Shown: positions 1 through 64,000 of the stretch, one piece after another
How positions within the stretch are numbered: the first letter of the stretch is position 1
How the letters are laid out: the number at the start of each line of letters is the position of its first letter
Source: an uncultured Gammaproteobacteria bacterium
GTDB lineage: Bacteria; Pseudomonadota; Gammaproteobacteria; Steroidobacterales; UBA11654
Direction: 5' to 3'
Length of the DNA: 64,000 nt
NCBI GenBank assembly: GCA_902595845.1
Contig: CACJRN010000005.1
Location: forward strand, 1 to 64,000
Made by a program: the position numbers and the translations under genes
Notes under the pieces: model-generated
Told to the model about the DNA's origin: nothing
Databases searched by the model: none
The model's input: only the letters and a program-made list of their open reading frames with translations

Positions 1-9
1 GGAGCGATA

Positions 10-1005
10 ATGAAAAAACTAGAATACGTATGGCTGGATGGATATCAGCCAGAACCAATGATGAGGAGCAAAGTTAAGGTTATTGATGGAGAAATTCCAG
101 GAAATAGCGGCTCTGATTTACCAGATTGGTCTTTTGATGGTTCGTCAACACAACAAGCAGAAGGCGGCGACTCTGATTGTATACTCAAGCCAGTAACAAC
201 TTATCCAGGGCCACTGCATTCAGATAGTTTGGTGATGTGTGAAGTAATGTCACCAGACAAGTCTCCACACCCTTCCAATACAAGAAATGCATGCATTGAT
301 CTTCTCTCAGATGAGTGGTGGTTTGGCTTTGAGCAAGAGTATTTTTTCACCAACCCTGAGGATGGAACAATTCTTGGTTGGGAAGATGGAACGCCAAGAC
401 CGCAAGGAGATTATTATTGTGGTGTTGGTGCTGGAGATGTTTATGGCAGAGAGATTTCTCAAGCACATATGGATGCGTGCATAGATGCCGGCATTAAAAT
501 TACCGGAACCAATGCAGAAGTTGCGTTAGGCCAATGGGAATACCAATGTTTTGGAAAGGGTCTGAAAGCGGCAGACGATCTTTGGATGAGCAGATATCTT
601 CTTCATCTTGTAGCAGAAGAGTTTGGTGTTGCAGTTAACACCCATCCAAAACCTCAAGAAGGTGATTGGAACGGGTCTGGAATGCATACCAATTTCTCAA
701 ATGATGAAATGAGAAACTCTGGCTCGGAAGAGCTTATGAACTCATTGTGTGAAAAGCTTGGAGCCGTGCATGAGGAAGGTATCAGCAACTATGGTTCAGA
801 TAACGAAAAAAGGCTGACCGGAAATCATGAAACACAAAGCATTGATACATTCTCCTATGGGGTGAGCGATAGAGGTGCAAGCATTCGGATTCCTATCTAT
901 ACAGTTGAGAATGACTGGAATGGTTATCTAGAAGACAGAAGACCTGCTTCAAATGCAGATCCATACAGAATCATTTCGCATATTGTTGGTACGCTGACAA
1001 AATAA
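10..1005 (+). CDS. glnII: Glutamine synthetase, short GSII (eukaryotic-like) type
   Basis: 331 aa; YVWLDGYQPEP, DWSFDGSSTQQAEGGDSDCILKP, WFGFEQEYF, NGSGMHTNFS, ASIRIP motifs typical of GSII. Confidence 0.93.
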   Translation: MKKLEYVWLDGYQPEPMMRSKVKVIDGEIPGNSGSDLPDWSFDGSSTQQAEGGDSDCILKPVTTYPGPLHSDSLVMCEVMSPDKSPHPSNTRNACIDLLSDEWWFGFEQEYFFTNPEDGTILGWEDGTPRPQGDYYCGVGAGDVYGREISQAHMDACIDAGIKITGTNAEVALGQWEYQCFGKGLKAADDLWMSRYLLHLVAEEFGVAVNTHPKPQEGDWNGSGMHTNFSNDEMRNSGSEELMNSLCEKLGAVHEEGISNYGSDNEKRLTGNHETQSIDTFSYGVSDRGASIRIPIYTVENDWNGYLEDRRPASNADPYRIISHIVGTLTK

Positions 1006-1022
1006 AGCGAAGCATTCTGAGT

Positions 1023-1051
1023 ATTAAAGGCCTCTTTATGGGGCCTTTAAT
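1023..1051. terminator. Inverted repeat between convergent glnII and pyrD, possible terminator
   Basis: Perfect 10-bp IR ATTAAAGGCC / GGCCTTTAAT with 9-nt loop; T-tract is weak. Confidence 0.5.
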
Positions 1052-1982
1052 CTTTAATGAGGCTTCCAACCAACTCATTAAGGCTACTAAGACCTTGAGC
1101 GACAAGATATTTTTCGAGCCCTTCATTGATTTTATTGCAAATCAAGGGGTCAATAAACAATGCAGTCCCGATACCTATTGTAGAAGCGCCAGCAATGATG
1201 AATTCAAGCGCATCTTCAACAGTGCTGATGCCACCCTGACCCATGATCGGAATATTTTGGGGCCCGGCAACCTCATAAACTTGCATGACTTTTTGAAGGG
1301 CTATTGGCTTGATGGCGGGCCCTGAGAGGCCTCCCGATGTATTGCCTAAAACAGGACGCTTGCTTTCAATGTCAATGGCCATTCCAGTAATGGTGTTAAT
1401 CACTGATAAGGCATCGCTTCCAGCATCAATGCATTTTCTGGCGCTTTCTTTTATATCAGCCTGGTTAGGAGAAAGTTTTGTAATGATCGGCTTGGATGTT
1501 ACAGCCTTGCAGGCCTCAACGACTTGTGCAGACATTTCAGGATCATTTCCAAACTCCATGCCACCTTTTTTTACATTAGGACAAGATATATTTAATTCGA
1601 TCGCACTGATGTTTGATTGGTCAAATATTCTGCAGACCTCAATATATTCATCAATGGTAGAGCCTGATACATTTGCAATGAAGTGAGTTTCAAAAGGTTC
1701 GAGTGATGGCAAGATGTTTTCTACAACCTCATGCGCACCAGGATTTTGTAAGCCAATCGAGTTAAGCATTCCAGACGGAGTTTCATAAACCCGATGTGGG
1801 ACATTGCCTAGACGAGGCTCCAATGTGGTGCCTTTTAGAACTGCTCCACCAATGTCAGCATTCGAAAAACCCTCTAGTCTTGTGTATTCATCACCAAAGC
1901 CCACACAGCCTGAAAGTAAAACAATAGGAGAGGCTAGGTCGAGCCCCAAGAATTCTGTTGTTATTGTATTTTTGTTGGCCAT
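1047..1982 (-). CDS. pyrD: Dihydroorotate dehydrogenase, class 1 (1B-like)
   Basis: ELNISCPNVKKGG, NTSGGLSGPAIKPIAL, GQGGISTVEDALEFIIAGAS motifs. Confidence 0.88.
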   Translation of the reverse strand: MANKNTITTEFLGLDLASPIVLLSGCVGFGDEYTRLEGFSNADIGGAVLKGTTLEPRLGNVPHRVYETPSGMLNSIGLQNPGAHEVVENILPSLEPFETHFIANVSGSTIDEYIEVCRIFDQSNISAIELNISCPNVKKGGMEFGNDPEMSAQVVEACKAVTSKPIITKLSPNQADIKESARKCIDAGSDALSVINTITGMAIDIESKRPVLGNTSGGLSGPAIKPIALQKVMQVYEVAGPQNIPIMGQGGISTVEDALEFIIAGASTIGIGTALFIDPLICNKINEGLEKYLVAQGLSSLNELVGSLIKD

Positions 1983-1991
1983 ACTGGTTGT

Positions 1992-2456
1992 GTGTTCAAT
2001 ATTGTACTACATCAACCCGAAATTCCACCCAACACAGGAAATATTATTAGGCTGTGTGCAAATACTGGGTCCAAATTGCATTTGATACACCCATTGGGTT
2101 TTGTAATGTCTAAAAAAAATCTTGAAAGAGCTGCGCTTGATTATGTCGAGGGTGTCGAGATTATTCATCATAAAAACTTCGAAGCATTCTTAAAAACAAC
2201 TCAATTAAGAAGTTACTACTCAGTATCGACAAAGGGAGAGTCGATGATGAAAGATACGAGCATAAAAGTAGGAGACTATCTTATGTTTGGGAGCGAAACA
2301 AAAGGCTTACCGAAAGAGTGCCTCACACATAAAAAATGCCAAAAAGTGATAAGAATTCCAATGGCGGATGGATCTCGAAGCTTAAACCTTTCGAACTCTG
2401 TTGCGATTATTTTGTATTATGCCCTAGGGCAAAATGATTTTATTGGGCTTTCTTAG
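1992..2456 (+). CDS. trmL: tRNA (cytidine(34)-2'-O)-methyltransferase
   Basis: MFNIVLHQPEIPPNTGNIIRLCANTG; SpoU-type FGSETKGLP and IPM..SRSLNLSNSVAI motifs. Confidence 0.93.
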   Translation: MFNIVLHQPEIPPNTGNIIRLCANTGSKLHLIHPLGFVMSKKNLERAALDYVEGVEIIHHKNFEAFLKTTQLRSYYSVSTKGESMMKDTSIKVGDYLMFGSETKGLPKECLTHKKCQKVIRIPMADGSRSLNLSNSVAIILYYALGQNDFIGLS

Positions 2457-3451
2457 TCTTCAAAACGAAGCGGTCTATTCATTAGTTCAATGCCCGCGTC
2501 TTTTGCCGACATATTTTCAAAAAGTATTCTGTATATCTTTGTTGTAATCGGAAACTGATCATCATTGATCATCCCAGCATTAAATAAAGCACTTACAGCA
2601 TGCACGCCTTCAGGGACACCATTGCTGATTTCCTTAAAGCTATCAAGACTTCCTCCTCCTCCTATATGCATTCCGAGCTGTCTATTTCTTGATTGATCAT
2701 CTGTTGCACTTAAAACCAGATCACCAATTCCTGATAAACCAGAAAAAGTTTTTTCATTTGCACCCATAGTTTTTCCTAGCGCCCTCATTTCCTCAGCGCC
2801 TCTTGTGATCAATGCAGCTCTGGCGTTTGCACCCATTTTCATCGCATCGGAGATGCCAGATGCAATTGCAATAATATTTTTTAGGCTTCCTCCAAGCTGA
2901 ACCCCTATCGGGTCAGAAGAGATATAAACTCTAAGGCTCTCATTTGACATTTTTTTAGCCAGGTTGGCTGGATCCTTGATTGTATCTGTGGCTAGTGTGA
3001 TTGCAGCAGGTTTGCTGAGTGACAGCTCTTCAGCAAAAGTAGGCCCAGACAAAACACCATGCTCTATTGCCATTCCATAGTGTTGAGAGACAATTTCTGA
3101 TAAAAGCGCACCGCTTTCAAGATCAAAACCTTTTGTCGCCCAAAGTACTTTGAATGATTGGGATGGGCTGCTAAGCAAAGATAAAGCTTTCGTAAAATAT
3201 GGGCTTTTAACACAAATAACAACACAGTCGACTTTATCAAGCATGTCTTCAGTGAAGCCTGTCACTTGAATTTCATCCGACAGATTTATTCCTGAGAGAT
3301 ATTTTTCATTTCGTCTTGTGGAAGCAATCTTTGAAAGATTCTCCTGGTCAAAAGAACTTAAAAAAACTTCATTGCCGGACTTATTTAATTGAATTGAAAG
3401 GGCGGTTCCCCAAGCGCCAGCACCAAAGACCAAAAAAGAAGCGTTAGACAT
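2453..3451 (-). CDS. gpsA: NAD(P)-dependent glycerol-3-phosphate dehydrogenase
   Basis: FGAGAWGTALSIQL, VLSGPTFAEEL, GGSLKNIIAIASG, SGIGDLVLSATDDQSRNRQLG. Confidence 0.96.
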   Translation of the reverse strand: MSNASFLVFGAGAWGTALSIQLNKSGNEVFLSSFDQENLSKIASTRRNEKYLSGINLSDEIQVTGFTEDMLDKVDCVVICVKSPYFTKALSLLSSPSQSFKVLWATKGFDLESGALLSEIVSQHYGMAIEHGVLSGPTFAEELSLSKPAAITLATDTIKDPANLAKKMSNESLRVYISSDPIGVQLGGSLKNIIAIASGISDAMKMGANARAALITRGAEEMRALGKTMGANEKTFSGLSGIGDLVLSATDDQSRNRQLGMHIGGGGSLDSFKEISNGVPEGVHAVSALFNAGMINDDQFPITTKIYRILFENMSAKDAGIELMNRPLRFED

Positions 3452-3907
3452 TTAATTTTTTGTCTGTTGCTCTTGCTCTTCTTTTGCTTGAGCATAAAGT
3501 GCTTCAAAGCTAATGGGTTGAAGGTTGAGGGCAGGAAAACCTCCTTTGGCAACCATAGAGGAGAGCATTTCTCTGGCATATGGGAATAGTGTAGAGGGAC
3601 AATATACAGCTATAAGGTCCTTGATTTCCTGATCGTCATATCCGTTCATTACAAACACACCGGATTGTTCAACCTCAGCAATGAACATAGTTTTCTCTCC
3701 ATAACTGGCTTCTGCTTTTATTGTTAGAGAAACATCGTATGAGTTTTCTCCAATTTTATTATGGGTATTTGAGAGATTGATCTTTGTTTCGGGCTGGATG
3801 TTTTCTTCCATAAACACCCCAGGACTATTTGGCGCCTCAAAAGACACATCTTTCACATAAATGGTTTGTATTGCTACTGTTTTTTGCTCTTGATTATTTT
3901 CTGTCAT
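3452..3907 (-). CDS. secB: Protein-export chaperone SecB
   Basis: IQTIYVKDVSFEAPNSP, FPYAREMLSSMVAKGGFPALNLQPISF; start trimmed to MTENNQ. Confidence 0.95.
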   Translation of the reverse strand: MTENNQEQKTVAIQTIYVKDVSFEAPNSPGVFMEENIQPETKINLSNTHNKIGENSYDVSLTIKAEASYGEKTMFIAEVEQSGVFVMNGYDDQEIKDLIAVYCPSTLFPYAREMLSSMVAKGGFPALNLQPISFEALYAQAKEEQEQQTKN

Positions 3908-4311
3908 GATTGCTCCGAAGTAGTAGGAAGAGAGGCTCTTTCCCATTCAATTATTCCACCTTTGATGTAAAAGACCTGCTCAATATTTTTTTGACGAAGG
4001 TCGAGGCTACTTTTTTTGCTTGTCCCTCCAGTATCACACACCAGAAGCACAGGTTTTTTCATAGAACCCGCCTTATTAAGAATGTCCTCAGCCGTAGTAT
4101 TTTGAGAGTCTATCAAATGTTTTTTTTCAAACTCAGCCTGATTTCTTAGATCGAAAATAACGGCATTCTGATTGATTAGTTGCACTGCTTGCAATGGAGA
4201 TAAGCCAGAAATATTACCCTCTTTTATTTTTAGCTCATTGAATATTGCTAATAGAAAAACGAATATCGTTAAACTTACAAGAATCAAATTTTCGTTTACA
4301 AAGTCCATCAC
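3904..4311 (-). CDS. Rhodanese-like domain protein with N-terminal TM helix
   Basis: AVIFDLRNQAEFEKKHLIDSQN; VLLVCDTGGTSKKS; adjacent to secB. Confidence 0.8.
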   Translation of the reverse strand: MMDFVNENLILVSLTIFVFLLAIFNELKIKEGNISGLSPLQAVQLINQNAVIFDLRNQAEFEKKHLIDSQNTTAEDILNKAGSMKKPVLLVCDTGGTSKKSSLDLRQKNIEQVFYIKGGIIEWERASLPTTSEQS

Positions 4312-4727
4312 TAAATTTCTGCAGCTATCCTCTTTGCAATAGATTCAAGCTTTTCAGGTTTCTCCATTTCATAACCATGGTTTTTATTAGGCGCGCCATT
4401 ATAAACCGGAATGATGTGCATATGGTAATGAAATACCGTTTGCCCTGCATCAGGACCATTGAACTGTTTAACGATTAGACCAGATGGACTTAGAGCTTTT
4501 TTCATTGCATGCGATATGAGCTTTGTTGTTTTAATGACCTCCTTTAGGTACTCTTCGCTTAGATCAAAGATATTTTCTGCAGGTGATTTTGGCACAACCA
4601 ATACATGCCCATCCGACATTGGCATTATATCCATAAAAACGATTGTAGATTCATTCTCATAAACCTTATGACACGGCATCTCACCCCTTAAAATTTTCGC
4701 AAAAACATTTTCATCATCGTAAGACAT
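4311..4727 (-). CDS. HIT family hydrolase
   Basis: HYHMHIIPVY histidine triad; VFAKILRGEMPCHKVYE. Confidence 0.92.
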   Translation of the reverse strand: MSYDDENVFAKILRGEMPCHKVYENESTIVFMDIMPMSDGHVLVVPKSPAENIFDLSEEYLKEVIKTTKLISHAMKKALSPSGLIVKQFNGPDAGQTVFHYHMHIIPVYNGAPNKNHGYEMEKPEKLESIAKRIAAEI

Positions 4728-4731
4728 GCTG

Positions 4732-5028
4732 CTAGTCTACTCCCTCGAATATACCGATATCATAAATTCCCGTACCTTCTCTTTTGTGCTTTATTGATTG
4801 ATATTCTTCAGATGCCCAAAAATTATCGATACATTCTTTGTTTGGAAACTTCGCTATGATAGCCGTTTTTCCATCCAACAAGCTTCCTTCTACTACTTTG
4901 TTGATTGGCCCCCTCACAACATAGTGGCCCCCGTTTTCTTCAATAAGCTTTGCTGAAACATCAGCATACTCACTTAAAGCCTCGCTAAAGTTTGTGATTT
5001 CACAAATTGACACCAAATAAACAGACAT
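4732..5028 (-). CDS. DUF1330 family protein
   Basis: 98 aa; YVVRGPINKVVEGSLLDGKTAIIAKFPNKECIDNFWASEEYQSIKHKR. Confidence 0.8.
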   Translation of the reverse strand: MSVYLVSICEITNFSEALSEYADVSAKLIEENGGHYVVRGPINKVVEGSLLDGKTAIIAKFPNKECIDNFWASEEYQSIKHKREGTGIYDIGIFEGVD

Positions 5029-5126
5029 AAAATCCCCTTTTTAATTAAATATAACAAATCACAGACCGCATGCCTTTAGAAATAAGCGCTGTCAATTCAG
5101 CCCCTTTGTGTTTAGAGTACGCTCAT

Positions 5127-5663
5127 ATGCAATATGACTACAAATACTGCCCAATTTGTAAAAACGAATTGACCACAAGCGAAGAAGGAGGTCTTGAGAG
5201 AAAGAGATGCTCTGATCGAGAATGTGAATTTGTGTTGTGGAATAATCCGACACCGGTTCTTGCAGCGGTTGCACATAGAAATGACGAAGTTGTTCTGGTC
5301 CAATCAATAGGCTGGCCTGTCCATTGGTTTAGTCTTATCACTGGATTTATGGAGGCAGGAGAAAGCCCTGAAGAAGGAATAGCAAGAGAAGTAAAAGAGG
5401 AAATTGGCTTGGATTGCAAAGTTGGTGAATTATTGGGCGTATATGAGTTTATTCAAATGAATCAGATCATCATTGCTTACGATGTTATTTTGTCTGAGGG
5501 CGAGATCATAATCGATAGGGAAGAACTGGTTGATTTTAAGACCATTAGGTCAGGCGAGCTCAGGCCCTGGCCAAGCGGAACAGGCCAAGCAGTAAAAAAA
5601 TGGCTTTCCCAGAGAGGCATCGAGAATAAAGAGCTTGAATTTAAAAAGCTCAAAAAAAGCTGA
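5127..5663 (+). CDS. NUDIX hydrolase with N-terminal zinc ribbon
   Basis: CPICKNEL...CSDRECEF; Nudix box GFMEAGESPEEGIAREVKEEIGL; start probably MQYDYKYCPIC. Confidence 0.9.
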   Translation: MQYDYKYCPICKNELTTSEEGGLERKRCSDRECEFVLWNNPTPVLAAVAHRNDEVVLVQSIGWPVHWFSLITGFMEAGESPEEGIAREVKEEIGLDCKVGELLGVYEFIQMNQIIIAYDVILSEGEIIIDREELVDFKTIRSGELRPWPSGTGQAVKKWLSQRGIENKELEFKKLKKS

Positions 5664-5665
5664 CC

Positions 5666-7156
5666 CTATCCGGAGTCTTCACCCCTTGTTTTTCCAATGA
5701 GGAAAGAAACCACGATCAACGCAATTGCAATGATGACATAGTATTGAACCATGAACCCAAATACAGGCGAAATGCTATCAAGACCTTCGACCAACGCATC
5801 CCCGCCAAGCAAGCCAGCCAAAACACCGCCTATTGCAGATGCTGTGAACCAGAGCCCAAACATCTGCCCCACATATTTTTTTGGAGAGTGTCTTGAGAAA
5901 GCAGCTAGGCCAACAGGAGAAAGAGCAAGCTCGCCCCATGTTTGAATAAGGTAGGTCAAAATCAGCCAACGCATATTGACTGGCGACGAAACAAGTGCCA
6001 ACTCAACAGCATACAACATGACGACAAAGCTAAGCGCCATTAAGAGGAGTCCGAAAGCAAACTTAATTGGAAGCGAAGGGTTAAGGTTTTTACGAGCAAG
6101 GTGTGTCCACATACCGGCAAAAATAGGAGCAAAAATTACCACAAAGATTGGGTTTGCAAATTGTAACCAACCAATCGGGATGACGTAACCAGAAACCGAA
6201 AGATCAGTATAGTCTCTCGCAAATATACTCAAAGAGCTTGCCGATTGGTCAAACCCAGACCAAAAAGCAGCTGCGCCGACAAAAAGAAGACCGAGGAGAA
6301 TGACATTCTTCTTCTCTTCCTTTGTGAGCCCAGCAAAAAAATACAAGTATAAAAAGTAAGTGCCTGCCACAAATGAAAGGAAGTAATAGAAGCCTTCAGC
6401 AAATGCTCTGGCATTTATTGTGTAGAGACCCATTAGGCCGGCAATGATAACAACGCTAGTTATAGCCAAGCTTATTTTTGACCACTGTATAAGACGAGAC
6501 CGTCTATGATCATCCATTGAGTTTGGTTCTGCTCCGGCAGCACCCAATAAGTGCCTAGTTTTGATGAACTGGATGACGCCAAATGTCATACCAACACCAG
6601 CGGCCCCAAAGCCCCAATGCCACCCTATTCTTTCGCCGAGATATGAGCAAATTAAAAAACCCAATGTCGAGCCAATATTAATGGCCATGTAAAAGACGTA
6701 GTATCCATTTTCTCTTCTGTCATCTTCATCCGAATACAGTTTACCTACGATTGTCGAGATGTTTCCCTTCAGCAAGCCGGTTCCAATAACAACGAATATC
6801 AAACCAAGAAAGAATGTTTGATCAATGGGTATTGCAAGCGTGAAATGACCCAGCATGATAATGATTGCACCAATTAGAACTGCTTTTTGATGCCCCAAGA
6901 TATTATCTGCAAGCCAACCACCTGGAATAACAATAAAGTAAACCATCCCAACATAAATTCCATAAATTGCCTGCGCTTCAAGGCTTGACCAACCGAGACC
7001 CGGGTTAAAGCCGGTTGCAGCTCCAGTCATGTAAAGCACGAGCAAGGCCCTCATACCGTAGTAGGACATTCGTTCCCACATTTCAGTTAGAAAAAGTGTT
7101 CTCAGGCCTATAGGATGCCCAAAAAAAGTATCATTATGAGTCGATGCTTGGTTCAT
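5666..7156 (-). CDS. POT-family proton-dependent peptide transporter
   Basis: FFGHPIGLRTLFLTEMWERMSYYGMRALLVLYM; KGNISTIVGKLY; multiple TM segments. Confidence 0.93.
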   Translation of the reverse strand: MNQASTHNDTFFGHPIGLRTLFLTEMWERMSYYGMRALLVLYMTGAATGFNPGLGWSSLEAQAIYGIYVGMVYFIVIPGGWLADNILGHQKAVLIGAIIIMLGHFTLAIPIDQTFFLGLIFVVIGTGLLKGNISTIVGKLYSDEDDRRENGYYVFYMAINIGSTLGFLICSYLGERIGWHWGFGAAGVGMTFGVIQFIKTRHLLGAAGAEPNSMDDHRRSRLIQWSKISLAITSVVIIAGLMGLYTINARAFAEGFYYFLSFVAGTYFLYLYFFAGLTKEEKKNVILLGLLFVGAAAFWSGFDQSASSLSIFARDYTDLSVSGYVIPIGWLQFANPIFVVIFAPIFAGMWTHLARKNLNPSLPIKFAFGLLLMALSFVVMLYAVELALVSSPVNMRWLILTYLIQTWGELALSPVGLAAFSRHSPKKYVGQMFGLWFTASAIGGVLAGLLGGDALVEGLDSISPVFGFMVQYYVIIAIALIVVSFLIGKTRGEDSG

Positions 7157-7907
7157 CGTTTTCTTTCTCCTCTTTATTGTTTTTTACAAGAATCCTAGAC
7201 AATAGGATGCCACATTCATAGAGCAAGTAAACAGGCACAGCCAGTAATGTTTGCGAGATTACATCCGGCGGCGTGATGAGCATTCCAACTGTGAATGCAC
7301 CCAGTAAAACATAAGCTCTGCTTGCAGCAAGCCCTTCAACAGAGGCTAATCCAGACCACACGAGTATAACAGTTGCGATTGGGACCTCGAAGGCCATCCC
7401 AAAAGCAAAAAATAGAACAAGAACAAAATCCAAGTAGCTTGATATATCGGTCATTACAGAAACACCCTCTGGTGCCGCAGAAGTAAAAAAACCGAACATC
7501 AATGGAAATACAACCCAGTATGCAAAAAGAGCCCCAGCGTAAAACAACAAAACGCTTGAGACCATCAGCGGTATTGCAAATTTTTTCTCATTTTCATAAA
7601 GGCCCGGAGCAGTGAATGCCCACATTTGAAAAAGAACAACAGGCATCGCTAAAAAAAGCGCCGCAAAAATCGTGGTCTTAAATGGTGTCAAAAAGGGTGA
7701 AGCCACTTGGGTTGCAATCATCGTTGAGCCTTCAGGTAATTGGTTCATTAATGGCATGGCTATTTGAGAGAAAACAAAATCCGCAAATGGTGCAAGACAA
7801 ATGAATAAGACCAATACGGCGCTACCAGCTTTAATTAGTCTAGACCTCAATTCAATCAAATGAGATACAAGGCTCTCTTCTTTTAAGTCTTCAGTTTGAT
7901 CATTCAT
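7134..7907 (-). CDS. tatC: Sec-independent protein translocase TatC
   Basis: LVSHLIELRSRLIKAG; FQMWAFTAPGLYENEKKF; AFGMAFEVPI. Confidence 0.96.
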   Translation of the reverse strand: MNDQTEDLKEESLVSHLIELRSRLIKAGSAVLVLFICLAPFADFVFSQIAMPLMNQLPEGSTMIATQVASPFLTPFKTTIFAALFLAMPVVLFQMWAFTAPGLYENEKKFAIPLMVSSVLLFYAGALFAYWVVFPLMFGFFTSAAPEGVSVMTDISSYLDFVLVLFFAFGMAFEVPIATVILVWSGLASVEGLAASRAYVLLGAFTVGMLITPPDVISQTLLAVPVYLLYECGILLSRILVKNNKEEKENDEPSIDS

Positions 7908-8128
7908 TCTTTTTCTTGGTCTTTGTCCTGCTCTTGAGGAACTTCAGGCCTTAGAGGCGCCAGCTCAATTTCTTGCCGCATCTGTCTTGAAAAGGAATTG
8001 ACCATTGATCTGGCCCTACCGAGATAGTTCCCGATTTTAATAGCTACTTCTGGAAGTTTATTTGGGCCAAGTACAAGCAACCCTAGGACACAAAGGACCA
8101 GCATTTCCCAAAAACCAATATCAAACAT
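7904..8128 (-). CDS. tatB: Sec-independent protein translocase TatB
   Basis: MFDIGFWEMLVLCVLGLLVLGPNKLPEV. Confidence 0.92.
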   Translation of the reverse strand: MFDIGFWEMLVLCVLGLLVLGPNKLPEVAIKIGNYLGRARSMVNSFSRQMRQEIELAPLRPEVPQEQDKDQEKE

Positions 8129-8134
8129 AACCGA

Positions 8135-8374
8135 TTAATCGTTTTTAGTTTCGCCGCTTTCTTCTTCGTTTTCTTCAGGGTCTTTGTTTAGCTCTTCACC
8201 AATCTTTGAAAGGTCAGACTCTGCGCTCTCAGCTTCATTCAAGCCTTTTCTGAAGCTTTTAATGGCACCACCAAGATCTGAGCCAATATTTTTGATTCTT
8301 TTGGTCCCAAAGATTAAGACAACAATCAGTAAAACAATCAAAAGTTGCCAAATGCTTATTCCGCTTACGCCCAT
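8135..8374 (-). CDS. tatA: Sec-independent protein translocase TatA
   Basis: [39 protein letters not shown]. Confidence 0.94.
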
Positions 8375-8414
8375 TATTATCTCGCTAAAATATTATGACT
8401 TTTTATCATAACAT

Positions 8415-8858
8415 TTATTTTTTTGAAGCTAATGAAATTGTTATTGGGCCATCATTTATAAGGGAGACTTTCATATCAGCACCAAATACTCCCGATGCTA
8501 CTTTGGTGTAAGCAGAGGAAACATCGTCAACAAATTTTTCAAACATTGGCTTGGCAATATCAGGAGGCATTGCGGTTGAAAAACCTGGTCTATTGCCTCT
8601 CGTTGTATCGGCTGCAAGTGTAAAGTTAGGGACCAGCAAAATATCTCCATTGATATCAGAAATGCTTTTGTTCAGAGCGCCCTTTTCATCATCAAAGATT
8701 CTGATATTGGTTATTTTTCTGACCATGAATGCAAGGTCCTCATCGCTGTCATCTGGCTGAAACCCAACCAGTGCAACAAACCCTTTCTCTATAGACGAAT
8801 GGATCAAATTATCAATCTTCACAGAGGCCTGTGAAACTCTTTGTAGAACAATAATCAT
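8415..8858 (-). CDS. dtd: D-aminoacyl-tRNA deacylase
   Basis: MIIVLQRVSQASVKI; LLVPNFTLAADTTRGNRPGFSTA; GVFGADMKVSLINDGPITI. Confidence 0.95.
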   Translation of the reverse strand: MIIVLQRVSQASVKIDNLIHSSIEKGFVALVGFQPDDSDEDLAFMVRKITNIRIFDDEKGALNKSISDINGDILLVPNFTLAADTTRGNRPGFSTAMPPDIAKPMFEKFVDDVSSAYTKVASGVFGADMKVSLINDGPITISLASKK

Positions 8859-8912
8859 ATATTAAAAATACCATAATTATTAAAGCAGTACCTGCTATCC
8901 TATTGTTTGAAT

Positions 8913-9998
8913 ATGACGAAAAAAATAAAAAGAAGAGATCTCATTTTAGGCACTGGGGCAGCAGCTGTCGCAGCATCTACAAACAGTGTTCGCGCTCAAA
9001 CAAAGAACTATAGGTGGAAAATGGTAACCACTTGGCCACCTAATTTCCCAGGGCTGGGAACAAGTGTTGTCAGAATGGTTAAGAATATCGAAAGAGCCTC
9101 TGGCGGGAGAATAAAGATTAAATTATTTTCTGCTGGTGAGCTGGTACCAGCATTTGAGGTTTTTGACTTTGTATCTAGCGGTGGAGCAGAGCTAGGACAT
9201 GGTGCTGCATATTACTGGAGAGGCAAAAGCGAGGCTGCACAAATTTTCACAACCTTGCCCTTCGGGCTCAATGCAATGGAACTAAATGGGTGGCATTATT
9301 TTGGAGGAGCCCAAGCGCTTTACAGAGAGTTATATGAGCCATTCAATTTAGTGCCATTTCCTTGTGGCAACTCAGGATGTCAAATGGGAGGCTGGTTCAA
9401 AAAACCGATTGATACCATTGAAGATGTCAAAGGTTTGAAAATGAGAATTCCTGGTTTTGGTGGCGAGGTTTTAAGAAGAAATGGTGGAATCCCTGTTGCA
9501 ATGCCCGGAGGAGAAATCTTTACAGCACTCCAAACAGGAACCATTGATGCAGCAGAGTGGATTGGACCATATAATGATCTTGCTTTTGGAATGCACAAGG
9601 TTGCGAATCATTATTATTATCCAGGATGGCACGAAGGAGGACCATCACTTGAATGCATTATTAATAAGGAAGCATTTGAGAGCTTACCTGACGACCTTCA
9701 GGCAATCGTTGAAATTGCAATTCAGTCAACCAATGACACAATGCTTGCAGAGTTTGTTGCCAGAAATGCCTCGGCATTGCAGCAAATTAAGAAAATGAAA
9801 GAAATCGAAATTAAACCCTTCCCGAATGAGGTAATGGAAGCCTTTGAAAATACAACCGATGAAATAATCAAAGAAATTGAAGCTAAAGACCCGCTTTTTT
9901 CAAAAATATTTCAGTCATTTTCAGAGTATAAAAAAACAGCCTCTGAGTGGACAAAAATATCAGAGTACGCATTATTGAAACATAGGTATAAAGATTAG
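8913..9998 (+). CDS. TRAP transporter substrate-binding protein (DctP type) with Tat signal
   Basis: KIKRRDLILGTGAAAVAASTNSVRAQ twin-arginine signal; WKMVTTWPPNFPGLGT; TIDAAEWIGPYND; ATG at 8913 preferred over TTG at 8907. Confidence 0.92.
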   Translation: MTKKIKRRDLILGTGAAAVAASTNSVRAQTKNYRWKMVTTWPPNFPGLGTSVVRMVKNIERASGGRIKIKLFSAGELVPAFEVFDFVSSGGAELGHGAAYYWRGKSEAAQIFTTLPFGLNAMELNGWHYFGGAQALYRELYEPFNLVPFPCGNSGCQMGGWFKKPIDTIEDVKGLKMRIPGFGGEVLRRNGGIPVAMPGGEIFTALQTGTIDAAEWIGPYNDLAFGMHKVANHYYYPGWHEGGPSLECIINKEAFESLPDDLQAIVEIAIQSTNDTMLAEFVARNASALQQIKKMKEIEIKPFPNEVMEAFENTTDEIIKEIEAKDPLFSKIFQSFSEYKKTASEWTKISEYALLKHRYKD

Positions 9999-10010
9999 CC
10001 CTATTTCATT

Positions 10011-11378
10011 TTAATAAAGATTCGATGGCAGCCAAGTCACGATAGCAGGAAAGCAAGCCAATAGAATTAGAACAATTAGCTGTATCAAGACAAAAGGCAG
10101 GGCTCCAATATATATTGATTTTGTAGATATTGAGTCTGGAGCAACCCCTCTTAAATAAAAGAGTGCGAAACCAAAAGGTGGGGTCAAAAAAGAGGTTTGT
10201 AGATTAATAGCAATCATTATTCCAAGCCATATTGGGTCTACACCAAGCGCTAGAATTATCGGGGCAACAATCGGGACCACAACGAATGTAATTTCTATAA
10301 AATCCAGAACGAAGCCAAGGATAAACATCGCAATCATCACAACCAAAACTATTCCAAATGTTCCTCCAGGAACAGCCGTCAGATAAGACTGAACCAGCTC
10401 ATCTCCCTCATACCCTCTAAAGACGAGTGAGAAAACAGATGCGCCGATGAGGATCATAAATACCATCGTAGTAAGTTTCGCAGTATCTTCAGAGACGCTT
10501 TTCAGCGACTTCAGATCTAATGCATCCTTAGAGTAAGCAAGAAGAACAGCACCTGCAGCACCAACACCTGCAGCCTCAGTAATGGTGGCTAGGCCAAAAA
10601 TAATTGAACCCAAAACGGCCAATATCAAAAACAAAGGAGGAAACAAAACGGTGATAAGCACTCCTAAATTTATTCTTTTAGTAGCTGAAGATTCTATCTG
10701 AGACGGCATCGATTCTGGATTCAAAAAAGACACGATCAAAACATACAAAAGATATGAAGATACAAGAATCATCCCAGGCACAATTGCACCAACAAAGAGA
10801 TCTCCAACTGAAATGGTCTCAATAGACCAAGCTCCTTGACTGGTTTGTGCGTCTGTATATGCAGAAGAAAGAACATCTCCCAACAGCACAAGAACTATAG
10901 AAGGAGGGATGATCTGACCAAGAGTCCCCGACGCTGCAATCACTCCGGTTGATAATGATTGGGTATAATCTCGCTTAATCATTGAAGGCAGTGACAGTAA
11001 GCCCATCGTAACAACAGTTGCCCCAACAATCCCTGTGCTGGCAGCCAACAACATTCCAACTAAAATCACAGATATGGCTAAACCGCCTCTAAAATCACCA
11101 AATAAGGCACTCATCGTTTCTAGCAAATCTTCTGCTATTTTTGCCTTCTCAAGGGTTATTCCCATGAAGATGAATAATGGAACGGCCATGAGTGTTTCAT
11201 TTGTCATGGTCCCATAAAGACGACTTGGAAGTGCATTTAAGTATCCTGCATCAAAGTTACCAGTCATAAGACCAATGCCCGCAAATATCAGTGCAACACC
11301 ACCCAATGTAAAGGCAACAGGAAACCCTGCCATCAGAAGCAAAATCACCGAAAAGAATAACAACACACTTTCAATCAT
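10011..11378 (-). CDS. TRAP transporter large permease (DctM type)
   Basis: multi-TM; AVPLFIFMGITLEKAKIAEDL; GTLGQIIPPSIVLVLLGD. Confidence 0.93.
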   Translation of the reverse strand: MIESVLLFFSVILLLMAGFPVAFTLGGVALIFAGIGLMTGNFDAGYLNALPSRLYGTMTNETLMAVPLFIFMGITLEKAKIAEDLLETMSALFGDFRGGLAISVILVGMLLAASTGIVGATVVTMGLLSLPSMIKRDYTQSLSTGVIAASGTLGQIIPPSIVLVLLGDVLSSAYTDAQTSQGAWSIETISVGDLFVGAIVPGMILVSSYLLYVLIVSFLNPESMPSQIESSATKRINLGVLITVLFPPLFLILAVLGSIIFGLATITEAAGVGAAGAVLLAYSKDALDLKSLKSVSEDTAKLTTMVFMILIGASVFSLVFRGYEGDELVQSYLTAVPGGTFGIVLVVMIAMFILGFVLDFIEITFVVVPIVAPIILALGVDPIWLGIMIAINLQTSFLTPPFGFALFYLRGVAPDSISTKSIYIGALPFVLIQLIVLILLACFPAIVTWLPSNLY

Positions 11379-11875
11379 TTTTTTAGTTTAGCGATAGATT
11401 TATATGTCATTGCAAGCCCTTGAAGAAAGAGAAGCAATGCAGTTACTGGGATTGTTGATTTAAGTAATGAAATGAAAGGATAGGGCAATCCACCAGCATC
11501 TCTTGATGCCTCAGAAATACTCCACGAGGTAGTTACATAATCAAGCGAAGAAAAGAATAAAAACAATGAAAATGGACATAAGAACAATATAGCCCCAAGC
11601 AAGTTAACCCAGGCTTGATTTTTTTTAGACCATTTTCTGTAAAAAACATCAACCCTCACATGTGCGTCTTCCTCAAGCGCATATGGGGCAACAAGTAAAA
11701 AAATAAGAGCATGCATCCAAAGAATAATTTCTTGCAACCATATCCAACCTACACCAAAAAAATAGCGAAGAATAACAACACCAAAGATTAAAAGGATCAT
11801 AAGTGGATAAAGCTTAGAGACCAACCTTCCAAGCAAAATACTGGCCCTTTGAATGCCATGGAATATCAGGCCCAT
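11375..11875 (-). CDS. TRAP transporter small permease (DctQ type)
   Basis: 4 TM; WLQEIILWMHALIFLLVAPYALEEDAHVRVDVFY; start trimmed to MGLIFHG. Confidence 0.9.
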   Translation of the reverse strand: MGLIFHGIQRASILLGRLVSKLYPLMILLIFGVVILRYFFGVGWIWLQEIILWMHALIFLLVAPYALEEDAHVRVDVFYRKWSKKNQAWVNLLGAILFLCPFSLFLFFSSLDYVTTSWSISEASRDAGGLPYPFISLLKSTIPVTALLLFLQGLAMTYKSIAKLKK

Positions 11876-11876
11876 T

Positions 11877-13343
11877 TTAATCCCTCCAGAATGTTGGTGT
11901 GAGTAAGACCAGTAGAGCAAAAATTTCTAGCCTGCCAAGCACCATAGCCAATACGCAGACCCACTTATTAAAATCACTGAGTGAGGCATAGTTGCTTGAA
12001 ACATCCCCTAGACCTGGTCCTAGGTTATTCAAAGATGCTGCAATCGCTGAGAAAGATGAAACCTGATCAAGCCCAGACCACATCAGAACCATTGAGAACA
12101 CAACTAAGATAATTAGATAAGCGGAAACAAAGCCCCAAACAGAATTTAAAACCTTCTCATCAACTGATTTAGCATTCATTTTTACAGGGATTTCAGCACT
12201 TGGATGAATCAATTGTTTCAATTCTTTAAATACTTGCTTTAGCATCATGAGACATCTGCCCACTTTAAGTCCGCCACCAGTGGAGCCTACACAGCCCCCA
12301 ATGAAGCTATAGACGATAAGCAGGAATGGAATAAAGGCTGGCCAAAGAAAGTAACCAGATGATGTATAACCAGTTGTTGTTCCAATCGATATCACTTGGA
12401 AAATGATCTGGGATAGCCCTGGCTGATTAGTTTCCGAAAAATCACTAAAAACAAGGCTTAGGCTCGCAATAAATGTGACTAAAATTAGAAGCAACAAGTA
12501 AGCCTTAAATTCAGAATCTTTTAAGAACCCCAAAAGCGATTTGCTTTTCCATGCAAAGAAATGGAGGGTGAAGTTAATACCAGCGAGAAACATAAATAGG
12601 GATGATATTAAATAAACTCCAGGCATGCCTTCAAAAAAGGCGAAACTGGCATCATGAGTAGAAAAACCCCCAATAGCAGTTGTTGTCATTGCATGACAGA
12701 TGGCATCAAAAAAAGACATACCCGCAGACAAATATCCAAGCATGCAGAGAAAGGTGAGAGCTAAGTATATTCTAGCAAGCGACTTTGCTGTCTCCGTTTG
12801 TCTAGGCGTAAATTTTGAATCTTGAATGCCTGTTCCTGATTCAGCTCGATACAGTTGCATTCCACCCACTCCCAATAGCGGCATGATCGCGACAGCCAAT
12901 ACAATGATTCCTAGTCCTCCAAGCCATTGAAGCTGAGAACGATAAAAAAGCAGACCTTTAGGCAAATCATCCAGGCCAGTCAGAATTGTTGCGCCAGTTG
13001 TAGTGAGCCCTGAAGTCGACTCAAAAACCGCATCAGTCAAGCTGATATTGCTGTCTGGCAACATAAAAAATGGAATGGATCCAAAAAGCGCCAAAATAAC
13101 CCAAAAAAGAGCGACAATTAAGAAACCTTCATGCAGCCTGATATCAGAAGAATCACTTCTAGAGGGCACCCAAAGAAGCAGGCCCATGATCAAGGTAAAG
13201 AAGAAGGAGGCCACAAAAGAGGATGCCGTCAAAACATCTGACTCTACCGCAGATACGATGAAAGGAATCACCATTGAGAAACTAAAGACCATCATTAGCA
13301 TCCCCAATGTTTTAAAAACCGATTTGTAGTAACCCAAAGCCAT
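11877..13343 (-). CDS. trkH: Trk potassium uptake system membrane protein TrkH
   Basis: ESTSGLTTTGATIL; AICHAMTTTAIGGFSTHDAS; STGGGLKVGR; GRLEIFALLVLLTPTFWR. Confidence 0.95.
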   Translation of the reverse strand: MALGYYKSVFKTLGMLMMVFSFSMVIPFIVSAVESDVLTASSFVASFFFTLIMGLLLWVPSRSDSSDIRLHEGFLIVALFWVILALFGSIPFFMLPDSNISLTDAVFESTSGLTTTGATILTGLDDLPKGLLFYRSQLQWLGGLGIIVLAVAIMPLLGVGGMQLYRAESGTGIQDSKFTPRQTETAKSLARIYLALTFLCMLGYLSAGMSFFDAICHAMTTTAIGGFSTHDASFAFFEGMPGVYLISSLFMFLAGINFTLHFFAWKSKSLLGFLKDSEFKAYLLLLILVTFIASLSLVFSDFSETNQPGLSQIIFQVISIGTTTGYTSSGYFLWPAFIPFLLIVYSFIGGCVGSTGGGLKVGRCLMMLKQVFKELKQLIHPSAEIPVKMNAKSVDEKVLNSVWGFVSAYLIILVVFSMVLMWSGLDQVSSFSAIAASLNNLGPGLGDVSSNYASLSDFNKWVCVLAMVLGRLEIFALLVLLTPTFWRD

Positions 13344-13373
13344 ATATGCTTCCCAATAATTGAATCAGTGGGA

Positions 13374-14732
13374 TTAAGCGAAAATTGTTTCTATTTCACC
13401 AATAGTATCTCGGTTATCAATAAAAACTACAACATGATCATCGGCCTCGATCATTGTGTCTCCGTGAACAGCTTTGATTTCACCCTGGTGTGAAACGATG
13501 CCGGTGATGAAAGAGCCTTCGGGAAGGTTAATTTCTTCAACTGTTTTCCCTACCGCATTAGATTCCTCGTGATCATGAGCGACTGCTTCAAGCGCCTCTG
13601 CATTTCCTCTCTTTAATTTATGAACGGTAACCACATCACCTTTTCTTACATGAGAAAGCAGGGCGCTGGTTGTGATTCGTTCAGCGGAGATCGCGATGTC
13701 AATTGTTCCAGCCTCTGCCAAATCTGATAATGAGTCCTTATTGGCAATGGCCATGACCTTTTTTGCGCCCATTCTTTTTGCAACCATTGCCGAGAGTATG
13801 TTCGCTTCTTCTGAGTTGGTGGTCGCAACAAAAACATCACTATTTTCTATGTTTTCTTCTTTAAGAAGCGAGTCATCTGCTGAGTCACCCTTTAATACGA
13901 TTGCAGACTCAAGTTTCTCGGCAATATATTTGGCTCTCTCAGAATCTTTTTCGATGATTTTTACATGATTATCTTTTTCCAAAAGGGCAGCGAGCTTATA
14001 GCCAACTCTTCCGCCGCCAGCAATGGTTATGTTCCTCGCCTTTTCTTGATCTTGGTTGAACTCAGTAATCATATAATCAATATCTTCAGGTGCAGCAATA
14101 AAATAAACCTCATCACCTTCTTTAATCACTGTTGCCCCTCCTGGCGAGATCATTTCTCCATCTCTATAGACTGCAGCAATCCTTACTTTTTCATTTCCTA
14201 AGTGCACATGAAGATGACTTATTGGCTGGTCTACAAGAAACCCATGTTGCTTTGTTTTCACGCCAACCATTTTGATTTTACCCGCTGCAAAATTTAGCAC
14301 TTGAAAAGCACCAGGATGCTCGATTACCTCTGCAATATAATTTGTGACCAATGCTTCGGGGCTGAGTATAAAGTCCACAGGTATATTACCTTCTGAAAAG
14401 AGATCAGAGTGTTTTGTGTACTCTGCTTGGCGTATTCTTGCAATTTTTGTTTGAGTATTAAAAAGGGTGGAAGCGATTTGGCAAGAAACCATATTGACTT
14501 CATCGCTGCTGGTAACGGCAATGAGCATATCTGCATTCTCAGCACCTGCGGACATCAAAATATTGGGATGAGAAGCATTTCCTTCAATGACCCTGAGATC
14601 AGATTTAGATGAAAGCTTGTCCAGTCTTTCATCATCCATATCAACAACGGTCACCTCATTGTCCTGCTCGCTTGCAAGCTGAATTGCTGAGGCTGACCCT
14701 ACTCGACCCGCACCAAGTATTAAAATATTCAT
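13374..14732 (-). CDS. trkA: Trk potassium transport system NAD-binding protein TrkA
   Basis: two RCK-N domains: MNILILGAGRVGSASAIQLA and ITIAGGGRVGYKLAALLE. Confidence 0.95.
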   Translation of the reverse strand: MNILILGAGRVGSASAIQLASEQDNEVTVVDMDDERLDKLSSKSDLRVIEGNASHPNILMSAGAENADMLIAVTSSDEVNMVSCQIASTLFNTQTKIARIRQAEYTKHSDLFSEGNIPVDFILSPEALVTNYIAEVIEHPGAFQVLNFAAGKIKMVGVKTKQHGFLVDQPISHLHVHLGNEKVRIAAVYRDGEMISPGGATVIKEGDEVYFIAAPEDIDYMITEFNQDQEKARNITIAGGGRVGYKLAALLEKDNHVKIIEKDSERAKYIAEKLESAIVLKGDSADDSLLKEENIENSDVFVATTNSEEANILSAMVAKRMGAKKVMAIANKDSLSDLAEAGTIDIAISAERITTSALLSHVRKGDVVTVHKLKRGNAEALEAVAHDHEESNAVGKTVEEINLPEGSFITGIVSHQGEIKAVHGDTMIEADDHVVVFIDNRDTIGEIETIFA

Positions 14733-14750
14733 AACTACAGAACCTATATT

Positions 14751-16883
14751 TTACATGATTTTAAGGTTTGCATAGCCCAAAACCAGCCATTTAAGACCTT
14801 CTGACTGAAAATTGACCTGTACTCTTTTATTGTCCCCATCTCCTTCAACTGCAATAACAACCCCTTCGCCAAAAGAGGAATGCTCAACGAGTTTCCCAAG
14901 CAAACTGTCACCGCCAGTACGCCTTTGTTTTTTTACCCTGGGCTTAAGCCCTTCTGTTGATAGGTCATCAATTAGTTCATTGGGTATTTCATAAAGAAAA
15001 CGAGAGGGCTGGCAGCTCATCATATTTCCATGAAGCATTCTTTGGCTTGAATAGCTGATATATAACTCTTTCATTGATCGAGTGACAGCAACATAACACA
15101 GCCTTCTTTCTTCTTCTAAACCACCCGGATCAAGTTGCGATCTTGTATGCGGGAATAGCCCATCTTCCATACCAGCAATAAAAACCAACGGAAACTCTAA
15201 ACCCTTTGCAGAATGCATGGTCATAAGTTGAACGCTCTCTTGCCACTCAGATGCTTGATTCTCGCCTGATTCCAGAGCTGCATGCGCTAAAAAAGACTGC
15301 ATTGGTGATAAATCGTCATCATCAAAAGGTTGTCGAAAACCATGGGCGGCATTAATCAGCTCCATGATGTTATCTATCTTTGTAGCAGACTGCTCTGTTT
15401 TCTTCTCTTTCAAGTGCGGGATAAGCTTTGATTGCTCAATGACTATCTCAAACTGCTTTTCAAGCGGTTGCTCTGTGATTAGTTTTTTTGTTTCATTCAG
15501 ACTTCCTAGGAAAGCAGCAAGACTATTTGTTGCTCTATTGTTTAAGGTTTTTGACTGTATGAGTTGATCCACAGCTAAAAATAAACACAACCCCTCATCC
15601 CGAGCATAATTTTTTACCTTATCCATTGTTTGAGCCCCAATTCCTTTTGGCGGGACACTGCAAGCTCTTTCAAATGCAATATCATCAGCAACATTTTGTG
15701 TCAGCCGAAGATAAGCAAGCGCATCTTTGACCTCAGCTCGATCAAAGAACCGGAAACCACCATAGACCCGATAGGGGATTGATTTTCTTATCAGCGCTTC
15801 TTCAATTACCCTAGATTGTGCATTGGACCTATAGAGAACTGCAATATCACTGAGCCTGAGTTTTCCTGATTTTGATTCGATCGTTTCGATAATATTCGAG
15901 GCTTCTTCATACTCATCAAAATTCTGATGGAGCTTTATTAAAGGACCTGACTCTTCATCGGTCCATAGGTTTTTTTCTAGGCGACCATTGTTATTTGAAA
16001 TAATAGAGTTAGCTGCATTAAGGATATTCTTTGTAGAGCGATAATTTTGTTCCAGCTTAATACTTCTGGGATCAAGAAAATCATTTCTGAATCTGGGCAT
16101 GCTGTCCGGGTTTGCACCCCTCCATCGATAAATCGATTGGTCATCATCACCGACAATGAAAGCATTCCCTGATGAGCCTGTCAGAAGCTTTATGATTTGA
16201 TACTGTATTTCATTGGTATCTTGAAACTCATCTACAAGAATATTCTCAAAACGATTCTGATAATGCTCTAAAAGAGCCTTATTATTTTTTAATGTTTCGA
16301 AGAAGCGTAGCAGAAGCTCGCCAAAATCAACCAAATTGTTTTGCCGGCAGAGCTTTTCATATGCGGCATAGATTTCAAGATAATGCTCATAACCCCTTTT
16401 CCCTTTGCTTTTATCAGGCCTTAGTCCTAAATCTTTCTGGCTATTGATAAACCAAGTTATTTCTTTAGGCGGATATCTCGACTCATCAAATGAACTTTCT
16501 TTGATGATTTTTTTAATTTGTCTAAGCTGATCATCCGCATCAAGTATCTGAAAGTTCTGATCAAGACCAGCATCAGACCAGTGCAATCTTAGAAAGCGAT
16601 GAGCAATTCCATGAAATGTTCCAATCCACATTCCTTTGGATTCATAACCCAATATTTTAGAAACCCTTGAAGACATTTCTTTTGCAGCTTTATTTGTGAA
16701 GGTAACTGCAAAAACATTTTGTGGAGGAACCTGATCTACCCCGATAAGCCATGCAATTCTGTGTACCAAAACCCTTGTTTTTCCACTGCCAGCGCCAGCC
16801 ACAACCATAACATTACAGCCACTAGATGTGACCGCTTCCCTTTGCTGTTCATTCAGCTGGGCAAGTATTTGGTCTGCTTGCAT
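14751..16883 (-). CDS. uvrD: DNA helicase II UvrD (SF1)
   Basis: LNEQQREAVTSSGCNVMVVAGAGSGKTRVLVHRIAWLI; DDDQSIYRWRGA; LMTMHSAKGLEFPLVFIAGMEDGLFPH. Confidence 0.95.
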   Translation of the reverse strand: MQADQILAQLNEQQREAVTSSGCNVMVVAGAGSGKTRVLVHRIAWLIGVDQVPPQNVFAVTFTNKAAKEMSSRVSKILGYESKGMWIGTFHGIAHRFLRLHWSDAGLDQNFQILDADDQLRQIKKIIKESSFDESRYPPKEITWFINSQKDLGLRPDKSKGKRGYEHYLEIYAAYEKLCRQNNLVDFGELLLRFFETLKNNKALLEHYQNRFENILVDEFQDTNEIQYQIIKLLTGSSGNAFIVGDDDQSIYRWRGANPDSMPRFRNDFLDPRSIKLEQNYRSTKNILNAANSIISNNNGRLEKNLWTDEESGPLIKLHQNFDEYEEASNIIETIESKSGKLRLSDIAVLYRSNAQSRVIEEALIRKSIPYRVYGGFRFFDRAEVKDALAYLRLTQNVADDIAFERACSVPPKGIGAQTMDKVKNYARDEGLCLFLAVDQLIQSKTLNNRATNSLAAFLGSLNETKKLITEQPLEKQFEIVIEQSKLIPHLKEKKTEQSATKIDNIMELINAAHGFRQPFDDDDLSPMQSFLAHAALESGENQASEWQESVQLMTMHSAKGLEFPLVFIAGMEDGLFPHTRSQLDPGGLEEERRLCYVAVTRSMKELYISYSSQRMLHGNMMSCQPSRFLYEIPNELIDDLSTEGLKPRVKKQRRTGGDSLLGKLVEHSSFGEGVVIAVEGDGDNKRVQVNFQSEGLKWLVLGYANLKIM

Positions 16884-16893
16884 ATTGTTTCAG

Positions 16894-17886
16894 TTAGTTT
16901 TGCTTGAGCTTTACAGTGTATAAAAGATTAATAAAAGAAAGCAAAAGCAGGGCTGCAAAAGCATTGTGTGCTGTCGCTAGGAATAGCGGTATACCAAACC
17001 AAACCATCAGAGTGCCGATCGCTAATTGAGCAAATAAAGCAAAGAGCATGATGCTAGATGCCATTCTGATTCGGGCAGAGTTGTGTTTAAGATATTTCAA
17101 TCCTAGCCACCCAAGTGCAAACAATACAAGAATCGCTCCCAACCTATGAACAAAGTGAATCGCTGTTCGGGCTGAAGGACTCAATTGACCACCTTCATAG
17201 TTGACACCAACTTCTTGCCATTTTAGAAATCCTTCCCCAAAGTCCATATTTGATGGCCATACCTCGCCATAACATAGGGGCAAATCTGGACATCCCAGCG
17301 CAGCATAATTTGTGCTTGTCCAACCCCCAAGAATGATTTGAAGAGTAAGGATAGATAGGCCAGCAATCATTGCTTTAGGAGCTGAAATAAACTTTTCATC
17401 GCTATTTTCTAGATTTCGATAATAGAAAAACAACAAAGATAGGGTTGTTAAGCCTCCAATTAAATGCCCTGTGACAACAAGCGGATGAACTTTAAGCGTC
17501 ACTGTCCACATACCAAGCATGCCTTGAAAAATCACCAAAGCCAGCAAGGCTGCTGAGAGCTTTAGATCTTTTAATGATCCATTATTGTTTCTATAGGAAA
17601 AAAAGTCTTTTAAGAACATCAGCAAAATTAGAAAACCAAGTAAAGAGGCAATATAGCGGTGAATCATTTCCCTCCAGGCTTTTCCTTCATCCACAATCTC
17701 ACCAGGAAAGTTTTGTTCCACGGAAAGATAGTCGTCGGCAGTTTGAGGAACGGTAACAAAACCATAACATCCTGGCCAATCAGGGCAGCCTAATCCAGCA
17801 TCTGTAAGTCTTACATAGGCCCCAAAAACTATTACGCAAAGGGCGAGCAGAATCGTAAAGCCAGCTACACCTTTTCTTGTTACCAC
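16894..17886 (-). CDS. ctaA: Heme A synthase (COX15/CtaA)
   Basis: GAYVRLTDAGLGCPDWPGCYG; AALGCPDLPLCYG; FVHRLGA; TAHNAFAALLL. Confidence 0.93.
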   Translation of the reverse strand: MVTRKGVAGFTILLALCVIVFGAYVRLTDAGLGCPDWPGCYGFVTVPQTADDYLSVEQNFPGEIVDEGKAWREMIHRYIASLLGFLILLMFLKDFFSYRNNNGSLKDLKLSAALLALVIFQGMLGMWTVTLKVHPLVVTGHLIGGLTTLSLLFFYYRNLENSDEKFISAPKAMIAGLSILTLQIILGGWTSTNYAALGCPDLPLCYGEVWPSNMDFGEGFLKWQEVGVNYEGGQLSPSARTAIHFVHRLGAILVLFALGWLGLKYLKHNSARIRMASSIMLFALFAQLAIGTLMVWFGIPLFLATAHNAFAALLLLSFINLLYTVKLKQN

Positions 17887-17900
17887 AATTTGCTTACAGA

Positions 17901-18266
17901 CTATTCGCCAACTAGTGGCATAAAGAGATCACGAATGTAGTATACGAAGGCACCATCAACTGCCAGTATTCCGACCAAAGCCAATAGGAAAAGGGGTGGC
18001 AGCATGATCGCGTATAAGAATGCCATTCTTTCCCATGCCATATGCATAAATACTCCAACCACAAGGCCTGCCTTTAAGAATGCAAAGACAGTCACCAGGA
18101 ACCACCTGAGATAGCCTTGTATTTCAGCCAAGTCAACAGCATAGGAAAATGCACTCAAAACGAAGAGTAAAATCCAGACACTTATATATAAGCTGAAGGG
18201 ATGCTCTGTTTCTGGTGCATCACCAGGATAAAAACTGGGGTGTTTAAAATGTTTTTGTTCTTCCAT
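17901..18266 (-). CDS. Cytochrome c oxidase subunit IV-like (prokaryotic COX4/CyoD family)
   Basis: 3 TM; FAFLKAGLVVGVFMHMAWERM; within cox operon. Confidence 0.78.
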   Translation of the reverse strand: MEEQKHFKHPSFYPGDAPETEHPFSLYISVWILLFVLSAFSYAVDLAEIQGYLRWFLVTVFAFLKAGLVVGVFMHMAWERMAFLYAIMLPPLFLLALVGILAVDGAFVYYIRDLFMPLVGE

Positions 18267-18275
18267 ATCTCAGAC

Positions 18276-18965
18276 CTACCATAAATAAAAGAATGCGAAA
18301 ATGAATATCCAGACCAAATCGACAAAGTGCCAATATAATCCGGCGACCTCAACCATTTGGTAATCGTTAAGCCTGTCATAACGGCCTTCCCAAACTCTTT
18401 TTGCAACGATACAGAGGTAAACAACACCTATCGATACATGCAGTCCGTGAAAGCCTGTGATCATAAAAAAGAAGCCACCGAATTGAGCGGCACCAAACGG
18501 ATTGCCCCATGGTCGAATGCCCTCTTCAAAAATAAGCTTACTCCACTCAAACATTTGCATCCCAACAAATGCAAGACCACCAAGTGCTGTTAAGAGAATC
18601 AAGAAAGCTGTTTTCTTCCTCTCTTTCTTATACCCAGAGGTCACTGCCATTGCCATGGTTCCGCTACTACTGATCAATATGAATGTCATGATTGCAATCA
18701 GCAATAAGGGAACATCTGCTCCACCTACATGAAGAGCAAAGACTTCACTGGTAGGGGGCCAAGGCTCGATGGTGGTCAACCTTACTGCCATGTAAGCACA
18801 TAGGAAGGAGCCAAATATAAAAGTATCACTGACCAAGAAGATCCACATCATGGCCTTGCTCCATCTCACCCTGAAGGTTTGAACATCTGAAGACCAATCA
18901 GCAACCAACCCCTTTAAATTGTCAGGAATTGAGTGTTCAAAAGATACGGTTTGGTTGTTAGACAT
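18276..18965 (-). CDS. Cytochrome c oxidase subunit III
   Basis: MITGFHGLHVSIGVVYL; YWHFVDLVWIFIFAFFYLW. Confidence 0.9.
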   Translation of the reverse strand: MSNNQTVSFEHSIPDNLKGLVADWSSDVQTFRVRWSKAMMWIFLVSDTFIFGSFLCAYMAVRLTTIEPWPPTSEVFALHVGGADVPLLLIAIMTFILISSSGTMAMAVTSGYKKERKKTAFLILLTALGGLAFVGMQMFEWSKLIFEEGIRPWGNPFGAAQFGGFFFMITGFHGLHVSIGVVYLCIVAKRVWEGRYDRLNDYQMVEVAGLYWHFVDLVWIFIFAFFYLW

Positions 18966-18975
18966 AATTTACTCT

Positions 18976-19545
18976 TTAAGTTGTTATTAACATCGCGAAC
19001 AACACGCCCCAGACCAGTAGCATGTAGTGCCAGTATGCACCCAATAAGCCGACTGATTCCGGTTGAAGCATCGTTGCATCCCCTTTGAAAACTTTAAAGG
19101 TAACCACAAACCAAGCAACAAGCCCGCCAAGCACATGGAAAGCATGCAAGGCTGTGATTAAATAAAAAAACGTATTTGCTGGATTTGATGACAGAAAGTA
19201 ACCACTGGAGTTAAGCTCTTGCCAAGCCCATGTTTGACCAGAAACAAAAGTAACAACAAAAACACCTGCCATCGCAAGGCCGACTTTTGTTTTTTGATGG
19301 TCACTTGCTTTTGCTCCGCTCTTAGACCAAGCCATCCCAACACTTGCAAGTACCAAACATATGGTGTTAAACCACAAGAGAGATGGAATTGGAACAGGGC
19401 TCCAATCTTGAAAGTTCATTCTAAACAGATATGCATTGGTAATGAATAAGAAGAGAATAGAGATTACTGTCATCAAGACATATACAAATACTTGAGCATG
19501 ATTTAGCCCTAGAAATGCTTTTTCTGATGCAGGATAGTTATTCAT
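18976..19545 (-). CDS. Second cytochrome c oxidase subunit III-like protein
   Basis: FYLITALHAFHVLGGLVAWFVV; LLGAYWHYMLLVWGVLFAML. Confidence 0.85.
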   Translation of the reverse strand: MNNYPASEKAFLGLNHAQVFVYVLMTVISILFLFITNAYLFRMNFQDWSPVPIPSLLWFNTICLVLASVGMAWSKSGAKASDHQKTKVGLAMAGVFVVTFVSGQTWAWQELNSSGYFLSSNPANTFFYLITALHAFHVLGGLVAWFVVTFKVFKGDATMLQPESVGLLGAYWHYMLLVWGVLFAMLITT

Positions 19546-21281
19546 GCTTTAACTATTTGCTCATCAGGCACATTCTGTGGAATAAAGTCTTCTTTCGCAC
19601 CAGGAAGACCATACTCATAAGGCCATCTGTACACAACTGGCAATTGTTCGCCCCAGTTTCCATGTCCAGGAGGTGATTCTAAGGCTTGCCATTCAAGCGT
19701 ACATGCACCCCATGGGTTCTTAGAAGCAATCGCCCCTTTCTTTAGGCTTACTATGAAGTTATAAAGAAGGATGAATTGAGCCAGTCCGACAATCAGTGCA
19801 CAGATAGTAATAAATTGGTTCAGATCTGCGACAGATTGAGGAATGAAGTCATACTGCTCATTTGAGTAATATCTTCTTGGAACACCCAAGAATCCGATGT
19901 AGTGCATTGGGAAGTATATTAAATATGTTCCAATGAATGTAATCCAGAAATGAATCTTTCCAAGCGTATCATTCAGCATTCTTCCAGTCACAGATGGATA
20001 CCAGTGATATAACCCACCATATAATGCGAGTACGGGCGATACAGCCATAACCATGTGGAAGTGACCAACAACAAAATAGGTATCTGAAAGTGGAACATCC
20101 ACTGCAACGTTACCCAAGAATAAGCCTGTAAGACCTCCATTCAAAAAAGTCACAAGGAATGCGAGACAATAAAGCATTGGAACAGTCATCTTAATATTTG
20201 CATTCCATAGAGTCAGTACCCAGTTATAGACTTTAATTGCAGTTGGAACGGCGATGATCAGTGTCGTTGTTGCAAAAAAGAACCCTAAGTAAGGATTCAT
20301 GCCTGCAACATACATGTGATGCGCCCAAACAATGAAAGCTATACCGGCAATGGCGATAAGCGCCCAAACCATCATGTTATAGCCAAAGATATTTTTTCTA
20401 GCATGCACACTGATGAGTTCTGAAATAATACCGAATGCAGGAAGCGCGATGATGTAGACCTCTGGATGACCGAAGAACCAAAAAAGATGTTGGAAAAGCA
20501 CTGGGCTACCACCACCATAATCTAGGACTTCACCGCCTTTGAAAATTTCTGGCATAAAAAAACTTGTCTCGAGTACGCGATCAAAAATTAACATAATTGC
20601 ACCTACAAGCAGTGCAGGGAAGGCCAGCAATCCTAAGAATGTAGCCAAGAAAATACACCAGATAATAAGCGGCATTCTCATCAACGTCATCCCTTTGGCA
20701 CGTGATTGAAGAACAGTGGTGATGTAATTAAGGCCACCCATAGTAAAGGCGATAATGAAAACGGCCAGAGATGCAAGCATGAGGATGATTCCCGCGCCAT
20801 CACCTCCAGGCGTTCCTTCAAGAATTGATTGTGGCGGATAAAGTGTCCAGCCAGCTCCAGTCGGCCCGCTTTCAACAAAGAAGCTTGCAACCAGGATAAT
20901 TACTGATAAGAAATACATCCAAAAACTCAGCATATTTACAAATGGAAAAGCCATGTCACGACACCCTAGCATCAGAGGGATCAGATAGTTTCCAAAGCCA
21001 CCCAGAAATAGTGCCGTCAAAAGATAAATAACCATTATCATTCCATGCATGGTGACATCCTGGTAATAGCTGCCAGCATCAATTGATTCAAACAATCCAG
21101 GGAAACCCAGTTGCATTCTCATTAGCAATGAGAGGAACATGCCGGTTAGCCCTATGGCAAGCGCAACACAAACATATTGAAGCGCAATTACCTTATGGTC
21201 TTGGGAGAATACATATGTATCCCACCAACCTTTAGGGTCATACATTTTTTGACCTTCATAAGTAGCTGAATTTTGATCCAT
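19542..21281 (-). CDS. ctaD: Cytochrome c oxidase subunit I
   Basis: FGHPEVYIIALPAFGIISE; VWAHHMYVAGM; GHFHMVMAVSPV; MHGMIMVIYLL. Confidence 0.96.
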   Translation of the reverse strand: MDQNSATYEGQKMYDPKGWWDTYVFSQDHKVIALQYVCVALAIGLTGMFLSLLMRMQLGFPGLFESIDAGSYYQDVTMHGMIMVIYLLTALFLGGFGNYLIPLMLGCRDMAFPFVNMLSFWMYFLSVIILVASFFVESGPTGAGWTLYPPQSILEGTPGGDGAGIILMLASLAVFIIAFTMGGLNYITTVLQSRAKGMTLMRMPLIIWCIFLATFLGLLAFPALLVGAIMLIFDRVLETSFFMPEIFKGGEVLDYGGGSPVLFQHLFWFFGHPEVYIIALPAFGIISELISVHARKNIFGYNMMVWALIAIAGIAFIVWAHHMYVAGMNPYLGFFFATTTLIIAVPTAIKVYNWVLTLWNANIKMTVPMLYCLAFLVTFLNGGLTGLFLGNVAVDVPLSDTYFVVGHFHMVMAVSPVLALYGGLYHWYPSVTGRMLNDTLGKIHFWITFIGTYLIYFPMHYIGFLGVPRRYYSNEQYDFIPQSVADLNQFITICALIVGLAQFILLYNFIVSLKKGAIASKNPWGACTLEWQALESPPGHGNWGEQLPVVYRWPYEYGLPGAKEDFIPQNVPDEQIVKA

Positions 21282-21332
21282 TTTTGAATTACTCCTTAGT
21301 CTATTTTTTTATTCTAATCTTTATTTCGAAAA

Positions 21333-22409
21333 TTATTCGCTCAGGGTTTTAATATAATCAGTGATTGCAGTTAACTCCTCATCAGAGAGCGTTGCATAAG
21401 CCGGCATTACAGGAGCATAACCTTCTGCAATCTGGGACATTGGGTTGACAATCGATGTCTTTATATAATCATCATCAATAACCACCGTTTCTCCTGAAGC
21501 AAGAGCCCTATTGGTACCATAAGTATCTCTCCATGTAGGTCCTATACCATCTGATCCATCGATACTATGACAAGCCACACAGCCCAATGTTTGAACGATT
21601 TGCTCACCATTGGCGCCCTCATTCATTGTTTCAGCAAATGTTGGTTGTTCCGCCAACCATTTATCGAAATCTTCTTGTGTGTCAACAACCACTGTTCCTC
21701 TCATAGCATAGTGTCCTGTGCCACAATATTCAGCACAGGCAACTTCATACGTTCCGAGCACTGTAGGCTCAAACCAAAGGTTTGATTGCTGCCCAGGAAC
21801 GAGGTCCATTTTTGCTCTGAATTGAGGCACATAAAAATCATGAAGTACATCTTTCGATCTGAGCTGAAAAACAATTTTATTGTTTATTGGTAAGTGAACT
21901 TCGCCACCTCTAATAAGGATGTCGTCTTGCCCATAAGGATCATCTGGATCTAGTCCAAACGTATTTTTAGAGCTAAACAATCTTCCGCTTGTGTTTCCAT
22001 AGACCCCATCTTCTCCAGGGAAACGATATGACCAAACCCATTGTTGACCAACGCCTTCAACTTCAAGTGCGTCAGTTGGCAGCTCAACGTAAAGTTTCCA
22101 AGCATACAAACCAGGCGCGAGGAGTGCAATGACTCCAATTGTGGTGATGATTGTTAGTTTAAGCTCAAGAGCCGCATTCTCTGGTTCATACTCAGATTTA
22201 TGTCCTTCACGATATGGAAACTTGACTACACAGTACAAAATAAAAGCTGATATCAATACAAAAGCTATACCAGTGATCACTAGTGAAATTAATATTGTGG
22301 TATCCAAGAAGCCCCAATTAGAAGCAAGTGGTGAGAACCACCAAGGTGATACAAAGTTCCAAAGTACAGTTCCGATTACGATGATCGCAGTAACGATTAC
22401 AAATGCCAT
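21333..22409 (-). CDS. ctaC: Cytochrome c oxidase subunit II fused to C-terminal cytochrome c domain (caa3-type)
   Basis: CuA site CAEYCGTGHYAM; heme-binding LGCVACHSIDGSDGIGPTW; YAPVMPAY. Confidence 0.94.
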   Translation of the reverse strand: MAFVIVTAIIVIGTVLWNFVSPWWFSPLASNWGFLDTTILISLVITGIAFVLISAFILYCVVKFPYREGHKSEYEPENAALELKLTIITTIGVIALLAPGLYAWKLYVELPTDALEVEGVGQQWVWSYRFPGEDGVYGNTSGRLFSSKNTFGLDPDDPYGQDDILIRGGEVHLPINNKIVFQLRSKDVLHDFYVPQFRAKMDLVPGQQSNLWFEPTVLGTYEVACAEYCGTGHYAMRGTVVVDTQEDFDKWLAEQPTFAETMNEGANGEQIVQTLGCVACHSIDGSDGIGPTWRDTYGTNRALASGETVVIDDDYIKTSIVNPMSQIAEGYAPVMPAYATLSDEELTAITDYIKTLSE

Positions 22410-22540
22410 AATGATCCTATTTAATTAAAAACTCAGTCTTAGCACGGTGCATTATCCTCAAAAAATCGCGAGAATACAATGGTATAAACCAGAAATAAAT
22501 GGAGAAAAATATTTTTAATTTGAGCCCTTTTTTTTCTTTG

Positions 22541-23389
22541 TCATGAGAGGCTTAGAAAAATACCAAAAAAGTGAAAAAAACCAACGTACCAACTCTCATT
22601 AAATGCCCTAAAGCAATCTTTTTTCTTTCTAGCAGAGATCAACAGTTGCTGCCTATAGAAAAGCAAAAGAACAACGATTAACATCAGGAAATATATCAAG
22701 CTCATTTCCAAGATTATGCCGAGATAAGCCCATACCACTAGAACAATAATTTGCGATAGAGACGTCACAAAAGAGACTTTGTCTCCAAAGAGTATTGCAG
22801 TTGAAAAGACACCTGTTTTTAGATCATCATCGATGTCTACCAAGGCATAAAAAGTATCATAAACAATTATCCAAATTAACACGCCAACCCAGAGAAAAAA
22901 CATAGAGAAGTTAAATTCGGTGCCACAAGCGACATAGGCCATTGGAATCGACCAACTGAATGTCAATCCCAGTATCACCTGAGGTGATTTGATAAAGCGC
23001 TTACAAAAAGGATAAATGATCGTTAATACCAATCCACCTAAAGACCATGCCACCACTATGAATCCAAGACTGATTGCAAGACAAAGCGCTATTGAAAGAA
23101 GAAACAGAAGAAATACCAAAGCCTCTTTCTTTGAGAGCTCTCCAGTTGCCAGAGGCCTTCTTCTTGTTCTTTCCACATGTTTATCAATTTCAGTATCAGC
23201 CAGGTCATTGATCACACAGCCAGCCGACCTCATAACAACAACTCCAATAATAAAAATCATCAAAATATTGGCATCTGGAAAACCATTGGAGGCCAACCAA
23301 AGAGCAGACATTGTTGGCCACAGGAGCAAAAGTATGCCAATCGGCTTATCGAACCGTGCCAACCTAAGTAGGCTATTGATTTTATTCAT
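22541..23389 (-). CDS. ubiA: 4-hydroxybenzoate polyprenyltransferase
   Basis: RFDKPIGILLLLWPTMSALWLA; NDLADTEIDKHVERTRRRPLATG; YDTFYALVDIDDDLKTGVFSTAI. Confidence 0.95.
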   Translation of the reverse strand: MNKINSLLRLARFDKPIGILLLLWPTMSALWLASNGFPDANILMIFIIGVVVMRSAGCVINDLADTEIDKHVERTRRRPLATGELSKKEALVFLLFLLSIALCLAISLGFIVVAWSLGGLVLTIIYPFCKRFIKSPQVILGLTFSWSIPMAYVACGTEFNFSMFFLWVGVLIWIIVYDTFYALVDIDDDLKTGVFSTAILFGDKVSFVTSLSQIIVLVVWAYLGIILEMSLIYFLMLIVVLLLFYRQQLLISARKKKDCFRAFNESWYVGFFHFFGIFLSLS

Positions 23390-23394
23390 TTAGA

Positions 23395-23910
23395 TCAGAT
23401 TTCATTAAGACTGGATGGAAACGCCTCGACGAGATGAATGAACTCGGAATTGAATTCAAAAGAAGACCTTCTACAGAGAATCCTACTGTCGCCTACGTTG
23501 ACTTTAGAGAATAACAGGCCAGCTCTTTTAATGTCTTTTATTAGAGAGAGTTTTCCGCCCAGTGGGTTGTTTCCAAGATCTTTAAGCCACGGGTTTTTCT
23601 CAAGAGTAGAATTTGGGGCAAATGTCTGTGCAAATATCGATACGTTTTTTACAACCGATATCTTAATTTCACGCCTCAGGCCCACAGCATTTTCTTTGAT
23701 ATCTCTTAACATAGGTGGAATTTCACCAAATGATTCATCTGTTACCTTAAGGGTGTGTTGAGGAAATTCATTTCGCAGTTTGTCCGTCATCCATGCGGTA
23801 TAGGACAGCCAGTTTTTACAGATTGGATCATCAGGGTTGGCGATATCTTTGATGTCTTTAAACCAGTTGATATTCTTTGCAGCTGTTTCTATGTCTCTAA
23901 ATGAATTCAT
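23395..23910 (-). CDS. ubiC: Chorismate lyase-like protein
   Basis: VGLRREIKI; NPLGGKLSLIKDIKRAGLLFS; adjacent to ubiA. Confidence 0.8.
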   Translation of the reverse strand: MNSFRDIETAAKNINWFKDIKDIANPDDPICKNWLSYTAWMTDKLRNEFPQHTLKVTDESFGEIPPMLRDIKENAVGLRREIKISVVKNVSIFAQTFAPNSTLEKNPWLKDLGNNPLGGKLSLIKDIKRAGLLFSKVNVGDSRILCRRSSFEFNSEFIHLVEAFPSSLNEI

Positions 23911-23950
23911 TGTTTGTGAACTTTATCAAAATGAAATCAAAAGTTCCCAA

Positions 23951-26011
23951 TTAAACATTTCGATAATTGATCTGATTTCCTATCCATCTCTTTACCAGCT
24001 TTTCAGATTCCTCGGGAAAATCATTTTCAAATTGGTCACAAACTTTATTGATCTTTGGGATCAGGTAAGCGTCTCTCGAGATATCAGCAATTTTTAGGCC
24101 AACGACTCCTTTTTGCCTTATGCCTAATATTTCACCAGGACCTCTTAGCTCAAGATCTTTTTCTGATATGTAAAAACCATCCCTTGAAGACCGAATGACT
24201 TCCAGTCTGTCTTTGGCTGTATCTCCCAATGGGTTTTTATAAAGCATTATGCAGAAGCTTTTGTGTTCTCCTCTGCCAATTCTTCCTCTCAATTGATGCA
24301 GTTGAGAGAGGCCAAGCCTCTCCGTGTTTTCAATGACCATCATTGAAGCATTGGGCACATCAACACCCACCTCAATGACTGTTGTTGCAACCAAGAGGTC
24401 AAGCTTGTGCTCTTTGAAATCGCTCATGGCTTTATTTTTTTTATCCGCAGACAATTTTCCATGGACCAGCCCAATTCGATGGTTCGGAAGATCATGGCTA
24501 AGTTTTTTAAAGGTGGCTTCAGCTGACTCTCGATTGTGATCCTCTGATTCCTCGATCAAGGGACAAACCCAATACACTTGACGACCCTTTTCAATTTCTC
24601 GCTGAGCTTTTTCAACCACCTCTTTTCTTTTGTCTTCTGACGTGCATAGGGTTGATATTTCCCCTCTTCCGCTTGGAAGCTCAGAGATGATTGAATTATC
24701 AAGATCTCCATATGCCGTCATTGCGAGGGTTCTAGGAATTGGTGTTGCAGTCATGATGAGTTGATGCGGAACGATACCATTGTTTTTTGCTTTGTTGATC
24801 AGACTGAATCTTTGCTCGACCCCAAACCGATGCTGCTCATCTACAACCACCAAAGACAGGTTTTTATATTCAATTGACTCTTGAAAAAGAGCATGCGTTC
24901 CAATGATGATCTGGCAATCGCCACTTGCTATTCTCTCAGTCAACGCTCTTTTTTCTGGAGCTTTAAGCTTACTTTTAAGCAATCCTGTTTTTATTCCAAG
25001 AGGCTCAAACCATTGGTCCAGATTTTGTTTATGTTGTTCTGCTAATAGCTCTGTTGGCGCCATGAGAACCGATTGAAAGCCACTGTCAAAGGCAATGGAC
25101 ATTGCCATGGCTGCAACAACTGTCTTGCCTGAGCCGACATCTCCCTGCAGCAGTCTCATCATTGGCTGTGCAAGCGATAAATCAGAGCAAATCTCTCCCT
25201 CAACTTTTTTTTGGCTTTCAGTTAACTCAAATGGAAGATTGGAAATCAACTGTTGTTTTATAGCTGTTTTATTAAGCGCTATTGCAGACTGATTTTTAGA
25301 GGCCCTTTTTATTTGTCTCATACCAATTTGATTTGCGATTAGCTCCTCAGTAACCAGCCTCTTTTTTGCTGGCGAAAGCGTTTCTAGATCGAGTGATTCT
25401 TTTTTAGGCTGATGAGTTTCTTTTAACGCTTGCTTTAATGAGCCCAGACCAAGTTCAGAAGTAATTTTTTTTGGCAAAAGATCTTGAATATTGTCCAATC
25501 TATTGTTGAGGGCCTGGGATATCAGCGATCTTAATTTTCCTTGAGCCAGTCCTTGTGTAGTTGGATAAACTGGCGTTAGAGTATTTGGCAGATGATTTTT
25601 CTTACTCGGATCAAGTATTTCATAATTGGGATGAATCATTTCAATGCCCGAAGTTGCTTTCCTTGTTTTTCCAAAGCACCTTATGGTTAAGCCTTTTTTT
25701 AAGGCATCTTTTTGGTATTTATTGAAAGTAAAAAAACGCAGGGTCATGATTCCGGTCCCATCGGAAATCTGAACCATCAACATTCTTCTTCCTCTGAATA
25801 CCATGCTGGAGAGAAGTATTTCTCCTTCAACTTGAGCCTCGATATCTGCTTCCAGAGCACCAATTTTTTTTATGGAGGTTCTGTCTTCGTAACGGGAGGG
25901 AAGATGGAAGAGAAGATCTGTTTGTATAAAAATATCTAAATTATTGAGCTTGTCTTCCACGGAAGGGCCAACGCCCTTAAGTGATCTTAAATCATCTTTC
26001 GCTATTTTCAT
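23951..26011 (-). CDS. recG: ATP-dependent DNA helicase RecG
   Basis: LKGVGPSVEDKL; LLQGDVGSGKTVVAAMAM; VVDEQHRFGVEQR; MTATPIPRTLAMTAYGDLD; QLRGRIGRG. Confidence 0.97.
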   Translation of the reverse strand: MKIAKDDLRSLKGVGPSVEDKLNNLDIFIQTDLLFHLPSRYEDRTSIKKIGALEADIEAQVEGEILLSSMVFRGRRMLMVQISDGTGIMTLRFFTFNKYQKDALKKGLTIRCFGKTRKATSGIEMIHPNYEILDPSKKNHLPNTLTPVYPTTQGLAQGKLRSLISQALNNRLDNIQDLLPKKITSELGLGSLKQALKETHQPKKESLDLETLSPAKKRLVTEELIANQIGMRQIKRASKNQSAIALNKTAIKQQLISNLPFELTESQKKVEGEICSDLSLAQPMMRLLQGDVGSGKTVVAAMAMSIAFDSGFQSVLMAPTELLAEQHKQNLDQWFEPLGIKTGLLKSKLKAPEKRALTERIASGDCQIIIGTHALFQESIEYKNLSLVVVDEQHRFGVEQRFSLINKAKNNGIVPHQLIMTATPIPRTLAMTAYGDLDNSIISELPSGRGEISTLCTSEDKRKEVVEKAQREIEKGRQVYWVCPLIEESEDHNRESAEATFKKLSHDLPNHRIGLVHGKLSADKKNKAMSDFKEHKLDLLVATTVIEVGVDVPNASMMVIENTERLGLSQLHQLRGRIGRGEHKSFCIMLYKNPLGDTAKDRLEVIRSSRDGFYISEKDLELRGPGEILGIRQKGVVGLKIADISRDAYLIPKINKVCDQFENDFPEESEKLVKRWIGNQINYRNV

Positions 26012-26393
26012 TAAGGCCTGCTATGACTTCAATCTCAACATCTACATTTTTTGGAAGCGCTGCAGCCTGAATAAGAGATCTTGCTGGATATGGTTCCTCA
26101 AGCAACTCTATCATTTTTGAATTCACTGCATCGAAATCCCCTATATCTTTCAGGAATACTGTCAGTTTTATTATATTTTGAAAGCTGCAATTTTGTGTTT
26201 CAAGAAGATGACCTATATTTTCAAAAATTAATTCAACCTGCTCTTGTATGGTCCCATGATTCAACTCTCCATTTTTATCAAGAGGAATTTGTCCAGACAA
26301 GAATATATGCCCATTAGAAACAACCCCTTGAGAATATGGCCCTATTGCTTCAGGCGCCTTAGAAGTGCTAATGATTTTTTTTTCAAGCGTCAA
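25992..26393 (-). CDS. ridA: RidA family reactive intermediate/imine deaminase
   Basis: ISTSKAPEAIGPYSQGV; FLSGQIPLDKNGEL; PARSLIQAAALPKNVDVEIEVIA. Confidence 0.95.
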   Translation of the reverse strand: MTLEKKIISTSKAPEAIGPYSQGVVSNGHIFLSGQIPLDKNGELNHGTIQEQVELIFENIGHLLETQNCSFQNIIKLTVFLKDIGDFDAVNSKMIELLEEPYPARSLIQAAALPKNVDVEIEVIAGLNENSER

Positions 26394-28543
26394 TGTAATC
26401 CTCTTGATACCTTATCAACAATACCCACTGAACGAACATCTCTGATCACATCCGCCAGCTCAATCCTATCTGCAACCTGAAACTGAAATGAGAAGTCGAT
26501 TGTATCGTCCTCATGTTCTTTAATTACAGTCACCTGCTCAATGTTACACCCTCTCTCTGCAAGTTTTCCAGCAATAGCAGCAAGCGCTCCTGGCTTATGT
26601 TTAGCATTGATCAATAACTCAGAAGGCAGTGTTTGTTTTATGGTTTTGCTCCACTCAGCCCCTATCCATCTACCTCGATCTTTTTGGAAAGAATTGACAT
26701 GTTTACACTTTCTTCTGTGAATAACAAAACCTCTTACTTTGCTCAAGTGTCCAATGATCGTATCACCTGGAACAGGCATGCAACATTTAGCAAACTCTAT
26801 AGAAACACCTTCAGTGCCTTTGATTAGAATGGGAGCACGAGAATTGGTCTCAACTATTATTTCATCTTCTCCCAACATCATTTGAGCCATTAGTAAAGGA
26901 TTTTTGTCTCCAACCCCTATGGATTGGTATAACTCATTCATATTTTCAAAATTCAGAAGCTCTAACAGCTTATTGATTTGTTTATTTTTTATGTTCCTCT
27001 GTTTTTTTCCAAGCGTGTCTAAAGCATTATTGAAAAGCCTTTTTCCAAGCACTATCGTTTGCTCCAAGTTTAGATCTTTAAGATATGATCTGAGATTATG
27101 TCTTGCCTTCGCAGTGGTGACGAATGATAGCCAGCTTGGGTCTGGGTTTGCATATCTAGAAGTTATGATTTCAACAGTTTGACCACTCTCAACCTCTGTT
27201 CTCAGTGGAACTTGAACTCTGTTAATTTTTGCTCCAATACAACTGCTTCCAACATCAGTATGCACCGCATATGCAAAATCAACACAAGTGGATTTAGAGG
27301 GAAGCCTGAAAATATCTCCTTTTGGACTGAATACATAGACTTTATCAGGATAGAGGTCTACTTTTACACTTTCTAGAAATTCTTCAGCATGGCTTGAGCC
27401 TTGGATCTCCTGAATTGTTGCAAGCCATTCCCTGGCTTTATTTTGTGCTGTTGTGTCCGAAGGATTCGCAGCTTTATACTTCCAGTGCGCCGCAATTCCA
27501 TTTTCTGCAACTCTATCCATTTCCAATGTTCTGATTTGTATTTCAATCGGTGTACCATTTGGCCCCAATAGACTTGTATGAATAGACTGATAGCCGTTCA
27601 CTCTAGGAATGGCAATATAATCCTTAAATTTACCCATTATGGGTTTATAGAGTTCATGAACCAAGCCTAAGACTTGATAACACTCACTAGGCTCATCGAC
27701 TATAATTCTGAAGCCATAAACATCAATGATTTGTTCCAAGGGCAATCGCCTACTTCGCATTTTTTCATAAACACTGAAAAGCTCTTTTTCTCTGCTGATA
27801 ATTTTGAACTGAATGCTTTCCTCATTAAGCCGTTTTGATATTCTTTGGCTGATTTGCTTCAGAATCTTCTTTTGATTGCCAAGTTTCTTCTTCAAGGAAG
27901 AAGAAATGATCTTATGCCTATAAGGATAGCCATATTTAAAGCCTTCTTTTTCTAACTCTCTTCTTATGTTGTAAATGCCTAAACGGTTAGCAATTGGTGC
28001 AAATATTTCCAGCGTTTCTTTGGCTTTTTTCATCTGTTTACGAGGCTCAAGGGCATAAATTGTTCTCATGTTATGAAGCCTGTCGGAAAGTTTGATAATG
28101 ATCACCCTTATGTCTTGAACCATCGCCAACATCATTTTCCTAAAGCTTTCAGCTTGATTTTCTTTGATGCCCTCATCCTCAAGACGGTCAAGCTTGCTTA
28201 CGCCATCAACCAGGGTAAAAATTTCCTCACCAAATTCTTCTCTTAATAAGCTCTCATCAATCTCTGTATCCTCAAGAACATCATGAAGCAATCCAGCTGA
28301 AATGGCAGCAGCATCAAGATGAAGACTGCCTAAAATACTTGCAACGGCTACAGGGTGAATAATATATGGCTCTCCGGTTTTTCTTGATTGGTGTTCATGA
28401 GCAATGCTTGAATATGAATAGGCTTTGGAGACTATTTTAATGTCTGGCTCATCGAGATAGTCAAGTTCGGAAATGAGCTGTTTCAAAAGCTTAGGCGGCT
28501 TTTTTTGCAACATTTCATCAGCAGATTTTTTCAATGCTTCCAT
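26390..28543 (-). CDS. spoT: Bifunctional (p)ppGpp synthetase/hydrolase SpoT
   Basis: HD hydrolase motif HDVLEDT retained; RVNGYQSIHTSLLGP synthetase; TGS and ACT domains. Confidence 0.96.
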   Translation of the reverse strand: MEALKKSADEMLQKKPPKLLKQLISELDYLDEPDIKIVSKAYSYSSIAHEHQSRKTGEPYIIHPVAVASILGSLHLDAAAISAGLLHDVLEDTEIDESLLREEFGEEIFTLVDGVSKLDRLEDEGIKENQAESFRKMMLAMVQDIRVIIIKLSDRLHNMRTIYALEPRKQMKKAKETLEIFAPIANRLGIYNIRRELEKEGFKYGYPYRHKIISSSLKKKLGNQKKILKQISQRISKRLNEESIQFKIISREKELFSVYEKMRSRRLPLEQIIDVYGFRIIVDEPSECYQVLGLVHELYKPIMGKFKDYIAIPRVNGYQSIHTSLLGPNGTPIEIQIRTLEMDRVAENGIAAHWKYKAANPSDTTAQNKAREWLATIQEIQGSSHAEEFLESVKVDLYPDKVYVFSPKGDIFRLPSKSTCVDFAYAVHTDVGSSCIGAKINRVQVPLRTEVESGQTVEIITSRYANPDPSWLSFVTTAKARHNLRSYLKDLNLEQTIVLGKRLFNNALDTLGKKQRNIKNKQINKLLELLNFENMNELYQSIGVGDKNPLLMAQMMLGEDEIIVETNSRAPILIKGTEGVSIEFAKCCMPVPGDTIIGHLSKVRGFVIHRRKCKHVNSFQKDRGRWIGAEWSKTIKQTLPSELLINAKHKPGALAAIAGKLAERGCNIEQVTVIKEHEDDTIDFSFQFQVADRIELADVIRDVRSVGIVDKVSRGLH

Positions 28544-28639
28544 ATCAATAATATAAACCAAGAAAAAAGAAATTTTTTAGAAGAATTTAGGTTTACGGCT
28601 AATTATTTAAAGCCTTGATTAAATTGATGGAAATAGTCT

Positions 28640-28912
28640 TTAGAGCTGATTATCTTCTTCGGCTTCTGATTTGGCCAACTCTTCAGCCAGCTCTTTCTCA
28701 ATATCGCTTTCAGTTTTGTGAAATTCAGGATTATCAAGATGACCTTCAGCAATCTCTCGGAGCGCAAGCACTGTTGGCTTATCATTTGCTTCATCCTCAA
28801 GAAGGGTTTCAGCACCATTAGCAATTCTTCTGGCTCTTTGGGAAGCCAATTTGATAAGACTGAAAACTCCTTCAGTTTTCTCAATGCAATCTTCTACAGT
28901 TACTCTAGCCAT
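28640..28912 (-). CDS. rpoZ: RNA polymerase omega subunit
   Basis: MARVTVEDCIEKTEGVFSLIKLASQRARRIANG; between gmk and spoT. Confidence 0.95.
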   Translation of the reverse strand: MARVTVEDCIEKTEGVFSLIKLASQRARRIANGAETLLEDEANDKPTVLALREIAEGHLDNPEFHKTESDIEKELAEELAKSEAEEDNQL

Positions 28913-28963
28913 ATTAATCTCTATTTAGATGAGTGCGATAGGTTACTGAAACCAAAGGATAAG

Positions 28964-29587
28964 TCAATTTGTTTCAAAGAAACTTTTAAGAGATTCAGCA
29001 ACTTTTTTTGATTGATTTATTTTATTGGCCTTACCTTCAATACAGAGACCAATCTCTGTAACAACCTTCTCAAGCTGATCATTGACCAAAACATGATCAA
29101 ACTTATTTGACTGTTCCAGGTCTAAAACCGCTTGATTGAAACGATATGCTATTTCTTGATCAGAGTCAGTGCCTCTATTTTTTAATCTGGCCAGCAAAAC
29201 TTCCTTTGATGGCGGTATCAGAAAAATCATCACGCATGAAGGCATGCTGCTTTTGATTTGTAGCGCGCCTTGCCAATCGATTTCTAAGATTACATTTACC
29301 CCTTCTTTTAGGTTTTCCGAAACGCTTTTTTTCTCTGTGCCATAAAAATTTCCAAAGACAGTTGCGTGCTCCAAAAAATCATCATTTTGAATCATGTTTG
29401 TAAAGGTTTTTTCGCTTACAAAGAAATAATCAAGGCCTTCTTTTTCATTTTCACGCTTTTTTCTGGTTGTGAATGAAACCGATGCCTCCAAGTTGGTGCT
29501 TTGTTGCAGTAGTTTTTTTACGACTGTTGTTTTTCCAGTTCCAGATGGGGCGGATATTACAATTAATTTTCCAGTTATTTCTTTCAA
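28964..29587 (-). CDS. gmk: Guanylate kinase
   Basis: LIVISAPSGTGKTTVVKKLL; VSFTTRKKRENEKEGLDYFFVS; ILEIDWQGALQIK. Confidence 0.96.
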   Translation of the reverse strand: MKEITGKLIVISAPSGTGKTTVVKKLLQQSTNLEASVSFTTRKKRENEKEGLDYFFVSEKTFTNMIQNDDFLEHATVFGNFYGTEKKSVSENLKEGVNVILEIDWQGALQIKSSMPSCVMIFLIPPSKEVLLARLKNRGTDSDQEIAYRFNQAVLDLEQSNKFDHVLVNDQLEKVVTEIGLCIEGKANKINQSKKVAESLKSFFETN

Positions 29588-29649
29588 GATGAGATTAAAA
29601 GGTAAAATATTTTAAATAATTAACTTCATTCTACTAGGTGCAAAAAACC

Positions 29650-30255
29650 ATGAAAAGAAAGATTGTTATAGCCACGATGAATGATCATAAAGCTTCAGAG
29701 ATCAGATCCCTTATAGGAGATCGTTATGATGTAATGACGCAGAGTTCATTCTCTATACCTTCTGTTCACGAGACAGGAAAAACATTCGAAGAAAATGCGC
29801 TGATAAAAGCCGGTGAGGTTTCACAAAAAACCGGTCTATTGACGCTTGCTGACGATTCTGGTTTAGAGGTTGATTTGCTTCAAGGCAATCCTGGTGTCTA
29901 TTCAGCAAGGTATGCTGGTCCAAATGCAACTGATGCTGAAAACAACAAAAAGCTCTTGGCAGAATTAGAGGAATTTAAGGATGAAAAAATCTCTGCCAGG
30001 TTTCAATCGGTTATAGTCCTCATAGACCCAGTGGATAATTCGAAAAATATCTTTCATGGCAGCTGGGAAGGTCGAATCACACTCAAGCCAAGAGGCAAAA
30101 ATGGGTTTGGATACGACCCGCTTTTTTATATAGAGGATCTTGAGTCTACAGCAGGTGAACTTAACCAGGCCGAAAAAAACAAACTCAGCCACAGGGCAAT
30201 TGCAATGAGGAAAGTTACTGATTATTTGAAAAAAAAGTCATTAGATACAGAATAA
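29650..30255 (+). CDS. rdgB: dITP/XTP pyrophosphatase (RdgB/HAM1 family)
   Basis: KIVIATMNDHKASEIR; TLADDSGLEVDLLQGNPGVYSARYAG; GKNGFGYDPLFY; ATG at 29650 or GTG at 29638. Confidence 0.95.
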   Translation: MKRKIVIATMNDHKASEIRSLIGDRYDVMTQSSFSIPSVHETGKTFEENALIKAGEVSQKTGLLTLADDSGLEVDLLQGNPGVYSARYAGPNATDAENNKKLLAELEEFKDEKISARFQSVIVLIDPVDNSKNIFHGSWEGRITLKPRGKNGFGYDPLFYIEDLESTAGELNQAEKNKLSHRAIAMRKVTDYLKKKSLDTE

Positions 30256-30657
30256 ACCCTTTAAGATTAAGGATTTATTGAATCAAGAGTAAAATTAGGA
30301 TGAGTCTAAATTATTCACAGACTGAAACTTTATTTATTAATCGTCTCTAATTAGAGTTTATTTCACAAATATTACACGAATACATCCTCATAAGTAATTG
30401 AAAAGTATGATAAATAGATTAATTGTATAAAAAATATACAATTTTTCTTCACGCAAGCCACATTTAGGGCTCATTAAATTTTTTTTATTTATCCACAATC
30501 TTATCCACAGATTTTGTGGATAAAAAATAATTGAATTTTTAAAATTATGCATTTCAAATAAGCTTGAAAAAACCATAGCCTATGGGTATGCTTGCGATCC
30601 CAATTTTATTTATGGGCATTTAATCTCAAGAAAGATTTAAGTTACTAAAAGAGCGAC
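30256..30657. other. Candidate chromosomal replication origin (oriC-like DnaA-box cluster in AT-rich intergenic region)
   Basis: TTATCCACA at 30489-30497 and 30501-30509, TGTGGATAA at 30515-30523, TTATTCACA at 30311-30319; largest intergenic gap in the window; line 30481-30540 is 20% G+C. Confidence 0.6.
30421..30443. repeat. 9-bp perfect inverted repeat (possible rdgB terminator or AT-rich origin structure)
   Basis: AATTGTATA-AAAAA-TATACAATT followed by TTT. Confidence 0.5.
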
Positions 30658-30864
30658 ATGAAAAAAGAAATACATCCAGAATATTCTGTAATCAAAGTCA
30701 CATGCTCATGTGGCAACTCCTTTGAAACCAAATCAACACTCGGTGAAGATTTGTCTATAGAGGTTTGCTCGGCATGTCATCCATTCTATACAGGCCAACA
30801 AAAAATTGTCGATACCGCTGGTCGAGTTGATAAATTCAGAAAAAGATTTGGGATCAAGCAGTAA
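30658..30864 (+). CDS. rpmE: Ribosomal protein bL31 (zinc-binding C+ form)
   Basis: [43 protein letters not shown]. Confidence 0.96.
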
Positions 30865-30885
30865 GATCTACTCGCTCTATCAATC

Positions 30886-32172
30886 ATGGCAGAAAAAGTT
30901 ACACTTCAGAAAAATACACAAACTGTTGATCTCGAAACCAAAGATGCTTCAGTCGGACCAAGTGTTATCGATTTAAAAAACCTTTATCACGACACTGGGT
31001 TCTTTACCTTTGATCCCTCATATTCAACCACTGCAAGCTGCGAAAGTTACATTACATATATTGATGGCGCTAAAGGAATTCTGGAATACAGGGGTTATCC
31101 AATAGAGCAACTTGCAGAACAAAGTACTTACTTGGAGGTCGCTTACTTGCTCTTCAATGGAGAGCTACCATCGAGCAATATTGCTCTTGATGAGTTCAGA
31201 TCAGATGTCAAACACAATATGACTCTACCAGAGAATATGGACCTGATTTTTTCTGGCTTTGGAAGAGATGCACACCCAATGGCGATGCTTACAACAGCAG
31301 TAGCAGCATTGTCTGGATCCTACCATGAGGGCATAAACGTTAGGGACAAAGAGCATCAAAAAGAATTCTTCTTTAATATACTTGGCAAGATGCCAATACT
31401 GGTTGCAAATGTTTTCAATCACAACCAAAAAGACGCGAATGTTGATTACGATGAGTCTTTGTCATATTCAGAAAATATTTTGAAATTATTCTTTGGATGG
31501 AAAGATGGCTATGAAATAGACCCAATTCTTTCAAAGGCACTTGATATTCTCTTGATATTGCATGCAGACCATGAGCAAAACTGCAGCACCTCTTCTGTTA
31601 GGTTAACAGGAAGTTCTGGCACAAATCCGTATGCAGCAATTGCAGCCGGAGTTGCAGCTTTATGGGGCCCTGCCCATGGAGGAGCGAACGAAGCTGTAGT
31701 TAGAATGTTTGATGAGATTGGGTCAAAAGACAATATTCCTCAATACATTGAGAAGGCGAAAGACAAAAATGATCCATTTAGGCTCATGGGATTTGGACAT
31801 CGTGTTTATAAAAATTATGATCCTAGAGCAACAATAATTAGAAGTCAGTGCCATAAAGTTTTGGAATCGACCGGCAATGACTCTAGTCCCATGTTCCAAC
31901 TTGCGCTTGAGTTAGAAGAAATTGCCTTAAACGATGACTATTTTGTTCAAAGAAATCTCTACCCCAACGTAGATTTCTATTCTGGATTGATTTATCAGGC
32001 AATGGACATACCTAAGGAGATGTTTACTGCAATGTTTGCCTTGGCAAGAACTGTTGGTTGGGCAACACACTGGTGCGAGATGATGTCAAACCCTAAGCAC
32101 AGAATAGGTCGTCCAAGACAGCTCTATCTAGGTGAAAAAAAGAGGGACTATGTCCCAATCAGTGATCGCTAG
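30886..32172 (+). CDS. gltA: Citrate synthase
   Basis: GILEYRGYPIEQLAEQSTYLEVAYLL; LHADHEQNCSTSSVRL; GPAHGGANEAV; MGFGHRVYKNYDPRA. Confidence 0.97.
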   Translation: MAEKVTLQKNTQTVDLETKDASVGPSVIDLKNLYHDTGFFTFDPSYSTTASCESYITYIDGAKGILEYRGYPIEQLAEQSTYLEVAYLLFNGELPSSNIALDEFRSDVKHNMTLPENMDLIFSGFGRDAHPMAMLTTAVAALSGSYHEGINVRDKEHQKEFFFNILGKMPILVANVFNHNQKDANVDYDESLSYSENILKLFFGWKDGYEIDPILSKALDILLILHADHEQNCSTSSVRLTGSSGTNPYAAIAAGVAALWGPAHGGANEAVVRMFDEIGSKDNIPQYIEKAKDKNDPFRLMGFGHRVYKNYDPRATIIRSQCHKVLESTGNDSSPMFQLALELEEIALNDDYFVQRNLYPNVDFYSGLIYQAMDIPKEMFTAMFALARTVGWATHWCEMMSNPKHRIGRPRQLYLGEKKRDYVPISDR

Positions 32173-32222
32173 ATTTCAGGTAAGGCGGTTTCGCCAAACC
32201 ACAAATAAAAACATTTATTCTC

Positions 32223-32738
32223 ATGGCTAATCAATCAGACAATATCATACTCATCGGTCCAATGGGCTCTGGAAAAACATCGACAGGAAGAATTCTTGCA
32301 AAAGAGATGGGCTTTGATTTCATAGACACAGATGAAAAGATTGTAGAAAGCACAGGCGTTTCTATAGCATACATTTTTGATGTTGAGGGTGAGTCTGGCT
32401 TTAGAAAAAGAGAACATAAAGAACTGATGAAATTCTTAGGCAAGGACAATATGGTAATTGCAACTGGAGGAGGAATCATAACGCATGATAAAAGTAGAAT
32501 GATTCTTCAAGGCCATAAGAAAGTTGTATATCTGAAAACAAGCATTGAAAAACAAATTGAAAGGGCAACAGTTTCTAACAATAGACCGCTATTAATTGAT
32601 ACAGATCCTGCATCTAAACTTCAGGAGTTAATGTTGACAAGAGAACCTCTCTATGAAGAAATAAGCGATATCAAGATCGATACAAATGATAGAAGACCAA
32701 ATGAAATTGCTCTTGAGATTATTGATAGATTGAGATGA
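32223..32738 (+). CDS. aroK: Shikimate kinase
   Basis: IILIGPMGSGKTSTGRILA; FIDTDEKIVESTG; FRKREHKE; ATGGG. Confidence 0.95.
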   Translation: MANQSDNIILIGPMGSGKTSTGRILAKEMGFDFIDTDEKIVESTGVSIAYIFDVEGESGFRKREHKELMKFLGKDNMVIATGGGIITHDKSRMILQGHKKVVYLKTSIEKQIERATVSNNRPLLIDTDPASKLQELMLTREPLYEEISDIKIDTNDRRPNEIALEIIDRLR

Positions 32739-33802
32739 GAACATTAAATGTAAATTTAGAAGACAGGAGCTATCCAATATACATTGGCAGCGATGTCAGT
32801 TTGGATAATAAACTCTACTCAAAGCATATAAAAACAAAAAAAATTGCTTTGATAACAAATGAACAAATTGCAGATTTATACCTCTCAGAAATCACCCAAA
32901 CGTTAAACGCATTTGATCTAAAAACACTCATCCTTCCAGAAGGAGAGACCGAAAAGAATTTAGAGACTGTTGGAAAAGCGGTTGAATTCTTATCTGACAA
33001 TGGAATCGATAGGGATTCATCAATCATTGCATTCGGCGGAGGCGTGATTGGTGACATCACAGGCTTTGTGGCCTCATCTTATATGAGAGGCATAAAGTTC
33101 CTTCAGGTCCCAACTACACTGTTGGCCCAGGTTGACTCCTCCGTAGGGGGTAAGACAGGTGTGAATATAAGTACCGGAAAAAATCTGATTGGTGCTTTCT
33201 ATCAACCGAGTGCTGTGATTGCAGACATAAGATATTTAAATACTCTTGAACCCAATCGTTTCTCAGAGGGTTTAGCAGAGGTTATAAAATATGGACTGAT
33301 TCGTGATGAGGATTTCTTCGCATGGTTAGGCAACAACACCGACAGAATATTGGCTTTGGAGCCTGAAGTTATGGCTCATCTCATCGAGAGGTGTTGCCAC
33401 ATTAAAGCTGAAATAGTCTCTGAAGATGAGAGAGAAGGGTCAGTAAGAGCAATATTAAATTATGGCCATACTTTTGGTCATGCGATTGAGAGCCTTACCG
33501 ATTACAGCGTCTATACTCATGGGGAAGCAGTTTCAATCGGCATGGTTATGGCAGCAAGCATGTCAGAAAGAATGGGAATGCTGTCTCAAGAAGATAAGAA
33601 AGACATAACCAGCCTCCTTGAATCTGTAAATTTACCGACCAAGAAGCCTGACCTGAACAGCAATGATTTCCTCGAAAGCATGAAGCGCGATAAAAAAGTC
33701 CAAGATGGTGAAATAAGGTTGATATTATTAGAGAGCATTGGGAAAGCCATCATCAGCAATGATTACCCCAATGAGATTTTGATGAAAACCATATCGGAAT
33801 AA
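32735..33802 (+). CDS. aroB: 3-dehydroquinate synthase
   Basis: FGGGVIGDITGFVASSYMRGI; QVPTTLLAQVDSSVGGKTGVN; NYGHTFGHAIE. Confidence 0.97.
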   Translation: MRTLNVNLEDRSYPIYIGSDVSLDNKLYSKHIKTKKIALITNEQIADLYLSEITQTLNAFDLKTLILPEGETEKNLETVGKAVEFLSDNGIDRDSSIIAFGGGVIGDITGFVASSYMRGIKFLQVPTTLLAQVDSSVGGKTGVNISTGKNLIGAFYQPSAVIADIRYLNTLEPNRFSEGLAEVIKYGLIRDEDFFAWLGNNTDRILALEPEVMAHLIERCCHIKAEIVSEDEREGSVRAILNYGHTFGHAIESLTDYSVYTHGEAVSIGMVMAASMSERMGMLSQEDKKDITSLLESVNLPTKKPDLNSNDFLESMKRDKKVQDGEIRLILLESIGKAIISNDYPNEILMKTISE

Positions 33803-33805
33803 GAG

Positions 33806-34504
33806 ATGAGCATAAAGAACAGCGACCGATTGATTTTTGCAGTGGATGTTCCAGAAGTGGAGCAAGCCAAAGATTTGGTTACCCAATTGGGCTCAAGTGT
33901 CGATTTTTTCAAAATTGGCATGGAATTGATGATGACCGGCGATTACTTTGAGCTGCTTGACTGGCTTGTGGAGAGAGATAAAAAGGTCTTTGTTGATTTA
34001 AAACTGTTTGATGTGCCAGCAACTGTTTCAAAAGCCATCAAAAGGTTAAGCAAAAGAGGTGCCTACTTCACAACAATCCATGGCAATCAAAGCATGATGG
34101 AAGCAGCCGCGTCGGAAAAGGGCGATTTAAAGGTATTGGCTGTGACAGCATTAACAAGCTTAGACCGAGGGGATTTGGATGACCTAGGGTTTGATTGTGC
34201 TGTCGAAGATTTGGTTATTTCAAGGGCCAGGAGGGCTTATGAGTCTGGCATAGATGGAATCGTGGCCTCTGGCCTTGAATTACCAAGCGTCAGGAAAGCT
34301 CTAGAAGATAAGATTTTAATTGTTACACCTGGAATCCGACCCGTGGAGAACCGACAAACAGATGATCAAAAAAGAGTAGTCACCGTTGAGCGAGCATTCC
34401 AGGATGGCGCAGACTATATAGTTGTTGGCCGACCAATTCAAAACGCAGACAACCCCAGAAAGGCTGCAGAGCTTATTCAGGAGAGCATTTCTAACTCCTT
34501 ATAG
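33806..34504 (+). CDS. pyrF: Orotidine 5'-phosphate decarboxylase
   Basis: VFVDLKLFDVPATV; VTPGIRP; GADYIVVGRPI. Confidence 0.95.
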   Translation: MSIKNSDRLIFAVDVPEVEQAKDLVTQLGSSVDFFKIGMELMMTGDYFELLDWLVERDKKVFVDLKLFDVPATVSKAIKRLSKRGAYFTTIHGNQSMMEAAASEKGDLKVLAVTALTSLDRGDLDDLGFDCAVEDLVISRARRAYESGIDGIVASGLELPSVRKALEDKILIVTPGIRPVENRQTDDQKRVVTVERAFQDGADYIVVGRPIQNADNPRKAAELIQESISNSL

Positions 34505-34515
34505 AGCAATCTGAA

Positions 34516-35355
34516 CTAGTTTTGCTCCTCTAAAATTTGATCGATTGAGGATTCGAACCTGCCCAATCTTTTTTGAAACCTCCCCCTTTGTTTCTCACTA
34601 AATGAGGCAATAATTTCCGCTGTAATCTTATTGATCATTATCCTTGTTTTTGGATCTTCAGAGTCGAGCGAATTAATATGACTGATGAATGTTTCTTCGA
34701 AGTTTTCGTTTTGCCTTAACTTCAATATGGCTATGAATTGTTGGTTCCATTGTATTCGCTCACTGATTAACTGCTCCCTTTTGTCTTCTATGCCTGAAGA
34801 GAGAGTCTGTATCGTATTTATTTGCTCATTACTCAATTTGACACCCATGAATCTAAAAAACCGCTTGAAACTTTTTATCAAAGAACCCTGTAAATCGTCT
34901 TCGTCATTTTCTAGTTCCAATTTCCTTTCTTTCATCAGATCATCAAAATATGTTGCCATTTCTTCAACTTGTTTATTTGTAATGGTTTTACAAAACTCAA
35001 CTATCTGTGGAAGAAAGAAATCTCTAGTATTGTTTGCAAGTATCATGCCTTGTTGATAAATTTCATCAATGTCATCTACAGTTGTTGCGTTGTCTAGAGA
35101 CCTAAACTGTGCAATGAATTTTTTATATTTTGGCAACTCATTTTTAATATTCCAATACTTAAATTCCAATGTAGCTCGCCGAACATATTTCTCTTGGTCG
35201 TTTGTGAAACTTGCATACTCTAAAAACTGATTGGCAATGAGCTGATCAATTCTCTCATACCACAATCCGCCCACAACAGAACAAGCAGGCAAGGTAAGAA
35301 AAACCAAAATAACGATTATTTTTTTATAGCCTTTTCCAATCATATTTTTGACCAA
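34516..35355 (-). CDS. DUF6279-like lipoprotein
   Basis: signal with lipobox LTLPAC; charged helical domain. Confidence 0.65.
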   Translation of the reverse strand: MVKNMIGKGYKKIIVILVFLTLPACSVVGGLWYERIDQLIANQFLEYASFTNDQEKYVRRATLEFKYWNIKNELPKYKKFIAQFRSLDNATTVDDIDEIYQQGMILANNTRDFFLPQIVEFCKTITNKQVEEMATYFDDLMKERKLELENDEDDLQGSLIKSFKRFFRFMGVKLSNEQINTIQTLSSGIEDKREQLISERIQWNQQFIAILKLRQNENFEETFISHINSLDSEDPKTRIMINKITAEIIASFSEKQRGRFQKRLGRFESSIDQILEEQN

Positions 35356-35366
35356 TGCAAGCTGAA

Positions 35367-36000
35367 TTATTTTTCCAAGTATTTATTAAGGCGTTCCCAG
35401 ATAATATTCTCAATTTGTTCATGCCCAGAGACATTGGGGTGTATCCCATCACTTTGCATCATGCCCTCATTAACCATAGTCTTTAAACTTCCTTGGATCA
35501 GGTCAAGGCCGTATTCTTTTGCTAAATCGGAAAAAAATATCTTCAAACCCTTTTGTATAAAGAGCTCCGTAATTGGGCGGTAGCTGAACACCAATTAGAA
35601 GAACAGTAATGCCATTGCTTTGTGCTGAGCTGATCATGTCTCTAAGGTTTTTCTTAATGGCTTTTAGTGAGGTGCCTCTTAATCCATCATTGCCACCAAG
35701 CTCTAATATTAAAATGTCAGGAGAGTATTTTTTTAGCAAACGAGGAAGTCGTGAAATGCCACCCGAGGTTGTATCTCCACTGACACCTGCGTTAATCACT
35801 CTATAAGAAGCCCCCATTTTATTGATTCTTGATTGAAGCAGCGATGGCCATGCTTCATCATAATTTACTCCTAGACCAGCACTAAGGCTGTCACCCAAAA
35901 TTAGAATATTCTTATCTTCTGGCTCATTTGCATTGGCTGTTGTCGCCATCATCGGTAAAATGACTAGCCATAATAAAAGGTTCCTAATGAATAAAGCCAT
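35367..36000 (-). pseudogene. tesA: GDSL-type esterase/acyl-CoA thioesterase I, reading frame interrupted at a T7 (A7 on + strand) run at 35531-35537
   Basis: GDSLSAGLG, NAGVSGDTTSGG, ELGGNDGLRG in ORF 35503..36000; DGIHPNVSGHEQI in ORF 35367..35594; deleting one base restores ...FEDIFSDLAKEYGLDLIQ... Confidence 0.82.
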
Positions 36001-36658
36001 ATTAGAAGTTTCCAATGTTACAAAAAAAGTTACCAGCCCTGAGGGTGAACTAACCATTGTAAATGATATCAGTCTTTCCTTAGAGGAGGGCGTTTTTGCA
36101 TCCATTTTGGGACCATCTGGATCTGGGAAGACCACACTCCTTGCAATCATGGCAGGCCTTGATCTGCCAAGCAGTGGCTCCGTTAAACTTCTTGATAAAG
36201 AAATCACAAGCTTAAATGAAGATAAGAGGGCACAGATTAGAAGCAAGGATGTCGGTTTTGTTTTTCAATCTTTTCATTTGCTGCCTCGATTATCAGCCCT
36301 AGATAATGTCATGATGCCACTCGAGATACTCGGCGCGAAAGATGCAAAGCAGAGAGCGCTAAAAGCTTTGGATGAAGTGGGTTTATCCAAAAGAACAGGG
36401 CATGTTCCTCATCAATTATCTGGCGGAGAAAAGCAACGCGTCGCAATTGCGAGGGCTATGGTTAAAGCGCCCAGCATATTATTTGCGGATGAGCCTACTG
36501 GAAATTTGGATCAATCAAGCACGGATAATATTCTTGAACTATTGCTGAGAATCAATCAACAAACAAAGACGACCCTGGTTGTCGTAACACATGATCAGCA
36601 GTTAGCAGCACGATCGGATATGGTCTTCGAGCTACAAGAAGGGAAATTAAAATGCTGA
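35987..36658 (+). CDS. ybbA: ABC transporter ATP-binding protein (YbbA/LolD type)
   Basis: LGPSGSGKTTLLAIMAGLD; HQLSGGEKQRVAIARAMVKAP; LFADEPTGNLD; start MNKAILEV. Confidence 0.9.
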   Translation: MNKAILEVSNVTKKVTSPEGELTIVNDISLSLEEGVFASILGPSGSGKTTLLAIMAGLDLPSSGSVKLLDKEITSLNEDKRAQIRSKDVGFVFQSFHLLPRLSALDNVMMPLEILGAKDAKQRALKALDEVGLSKRTGHVPHQLSGGEKQRVAIARAMVKAPSILFADEPTGNLDQSSTDNILELLLRINQQTKTTLVVVTHDQQLAARSDMVFELQEGKLKC

Positions 36659-39120
36659 ATGGCATTCTCTTTGGACTAAAAAAGTTTTTTTCAGAAATAG
36701 GATCAGGAGACATGGTCATCCTATTTTCTTCACTGATTCTTTCTGTAACCGCAATATCAGGTGTGGGATTTTTAAGCGATCGCTTTCAACGCTCTATTCA
36801 GCAACAAGCCTCAATTGTGCTTGGTGCCGAGATGGTGTTTAGGTCTGGAGCACCAATCGAAGATAGGTACATTCAAACAGCAGAATTAAAGGAAATAAAG
36901 ACTGCAGAAACCACCTCATTCTTAACCATGGCACTGACGGATGAGGGCAATATACTTTCTTCAATCAAAGCAGTTTCAAGCACTTACCCTTTGGTAGGTA
37001 ACTTACAGGTTATCTCTCAAGGACAGAGCAGCATAAATCTTGATTTCAAACAACCAGCAGCCTCCACTGTTTGGGTAGAAGAAAAAATATTGGAGGCGCT
37101 GAATACAAAACCAGGCGAATTGATCACACTTGGCAACAAATCATTCAAAATAACCGGAACGCTCATTGATTTTCCCGATCGAAGCACTGGATTCTTATCT
37201 TTTTCTCCCACCATTATCGTCAATGAGGCTGACCTAGATGAAATGGGCGTTATACAAGCAGGCAGCAGAGTGGTTTATCGACAGCTTTATTCTGGAGAAT
37301 CGAGTGAGCTCGAATCTTTCTTAGAAGAGGTAGAAGGAGATTTGAACGAAGTTCGTGTACAAAAAGTTTCAGACATTGAGGGACAGCTTGGCAATTCAGT
37401 AAATGAATCATCTCAATTTGCAAATCTTGCAGCATTGTTCACGATCTTAATCACCTTGGTTTCTTCTATGATAGCTGCAAGACGATATGCCAAAAGACAT
37501 CTTTTGAATACAACGCTCATGAAAGTATTCGGCGCCTCAAAGAAATTCATATTGTGGTCACAAATCAGTCAACTAGCGATGCTGATTTTAATGGCAACAC
37601 TTATCGGCTGTACGTTGGGATATTCAGTGCAAGCACTTCTGGAAAGTATTTTGAGCCCAATCATAAACAGAGAACTGCCACCACCAACTGCAAAACCACT
37701 CTTATTGGGTTTTTTGACAGCCTGCTGCATCGTGATTGCAGCATGTGGGCCTTATTTAAGGGTTTTGGGATTGGTTGAGCCAATTCAACTTTTAAGAAAA
37801 GATGATACACAAGGTTCTAAATCAGAGGCATCCATTTATTTGTTTTCTTTCTTAATATTCAGCTTATTTCTTCTATTTCTCTTCAACGATCTAAGCTTAG
37901 TGGCAAGTATTCTCTTTGCACTTCTTGGCCTTGTAATTTTACTTGCAGGAATAGGCTACTTATTAATTTTCTCGACTAAACTATCATCCGTTTTCGGTGG
38001 TTATGGATGGTTAATGGGCCTTAGAAATCTTTCAAAAAGAGCTTCTGAGAATCTATTGCAAGTCATTGTATTTGGCGTCTCCCTGACATTTCTAATTGTT
38101 CTTGCAGAAACACGCTCTGATTTGGTGAATACTTGGCGTTCCAGCTTAGACCAAGACACGCCAAACTATTTCTTTTTCAATATTCAAGATTACCAGCTGA
38201 ATGATGTAAAAAGTTTTTTTGATAATGAGATGGAAGCAACACCTCAATTTACACCATTGATTCGAGGAAGACTGATTGGCGCTTCGTCAGCAGATGGCAC
38301 TCTCTTAGATGTCGGAGGGATGATGCAAAGAGAATCAAATCTCACTTGGTTCAATGAACTTCCAGAAAACAATTCAATTACAGAGGGTTCCTGGTGGGCA
38401 GATGAAGATGCGGACGGTTCTTTTATTTCTGTAGATACGCAAGCGGCAAAATCAATGGGGCTATCAATTGGCGATCAGCTTGAGTTCAATGTGGCCGGCG
38501 AAAATTTCACAGTTGAGGTTAAAAATCTCAGAGAGATTAAATGGGAAAGCTTCTCGCCAAACTTCTTTTTTGTGCTCTCACCTGCTATCGCAAGCGAGCT
38601 TCCTCAGTCATATATCACAAGCTTGAAGGTCGATAATAATTCAGAGGCAGTTGATATTTTTATAGAGCGCTTTCCAACAATCACAAGCGTAGATCTAGAA
38701 GCAGCGCTTGATCAGATTCGCGTGGTCTTAGACACGGCATCAACAGCTGTTCAGTATATTTTTCTGCTTTCTCTCTTGGCAGGAGTGCTGACCTTAATTG
38801 CTTCAATTTTTTCAACGGTAGAGGAGCGGAACAAAGAAAATGCTGTCATGAAAGCAATGGGAGCCAAACAAAGAGATATTCTTCAAATTGCATTGGCAGA
38901 ATTTGGAGCATTGGGCTTGGTTGCATCGATTACATCTCTTTTTGTCGCAATAGGGTTTTCTGCATATGTGTCTATACAGATTTTTGAAACAAGCTATACA
39001 CCCAATGCCACAATCATTGGATCAGGTTTAATAACAGGCTTTGTTCTCATCCTCCTTACAGGGATGTTTGTTGTTTATAGAGCCCTGTCTGTTCCAGCTG
39101 TTAAAACTCTGAGAAGTTAA
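36652..39120 (+). CDS. ybbP: FtsX-like ABC transporter permease (YbbP type)
   Basis: 822 aa, two FtsX-like permease modules, large periplasmic regions; overlaps ybbA. Confidence 0.88.
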   Translation: MLNGILFGLKKFFSEIGSGDMVILFSSLILSVTAISGVGFLSDRFQRSIQQQASIVLGAEMVFRSGAPIEDRYIQTAELKEIKTAETTSFLTMALTDEGNILSSIKAVSSTYPLVGNLQVISQGQSSINLDFKQPAASTVWVEEKILEALNTKPGELITLGNKSFKITGTLIDFPDRSTGFLSFSPTIIVNEADLDEMGVIQAGSRVVYRQLYSGESSELESFLEEVEGDLNEVRVQKVSDIEGQLGNSVNESSQFANLAALFTILITLVSSMIAARRYAKRHLLNTTLMKVFGASKKFILWSQISQLAMLILMATLIGCTLGYSVQALLESILSPIINRELPPPTAKPLLLGFLTACCIVIAACGPYLRVLGLVEPIQLLRKDDTQGSKSEASIYLFSFLIFSLFLLFLFNDLSLVASILFALLGLVILLAGIGYLLIFSTKLSSVFGGYGWLMGLRNLSKRASENLLQVIVFGVSLTFLIVLAETRSDLVNTWRSSLDQDTPNYFFFNIQDYQLNDVKSFFDNEMEATPQFTPLIRGRLIGASSADGTLLDVGGMMQRESNLTWFNELPENNSITEGSWWADEDADGSFISVDTQAAKSMGLSIGDQLEFNVAGENFTVEVKNLREIKWESFSPNFFFVLSPAIASELPQSYITSLKVDNNSEAVDIFIERFPTITSVDLEAALDQIRVVLDTASTAVQYIFLLSLLAGVLTLIASIFSTVEERNKENAVMKAMGAKQRDILQIALAEFGALGLVASITSLFVAIGFSAYVSIQIFETSYTPNATIIGSGLITGFVLILLTGMFVVYRALSVPAVKTLRS

Positions 39121-39123
39121 GCG

Positions 39124-39507
39124 CTAAATCAGAGCAAGACCCATTAAAATCAGACATACAATAGAGCCCAGCCATACCACTGTGCGGATGTATAAGATTC
39201 CGGCTGCGTAGACCAAGAGATAAAGGAACCTGAGAAAAACCCAAGTCATCGCATACATTGTGTTATCCACATTTGTAATGATTGAAAGGATTGCGAGCGT
39301 GAGAAATGCAGGCAAGCTTTCTTGCAGATTCGAAGACGCCCTAAGAATTCTAGCGGAGACCGAAGCTGGATCAATTGTTATCTCACTATCTCTATTCGAC
39401 AATAGGTAAGACATGCTTTTAAAATTGATTACCAATGCACCAGTCATTGGAATGATCCAAATTTGAAGCAGCGCCAATGTAAGCGCCATGACTATTATTG
39501 TGACCAT
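39124..39507 (-). CDS. MAPEG family membrane protein
   Basis: 4 TM; ASVSARILRASSNLQESLPAFLTLAI; RTVVWLGS. Confidence 0.75.
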   Translation of the reverse strand: MVTIIVMALTLALLQIWIIPMTGALVINFKSMSYLLSNRDSEITIDPASVSARILRASSNLQESLPAFLTLAILSIITNVDNTMYAMTWVFLRFLYLLVYAAGILYIRTVVWLGSIVCLILMGLALI

Positions 39508-39573
39508 TTTTTACTCTCCTCTCTTATGTTCTGTTTGATAATTGCAGTTTTGAAATTTTTATATTTGGATCTC

Positions 39574-40380
39574 TTATGCCCCAGACCCAAGGACCTCAAG
39601 CATTCTGAATATAATTTCAACGGTGCGAATAAATAGTTCCATGGCTACTTCAATAGCATTTGCCCATGAGCCTTCATATTCATTTAAGCCAAGTGGAATT
39701 ATGAGACTGCCTTGATATGTAAGCAACAATGGAAACCAAACCATTCCATACCAGGCCATTATTTTTCTCACCTTCGGGCTAACATTCCATGGTGTGCCAA
39801 TGGCAATGCCCCAAAATAACAAGCTCTGTAAGTGATAGATCAGCAAGGGCAAGAAAAATAGCGGTAATAACAATCCCAGAATTTCCATATAGATGCTTCC
39901 TGATAATAATATGCCAGTAGAAACACTGAGGAATGAACCCATTATTGTCAGCACAAAGATTTTCAAAACATCGTTTTCATTGAGCTCTAAAATAAATAAG
40001 GAAAAAATTGGTGAAATCCAAAGCCCGGTTGCAAGCATAAGGCTGAATGGAATAAATGTTGGAAGTTGGTAGCCGGCAGCCCTTTCCCATGAGAGCGACA
40101 TCATGGTAAATATAATGAAAAGAAAAAACATGCCAAAGCAAAAACCATAAGCTTCATAAATTCTCTCATAACCTTCTGTGCCTTCATTATCTGAATCAAT
40201 GGGCACAAGATCTAACCGTCCTTTTTTGTCATAGGTTTCTTTAAACTCAATGAAAAAAAACATCTCACCTCTTTTGGCAGATATTCGACATCGCTGAATG
40301 AATGCGACAACGCTTGAAATCAAAAGCATCAAAATAAAGCCATAGAAAAATAAAACCTTAAAAGTAAAACTGGTTTCCAC
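39574..40380 (-). CDS. Uncharacterised multi-pass membrane protein
   Basis: 268 aa, about 6-7 hydrophobic segments; GTG start overlaps upstream stop by 1 nt. Confidence 0.6.
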   Translation of the reverse strand: METSFTFKVLFFYGFILMLLISSVVAFIQRCRISAKRGEMFFFIEFKETYDKKGRLDLVPIDSDNEGTEGYERIYEAYGFCFGMFFLFIIFTMMSLSWERAAGYQLPTFIPFSLMLATGLWISPIFSLFILELNENDVLKIFVLTIMGSFLSVSTGILLSGSIYMEILGLLLPLFFLPLLIYHLQSLLFWGIAIGTPWNVSPKVRKIMAWYGMVWFPLLLTYQGSLIIPLGLNEYEGSWANAIEVAMELFIRTVEIIFRMLEVLGSGA

Positions 40381-41354
40381 TAGAGCGCCCTTGGTTTTAC
40401 AACATTGATTGGTTTCCCTCTCTGAAATGCCTCAACATTATCAGCAATTCGATCAAGGGCCCTTTGTCTTGACTCTCTTGCAGCCCAAGCAATATGAGGT
40501 GTGATGATCAAGTTTTTATAATTTTTTTTCATCAAAGGATGATCTGAGTCAGGTGGTTCTTGATCAAGTACATCAATGGCTGCTCCCGCAATTGATTTGT
40601 TTTCAATGGCTTTGATGAGAGCCTGATCATTGACTAAGCCACCTCTTGCTGTGTTGATCAGAATTGCAGATGACTTCATTTTTTCAAATGCATCGTCATT
40701 AAAAATATCATCAGTCTCTTCTGTCAGCGGACAGTGAAGACTGACCACATCTGATTCACGAAGCAGTTCATCAAATCCTACTCTATGCAATGAAGCATCT
40801 GGCTTATCAGGATTAAAGCTTTCGCAAATCAAAGTTTCCATGCCCAGTATTGATGCAGCTTTGGCAACACCTTTGCCCAAGACACCAAAACCAACTATTC
40901 CCAGTTTTTTTCCTGAAAGCTCTTTAATGGGGTGTTCGAGCAGACTGAAGCCACTGCCTTCTTGCCATTCGCCGCTTTGAATCGAGTGCATATAATCAAA
41001 ATATGAATGTGAGAGTGAAAGAATGGAAAGCAAAACATGCTGGGTCACTGACTCAGTGCAATAGTCTCTTATATTGCAGATCGTGACACCAGCTTTCTCA
41101 GCGGAGTCTAGATCGATATTATTTGTTCCAGTCGCTGTAACGCAAATCAGTTTAAGTTTGTCAGCATAATCAAAAACCTTTGAATCAAATTCAATTTTAT
41201 TTGCAATGGCAACTTCGATGCCTTGAATGCGATCCAGTACCTCGGCTTCAGTGGAATAAGGGTATACCTTGATCTCGGGCAAAACGGCTCTAATGGATTC
41301 CAGGTCCAAATCTCCTGCATCCACAGTTTTGTAGTCTAAAAAAACAGCATGCAT
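40380..41354 (-). CDS. D-2-hydroxyacid dehydrogenase (glycerate dehydrogenase-like)
   Basis: GKKLGIVGFGVLGKGVAKAA; LINTARGGLVNDQALI; AAIDVLDQEPP; NLIITPHIAWAARESR. Confidence 0.92.
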   Translation of the reverse strand: MHAVFLDYKTVDAGDLDLESIRAVLPEIKVYPYSTEAEVLDRIQGIEVAIANKIEFDSKVFDYADKLKLICVTATGTNNIDLDSAEKAGVTICNIRDYCTESVTQHVLLSILSLSHSYFDYMHSIQSGEWQEGSGFSLLEHPIKELSGKKLGIVGFGVLGKGVAKAASILGMETLICESFNPDKPDASLHRVGFDELLRESDVVSLHCPLTEETDDIFNDDAFEKMKSSAILINTARGGLVNDQALIKAIENKSIAGAAIDVLDQEPPDSDHPLMKKNYKNLIITPHIAWAARESRQRALDRIADNVEAFQRGKPINVVKPRAL

Positions 41355-41394
41355 GTATAATTTCTAGAACATAAGATTAATTAATACAAGCTTA

Positions 41395-43215
41395 ATGATG
41401 CCAGATTTACCTGAAACACATGCAATCTTTGTGATGATACTCACAGTTTTTGGAATCTATTTGTTTTCAAGAGATTGGATTTCTATTGAGTCTTCTAGCC
41501 TCACGATTCTGGCAATTTTGGTGGCATCATTTTATTTGTTCCCCTATTCATTTAACGGGAATCAGATTAATCCAATAGAATTATTTTTAACCAATTTTGG
41601 AAATGAAGCGCTCATTACAATTTGTCTATTGCTAGCAATCGGTAAAGCAATAGAGATCAATCGATCACTCGAACCACTCGTCGGTTTTCTCTCAAAATCT
41701 TGGGTTAATCATCCAAAAATCTCTCTTCTTGGCGTGCTTTTATTTGGGGCATTCTTTAGCGCATTTATCAATAACACACCAATCGTTGTGATGTTGATAC
41801 CTGCACTGATTGCTGTAAGTGAGAATGCAAAGATCAGCTCTTCAAGAGTTCTTATGCCAATGGGGATGGCTACGATCATCGGCGGCATGGCAACAACCAT
41901 TGGAACATCGACAAATTTGCTCGTTGTTGGAATAGCCAATGATATGGGACTAGAAGCCATCCAGTTGTTTGACTTTGTGATTCCTGCATTGATTGCTGGA
42001 TTTTTTGGAATTATATTTTTATGGCTTATCGCGCCAAACATGCTTCCAGATAGAACGCCGAGAGCTGAAAAAAAAGAAAATCGAGTTTTTGAGGCCTCTC
42101 TTTTTATCAATGAGGGAGGCTTTTCAGATGGCAAAACACTTGCAGAGATCCAGGAAAAGGCTGGAGATGGATTTAATATAGATAAGATCAAACGATCAGA
42201 GTCCCTGTTTGTGGCCAAGATTCCATCAGTAATTTTCGAGGCAGGAGACCGTATTTACATCAAAGACTCGCTTGAGAATCTTCAACACTATCAAGAGCTG
42301 CTTGATCTGAGTCTATTTGAGGATGAACAAAGTGATGATATAGGCCAAGAACAAGACGAAAATACACGCCTAGCAGAAGTGGTGATTACAGGCGGCTCTT
42401 TATTGGATCATATGTCAATGAATTCGCAACATTTTGCAACTCGATTCAATCTGATTCCATTGGGTGTTCACTCGGGCGCAACTGGAGCGAGGCTAACTGG
42501 AAATATCAGTTCAACAACTCTGAATCCTGGTGATGTTGTTTTGGTTCAAGGAACATCTGAGGCAATAGGTAACTTAAAAAGCAACAGCAACATGCTTGTG
42601 ATTGAGAAGGACACGCTTGATCTTGCAGCCAAGCGATCTTTTTTCCCGCTTTATATGATGCTGGGCGTCACTTTGATGGCAGCTACCAGTATCATGCCTA
42701 TTTCTGTGGCTGCCATGATCGGACTCTTGGTTATGTTACTCGTAGGTGCTTTGAGGTGGAGTGATGTTGGAAATTCAATGAACATTCCAGTCATCATGCT
42801 CATCGTTGCCAGTTTGAGCCTGGGTACTGCTCTTGAAATCACTGGCGGCTCTGATTTCATTGCAAATTGGTTTGTTTATTTTACTGCTTCCTTCCCGATG
42901 CCAGTTATTCTCAGTGTTTTGATGTTATTGATGGCGCTTTTGACCAACGTGGTTTCAAACAATGCTGCTGCAGTCTTGGGAACACCGGTTGCAATTAATA
43001 TTGCCATCCAATTGGGGGCTCCTATAGAGCCTTTTGTTCTCTCTGTTTTGTTCGGTGCAAACATGAGTTTTGTTACACCAATTGGATATAAAACCAATTT
43101 ACTGATCATGGGTGCAGGTGGCTATACATTCAATGATTTTGTAAAATTGGGTTTGCCGCTTGCCTTTATCATGTGGATTGTATTATCGATTACACTGCCG
43201 ATGTTATATTTTTAA
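41395..43215 (+). CDS. SLC13/DASS-type permease with central TrkA-C (RCK-C) domains
   Basis: TIGTSTNLLVVGIANDMG; TNVVSNNAAAVLGTPVAINIA; PIGYKTNLLIMGAGGYTF. Confidence 0.88.
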   Translation: MMPDLPETHAIFVMILTVFGIYLFSRDWISIESSSLTILAILVASFYLFPYSFNGNQINPIELFLTNFGNEALITICLLLAIGKAIEINRSLEPLVGFLSKSWVNHPKISLLGVLLFGAFFSAFINNTPIVVMLIPALIAVSENAKISSSRVLMPMGMATIIGGMATTIGTSTNLLVVGIANDMGLEAIQLFDFVIPALIAGFFGIIFLWLIAPNMLPDRTPRAEKKENRVFEASLFINEGGFSDGKTLAEIQEKAGDGFNIDKIKRSESLFVAKIPSVIFEAGDRIYIKDSLENLQHYQELLDLSLFEDEQSDDIGQEQDENTRLAEVVITGGSLLDHMSMNSQHFATRFNLIPLGVHSGATGARLTGNISSTTLNPGDVVLVQGTSEAIGNLKSNSNMLVIEKDTLDLAAKRSFFPLYMMLGVTLMAATSIMPISVAAMIGLLVMLLVGALRWSDVGNSMNIPVIMLIVASLSLGTALEITGGSDFIANWFVYFTASFPMPVILSVLMLLMALLTNVVSNNAAAVLGTPVAINIAIQLGAPIEPFVLSVLFGANMSFVTPIGYKTNLLIMGAGGYTFNDFVKLGLPLAFIMWIVLSITLPMLYF

Positions 43216-43225
43216 AATTGTCATC

Positions 43226-43254
43226 TTGACGATTGAACAATATAGAGACATACT
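43226..43254 (+). promoter_or_regulatory. Candidate sigma70 promoter for trp operon
   Basis: TTGACG (43226-43231), 17-bp spacer, CATACT (43249-43254). Confidence 0.5.
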
Positions 43255-43264
43255 TCTCACAGTT

Positions 43265-43312
43265 ATGAATACAAGGATTTCAAATAACAGTAACTGGTGG
43301 CGACTCTCTTAG
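43265..43312 (+). CDS. trpL: trp leader peptide MNTRISNNSNWWRLS
   Basis: ATG AAT ACA AGG ATT TCA AAT AAC AGT AAC TGG TGG CGA CTC TCT TAG; tandem Trp codons at 43295-43300. Confidence 0.9.
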   Translation: MNTRISNNSNWWRLS

Positions 43313-43359
43313 GAGAGGGCGACCTGTCTCTATTTGAAATCAAGGTTTACCCATCTCCT
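43304..43359 (+). promoter_or_regulatory. trp attenuator protector (1:2) and antiterminator (2:3) segments
   Basis: CTCTC-TTAG-GAGAG (43304-43317); AGGAGAGGG (43311-43319) complements CCCATCTCCT (43350-43359) with one bulged A; outer 11-bp IR GATTTCAAATA (43276-43286)/TATTTGAAATC (43331-43341). Confidence 0.85.
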
Positions 43360-43382
43360 ATTTAGGTGATGGGTTTTTTTTT
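43349..43382 (+). terminator. trp attenuator rho-independent terminator (3:4)
   Basis: ACCCATC-T-CCTATTTAGG-T-GATGGGT hairpin followed by a T-tract of 9. Confidence 0.88.
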
Positions 43383-43385
43383 GAA

Positions 43386-44780
43386 ATGAGCACATATTTT
43401 GACATTGAATTACAGGATGAGACACCCGCATCGGTGTTCATGAAGTTGCGTGAGCTTACTCCAACTTTTTTACTGGAGAGTATCGAAAGAGGAGTCGACC
43501 AATCAAGATACTCATTTTTGGGCATAGGAGCAGCTCAATCCATTCAAGTGAGAGATGGAAATTTCATTTTAAATGGGGAAAAAGTAAGCAAGCCAAGCTC
43601 TCAGTCCGAAGTGATGAATTTGTTTAGAAAAACACTCAAAGAAACCCCTGATTTAAAACCTGCAATCGAAGACATACCATTTTCAGGAGGTATGGTCGGC
43701 TTCAGTTCATTTGATATGATTCGTCATTTCGAGAAATTGTCTGTACCCAAGGGAAAAAAAGGCATTTTAAGCCCTCCAGATTGTTCATATCTTTCTCCAA
43801 CTTCACTTTTGGTCTTTGACCATGAAGCCAATAAGATGGCACTTCTTCATTCTGGAAATGAGGAAGAAAGAATAAATTTAAGGTCTGAAATACTCACAAT
43901 GCTCAACAAGGAGATCACCCAAACATATAAAAATAAGACATACTCCGAGCCAATTGGAAATATCAATGAAGAAAACTTTTATGATGCCGTTGAAACAGCA
44001 AAGCATCATATTTTTGAAGGAGATATTTTCCAGATCGTTTTATCCATTGCTTTCTCAGGAAGTTATGACCTTGATCCTTTTGATGTCTATCGAGCAATGC
44101 GATTGATCAACCCATCTCCTTATATGTTTTATTGTGAATCAGATGGTTTCAAAATTGCAGGATCTTCTCCAGAGGCTCTGGTTAGATTGGGAGGTAATAA
44201 AGCATCACTCAGGCCGATCGCAGGGACAAGACCAAGAGGCAAAGATTCAGAAGAAGACAATTTAAATAAAGAATCACTACTCGCGGATGAGAAAGAGATC
44301 GCAGAACATATCATGTTGGTTGATCTTGCACGAAATGATCTTGGACGTGTCGCAAAACATGGGTCAATCGAGGTCGAACCATATCAATCGATTGAATACT
44401 ATAGCCATGTGATGCATATCGTCAGTGGTGTTCAAGGCAATTTAGAAGATGACAAAGATGCCTTTGATTTATTTGCCGCAGCTTTTCCTGCAGGAACTTT
44501 GGTTGGCGCACCAAAAGTCAGAGCAATGGAATTGATTGATGAAATTGAGCCAGAACTCAGAGGTGTTTATGGAGGCACTGTAGGCTATTTTTCAAAGAAT
44601 GGAGACATGGATCAGGCAATTGCAATTCGAACCATTGTTTTTTCAGATGAGAAATATTGCTTTCAGGCGGGTGCGGGGATTGTAGCTGATAGTTTGCCTG
44701 AGAATGAATACAAAGAAGTCTTAGCAAAAAGCCAGATTCTCAGAACAGCATTAAAAATGGTGAAAGAGGGTGAGTTATGA
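43386..44780 (+). CDS. trpE: Anthranilate synthase component I
   Basis: GDIFQIVLSIAFSG; SSPEALVRL; LRPIAGTRPRGKD; GAPKVRAMELIDEIEPELRGVYGG. Confidence 0.97.
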   Translation: MSTYFDIELQDETPASVFMKLRELTPTFLLESIERGVDQSRYSFLGIGAAQSIQVRDGNFILNGEKVSKPSSQSEVMNLFRKTLKETPDLKPAIEDIPFSGGMVGFSSFDMIRHFEKLSVPKGKKGILSPPDCSYLSPTSLLVFDHEANKMALLHSGNEEERINLRSEILTMLNKEITQTYKNKTYSEPIGNINEENFYDAVETAKHHIFEGDIFQIVLSIAFSGSYDLDPFDVYRAMRLINPSPYMFYCESDGFKIAGSSPEALVRLGGNKASLRPIAGTRPRGKDSEEDNLNKESLLADEKEIAEHIMLVDLARNDLGRVAKHGSIEVEPYQSIEYYSHVMHIVSGVQGNLEDDKDAFDLFAAAFPAGTLVGAPKVRAMELIDEIEPELRGVYGGTVGYFSKNGDMDQAIAIRTIVFSDEKYCFQAGAGIVADSLPENEYKEVLAKSQILRTALKMVKEGEL

Positions 44781-45367
44781 GAAAAATTCTGATGATTGAT
44801 AACTTTGATTCTTTTACTTATAACCTGGTTCAGGGGTTCAGATCCTTAGGTACTGAGGTTGTGGTCTTTAGGAATGATGCCATTACCATTGATGAAGCAA
44901 AAGCCCTAGCACCAGACTTCCTTGTTATATCCCCAGGACCGGGAAGACCGAAAGATGCTGGTATCTCAATGGAGATCATCAAAGCATTTGCATCGAATGT
45001 ACCGATCCTCGGTGTATGTTTGGGGCATCAGTGTATTGTCGAAGTTTTTGGCGGTAAAATCACATATGCAAAGCAGCTCATGCATGGCAAAACCTCCGCA
45101 ATCGAGCACGATGAACAGACCATTTTTAAAAACATAAAAACACCGATGATTGTCGGTAGATATCACTCTTTGTCTGCAGATCAAAAAGAATTACCAAGAG
45201 AACTTGTGGTGAGCGCAAAGACTCCAAATGGTGAAATAATGGCAGTGAGACACAGCGTTTATAAAACTGAGGGAGTTCAATTTCATCCTGAAAGCATAAT
45301 GACTTCAGCAGGAATGCATTTAATGGAGAATTTCTTGAATATAAAAAAACCAGGAGACAAAACATGA
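44777..45367 (+). CDS. trpG: Anthranilate synthase component II (glutamine amidotransferase)
   Basis: MIDNFDSFTYNLVQ; ISPGPGRPKDAG; ILGVCLGHQCI; GVQFHPESIMT. Confidence 0.97.
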   Translation: MRKILMIDNFDSFTYNLVQGFRSLGTEVVVFRNDAITIDEAKALAPDFLVISPGPGRPKDAGISMEIIKAFASNVPILGVCLGHQCIVEVFGGKITYAKQLMHGKTSAIEHDEQTIFKNIKTPMIVGRYHSLSADQKELPRELVVSAKTPNGEIMAVRHSVYKTEGVQFHPESIMTSAGMHLMENFLNIKKPGDKT

Positions 45368-46383
45368 ATCATAATTTAGAAGATTTTTTAGCCATGCTTC
45401 TAGACGGTAAAGACTTATTAGAAGATCAGTCTGAGGAATTAATGACTGCAATGACAGAGGGCGAAGTTGAGCCAGCATTGGCAGGAGCACTACTGGTGGC
45501 TTTGCGGATGAAAGGCGAGTCAGCTGAGGAAGTCAGAGGTTTTGCCAATGGTATGCGTAAGGCTGCCAAAGAAGTTGAGTTAGAAAATTCTTCTGAGTTG
45601 ATCGATATTGTAGGAACAGGCGGTGATGGCTCACACAGTTTTAATATATCGACAGGCGCAGCCTTGCTCAGCGCTGCATGCGGTCTTAAAGTTGCAAAGC
45701 ATGGCAATCGCTCTGTTTCCAGTAAATCAGGAAGCGCCGATTTGCTCGAATTTCTTGGTTATCGCTTTCCAACAGATGCCGATGGTGTCAAAGCACAAAT
45801 GAGCATGAATGGCTTTAGTTTTTTATTTGCGCCAAATTTTCATCCAGCAATGAAACACATCGCTCCAATCAGAAAAGCATTAAAGATTAGAACAGTTTTT
45901 AATATCCTCGGGCCACTCACAAACCCAGCCAAACCATCCTTTTATTTACTAGGAGCATTCAGTTCTGAAATGGCGTCACTGATGGCATCCAGCTTGAGCG
46001 GAATGGAAATGAGTCGAGCGTTTGTTGTCCATGGATTAAATGGTTGGGACGAGCCAACACCTGCTTCTAAATTTGAACTATTCGATGTGAGCAAAGATTC
46101 AATTTCACATAAAATCATCGATCCGTCAGAGCTCGGAATGGATAAATGCAAAGAGGAGGATCTGAAAGGTGGAACGTCTGAGGTCAATGCAAAAGCCTTA
46201 TTAGAAGTTTTTGATGGCAAGGACAATGGGGCACATGAAGATGCATTGGTTTTGAATGCGGCTCTATCTCTTCAAGTTGCAGGCAAAACAGCAGATCTCA
46301 TTGAAGGAATTGAAATTGCAAGGCAGACAATTGTGAGCGGAAAAGCAAAAGACTTTCTGTCGGGTTTGACAAATGGGGATTAA
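45364..46383 (+). CDS. trpD: Anthranilate phosphoribosyltransferase
   Basis: DIVGTGGDGSHSFNISTGAA; KHGNRSVSSKSGSADLLE; RTVFNILGPLTNPA. Confidence 0.97.
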   Translation: MNHNLEDFLAMLLDGKDLLEDQSEELMTAMTEGEVEPALAGALLVALRMKGESAEEVRGFANGMRKAAKEVELENSSELIDIVGTGGDGSHSFNISTGAALLSAACGLKVAKHGNRSVSSKSGSADLLEFLGYRFPTDADGVKAQMSMNGFSFLFAPNFHPAMKHIAPIRKALKIRTVFNILGPLTNPAKPSFYLLGAFSSEMASLMASSLSGMEMSRAFVVHGLNGWDEPTPASKFELFDVSKDSISHKIIDPSELGMDKCKEEDLKGGTSEVNAKALLEVFDGKDNGAHEDALVLNAALSLQVAGKTADLIEGIEIARQTIVSGKAKDFLSGLTNGD

Positions 46384-47203
46384 ACAAAAAGAGAATTTTC
46401 TTGAGCGGATGACTCTTTCAAGCATGAAAAGACTCGAAGAGAATAAAGCCAAGCGATCAGAGGAAAGCCTCTTGAGGACTTGCGAAGGAATAGAAAGAAT
46501 GTCTTCTGTGCAATTTCAATCAGAGTTTATTTTCATCACAGAAATTAAAAAATCTTCACCATCGCTGGGCGAGATATCCAGACCAGAATTTAATCTTTTT
46601 GAGCAAGCCGAAGTTTACGTTGATGGGGGTGCGGATGTGATTTCTGTTCTAACCGAGCCAACAAAGTTTTCTGGCTCGTTAAACGATTTGGATGATATTT
46701 CAAAAACATTTTCTAAGGCGCTCACCATGAGAAAGGACTTTCTTGTTGAACCTTATCAGGTTTCCGAAGCTTTTATGCATGGTGCCAGCGGTGTTCTTTT
46801 AATCACGGCGATGCTGAGCGATGCCATGCTTAGAATGATGATTGATCGAGCAATAGAGCACCAAATGTTTGTCCTATTGGAGTCTTTTGATGAGGAGGAC
46901 ATGCAGCGATCGAAAGACATCATTTCAGAATACGGCTCCCAAAGTGCGAACATTCTTCTCGGTGTTAATTGTCGAGATCTAAGGACACTGGATGTCAGCT
47001 TTTCGAGGTTTGAAGAGCTTTCTGTCCTAATACCTCAGGATGTCATGTGCATTGCTGAAAGCGGAATCACTGAAGCCTCAGAAATAGAATTCCTATCGCA
47101 GATTGGTTATTCAGGTGCATTGATAGGAACATCATTGATGCAATCAGAAAACCCAGGCCAGTTATTAAAGGAAATGATGATGGCAGCATCAAAAAAGAAA
47201 TGA
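46373..47203 (+). CDS. trpC: Indole-3-glycerol phosphate synthase
   Basis: ITEIKKSSPSLGEI; ISVLTEPTKFSGS; GVNCRDLRTLDVSF; AESGI. Confidence 0.94.
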   Translation: MGIKQKENFLERMTLSSMKRLEENKAKRSEESLLRTCEGIERMSSVQFQSEFIFITEIKKSSPSLGEISRPEFNLFEQAEVYVDGGADVISVLTEPTKFSGSLNDLDDISKTFSKALTMRKDFLVEPYQVSEAFMHGASGVLLITAMLSDAMLRMMIDRAIEHQMFVLLESFDEEDMQRSKDIISEYGSQSANILLGVNCRDLRTLDVSFSRFEELSVLIPQDVMCIAESGITEASEIEFLSQIGYSGALIGTSLMQSENPGQLLKEMMMAASKKK

Positions 47204-47811
47204 AAACTTTAATCAAAATATGCGGCATAAGAAGGCTTGATGATCTTGAGTGCGCAATAGAGCATGGGGCAGATTTTATTGGCTTTGTTTTCGTAAAGTC
47301 CTCACCGAGGTATATTGATGCTAAGTCTGTTGCAAGCTTGGTGCGCTCAATACCAGATAAAATAAAAACCGTTGGGGTTATGCAACATGCAACACAAAGC
47401 ATTCTCGATTCTATTCTAAAAGACTTTAGGCCCTCTTATATCCAAACGGATGCCAATGATTTTGCATCACTCAATTTGCCAACTGATATCAAAAAAATAA
47501 AGGTTTATCGTGAAGAACAGAATTTTGATTTCTCCAGTATTGATGATCAATCATTGGCCCTTCTAGAGGGGCCAGTCAGTGGTTCAGGTGAGTTAGTCAA
47601 TAGAGATTTCTTGAAAGAAGCATGCGAGAAAAAAAGACTAATGGTAGCTGGCGGCCTTTCTCCTGATAATATTCAGAATATTTTAGAAGAAGTGAATCCA
47701 TACGGCGTGGACGTAAGTAGTGGAGTTGAAAGTGAAAGAGGCAATAAAAGTAAGGAAAAAATTATTCAATTTAATAAAATTGTCCGTAAATTTGATGAGT
47801 CAAAACAATGA
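47200..47811 (+). CDS. trpF: Phosphoribosylanthranilate isomerase
   Basis: IKICGIRRLDDLECAIEHGADFIGFVFVKSSPRYI; YGVDVSSGVESERGNKS. Confidence 0.95.
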   Translation: MKTLIKICGIRRLDDLECAIEHGADFIGFVFVKSSPRYIDAKSVASLVRSIPDKIKTVGVMQHATQSILDSILKDFRPSYIQTDANDFASLNLPTDIKKIKVYREEQNFDFSSIDDQSLALLEGPVSGSGELVNRDFLKEACEKKRLMVAGGLSPDNIQNILEEVNPYGVDVSSGVESERGNKSKEKIIQFNKIVRKFDESKQ

Positions 47812-49028
47812 GAAGTGAAGATCAAAACCTATTAAAAGCATTGCTCGATGGAGAGTTTCCAGATGAATCAGGGAGATTTGGAGTTTTCGGAGGGCAGTAC
47901 GCACCTGAAACTTTGATGCCGGCATTAAAAAAGTTAGAGAAGAATATCAAAATCTTCCTGAAAGATAAGACATTTCAAGAGGAGTTCGTGAAAGAGCTCA
48001 ACAGTTGGGCTGGTCGTCCAACTGCACTGACTTATGCAAAACAACTCAGTAAAAGGTGGGGCGTTGAGGTTTTTCTCAAGCGAGAGGATTTGACTCATAC
48101 AGGTGCTCACAAGATCAATAACGCACTCGGTCAAGCGATGCTTGCAAAGAAATTGGGCGTGAAAAGGATTGTTGCAGAAACTGGCGCTGGACAACACGGC
48201 GTTGCTTCCGCAGCTGCATGTGCCAGAGTGGGACTACCTTGTACAGTTTATATGGGCGCAATTGATATCGAGCGACAGGCTCCAAATGTCGACCGAATGA
48301 AACAATTGGGTACCGAAGTGATTTCTGTAATGAGCGGAGACCAAACTTTGAGGGCTGCCATTGATGAGGCGTTTAGGGATTGGGTATCAGACCCTGAAAA
48401 TACACACTATATAATCGGCTCTGTAGTAGGCCCGCATCCCTTCCCATTCTTGGTTAGGGAAATGCAGTCCATTATAGGAAAAGAAGCAAGACAACAGATG
48501 TTAAATGTTGAGGAAAGCCTTCCGGATGCAGTTTTTGCTTGCGTAGGTGGGGGCTCAAATGCAATTGGACTCTTTCACGCTTTTCTAGGTGATAGCGAAG
48601 TAGAGCTATTTGGGATAGAGGCAGGAGGGACAAGCGATGATTTGGGTGAAAATGCAGCGACACTTGCCTCTGGAAAACCAGGCATCCTCCACGGAACTTA
48701 TTCCATGTTATTACATGACAATGATGGCTTAATTCAGGAAACACATTCAGTATCGGCTGGGCTTGACTATCCTGGCGTTGGTCCAGAGCACGCATTCTTA
48801 CAATCGATAAACCGAGTAAAATATTCCTCAGCAAGAGATGATGAGGCCTTGGAATTATTGAGAGAGGTTTGTGAATATGAAGGAATATTACCAGCCATTG
48901 AAAGCTCCCATGCTTTTGTCGAAGCAAAAAAATGGGCCAAAGATAACAAAGGAAAACGAATTTTAATCGGGCTTTCTGGAAGAGGCGACAAGGATATGCC
49001 CACGCTCAGTAAATTAATGCATGAATGA
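47808..49028 (+). CDS. trpB: Tryptophan synthase beta chain
   Basis: LKREDLTHTGAHKINNALGQAMLAK; ETGAGQHGVASA; CVGGGSNAIGLFHAFL. Confidence 0.97.
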   Translation: MRSEDQNLLKALLDGEFPDESGRFGVFGGQYAPETLMPALKKLEKNIKIFLKDKTFQEEFVKELNSWAGRPTALTYAKQLSKRWGVEVFLKREDLTHTGAHKINNALGQAMLAKKLGVKRIVAETGAGQHGVASAAACARVGLPCTVYMGAIDIERQAPNVDRMKQLGTEVISVMSGDQTLRAAIDEAFRDWVSDPENTHYIIGSVVGPHPFPFLVREMQSIIGKEARQQMLNVEESLPDAVFACVGGGSNAIGLFHAFLGDSEVELFGIEAGGTSDDLGENAATLASGKPGILHGTYSMLLHDNDGLIQETHSVSAGLDYPGVGPEHAFLQSINRVKYSSARDDEALELLREVCEYEGILPAIESSHAFVEAKKWAKDNKGKRILIGLSGRGDKDMPTLSKLMHE

Positions 49029-49794
49029 ACATATGTTTGGCGGTCAATACATAGAGGACAGAATAAAGGCTCCCAAAGCGCCTGGACCTGCGATCATCCC
49101 ATTCATAACTGCAGGTCATCCTAATGCTGAGGACTTTAAACAGACACTCTATGATCTCGCAAAGAAAGCGGATGTGATTGAAATTGGGGTTCCATTTTCT
49201 GACCCCATGGCAGATGGGGTGACTATTCAGAGATCAAGCCATATGGCCATAGAAAATGGGGTGACGTTGACATGGATTTTCAGTCAACTTAAAGAAATTA
49301 AACTAGACACCCCAATTGTTCTGATGAGCTATTTAAATCCACTTTATGTATTTGGCTTGAAAGAGCTTGTCGAGGCTTCCATTGAATCTGGAGTTGACGG
49401 CTATATTGTTCCAGATTTGCCAATTGAAGAAAGCAAGGAACTCAATGATCAACTGACAGACGCTGGTCTAGCATTGATTCAATTGGTCACACCAGCGACA
49501 CCATCAGATAGAATTGAAATGATTACCAAACAAAGCTCAGGATTTATTTATGCAGTGACTGTTAAGGGCGTTACAGGGGGAGAAAATGCTTTGTCTGCTG
49601 ATGTGACGGATTACTTGGAACAAGTTCATGAGATTTCAAAAATACCCGTATGCGCCGGCTTTGGTATCAGAGATAAGTCTGATGTTGAAATGATTGCTGA
49701 GCATGTCGATGGCATCATTGTCGGCTCTGCAATTGTTGAAACAATTGAGCAAGGCAATAGCCCAACAGAATTTTTAGATCGGCTTAAAAATTAA
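49021..49794 (+). CDS. trpA: Tryptophan synthase alpha chain
   Basis: IPFITAGHPN; VIEIGVPFSDPMADGVTIQRSS; GVTGGENAL; CAGFGIRDKSDV. Confidence 0.96.
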   Translation: MNEHMFGGQYIEDRIKAPKAPGPAIIPFITAGHPNAEDFKQTLYDLAKKADVIEIGVPFSDPMADGVTIQRSSHMAIENGVTLTWIFSQLKEIKLDTPIVLMSYLNPLYVFGLKELVEASIESGVDGYIVPDLPIEESKELNDQLTDAGLALIQLVTPATPSDRIEMITKQSSGFIYAVTVKGVTGGENALSADVTDYLEQVHEISKIPVCAGFGIRDKSDVEMIAEHVDGIIVGSAIVETIEQGNSPTEFLDRLKN

Positions 49795-50894
49795 AGATCG
49801 AAATAGGAAATATAATTCACAAATTTATTTTCTACCTCGCCAGAAGCCCTAAAGAATTTTTCATAGGAATATGAATGCTTCGATTTTAATTTTTTAGTAC
49901 CGATTCTTGTTGTCAGTTTTCTTTCAAATGCCTCATCGTGTTTGATCGAAAATTTTTCAAAGATTTGATTGGTAATCTTAATGGGATCATCGATTAAATG
50001 ATTAAATTGTAAGTCGATCATTTGATCTTTTGGAATCAATTCACGGCCATTTAAAAGTTTCTCAGTCGCGTCTTGCCAATATAAAAGCATCTGATTGCCG
50101 ACGAGAATTGGATCCACATGATTCGAGTACCCGAGCCTTAGATTGAAGGCAAGATTGCTGATTGATGGCATGCTGAATCTAGGGTTTCGATGTAAAAAGA
50201 TAAAACGTGCTTTCGGATAAGTATTTAAAATTTCTTCTATGTGCGCTATGTGGCATGGATCTTTTAACAGCCATATGTTTTCATCCGCTTCTGAGGACAG
50301 TGCATTTAGAAACATCTGATGTACCCTGAAAGAAGATTCATAAGATGAATCTGAGATGAACTTTATGTAGTTGGGCAAATTTGCTGAATAGGCAAAGCTG
50401 ATGCTTTTTAGATCATATGCTGTAATCAGTTGACACTCCTCTGGCTGAGCATAATGCATCGGATGAATATCATACAGCTGTGGCACCAAGCGATTGATGC
50501 TAAACAGCTCAACTTGTGTTCTTAATTTTTTTATTAAGGTCTCGATTTTAGTTTTTGCAATCGACTGTGCTTGAAATATTTCCCAAGTAAATGGGCTCCT
50601 TAAACTTGGATGAGCATGCAATAAGTCGAATAAGAAACTTGTTCCTGATCTGGGCAATCCTGTGATGAATATAGGATCATCCTGTTTAAAAGATGACCTA
50701 TTTTCATTCATGATTTCCAAAGATAGCCTGATATCAAGCCTTTTTTTCAGACCTTTGTAGACAAGAAAGTTTCCGAAATCATTGAGTTTTGCATGATTTT
50801 GATAATCCTTGATAAGGATATCCAGAACATTTTGAATGCCTGGATCTATGCTGAGAAGATCAGCATCAATTGCTAATTTTTCTAAATTTTGCAA
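49791..50894 (-). CDS. Sulfotransferase family protein
   Basis: PAPS-binding FITGLPRSGTSFLFDLLHAHPSLRSP; KARFIFLHRNPRFSMPSISNL. Confidence 0.88.
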   Translation of the reverse strand: MQNLEKLAIDADLLSIDPGIQNVLDILIKDYQNHAKLNDFGNFLVYKGLKKRLDIRLSLEIMNENRSSFKQDDPIFITGLPRSGTSFLFDLLHAHPSLRSPFTWEIFQAQSIAKTKIETLIKKLRTQVELFSINRLVPQLYDIHPMHYAQPEECQLITAYDLKSISFAYSANLPNYIKFISDSSYESSFRVHQMFLNALSSEADENIWLLKDPCHIAHIEEILNTYPKARFIFLHRNPRFSMPSISNLAFNLRLGYSNHVDPILVGNQMLLYWQDATEKLLNGRELIPKDQMIDLQFNHLIDDPIKITNQIFEKFSIKHDEAFERKLTTRIGTKKLKSKHSYSYEKFFRASGEVENKFVNYISYFDL

Positions 50895-50907
50895 AGCAAC
50901 TTGGGTA

Positions 50908-52512
50908 TTACTGTTTTGGTTTAGATATTAGCAGAACGATCAGTCCTATGGCGATAATTGAAAATGCAGCTGCTTGATTGAATCCAAGCAGTACTGCTCC
51001 TACGATCAAGAAACCGACCCCGATAATTCCCATATAGAGCTGTCTTACAAAATATGAGATGTCAACTTGTGGAGAATTTTGTTTATTTTCATCCTCATCT
51101 AGGATCTTTCTCATAAGAGGAGGTATTGATTCAATGGTTTTTTTGATTTCTGGGAGATCCTTGTGAATCTTTTTAAATGTATTGGTGATGCTGAGCTGTT
51201 CCTTTCTCCATTCTTCCATCACCGGTTTTGCACTCGAAACAAGATCCAATTTTGGATAAAGTTGTCTGCCTAGTCCTTCGATATTCAGTAGCGTTTTTTC
51301 CAACTGGATCAATTGTGGTTGGTTGACCATATTAAAGTCTCTTGCTGTCTCAAATAGCCTAAAAAGCAGCTGACCAAAAGATATTTCTTCAAGGGGCTTA
51401 TCTGCGATGGGGTCACACACGGTTCTAATTGCAGACTCAAATTCATTGGCTTTGGTTTCATCTGGCACCCATCCAGCAGAAATAAAGTTATTTGCTATTT
51501 GACCGTAATCTTTTTCAAAGAATGCATTGAAACTTTTTGCCAGATATTCTCTGTCTTTTTCCTCAAGACTGCCTACAATTCCAAAGTCCACGGCAGCATA
51601 TTTCGGATTGCTTGGATCAGCGACATCAACAAAAACATTTCCTGGATGCATATCCGCATGAAAAAGATTGTGATGAAAAACTTGAGTGAAGAATATCCTT
51701 ACACCATTTTTTGCTAACTGCTCAAAGTCGACGCCCAATTCTTTAAGTTTTTCTGTATTGTCTATAGGGATACCATGAATTCTTTCTTGAACAAGAATAT
51801 TCTTTCTACAAAAATCCCAATGTATTTCAGGAACCTTGATGATGCTTGAGCCTTCCCAGTTTCTTCTAATCTGAGCACAGTTTGCTGCCTCTCTCATCAG
51901 ATCCAATTCATGTAAAACTGTTTTTTGATAGTCTTTGACCACTTCGATCGGCTTGAGCCTTTTTGCGATCGAGAATTTACTCAGAAGATTTGCTATTAAA
52001 AAAAGGATATTCATGTCCTCTTTAATCTGTTCCCAGATATTTGGCCTAATGATCTTAACAATGACCTCTTCACCACTGATGAGTCTGGCTGCATGAGCTT
52101 GTGCTACAGATGCTGAAGCCAAGGCCTTTGCGTCAAACTCTGAGAAGATTTCATCGATTCCATCTGGATATGTCTCAGTCATGATCTCCAATACAATCTC
52201 TTCAGCAAATGGAGGGACATCATCTTGTAGTTTTGAGAGTTCCTTTGCAATGTCTTCAGGCAAAAGGTCTGGTCTGGTGGATAATGATTGACCGAACTTG
52301 ACATAAAGCGGTCCCAGCTCTTCAAGTGCGAGCCTTATTCTCTCTCCTCTCGGTTGGTCTGCTTTGCCTCTGAACCACCTTCTTGGCAATAGAAACAGTA
52401 TTATTTTGGTGCGTTTGTTTGCACCGAGCTCATCAATGAGTTCATCCAAATGAAACTTTATGAAAACATTTAGAATGGATGAAAATCTTTTTAGTGCTCT
52501 TAAGGTTGCCAA
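50908..52512 (-). CDS. ubiB: Ubiquinone biosynthesis accessory kinase-like protein UbiB
   Basis: LGPLYVKFGQSLSTRPDLLPEDIAKELSKLQDDVPP; ASASVAQAHAARL; FHADMHPGNVFV; AAVDFGIVGSL; C-terminal TM pair. Confidence 0.95.
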   Translation of the reverse strand: MATLRALKRFSSILNVFIKFHLDELIDELGANKRTKIILFLLPRRWFRGKADQPRGERIRLALEELGPLYVKFGQSLSTRPDLLPEDIAKELSKLQDDVPPFAEEIVLEIMTETYPDGIDEIFSEFDAKALASASVAQAHAARLISGEEVIVKIIRPNIWEQIKEDMNILFLIANLLSKFSIAKRLKPIEVVKDYQKTVLHELDLMREAANCAQIRRNWEGSSIIKVPEIHWDFCRKNILVQERIHGIPIDNTEKLKELGVDFEQLAKNGVRIFFTQVFHHNLFHADMHPGNVFVDVADPSNPKYAAVDFGIVGSLEEKDREYLAKSFNAFFEKDYGQIANNFISAGWVPDETKANEFESAIRTVCDPIADKPLEEISFGQLLFRLFETARDFNMVNQPQLIQLEKTLLNIEGLGRQLYPKLDLVSSAKPVMEEWRKEQLSITNTFKKIHKDLPEIKKTIESIPPLMRKILDEDENKQNSPQVDISYFVRQLYMGIIGVGFLIVGAVLLGFNQAAAFSIIAIGLIVLLISKPKQ

Positions 52513-52514
52513 CT

Positions 52515-53270
52515 TCAGTCCTTATAACCAATGTGTAGTGCGACGATTCCACCTGTTAAATTCTGATATTCAGCACGATCAAAACCAGCGCTCAAGACCA
52601 TCTGCTTTAACTCCTCTTGATCTGGGTGAACCCGTATGGACTCAGCCAGATACTGATAGCTTTCTCTGTCATTCGCGACCCATTCACCAAGCATAGGAAG
52701 AATATTGAATGAATAGAGGTCATAAATAGGGGAGAGCATTTCATTGGGCTTGGAAAACTCCAGAATTAACATTTTTCCACCAGGTTTCAGAACGCGAAAC
52801 ATTGACTTCAGCGCATTTTCTTTCACTGTTACATTCCTTAATCCAAAAGCGATTGTGACGCAATCAAAGTGATCATCATCAAACGGTAAGTTTTCCGCAT
52901 CTGCCTGCATGACCTCTATATTTTTGAGCTTTCCTCTGTCCAAAAGTCTCGATCGGCCCTCGTCGAGCATGGATTGGTTGATGTCTGTCATCACGACCAA
53001 GCCCGATTCGCCCACTTGCTCTCTTAACAATGCCGCGATATCTCCAGTGCCACCTGCGACATCAAGTGCTTTCATGCCAATCTTCAATCCTGTTTTGGAA
53101 AGCATGAATCGTTTCCATAACCTATGCACACCCATAGACATCATGTCGTTCATGAGATCATAGTTGGTTGCAACTGAATCGAAAACTTCTTTTACCTTTT
53201 CAGTTTTTTTCTCTTCTGTAACCGTTTCAAATCCAAAAGATGTTGTTTTATTGCTCTCTTTTTTACTCAT
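52515..53270 (-). CDS. ubiE: Ubiquinone/menaquinone biosynthesis C-methyltransferase UbiE
   Basis: [51 protein letters not shown]. Confidence 0.97.
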
Positions 53271-54166
53271 TTCTTTCCAGATCTTGGATGCGCCTTGTCA
53301 TAGGTCTTCGAAAGATGTTCGAAATCTAGATGAGTATATACCTGAGTGGTGGAAATGTCCTTATGCCCAAGCAATTCTTGCACAGCCCTCAAGTCACCAC
53401 TTGCTTCTAGCATATGAGTTGCAAAGCTGTGCCTCAGAAGATGCGGGTAAACATCTTGCTGAATCCCATTTTTTCTTGCCCAGTGTTTGATTCGACTTTG
53501 AATGGATCGTCTGCTCAAACGATTTCCGCGTGAGCCAACGAAAAGCGCTTCCTCTTCTGGGTTGGCTAATTCATTTCTGCATGACAGCCAGCTTCTCAAA
53601 GATTTAATCGCTTCATTGCCTATCGGCAACATTCTTGTTTTGTCTCCTTTTCCTATGACTGTCAGGCTTTTATCCGATAAATTTAAATCGATTGGATTCA
53701 AGCGAACAATTTCAGAGAGTCTTAATCCCGATGAATATATAAGCTCCATTATTGCTTTGTCACGAAGGCTTAAGGGATCTGTTTCCTGAATATCCAGAAG
53801 CTGGCTAATCTGCTGTATGTCTAAGACCCCAGGAAGCTTCTTCGGTGCTTTTGGTGTCTTCACACCTTCTGCTGGGTTATTTTTGATCATCCCTTCTCTC
53901 AATAGGTAATTCATAAAGCTTCTGATTGCTGAGAGACGCCTCTGAATGCTCTTTGCTCCCAGTCCTTCAATAAAAATTTGTGACGCATATGTTCTGATGT
54001 GGTGAGGTTTTAACTCTGCCCAACGAGATAACTTTTTATCTTGTAGGTGAACTGAAAAATGCTCTAAATCTCTTTGATAGCTTCTGATTGTATTTTGGGA
54101 ATACCGTCGCTCGGTCTCTAGATACCTAAAGAATAAATGTGTGAGCGCTTGAGCTTCTTTTTTCAT
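53267..54166 (-). CDS. xerC: Site-specific tyrosine recombinase XerC
   Basis: [52 protein letters not shown]. Confidence 0.95.
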
Positions 54167-54181
54167 TTAATCAAAGAGGAA

Positions 54182-55318
54182 TTACACATCTTTTTCTGAA
54201 ATACTGTTCAACAAATCAAAAGCTTCATCCTTTTCTCCAAGCTGGGCAAGAATGAGGGCAAGTTCAGTTTGTTTTTGTGTACCATCCTTAAATTCTATAG
54301 AACGCTCAATGCATTGCTTTGCCTTGCTCCACAAACCCTCTCTTCGGGCGACACGACTTGCTGCAAGCCAAAGATTCGAATCTCTTGGTCGCTCTTTCAG
54401 CCAAGTCTCAAGTTGAGAGGATAGACCTTCTGTATTTGATAAATGGAGTTTAGAGTAAAGGGAAATATGATTTTCATCCCAATAGGTAGGAATTGATTTC
54501 TTGAGCTCAGTTTCTGCTTTTATATGGTCTTCATTTGCCATCCATAATTCACATTTTGCACTGATGAAGTCTGGCTGTTTATCCAATGACCTTGGAAGGC
54601 CACTGAAGAGATCTTCCACTGATTTTTCTCCTTTCAGCTTTCTTGATATCTTGAGAATGCCCTTTGATAGGATCTTTTCATCTACTGTTTTTGCATATTT
54701 TGGCAGTTGATCAATAATGCTCGGATCTCCGACAGCGCTTTTAATAGTGAATAAGAAGTTACTTGCTTCAGAATTTTTAGATGACTCTGCCATAAGTTGG
54801 TCTGCAAACTTTTGGGCCATTGAATATTCTTCAAGTTCAATGAGCAGTTTGCATGCATGAGAATAAATAAAAGTTTTATCTTTGGGCTCTACAAGAATCA
54901 AACTTTCAGCTTTCTCAGTGATGGTTTTGAAATCATCCTCACTGGCGGCAAGATTCATTCGGTCGATCACCGCATTGATATTTGTTTCATCTGCTGAAAT
55001 TGAGGCATCCAGTTTCTTTGCTGCCTTCACAACAAAGCCCTGACCGATCAGAGCCCGAGCATCATGATGTAATCTAGTCGAGCGCTCTTTGCTTCTCAAG
55101 GCCATTTTTTCACGAATCATTTTCGGCGATCTCCACACGACTCCAAAAATACGAAAGATAAAATATGAAACAATTAAAACACCCACGAAAATGGGTACAG
55201 ATGTTTCGATGGAGTAATTTAGAAACTCAATCAGCACATATCCATTGTCGACGATCAGATATTGCCATCCAATGAATATCAAGATGAGAAGAAGAATAAA
55301 AATCAAGAAAGACTTCAT
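54182..55318 (-). CDS. hemY: HemY-like TPR membrane protein
   Basis: two N-terminal TM helices then TPRs; LAASRVARREGLWSKAKQCIERSIE; downstream of hemX. Confidence 0.85.
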   Translation of the reverse strand: MKSFLIFILLLILIFIGWQYLIVDNGYVLIEFLNYSIETSVPIFVGVLIVSYFIFRIFGVVWRSPKMIREKMALRSKERSTRLHHDARALIGQGFVVKAAKKLDASISADETNINAVIDRMNLAASEDDFKTITEKAESLILVEPKDKTFIYSHACKLLIELEEYSMAQKFADQLMAESSKNSEASNFLFTIKSAVGDPSIIDQLPKYAKTVDEKILSKGILKISRKLKGEKSVEDLFSGLPRSLDKQPDFISAKCELWMANEDHIKAETELKKSIPTYWDENHISLYSKLHLSNTEGLSSQLETWLKERPRDSNLWLAASRVARREGLWSKAKQCIERSIEFKDGTQKQTELALILAQLGEKDEAFDLLNSISEKDV

Positions 55319-56283
55319 TTCAACTTCATCTCCTCGACTATTTTGAGCACATTTTTGATCCCATTTTCTTTTGGATGCATGCGGTGTGTTTTTAAATCAT
55401 CTAAGCTCTCAGAGAGCAATGAGTTCTCATTTTTTTTACTTTGATAATAGCGATCGATCTTGTCTTCAAGTGCAAGCACGGCACTCAAGTATCTTGACTC
55501 ATCACCAGATTGCAAAGCAAATCTTATAAGATCGATGTTCAGCATAATAAGAGATTGAATGACCCTCTGTTCTTCATTTGAGAGTTTTGTGATGTCGAGA
55601 TTCGATTTTGACTTTACAAGAATGATGTTAGACCAGTTGGTTCTAAAATTTTCTAATTTACTTTCAGCCCAATCTTTAAGTCCATTAATCGTGAATGACG
55701 GTGTTGCTTCTGTTACTGATAAAGCAGAAGACTCTGTTTCTTGAGTCAAAGAATCTTCTATTTGGTCAATGAGCATTCTCATATCATCGTTATTATTCTC
55801 ATTGATGAAGAGATCAATTGACTGAATCAATATATCCATCTGAATCAAGAGCGCTTCGCTTTGTTTAGATAAACCGGCAGCAGTAGATCTCGCCTGTTTA
55901 ATTAAATCATTTGCACGTTGATTGTTGCGTCCAAGAAATAACTCTGAATCAGCCAAATTTAAGAAGTACTCAATTTGTAGTATCAGCCAATAGTCTCTGT
56001 CTTGCCTATCGATGTCCTCAATTGAGCCAATTTTTGACTGAATCTCGCTGATCAATTTTTTTTGCTCTAAAAGCTCAGTTTGGGTTTGCTCTGTGATGTT
56101 TTCTAGGGTTGATATTTCAAGTTGGTAATTGCTTTGAAGCATTGAGCTTTCATTCAAAAGCGATGAAATTTTTTTATTTGTTTGATAATGGTTCCATCCA
56201 GATATTGATGCGAGCAAGATTATGACCGCCAAGAAAATCATGGTGGTGATTGGTAGCCTTTTTTTCTTTTCTGCCTTATCCAT
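55315..56283 (-). CDS. hemX: HemX-like membrane protein
   Basis: N-terminal TM, coiled coil, YWLILQIEYFLNLADSELFLGRN; start at MDKAEKKK. Confidence 0.85.
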   Translation of the reverse strand: MDKAEKKKRLPITTMIFLAVIILLASISGWNHYQTNKKISSLLNESSMLQSNYQLEISTLENITEQTQTELLEQKKLISEIQSKIGSIEDIDRQDRDYWLILQIEYFLNLADSELFLGRNNQRANDLIKQARSTAAGLSKQSEALLIQMDILIQSIDLFINENNNDDMRMLIDQIEDSLTQETESSALSVTEATPSFTINGLKDWAESKLENFRTNWSNIILVKSKSNLDITKLSNEEQRVIQSLIMLNIDLIRFALQSGDESRYLSAVLALEDKIDRYYQSKKNENSLLSESLDDLKTHRMHPKENGIKNVLKIVEEMKLK

Positions 56284-56398
56284 ATTAAGTTGTTTTGAAT
56301 AGTACTCTTTATTGATGATAACCAAGTTTTCTCAGTGAATCGATGACTTGTTACATATGATCACTATACAGATCAACGCATTGGTTCTGATTTAGGTT

Positions 56399-56812
56399 TT
56401 ATGAAGAAGGGTAATGGAATTGTATGTTTTGTTTTAGATCAGATGAGAGGCTTTTAGCTACAGGACAATTGATTGCTGCTTTTTCGAGCAGCTTTCTCTC
56501 ATCATTTGAAAAACTCACAGGAAAATAGAAATCAATTTTAATTTCAGTGATTCTTCTTGGTTCAGTGCCCATAAGCTTATCAATTTTGGCCTCGGTCCCT
56601 TCAAGATCCAAACCTTTTCTATTGGAGACAATGCCCATTATGGTTAGCATGCAATTAGCGAGGGAGGTTGCAACGATATCTGTTGGAGAAAATGCTTCGC
56701 CTTTGCCCTCATTATCAACAGGCGCATCGGTGATGTATGTCTCACCAGATTGAGTATGAACACTTTGTGTTCTGAGATCTCCTGAGTATATGGAGGTGGA
56801 TGTTGGCATCAT
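56399..56812 (-). CDS. OsmC family protein
   Basis: FSPTDIVATSLANCMLTIMGIVSNRKGLDLEG; INCPVAKSLS. Confidence 0.9.
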   Translation of the reverse strand: MMPTSTSIYSGDLRTQSVHTQSGETYITDAPVDNEGKGEAFSPTDIVATSLANCMLTIMGIVSNRKGLDLEGTEAKIDKLMGTEPRRITEIKIDFYFPVSFSNDERKLLEKAAINCPVAKSLSSDLKQNIQFHYPSS

Positions 56813-57468
56813 TAAGCGATGACTTTGAATGATCCTTTCATGATGGCGTAGTGACCTGGAAAAGAGCAAAAGAAAGTATAGGCATTTCCAGCCGAAAGAT
56901 TCTCAATTGAAAAAGTAACCGATGTCTCTTCACCGCCCCCAATGATGGCAGTCGCAGCAAGTACACGATCGTCCCCTACTGGAACGTAGTTGTTGGCTAA
57001 ACCAGCTCCAGCTGCTGCTGTAGCAACTGGCATAAAGTCTGCATCAGTAGAAAGCACCCAATTATGCCCCATGACTTCTGCAGCCATCACTCCTGTGTGT
57101 TTTAAGGTCACAGTTACGTTGGCACAAGCAGCACTCACTTTCATTTCCTTGAGATTGAATTGCAACATGTCATTGCCTTCAATGACTTGTTCGCATGAGT
57201 TCTCTGCATTCCACTCATCAGCCACAGAAGCATCAGCAACTTCAGAAGCGTTTGCTACGGCGACTTTGTCTTCTAGTACAAATGCGGGTTTGATCCTGTC
57301 CTCTACATTCTTTTCAGGATGGTACTTACTGGTCGTTTTTGAAACCTGACCTTTGATCATGTTTCCTCCGACTTCACCCATTCCCTCAAAAACAAGAATA
57401 GCAACCGCGCTGCCGACAATGAAAATTATGAATCTTTTGACTGAAAATCCTAAACCTGAATCGCTCAC
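56812..57468 (-). CDS. Membrane-anchored azurin (type-1 copper protein)
   Basis: N-terminal TM; MGHNWVLSTDADF, DDRVLAATAIIGGGEETSVTF, YTFFCSFPGHYAIMKGSFKV with His/Cys/His/Met copper ligands. Confidence 0.93.
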   Translation of the reverse strand: MSDSGLGFSVKRFIIFIVGSAVAILVFEGMGEVGGNMIKGQVSKTTSKYHPEKNVEDRIKPAFVLEDKVAVANASEVADASVADEWNAENSCEQVIEGNDMLQFNLKEMKVSAACANVTVTLKHTGVMAAEVMGHNWVLSTDADFMPVATAAAGAGLANNYVPVGDDRVLAATAIIGGGEETSVTFSIENLSAGNAYTFFCSFPGHYAIMKGSFKVIA

Positions 57469-57581
57469 ACAAACTCCTTGTTACCGTCTCCATTGAATAT
57501 GGCAATGCAGACATCATTTTTTATTCGGTGTGAAGTATAAAACCAAATGTTTTTGTAATAAAGAGGATAAAGCTATATTTT

Positions 57582-58487
57582 TTGTATATGTCCTTCTCAA
57601 AAATTGAAAAAATACACTTTGTTTTGAATCCAAATGCCGGAAATGGTGCCCCTTCAAAAATTTTTCACCAAATAGAAGAAGAGCTTGTAAGAAATAATGT
57701 GGAGTACACCGTATTCAAAAGCCAAGGAGAAAAAGACATTTTCAATCATTTGATGTCAGATGAAATACCTGAGTGTGATGTAATTTGTGCGATGGGAGGA
57801 GATGGAACCATTCATGAAACAGCAAATGGCCTAATGCAATCTGGAAAGGCATCAGATTTACCTTTGTCAGTTATTCCCTCTGGTACAGGCAATGCTTTCG
57901 CGCAAACACTAGGAGAACTGAAGCCCAAAAACGCTATTCAGCATATTCTTCGAGGTGAAAGCATGAAAATTGATGCCATGGAAATAAGACAAGGCCCAAA
58001 GATCTCATATGCAGTCAACATCATTGGCTGGGGAATGGCATCGAGGGTCAATCAAATTTCTGATCAGTTGAGGATATTGGGAGGGATCAGATACAACATT
58101 GCTTCTTTGATTGGAATTGCCACCATGAAGAAAAAGAGACTCATCTTGAGCATGGACGAAGAAGTGGTGGATGAGGATGCCCTATTTTTTCTTGCGCTCA
58201 ATACTGTTTACACTGGAAAGGGCATGAAAATGGCTCCAGATGCAGATTTCAGTGATGGGCTGATTGATATCATAATGTTCAAGAGTGCAACAAAGTTACA
58301 AGTGGTGAATATTTTCTTAAAACTATTCTCTGGTAAGCACATCTTCGACCCCAGGGTGACGTATAAGCAGGTGGACAGCTTCAGACTGGAAACCCAAGGT
58401 GATGATCTAAATATTGATGGAGAGAATCAAGGCTCTACACCAATTGATGTTCGTATGATCAAAAAATGCATAACTTTGATTAAATGA
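57582..58487 (+). CDS. Diacylglycerol kinase/YegS-type lipid kinase
   Basis: VLNPNAGNG; CAMGGDGTIHETANGLM; VIPSGTGNAFAQTLG. Confidence 0.93.
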   Translation: MYMSFSKIEKIHFVLNPNAGNGAPSKIFHQIEEELVRNNVEYTVFKSQGEKDIFNHLMSDEIPECDVICAMGGDGTIHETANGLMQSGKASDLPLSVIPSGTGNAFAQTLGELKPKNAIQHILRGESMKIDAMEIRQGPKISYAVNIIGWGMASRVNQISDQLRILGGIRYNIASLIGIATMKKKRLILSMDEEVVDEDALFFLALNTVYTGKGMKMAPDADFSDGLIDIIMFKSATKLQVVNIFLKLFSGKHIFDPRVTYKQVDSFRLETQGDDLNIDGENQGSTPIDVRMIKKCITLIK

Positions 58488-58507
58488 TTTAAAATAATCA
58501 CACCATT

Positions 58508-58651
58508 ATGAAATTCAATAAAAAAGTTCCATTGGTGATTCTGATCATCTGCCTATTCCTCACAGTGATTTCTATATATCAAGAGCATGAAAAAAAAGCG
58601 CTTTATGGGAATGCTGCTCCTCAGATAACAGAGAATCTATGGTTCGTATAA
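58508..58651 (+). CDS. Putative 47-aa single-pass membrane small protein
   Basis: MKFNKKVPLVILIICLFLTVISIYQEHEKKALYGNAAPQITENLWFV*; fills gap between flanking co-directional genes; below the ORF-track length cut-off. Confidence 0.55.
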   Translation: MKFNKKVPLVILIICLFLTVISIYQEHEKKALYGNAAPQITENLWFV

Positions 58652-58658
58652 AAGATTA

Positions 58659-59048
58659 ATGGATCCCTTAAAAAAGGCAGCGGAGGACAAGTGTCTTTCA
58701 TTTGAGACCATTCATGAGACGCTAAAAGAGTCTGAAATTCTGAGAGACGAATCCTTAAAGCTAACATATAGAGTCAACCCATTAACTGACAAGCCGGAAG
58801 CAGCAGAATTCAGTTCGGGCCGATTCAGAATAAATATTTCTGCCAATGTAAGCAGGCACCCTGTTACTGACGAATGTATCAATCAGGAGCCCTTCGAGGT
58901 CATTTCATGGCAGGACAATTCATTTCATCTAGAAGAGGGCTGTGAAACGCCCCCAGATAGCGGTATCAGTAGAAAGGTATTTGAAAATGCAGATAGCTCT
59001 ATCGAGTATCTCTTTAAACAAATCGCTGAAATTCAATCACGCTCGTAG
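58659..59048 (+). CDS. Hypothetical protein (129 aa)
   Basis: intact co-directional ORF 7 nt after small ORF; no family recognised. Confidence 0.55.
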   Translation: MDPLKKAAEDKCLSFETIHETLKESEILRDESLKLTYRVNPLTDKPEAAEFSSGRFRINISANVSRHPVTDECINQEPFEVISWQDNSFHLEEGCETPPDSGISRKVFENADSSIEYLFKQIAEIQSRS

Positions 59049-59788
59049 CGATCTTCATATCGTTTGATATCGTCTTCTCTCAGAGGGTCACCGATCTGTA
59101 CTTCGATGACTTTTAATATTTCATCTGAGTTATTGCTGAGCCGATGTTTAGATTTAAGAGGAATATTAGTTGATTCATACTTTTTTAGATCAAATACATT
59201 GTCATCACACTCCACAGTTGCGACACCTTCGGAAACATACCAAAATTCTGACCGATGCTCATGGGATTGAAGTGATAGTATTTCACCAGGGTTAACTGTC
59301 ATTCTTTTCAGTAAGTACCCATCTCCTTTCTCAAATGTTTTGTAAGAGCCCCACGGCTTTTCAACTTCGCCTCCAACAAGGCTGGAGCTTGACTGTATTT
59401 TCCCACCACCAACATTGAATTCCATTTCTATTCCATATTTCTCACAAACAACAGACTCAGGTATATCAGCTTCATTTTTTCGATCACCGCCATTTGCAAA
59501 GCACGCGATATCCTCTTCCTGTGCGAGCCACTCAATTGTTTTACATACCGTCATGTCTTCATCAATTGACTCAACGGCTCTATCAACCCCTTCAAAACCT
59601 TCGAGGATTTCCAATCGTTCCTCAATTGGCATGAAGGCATAGCCTTTTTTATCCATTAAGAATCGGTCACAATTGGCAATAACTATTAATTTTGTTCCAA
59701 GTTTTGCAGCATCCTTAATCATTCGAAGGTGCCCAATATGAATGGGATCAAACCCACCACTGATGACTACTGCTCCATCAAACTTCAT
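59033..59788 (-). CDS. Fusion protein: cytidylyltransferase-like nucleotidyltransferase plus C-terminal cupin (mannose-6-phosphate isomerase-like)
   Basis: ISGGFDPIHIGHLRMIKDAAKLG (HxGH); KPWGSYKTFEKGDGYLLKRMTVNPGEILSLQSHEHRSEFWYVSEGVATVE. Confidence 0.88.
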   Translation of the reverse strand: MKFDGAVVISGGFDPIHIGHLRMIKDAAKLGTKLIVIANCDRFLMDKKGYAFMPIEERLEILEGFEGVDRAVESIDEDMTVCKTIEWLAQEEDIACFANGGDRKNEADIPESVVCEKYGIEMEFNVGGGKIQSSSSLVGGEVEKPWGSYKTFEKGDGYLLKRMTVNPGEILSLQSHEHRSEFWYVSEGVATVECDDNVFDLKKYESTNIPLKSKHRLSNNSDEILKVIEVQIGDPLREDDIKRYEDRYERD

Positions 59789-61019
59789 CTCTAGTCTCCT
59801 TTTTTATAAATGGCATATAGTGACAAAAAACATTCACAAAACTATCTCCATCGAGTGGAGATGGTCTTCCGTGGTCAAGTGTAGCACTTTCATAAAAGAT
59901 TACTTCGCCAGGAGATAGAAAAATCTGGTGATTATTTCTCTGATGATCTTCAATCTCCAGAGCCCAGGGTGAATCCACCTTTTGATCAATATTGATGATC
60001 ACACCTATGATATGTGTTTCTTCTCTATCGCGATGTGGTTTCAAGATTGCCCCGCGATTATAAATTCTCACTCCATAGACATAGGTAGGCAACAATCTAA
60101 TTCCAGACCAGTCCTCCGCCTTATTCAGCAACGATTGATGGACTTCATCTCTGAGATCATTTGGCATCTCAATGGTATGGCTTGCCGAACCTTTACCATC
60201 TGTTTCTATGTAACCACCGGCAACATTTTCAATTTGTAGCGAAGCACTGTTTTCTTTATAGAAATTAAGGATTTTATGATGAAGACTTTCATCCAGCTTG
60301 TCCTTTTTGAAGCCAACATCGGTATAGACAGGAATTTCTTTATGTGCATTTTTAAATGCATGAACCATCTTTTGAATATTCTCTTCCTTCGGCGACTCTT
60401 TTTTTTCTGGTTGTAATTTAAAATCCCTCACATTTGCATGCATTTCAGAAGCTATCAGCTCAGGATGGAACCCATCATGATAAAGAATTGAGTAGAGTTG
60501 ATTTCTATCGCAACCCCGATCAATGTTTTCAGATATCCATTCCCTCCATTCGTTTGTCATTGCTTTTTCCTCACAAGAAAAGACACCGATGTTTCTCTGT
60601 GTGTTTTTTTTGTATTGATCATAGTCAGGATAGAAGGAGCAGATAGTAGGCCACATCTCATCTTTTTCTTCATCGGTTAATTTTTTAGCAAGGTAGTATT
60701 TTTTTTCTGAGCCGATTTGAACAGAAATCCTTGGATTGGCCATGACATTAAAGTACCAGTTTGGATGCATAGGCATTCCTCCCATTGATGCAACAAGGAC
60801 AGGCTTATCGTCATGCATGACTTTGATTAGCGGCACATTCCTAACTTTTCCAGTTTTAGATCCAAAAACAGATAAGAGCATGATCGGATACTTTCCTGCC
60901 CATTTGCCCCAAATCTTACCCTTGCTTATCTTGTAAATAAATGAATTGAGACCGGAGATTGCCTTTAATGCATTTCTAATTCGTGAAGCTTCTTTTTTGG
61001 AGTATCTTTCGCTGCTCAT
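59778..61019 (-). CDS. Fusion protein: DDN/F420H2-dependent reductase-like N-terminus plus 2OG-Fe(II) oxygenase C-terminus
   Basis: GSKTGKVRNVPLIKV...VLVASMGGMPMHPNWYFNVMANPRISVQIG; ILKPHRDREETHIIGVIINID...GEVIFYESATLDHGRPSPLDGDSFVNVFCHYMP (HxD...H). Confidence 0.85.
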   Translation of the reverse strand: MSSERYSKKEASRIRNALKAISGLNSFIYKISKGKIWGKWAGKYPIMLLSVFGSKTGKVRNVPLIKVMHDDKPVLVASMGGMPMHPNWYFNVMANPRISVQIGSEKKYYLAKKLTDEEKDEMWPTICSFYPDYDQYKKNTQRNIGVFSCEEKAMTNEWREWISENIDRGCDRNQLYSILYHDGFHPELIASEMHANVRDFKLQPEKKESPKEENIQKMVHAFKNAHKEIPVYTDVGFKKDKLDESLHHKILNFYKENSASLQIENVAGGYIETDGKGSASHTIEMPNDLRDEVHQSLLNKAEDWSGIRLLPTYVYGVRIYNRGAILKPHRDREETHIIGVIINIDQKVDSPWALEIEDHQRNNHQIFLSPGEVIFYESATLDHGRPSPLDGDSFVNVFCHYMPFIKKETRDEV

Positions 61020-62047
61020 TTTGATTGAATTATTTGATTTGCAATTTTTCCAAGAATGGGAACCGCAGCTCCCAGCTCCCCTGCATTTTTTGCCGATGCA
61101 TTTCCCATAATGGACCTTTTATAAACACCTTGAGCAATTCCAGCCAATCGAAAGAAGCCAAAAGCGAGATAAAATGGCCAGTTTGGAATCTCATCAATCC
61201 CCATTTTTTTACAGTAGGACTCAACATATTCTTTTTCGGTTGGAATACCGCTTCCCTCTAAATCAAGTCCGTGTAAGCCTGGCGTAATTCCTATTTTTGG
61301 GATGTACCAATTCATGCATTGATAAGCCAAGTCAGCGTAAGGATGACCAATTGTTGACAGTTCCCAATCCAAAACAGCCAGAATTTTATTTTCAGAATGG
61401 CTGAAGATCATATTGTAGAGTCGATAATCACCATGAACGATGGAAATCATGCCATCATCTTCAGGCATATTTTTTTCAAGCCATGCTATCAGTGACTCAA
61501 TTTCAGTATATGCTTCTGTTTCAGCTGCTCGGTACTGTTTGATCCATCGACCAACTTGACGCTGAAAATAATTCCCTGGTTTGCCGAAATCCATCAACCC
61601 TTCTTTCTCGACATCTATGCTGTGGAGTGCAGCCAATACATCGACTGTTTGCTGATAGATCTCCTTACGATCATTTGCGTCTGATTCTGGCAATGTTGGA
61701 TCCCAATAAATTTTTCCATCTACATGATCCATGAGATAAAAAATGGTTCCAACCACGTCTTCGTCCTCACAAAGCATCAATGTCCTTGGAACAGGGACCA
61801 AAGTTTCTTCAAGTGCCTTTATGATTCTATATTCTCTATCGACTGCATGAGCAGAGGGCAGCAACTTTCCAGGTGGTTTCTTTCTCAAGACATATTTTCC
61901 GTTGGTGGTGACCAAGAGGTAAGTTGGATTTGATTGACCAGTTCCAAACTTGTTGATTTCTTTAAGTTCTCCTGTTTCAGGAAGATTAGTCATTAGAAAT
62001 TCAGAAAGATTCTGATGATCAAGCGAGTGAACAGAATTTTTATCCAA
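61016..62047 (-). CDS. Phosphotransferase family protein (ACAD10/11 N-terminal kinase-like, APH fold)
   Basis: FGTGQSNPTYLLVTTNGKYVLRKKPPGKLLPSAHAVDREYRII; IVHGDYRLYNMIFS; AVLDWELSTIGHPYADLAY. Confidence 0.92.
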   Translation of the reverse strand: MDKNSVHSLDHQNLSEFLMTNLPETGELKEINKFGTGQSNPTYLLVTTNGKYVLRKKPPGKLLPSAHAVDREYRIIKALEETLVPVPRTLMLCEDEDVVGTIFYLMDHVDGKIYWDPTLPESDANDRKEIYQQTVDVLAALHSIDVEKEGLMDFGKPGNYFQRQVGRWIKQYRAAETEAYTEIESLIAWLEKNMPEDDGMISIVHGDYRLYNMIFSHSENKILAVLDWELSTIGHPYADLAYQCMNWYIPKIGITPGLHGLDLEGSGIPTEKEYVESYCKKMGIDEIPNWPFYLAFGFFRLAGIAQGVYKRSIMGNASAKNAGELGAAVPILGKIANQIIQSK

Positions 62048-62052
62048 GATTA

Positions 62053-63282
62053 TTAGACCCTGCCTGCGTCTATCATCGCTTCCTGTTTGAGCACTTTTTT
62101 TGCAAGAGATGCTAAATGGACTTCATCTGGCCCATCAGCTAATCTCAGCGTTCTCGCATGGGCATAAGCCTCTGCCAAGAAAAAGTCATCTGAAACGCCT
62201 CCACCACCATGAACTTGTATGGCTCTGTCAATCACATTGCAAGCCATTCTTGGGCCAACAACTTTGATCATACTGATTAGGTCACTTGCTTCTTTGTTGC
62301 CATACTTATCCATCTTATCAGCCGTCTTAAGTGTGAGTAATCTGGCCTGCTCGATTTCGCTTGCAGAAACAGCAATCGATTCTCTCACGGAACCCTGTGC
62401 ACTCAATGGCTTGCCAAAAGCAATCCTTTTTTCTGCTCGATTACACATCATTTCAAGGGCTCTACTTGCCATGCCAATCAACCTCATACAGTGATGAATT
62501 CTCCCTGGACCAAGCCTGCCTTGTGCAATTTCAAATCCTCTTCCTTCTCCCAAGAGCATATTCTCAACTGGAACTTTGACATTTTTAAACTCAACCTCAG
62601 CATGTCCATGTGGATAGTCATATCCACCAAATACTGAAAGTGGTCTGATCACATTCACTCCAGGCGAGTCCATAGGGACGAGAATCATGGATTGTTGTTT
62701 GTGTCTGCTCGGATTATCTGGATCAGTTTTACCCATGAATATGATTAACTTACAATCTTCATTCATTGCGCCAGAGCTCCACCACTTTCTTCCATTGATC
62801 ACATAGTGATCACCATCTCTGATAATGGGCGACTCAATATTTGTTGCATCGGATGATGCCACAGCAGGTTCAGTCATACAGAAAACAGATCTGATTTCAC
62901 CATTTAATAGAGGAGTTAACCACTCAGCTTTTTGTTCATCGGTTCCATAGCGATCCAATACTTCCATGTTGCCAGTGTCAGGTGCGCTGCAGTTGAAGGC
63001 CTCCGAACACCAGGGCGCACGGCCCATGATTTCAGCAAGCGGAGCGTATTCTAGGTTATTAAGTCCAGCACCATTTTTTGAGTCTGGAAGGAAAAGATTC
63101 CAAAGTCCCGCATCTCTCGCTTTGGATTTTAATTCCGACATGATTGGTGCCGCCTTCCATTTGTCCTCTGTCGTTTTGAAATGTTCAGCATAAGCTGCTT
63201 CATTGGGATAAATATTTTCACCCATGAAGGAATTTAATTTACCTATGAGATCCAAAACTTTTTCTGAATAATCGAAGTTCAT
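62053..63282 (-). CDS. Acyl-CoA dehydrogenase (ACAD10/11-like)
   Basis: [59 protein letters not shown]. Confidence 0.94.
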
Positions 63283-63284
63283 AT

Positions 63285-64000
63285 TTATTTCCTTAGTTCT
63301 TTTTCCACTATATCGTAGTATGCCTTAGTGGCTGTCATTATCGTTTCGTTTACAGTCATCCGCTTGGAAACATTTTCCATAGATTTTCTTGCATCATTGA
63401 GCGTTCTCCATGGAACATCATCATCGCTCAAAAGCCTTTTAGCTTCAAATTCTTGATAGTTCATTTTAATCACCGGATCGCAGTTTTGATCCTCAGAGGC
63501 CAATAAACGTTTTGCAAAGTCAATTAAGCGCCCATCATTCATTTGATGAATGATTTCAATCTTGTCTTCTGTGGATTCTGTTTGTAAAAATGCTTTGCTC
63601 AGCAGCCTGTCATGTGAATCGATGAATTTTGTATAAATTTGGGATTCAGAATAATCTGGTTTTTCCCAAGGCGTTCTTTTTTTTGCATTGATATCACAGG
63701 CAATAACTACAGACTCTTTGAATCCAATGTTTTCCTGAATTTTTTGAGCTCTTGTTCTGGCTTCATCACATGACAATCCATTCAGTTCACATAAGCTTCC
63801 TGGAAGCAAAACAGGGCTTCCATTCGCTTTGATATTGAAAAATGGCGATCCTTTTTTATTTATTATTGAGGCAATCTCCTCGGCTGTCAGATAGATATAA
63901 TCATCTGGATCAAATGACAGATCAAAGAGAACGAGATTGTTGGCATATGATGGATCTTGGCAAATAAAGGTTGGTGTTCTCTTTACTGCAATACGTTCCT
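63285..64000 (-). CDS. sbcB: Exodeoxyribonuclease I, C-terminal part (runs off window edge)
   Basis: Frame stays open to window end (...[68 protein letters not shown]...); resembles ExoI C-terminal region. Confidence 0.78.

Follow-up and report, generated by a model that had tools for sequence, protein, structure and literature searches.

The window analysed here is a 64,000-nucleotide stretch of DNA in contig C5 of a fragmented genome (G000; 1.435 Mb in 25 contigs). This genome and its relatives are contigs of metagenome-assembled genomes, in which open reading frames were called crudely (longest frame, at least 100 aa). Three plus-strand genes of the window are considered: rdgB, encoding a non-canonical purine NTP pyrophosphatase (29638-30255; TIGR00042, 181 bits, above the cut-off), rpmE, encoding ribosomal protein L31 (30658-30864; NF000612, 1.4e-35), and gltA, encoding citrate synthase (30886-32172; NF004126, 1.2e-185). 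Between the rdgB stop at 30255 and the rpmE ATG at 30658 lies a gap of 402 bp, whose GC content in 100-bp windows was 19-31% as against ca. 40% in the surroundings, in agreement with a preliminary description that had noted an AT-rich gap of this length. The gap contains four DnaA boxes, and the positions and strands given for them in that description were exact on re-checking. Box III (30489-30497) and box II (30501-30509) are perfect matches to TTATCCACA on the plus strand, and box I (30515-30523) is TTATCCACA on the minus strand, opposed to box II. Box III, 3 bp, box II, 5 bp and the inverted box I together form the plus-strand core TTATCCACAatcTTATCCACAgatttTGTGGATAA (30489-30523), termed DARS-type on the grounds described below. 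The distal box TTATTCACA (30311-30319, plus strand) is located 190 bp before box II.

The motif TTATNCACA was observed six times in the window, while 2.96 occurrences (sd 1.72) were expected from shuffles, so the window-wide total is unremarkable; four of the six occurrences fall within the rdgB-rpmE gap, three of them within 35 bp. That three perfect 9-mers in so short a stretch are not due to chance, as had been argued, was confirmed, and their conservation is a stronger proof of this than chance statistics. The DARS-type core is the sole such site in its genome when up to three mismatches are tolerated. A lone perfect TTATCCACA was also seen at 39263-39271, inside a minus-strand open reading frame (39124-39507), and chance would account for it.

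Two further putative sites lie between the distal box and the core. The Fis-type site GTATAAAAAATATAC (30425-30439, no strand assigned) is an exact match to GNNYRNNNNNYRNNC, the consensus being its only basis, and begins 76 bp before box II; the IHF-type site TTTCAATTACTTA (30391-30403, minus strand) has one mismatch to WATCAANNNNTTR and begins 110 bp before box II. Both are loose consensus matches in a stretch of 23% GC, where single matches are cheap, and the one argument for them is therefore their fixed position across relatives. In 47 loci of the order, chosen for a distal box at 175-205 bp, Fis-type matches occurred at offsets 76-80 in 35 loci and in two at most at any other offset, and IHF-type minus-strand matches occurred at offsets 110-113, again in 35 loci, with no other offset represented more than once. 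The distal box was found at 188-194 bp in 45 of the 47 loci, a figure that is partly a product of how the loci were chosen, unlike those for the IHF- and Fis-type sites. The Fis consensus of GTATAAAAAATATAC was kept in two genomes of the genus (G007 and G005) despite replacement of the A-tract by a T-tract. Among 13 genomes examined, all had the IHF gene himA and 10 had Fis; the genome under study is included in both counts, with its Fis gene cut by a contig end.

Past the core, at a distance of ca. 40 bp, a promoter-like match for rpmE was found (30564-30592, plus strand; TTGAAA, 17 bp, TATGCT; 9 of 12 positions matching), and this match is conserved in the genus alignment. The number of promoter-like matches in the region did not exceed that in shuffles, and a search for a structured rpmE leader with Rfam gave nothing above chance.

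The same gap, with rdgB before it and rpmE after it, was found in five other genomes of the genus (G002, G004, G005, G006 and G007). TTATCCACAGATTTTGTGGATAA was invariant in all six genomes, so the box cluster, whose presence in close relatives had been proposed as a check, is indeed shared by them. A third box starts 12 bp before TTATCCACAGATTTTGTGGATAA throughout the genus; this box III is perfect in G002, G004, G006 and the genome under study, and elsewhere (G005 and G007) it is degenerate but in place. TTATTCACA starts 190-191 bp before TTATCCACAGATTTTGTGGATAA in the genus, and a further genome, G008, showed the same layout with the distal box at 194 bp. At the level of the order, the inverted pair TTATNCACA-N5-TGTGNATAA was present in 217 of 296 genomes, usually once, while the reversed control pattern was present in none of the 296; about a quarter of the order genomes lack an exact inverted pair. 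Each position of box II was conserved to more than 90% in the 47 order loci. These observations establish that the DnaA-box cluster is real and ancient. The exact pair occurred in none of the genomes listed for one genus of the order (g14; G022, G035, G046, G057 and others), which suggests its loss or divergence there.

The gene context was examined in the same way. Directly after the module, rpmE and gltA followed in 28 of 30 order loci, and no matches to MutH, RppH or UvrB were obtained in these 30 loci. In other families, loci around rdgB showed the same distances, the cluster either adjoining rdgB or lying ca. 1.2 kb off; the greater distance from rdgB was seen in many families of the order. 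Hence, the flanks named in the preliminary description, rdgB and rpmE, hold for the genus, but the neighbours that stay constant throughout the order, rpmE and gltA, both lie on the same side. The order consists largely of uncultivated gammaproteobacteria, and in most of it the cluster precedes rpmE, a ribosomal-protein gene. Contigs of Woeseiaceae and of other gammaproteobacteria, retrieved via GltA, also carried the pair before rpmE-gltA, again with a spacing of 190 bp. In a class-wide sample, a close match to the core was obtained in 155 of 276 genomes, with none for the reversed control among the entries listed; this is in keeping with a published remark that many Proteobacteria have DARS-like sequences (PMC10380432). 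Outside the order, the core adjoins rpmE at one class locus (L317) and uvrB at another (L319), the latter being the arrangement of E. coli DARS1. In G013, G011, G048, G107, G135, G147 and G153, a further DARS-type core was seen at another place in the genome.

DnaA-reactivating sequences (DARS) of E. coli act as switches for recharging the initiator DnaA; they prefer ADP-DnaA and stimulate the release of its ADP, and DARS2 also requires an IHF and a Fis site, each at a fixed distance from its core. The three boxes of the core are spaced identically in DARS1 and DARS2, with box I opposite to boxes II and III (PMC5742627), and the head-to-head arrangement of boxes I and II is a characteristic and essential feature of them (PMC10380432). 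DARS1 and DARS2 are located in the promoter regions of uvrB and mutH (PMC5835720). DARS2 has the order core, IHF, Fis (PMC4245941), and DARS1 works without a need for IHF or Fis (PMC4585315). The essential boxes of datA, whose effect on DnaA is the opposite, all point one way (PMC5742627). We scanned 20 kb of E. coli K-12 sequence spanning DARS1, DARS2 and datA for the geometry of the core, allowing up to five mismatches in 24 positions. Exactly two matches were obtained, DARS1 (TAATACACAtggTTATCCACAggaatAGTGGATAA) and DARS2 (TTCTTCACAactCTATCCACAgaaaaGGTGAATAA), and the 9-3-9-5-9 geometry found no match at datA in the same scan. The spacings of 3 bp and 5 bp in the window are identical to those of both DARS cores, and box I is likewise opposed to boxes II and III and head to head with box II.

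The likeness to DARS2, in the rppH-mutH region, extends beyond the core, whose spacing and orientation are identical. In the E. coli locus, the IHF-type site is found at -99, on the same strand as here; further out come a Fis-type site at -137 and, at -197, a perfect box whose orientation is reversed. Both loci carry an IHF-type site ca. 100 bp away on the box III side, a perfect DnaA box at ca. 190-197 bp on that side, beyond the IHF- and Fis-type sites, and a Fis-type site in the same stretch. Unlike in DARS2, the Fis-type site of the rpmE locus lies between the core and the IHF-type site, the distal box has the opposite orientation, and the boxes are closer to the consensus than those of E. 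coli. The address also differs, the locus being situated at rpmE-gltA and not at mutH. Judged by sequence, the candidate module thus appears to consist of the parts of DARS2, except that Fis and IHF have changed places and the distal box is reversed. With DARS1 (bioD-uvrB), it shares the core geometry and a location in a promoter region, but the scan of DARS1 gave no fixed upstream module. In contrast to both E. coli loci, the rpmE locus is near the origin, 41-210 kb from dnaA. Like datA, it is a non-coding DnaA-box cluster with an IHF site (here an IHF-type match) near the origin; the datA boxes, however, are unidirectional and spaced differently, whereas box I is inverted here and conserved so. 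Identity with datA was rejected on box direction and on the absence of a geometry match.

The main reading of the preliminary description was that the gap is the chromosome origin, to be checked by cumulative GC skew. The minimum of cumulative GC skew does fall within ca. 1 kb of the cluster in the six genus genomes (at 29463 in the window and at rdgB in the five relatives). In G002 and G007, however, in each of which a single contig carries dnaA as well as the gap, cumulative skew closely followed cumulative gene orientation (r = 0.94 and 0.99, respectively). Since coding strands are enriched in G at the first and second codon positions, raw skew tracks gene orientation; genes also run away from the gap, which makes raw skew misleading there, and the minimum is thus an artefact of gene orientation.

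Fourfold-degenerate sites were analysed gene by gene, and the breakpoint that best split the genes by direction was compared with those of 200 permutations. By both GC and AT skew, the switch was found at dnaA: in G002, at 124.4 and 125.6 kb, with dnaA at 125.5-126.8 kb and the gap at 186 kb; in G007, at 100.2 kb, with dnaA at 100.7-102.0 kb and the gap at 59.5 kb. None of the 200 permutations was as good in either case, and the distance from the gap to dnaA is 41-60 kb in these two genomes. When genes transcribed away from dnaA were compared with those transcribed toward it (five genomes), the differences were -0.13 to -0.27 for GC and +0.23 to +0.35 for AT, whereas the same comparison around the gap (six genomes) gave +0.02 to +0.11 and -0.16 to 0.00, i.e. 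no switch of that sign. The switch in strand asymmetry does not take place at the gap. Genes run mostly away from dnaA in all five genomes (48:23, 41:31, 37:13, 33:5 and 34:4). At the fourfold sites of the genus (G000 C13, G002 C1, G004 C6, G006 C9 and G007 C1), the leading strand from dnaA is C- and A-rich, an unusual sign; dnaA was read as the origin and not as the terminus based on gene direction, the parS/mnmG neighbourhood and relatives with classical skew.

Such relatives include two single contigs from other families, in which the minimum was taken over the 400 kb examined. In G037 (3.1 Mb), the skew minimum is at 2697404, dnaA at 2686078-2687385 and the cluster at 2595972; in G055 (3.5 Mb), the minimum is at 3459984, dnaA starts from 3462110 and the cluster is at 3250483. 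The minimum is thus within ca. 11 kb of dnaA in both, with the cluster at a distance of 90 and 210 kb, respectively, where the cumulative skew falls steadily. The remainder of G037, sampled sparsely, is consistent with a single origin close to dnaA and a terminus at about 1.2 Mb. G024 was less clear: over the 180 kb that were examined, the minimum fell at 119 kb; dnaA lies at 143 kb, and the cluster, at 209 kb, is where the skew rises. In the genome under study, contig C13 carries dnaA (6925-8218), mnmG/gidA (11918-13768) and a single exact parS site at 5210. This parS-like sequence, GTTCCACGTGGAAC (C13:5210-5223), occurs as one exact site per genome in G000, G002, G004, G006 and G007, within ca. 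2 kb of dnaA in all five; in other families, two parS-like sites 609-612 bp apart were seen on the dnaA contig. As an origin marker, parS did not favour the cluster, its sites being near dnaA. We place the origin close to dnaA, with an uncertainty of a few kb. An origin at rdgB/rpmE, ancestral to the whole order, was rejected in view of the single-contig relatives and the fourfold-site switch at dnaA, and the gammaBOriS paper does not mention an origin near rdgB, hemW or rpmE.

That the gap is the oriC of this lineage, displaced from dnaA and gidA, is accordingly very improbable. The skew minimum near the cluster in six genomes and the perfect boxes in an AT-rich gap, a feature shared with gammaproteobacterial oriC regions (dnaA- or mnmG-adjacent), would speak for it. 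However, the minimum is accounted for by gene orientation, GC and AT at fourfold sites switch at dnaA, where the dnaA/parS/mnmG neighbourhood carries the switch, the cluster of G037 and G055 is far from the minimum near dnaA, and unlike in an oriC there are just four boxes, in a module also found in families with an origin near dnaA. A cumulative GC-skew minimum together with perfect DnaA boxes can therefore point with apparent confidence to a site other than the origin, and such false pointers matter when origins are called automatically in metagenome-assembled genomes.

DnaA is a known transcription factor, and the gap might be a DnaA-responsive operator for rpmE, perhaps also for gltA, with no role in recharging DnaA. 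The module lies just upstream of rpmE in 28 of the 30 order loci and ends ca. 40 bp before the promoter-like match. A simple operator would need neither the exact DARS core geometry nor fixed IHF- and Fis-type sites at 76-113 bp and a box at 190 bp, and we regard this explanation as unlikely. An effect on rpmE is possible given the position of the promoter-like match, and it is compatible with the DARS reading, since E. coli DARS1 and DARS2 are also situated in promoters. In favour of a datA-like or pure titration site, which would lower free or ATP-bound DnaA, are the high-affinity boxes flanking an IHF-type site near the origin, as in E. coli datA (PMC5742627). The unidirectional essential boxes of datA (PMC5742627) are at odds with the inverted box I, and the core geometry matched DARS1 and DARS2 but not the datA region, leaving little probability for such a site.

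Taken together, the gap probably contains a DARS2-like sequence for reactivating DnaA, at a new address and with the order of Fis and IHF swapped, as predicted from sequence comparison. The preliminary description had offered a DnaA-binding regulatory locus as a fallback, and that view is supported. By analogy with E. coli, we infer that DnaA, IHF and Fis bind the gap and that the outcome is nucleotide exchange. In the proposed mechanism, ADP-DnaA would bind boxes III, II and I, and the head-to-head placement of DnaA on boxes II and I would loosen ADP. Apo-DnaA would then depart and take up ATP, and the level of ATP-DnaA would rise before the next initiation. Bending by IHF at ca. -110 and binding of Fis at ca. 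-78 may shape the complex and gate its timing, and a further regulatory contact may come from DnaA bound to the distal box at -190.

DARS have been dissected in E. coli, and their conservation is documented for relatives such as Vibrio and Shewanella; no link of DARS to rpmE, rdgB or Woeseia was found among the open-access papers listed. It is conceivable, although we would put it at somewhat less than an even chance, that DARS-type recharging is an ancestral, class-wide control in Gammaproteobacteria, and that the version of this lineage was arranged independently, gated by IHF and Fis and fixed at rpmE near the origin. If so, reactivation would be timed by early gene dosage, as opposed to the mid-arm position in E. 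coli. An order-wide DARS2-like module with a short recognisable pattern at a ribosomal-protein promoter would also provide natural designs for testing spacings and protein order.

Several minor observations concern DnaA in these genomes. The dnaA gene of G000 (C13:6925-8218; L163) is split over two reading frames at ca. codon 270 of the model, reflecting either an assembly error or a broken gene; dnaA is intact in G002, G004, G006 and G007. The 227-aa DnaA-related protein encoded at C9:34242 probably represents Hda. Two genomes of the genus share a 26-bp stretch containing two DnaA boxes, TTATTCACACTAGAGTCTTATACACA, which was seen in identical form at G009 C5:100812, G009 C12:844 and G007 C3:66162.

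Follow-up and report, generated by a model that had tools for sequence, protein, structure and literature searches.

The analysed stretch of gammaproteobacterial DNA (64 kb, the window) carries a gene for a DASS-type transporter and, downstream of it, a complete trpEGDCFBA operon, with the attenuator described here sitting in between (Table 1). From the end of the DASS gene to the start of trpE there are 170 nt. As in the window, where the DASS transporter gene lies directly before the leader, close relatives have the end of a similar gene ahead of it, and such a gene end is also seen at locus L015. The score of the trpE product against its best NCBIfam model was 497 bits, just below the curated cut-off of 517.7 bits. 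Every junction of the trp operon overlaps, by 4–11 nt, and the overlaps of trpE/G, trpG/D, trpC/F and trpF/B are 4 nt long and of the ATGA type, which suggests translational coupling along the operon.

The host is a small-genome relative of Woeseia. Its genome comprises 1.44 Mb at 92% completeness, and the genomes of its family range from about 1.1 to 1.6 Mb. We place Woeseia in the order of the window because the Woeseia contig match and G367, a genome of that order, share coordinates.

Table 1. Coordinates of the trp leader and its neighbouring genes in the window
Feature	Position	Strand	Evidence or remark
DASS-family transporter, 606 aa	41395-43215	+ (same strand as trpE)	directly 5' of the trp leader
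Predicted sigma-70-type promoter: TTGACG 43226-43231, 17-nt spacer, CATACT 43249-43254	43226-43254	+	sequence
trpL leader ORF, 15 codons, MNTRISNNSNWWRLS	43265-43312	+	ATG 43265, stop TAG 43310-43312; kept as WW leader in relatives
Long-range stem around the 1:2 hairpin, 43276-43286 with 43331-43341	43276-43341	+	perfect 11-bp inverted repeat, P 0.95
Tandem Trp control codons TGG TGG	43295-43300	+	invariant in nine close leaders aligned
1:2 (anti-antiterminator / pause) hairpin: CTCTC 43304-43308 with GAGAG 43313-43317	43304-43317	+	
2:3 antiterminator: 43310-43319 with 43350-43360, A43353 bulged	43310-43360	+	constrained folding, covariation
Antiterminator inner extension: 43321-43325 with 43343-43347	overall 43310-43325 with 43343-43360	+	folding
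3:4 intrinsic terminator: 43349-43355 with 43368-43374, 43357-43359 with 43364-43366	43349-43382	+	sequence, folding, covariation
trpE, anthranilate synthase component I	43386-44780	+	best NCBIfam model TIGR00564 trpE_most, E 5.6e-149
trpG, trpD, trpC, trpF, trpB, trpA	44777-49794	+	overlapping ends

Parts of the leader and their expectation by chance

A first-pass annotation of this DNA had described a leader ORF with tandem TGG codons, a CTCTC/GAGAG pairing, an antiterminator formed by AGGAGAGGG and CCCATCTCCT, and a CCCATC/GATGGG terminator stem followed by nine T. All of these parts are present. In the terminator core, CCCATC (43350–43355) pairs with GATGGG (43368–43373), and the T run occupies 43374–43382. 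The antiterminator core consists of AGGAGAGGG (43311–43319) paired with CCCATCTCCT (43350–43359), with one bulged A at 43353; this pairing had been taken for the whole antiterminator, but the predicted helix is longer and runs from 43310–43325 to 43343–43360. The stop codon of the leader ORF abuts segment 2 (43311–43320).

The start of trpE (43386) follows the T run at a distance of 3 nt only, whereas this gap measures 20–60 nt in most relatives outside the family of the window. No Shine-Dalgarno sequence of trpE's own was found in 43374–43386, and the sole G-rich stretch upstream is the 3' arm of the terminator. Control might also act at the level of translation.

Since the DASS gene, which ends at 43215, has the same orientation as trpE, the hairpin and its T run might simply terminate transcription of that gene, and the mini-ORF with its two Trp codons might be a chance frame. 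We consider this highly improbable. The intergenic sequence was shuffled 20,000 times with its dinucleotides preserved; a WW mini-ORF appeared in 87 of the shuffled sequences, a terminator with perfect arms in 351, and the two together in only two. In addition, the Trp-rich ORF, the promoter and the antiterminator are kept across the order, even in leaders whose peptide has otherwise diverged. Within the whole window, both strands included, this is the only WW mini-ORF with such a terminator behind it, and the terminator pattern has a single match in the 1.44-Mb genome.

The fold of 43226–43385 reached -47.4 kcal/mol (z = -4.1), for a stretch that includes promoter DNA and is thus probably not transcribed over its whole length. 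A stem in this minimum free energy structure, formed by ATAGAGACA of the promoter stretch and the downstream TGTCTCTAT, was set aside, because its first arm lies in the spacer and the -10 box and is probably not transcribed.

Folding states and covariation of the leader RNA

We folded the transcript from its predicted start with those positions forced to be unpaired that a ribosome would cover. Without a ribosome, the 1:2 hairpin and the 3:4 terminator both formed with a pairing probability of 1.0, and the 11-bp long-range stem enclosed the 1:2 hairpin. When a ribosome occupied either Trp codon before segment 4 had been made, the 2:3 antiterminator formed with a mean pairing of 0.88–0.99, together with its inner extension. 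A ribosome at the stop codon abolished 2:3 (pairing 0) and left 3:4 at 1.0. That is, folding with and without masking gave the three states expected from the switch logic that had been proposed, in which the position of the ribosome decides between antiterminator and terminator. The 2:3 helix formed only when segment 1 was masked and segment 4 had not yet been transcribed; as soon as segment 4 was available, the terminator was always favoured at equilibrium. The switch therefore rests on kinetics, as the mechanism requires and as in other attenuators.

Compensatory changes in all three stems had been named as decisive for this reading, and they were found for two of them. About 100 leaders were aligned with a model that holds the 3:4 structure only, so the antiterminator was not fitted. 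Since these leaders are related and not independent, the following shuffle counts are comparisons and not probabilities. The 3:4 terminator was paired in 97.5% of cells and showed 52 double-change cells versus 8.0 ± 2.4 after shuffling. For the 2:3 antiterminator, 45 double-change cells were counted versus 19.4 ± 3.2 after shuffling, and its covariation score exceeded that of all slid controls.

The 1:2 helix, in contrast, showed no covariation at fixed columns across the order (18 double-change cells versus 19.6 shuffled, 100 leaders); a slightly positive signal seen with 33 leaders was gone with 100 and is not claimed. This is expected where segment 1 is also coding and its register drifts. 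What speaks for 1:2 is its folding energy: among 93 leaders, 80% gave a better value than after shuffling of segment 1 (mean -8.8 versus -6.8 kcal/mol), which is weaker evidence than covariation. For the long-range stem the evidence is limited to the family of the window, where 77% of cells were paired in nine leaders and slid controls reached 27–53%.

These results make it very probable that the region is a ribosome-mediated transcription attenuator, by which charged tRNA-Trp sets the expression of trpEGDCFBA. Transcription would start at the trpL ATG or a few nucleotides before it, and a ribosome would bind at the near-leaderless 5' end. When tRNA-Trp is in short supply, we infer that this ribosome stalls at UGG-UGG and covers segment 1. 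Segment 2 would then take segment 3 once this is made, no terminator would form, and RNA polymerase would get through to trpE. If Trp is plentiful, the ribosome should proceed to the UAG at 43310. The known size of the ribosome footprint was used to place segment 2 under a ribosome at this position; with segment 2 covered, segments 3 and 4 would pair and transcription would stop at the T run, yielding an RNA of about 120 nt. Without translation, the 1:2 hairpin and the long stem around it would form and the terminator would win again.

The same terminator could in principle be used by another sensor, namely a T-box, a TRAP-like protein or a riboswitch, to which trpL would be incidental. We give this hardly any credence: no Rfam family, T-box and riboswitches included, matched the window or six related loci at gathering score, and what is conserved are the Trp codons and how far they lie from segment 2. 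A permissive search of 42500–44000 gave only sub-threshold matches, among them PyrR, GcvB and RybB, and these were dismissed as chance matches driven mostly by the terminator.

Distribution in the order, probable leaderless start and stop codon layouts

Matches to TrpE were obtained in 58 of 59 relatives. Among the 30 loci fetched first, which include that of the window, 29 have a Trp-rich leader followed by a terminator before trpE, with the Trp codons tandem or near-tandem, so that the Trp codons are indeed retained in homologous leaders as the attenuator reading demands. The exception, L015, comes from a 1.6-Mb genome of the same order (G015) and is without an attenuator; its trpE lies within about 10 nt of an upstream transporter-like gene, which looks as though reading of the operon now began in that gene. 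The leader also occurs in named gammaproteobacterial contigs, including Woeseia sp. OFTM247.

A covariance model built from 33 leaders matched 96 of the 117 genomes sampled from the order, and within the genus one full-length strong site per genome was found in nine of ten genomes. Run against 274 genomes sampled from the class, this model gave no strong match outside the order (best E 4e-6). The matches outside the order were weak (E > 1e-6), and several of them span the terminator part of the model only. Within the order's families f13 (for example G022, G035 and G046) and f14 (G023, G036 and G047), none of the listed genomes matched the leader model. The best TrpE match in f13 is only about 45% identical, and the f13 trpE may be of another lineage with other regulation.

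The predicted promoter arrangement before trpL recurs in the relatives. A TTGAC element, a spacer of about 17 nt and a mostly NATACT -10 box, ending 4–11 nt before the leader start, were present in 81 leaders. Among the first 43 leaders, 38 have a -10 box that ends 6–11 nt ahead of the start codon (search range 4–14 nt); in 43 of 60 further leaders this distance is 4–9 nt, mostly 6–8 nt (search range 3–30 nt). Transcription generally starts about 7 nt after the -10 box, and the predicted start is therefore at the ATG or a few nucleotides off; for the window this places it at about 43260–43262, with a predicted 5' UTR of 3–5 nt. No Shine-Dalgarno sequence precedes the trpL ATG of the window, and a Shine-Dalgarno-like sequence within 16 nt of the trpL start was seen in only 3 of 43 leaders. 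Since the -10 box lies 4–11 nt from the ATG and a Shine-Dalgarno sequence is almost always absent, the trpL mRNA is probably leaderless, as in Sinorhizobium.

With respect to the trpL stop codon, two layouts occur. In 29 leaders, those of the window's family included, the stop lies between -5 and +1 nt from the start of segment 2. In most other leaders it is at least 8 nt downstream of that start, mostly at +13 to +23 with peaks at +17 and +20, and the frame continues across segment 2 (for example ...AERVIS*). With either stop position, a ribosome halted at the stop would have segment 2 within its footprint. The two layouts offer a natural test of which ribosome position must cover segment 2.

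Other regulators and relation to known attenuators

We found no true TrpR in the host's own genome, in which, at 92% completeness, an undetected TrpR is possible. Matches to PF01371 had at first been taken for TrpR, but the sole protein of the Trp_repressor family in the host proved to be of the YerC/YecD type, scoring 78.6 bits against the YerC/YecD model (cut-off 42.2) and 30 bits against TrpR (cut-off 67.25). In the relatives, PF01371 matches are assigned at the level of the family and not of the type. Since no true TrpR was found, the trp operon may have no Trp-specific transcriptional control besides attenuation. The YerC/YecD-type homologue (106 aa) is encoded at L114:576-896 (contig C2 of the host genome G000, about 123775–124095), and an ORF resembling the end of a leuB-type dehydrogenase lies upstream of it. 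HisR is a DNA-binding regulator of histidine genes (PMC9413887).

The first-pass annotation had called the mechanism enterobacterial trp attenuation logic, and as far as the mechanism goes this fits. As in trpL-trpE of E. coli, a leader peptide with tandem Trp codons, mutually exclusive 1:2, 2:3 and 3:4 pairings, a stop codon bordering segment 2 and a terminator with a U run stand before trpE. E. coli trpL, however, has a Shine-Dalgarno sequence and a longer 5' UTR, whereas here the predicted 5' UTR is 3–5 nt long and without a Shine-Dalgarno sequence; this probably leaderless start sets the region apart from the enterobacterial case. Further differences are the extra 11-bp stem around 1:2, the start of trpE 3 nt after the T run, and the fact that no TrpR equivalog was found. 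Nor did the Rfam model of the E. coli-type leader, Trp_leader RF00513, match the window or its relatives at gathering score, and on 42500–44000 it gave no match even at E values up to 10. The kind of attenuator is already known, and its members across the order are not in Rfam. The proteobacterial amino-acid attenuators catalogued through comparative genomics by Vitreschak et al. 2004 (cited as ref. 22 in PMC2965389) belong to the same class of regulator and were approached by the same comparative route.

A parallel to the predicted start of trpL is found in Sinorhizobium meliloti, where trpL encodes a 14-aa leader peptide, the mRNA starts at its ATG, and trpLE(G) is without transcription repression (PMC7298713). 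Both systems have a short leader peptide, and the near-leaderless start is here predicted from promoter spacing. The S. meliloti system is alphaproteobacterial and precedes trpE(G), whereas here trpE and trpG are separate genes of a seven-gene operon. In S. meliloti the released products, the leader RNA rnTrpL and the leader peptide peTrpL, act in trans, and the same attenuator might have such a second function here, through its terminated leader RNA, through a leaderless trpL peptide, or through both. The predicted terminated leader, at about 120 nt, would be a small and nearly leaderless mRNA and would share this format with rnTrpL, which starts at its ATG (PMC7298713). No trans target is apparent in the sequence, however, the peptide outside the Trp codons varies widely even within the genus (MNTRISNNSNWWRLS versus MIKLELNLGNWWLLS), and the trans-acting cases in PMC7298713 are from Alphaproteobacteria; we regard such a second function as very unlikely. 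Also unlikely, if somewhat less so, is the combined reading that the order as a whole holds a family of leaderless trp attenuators with two stop layouts that both cover segment 2, whose released leader RNA or peptide may act in trans.

With this attenuator, a regulatory switch known from textbooks is recorded for a small-genome lineage; it is common to most of the order though absent from Rfam. Its probable leaderless start and its two stop layouts are the parts of most use to follow. The probable leaderless start is of more use than the record of the switch itself: should it be confirmed, attenuators with a leader peptide would be able to work with 5'-terminal AUG initiation not only in rhizobia but also in Gammaproteobacteria.
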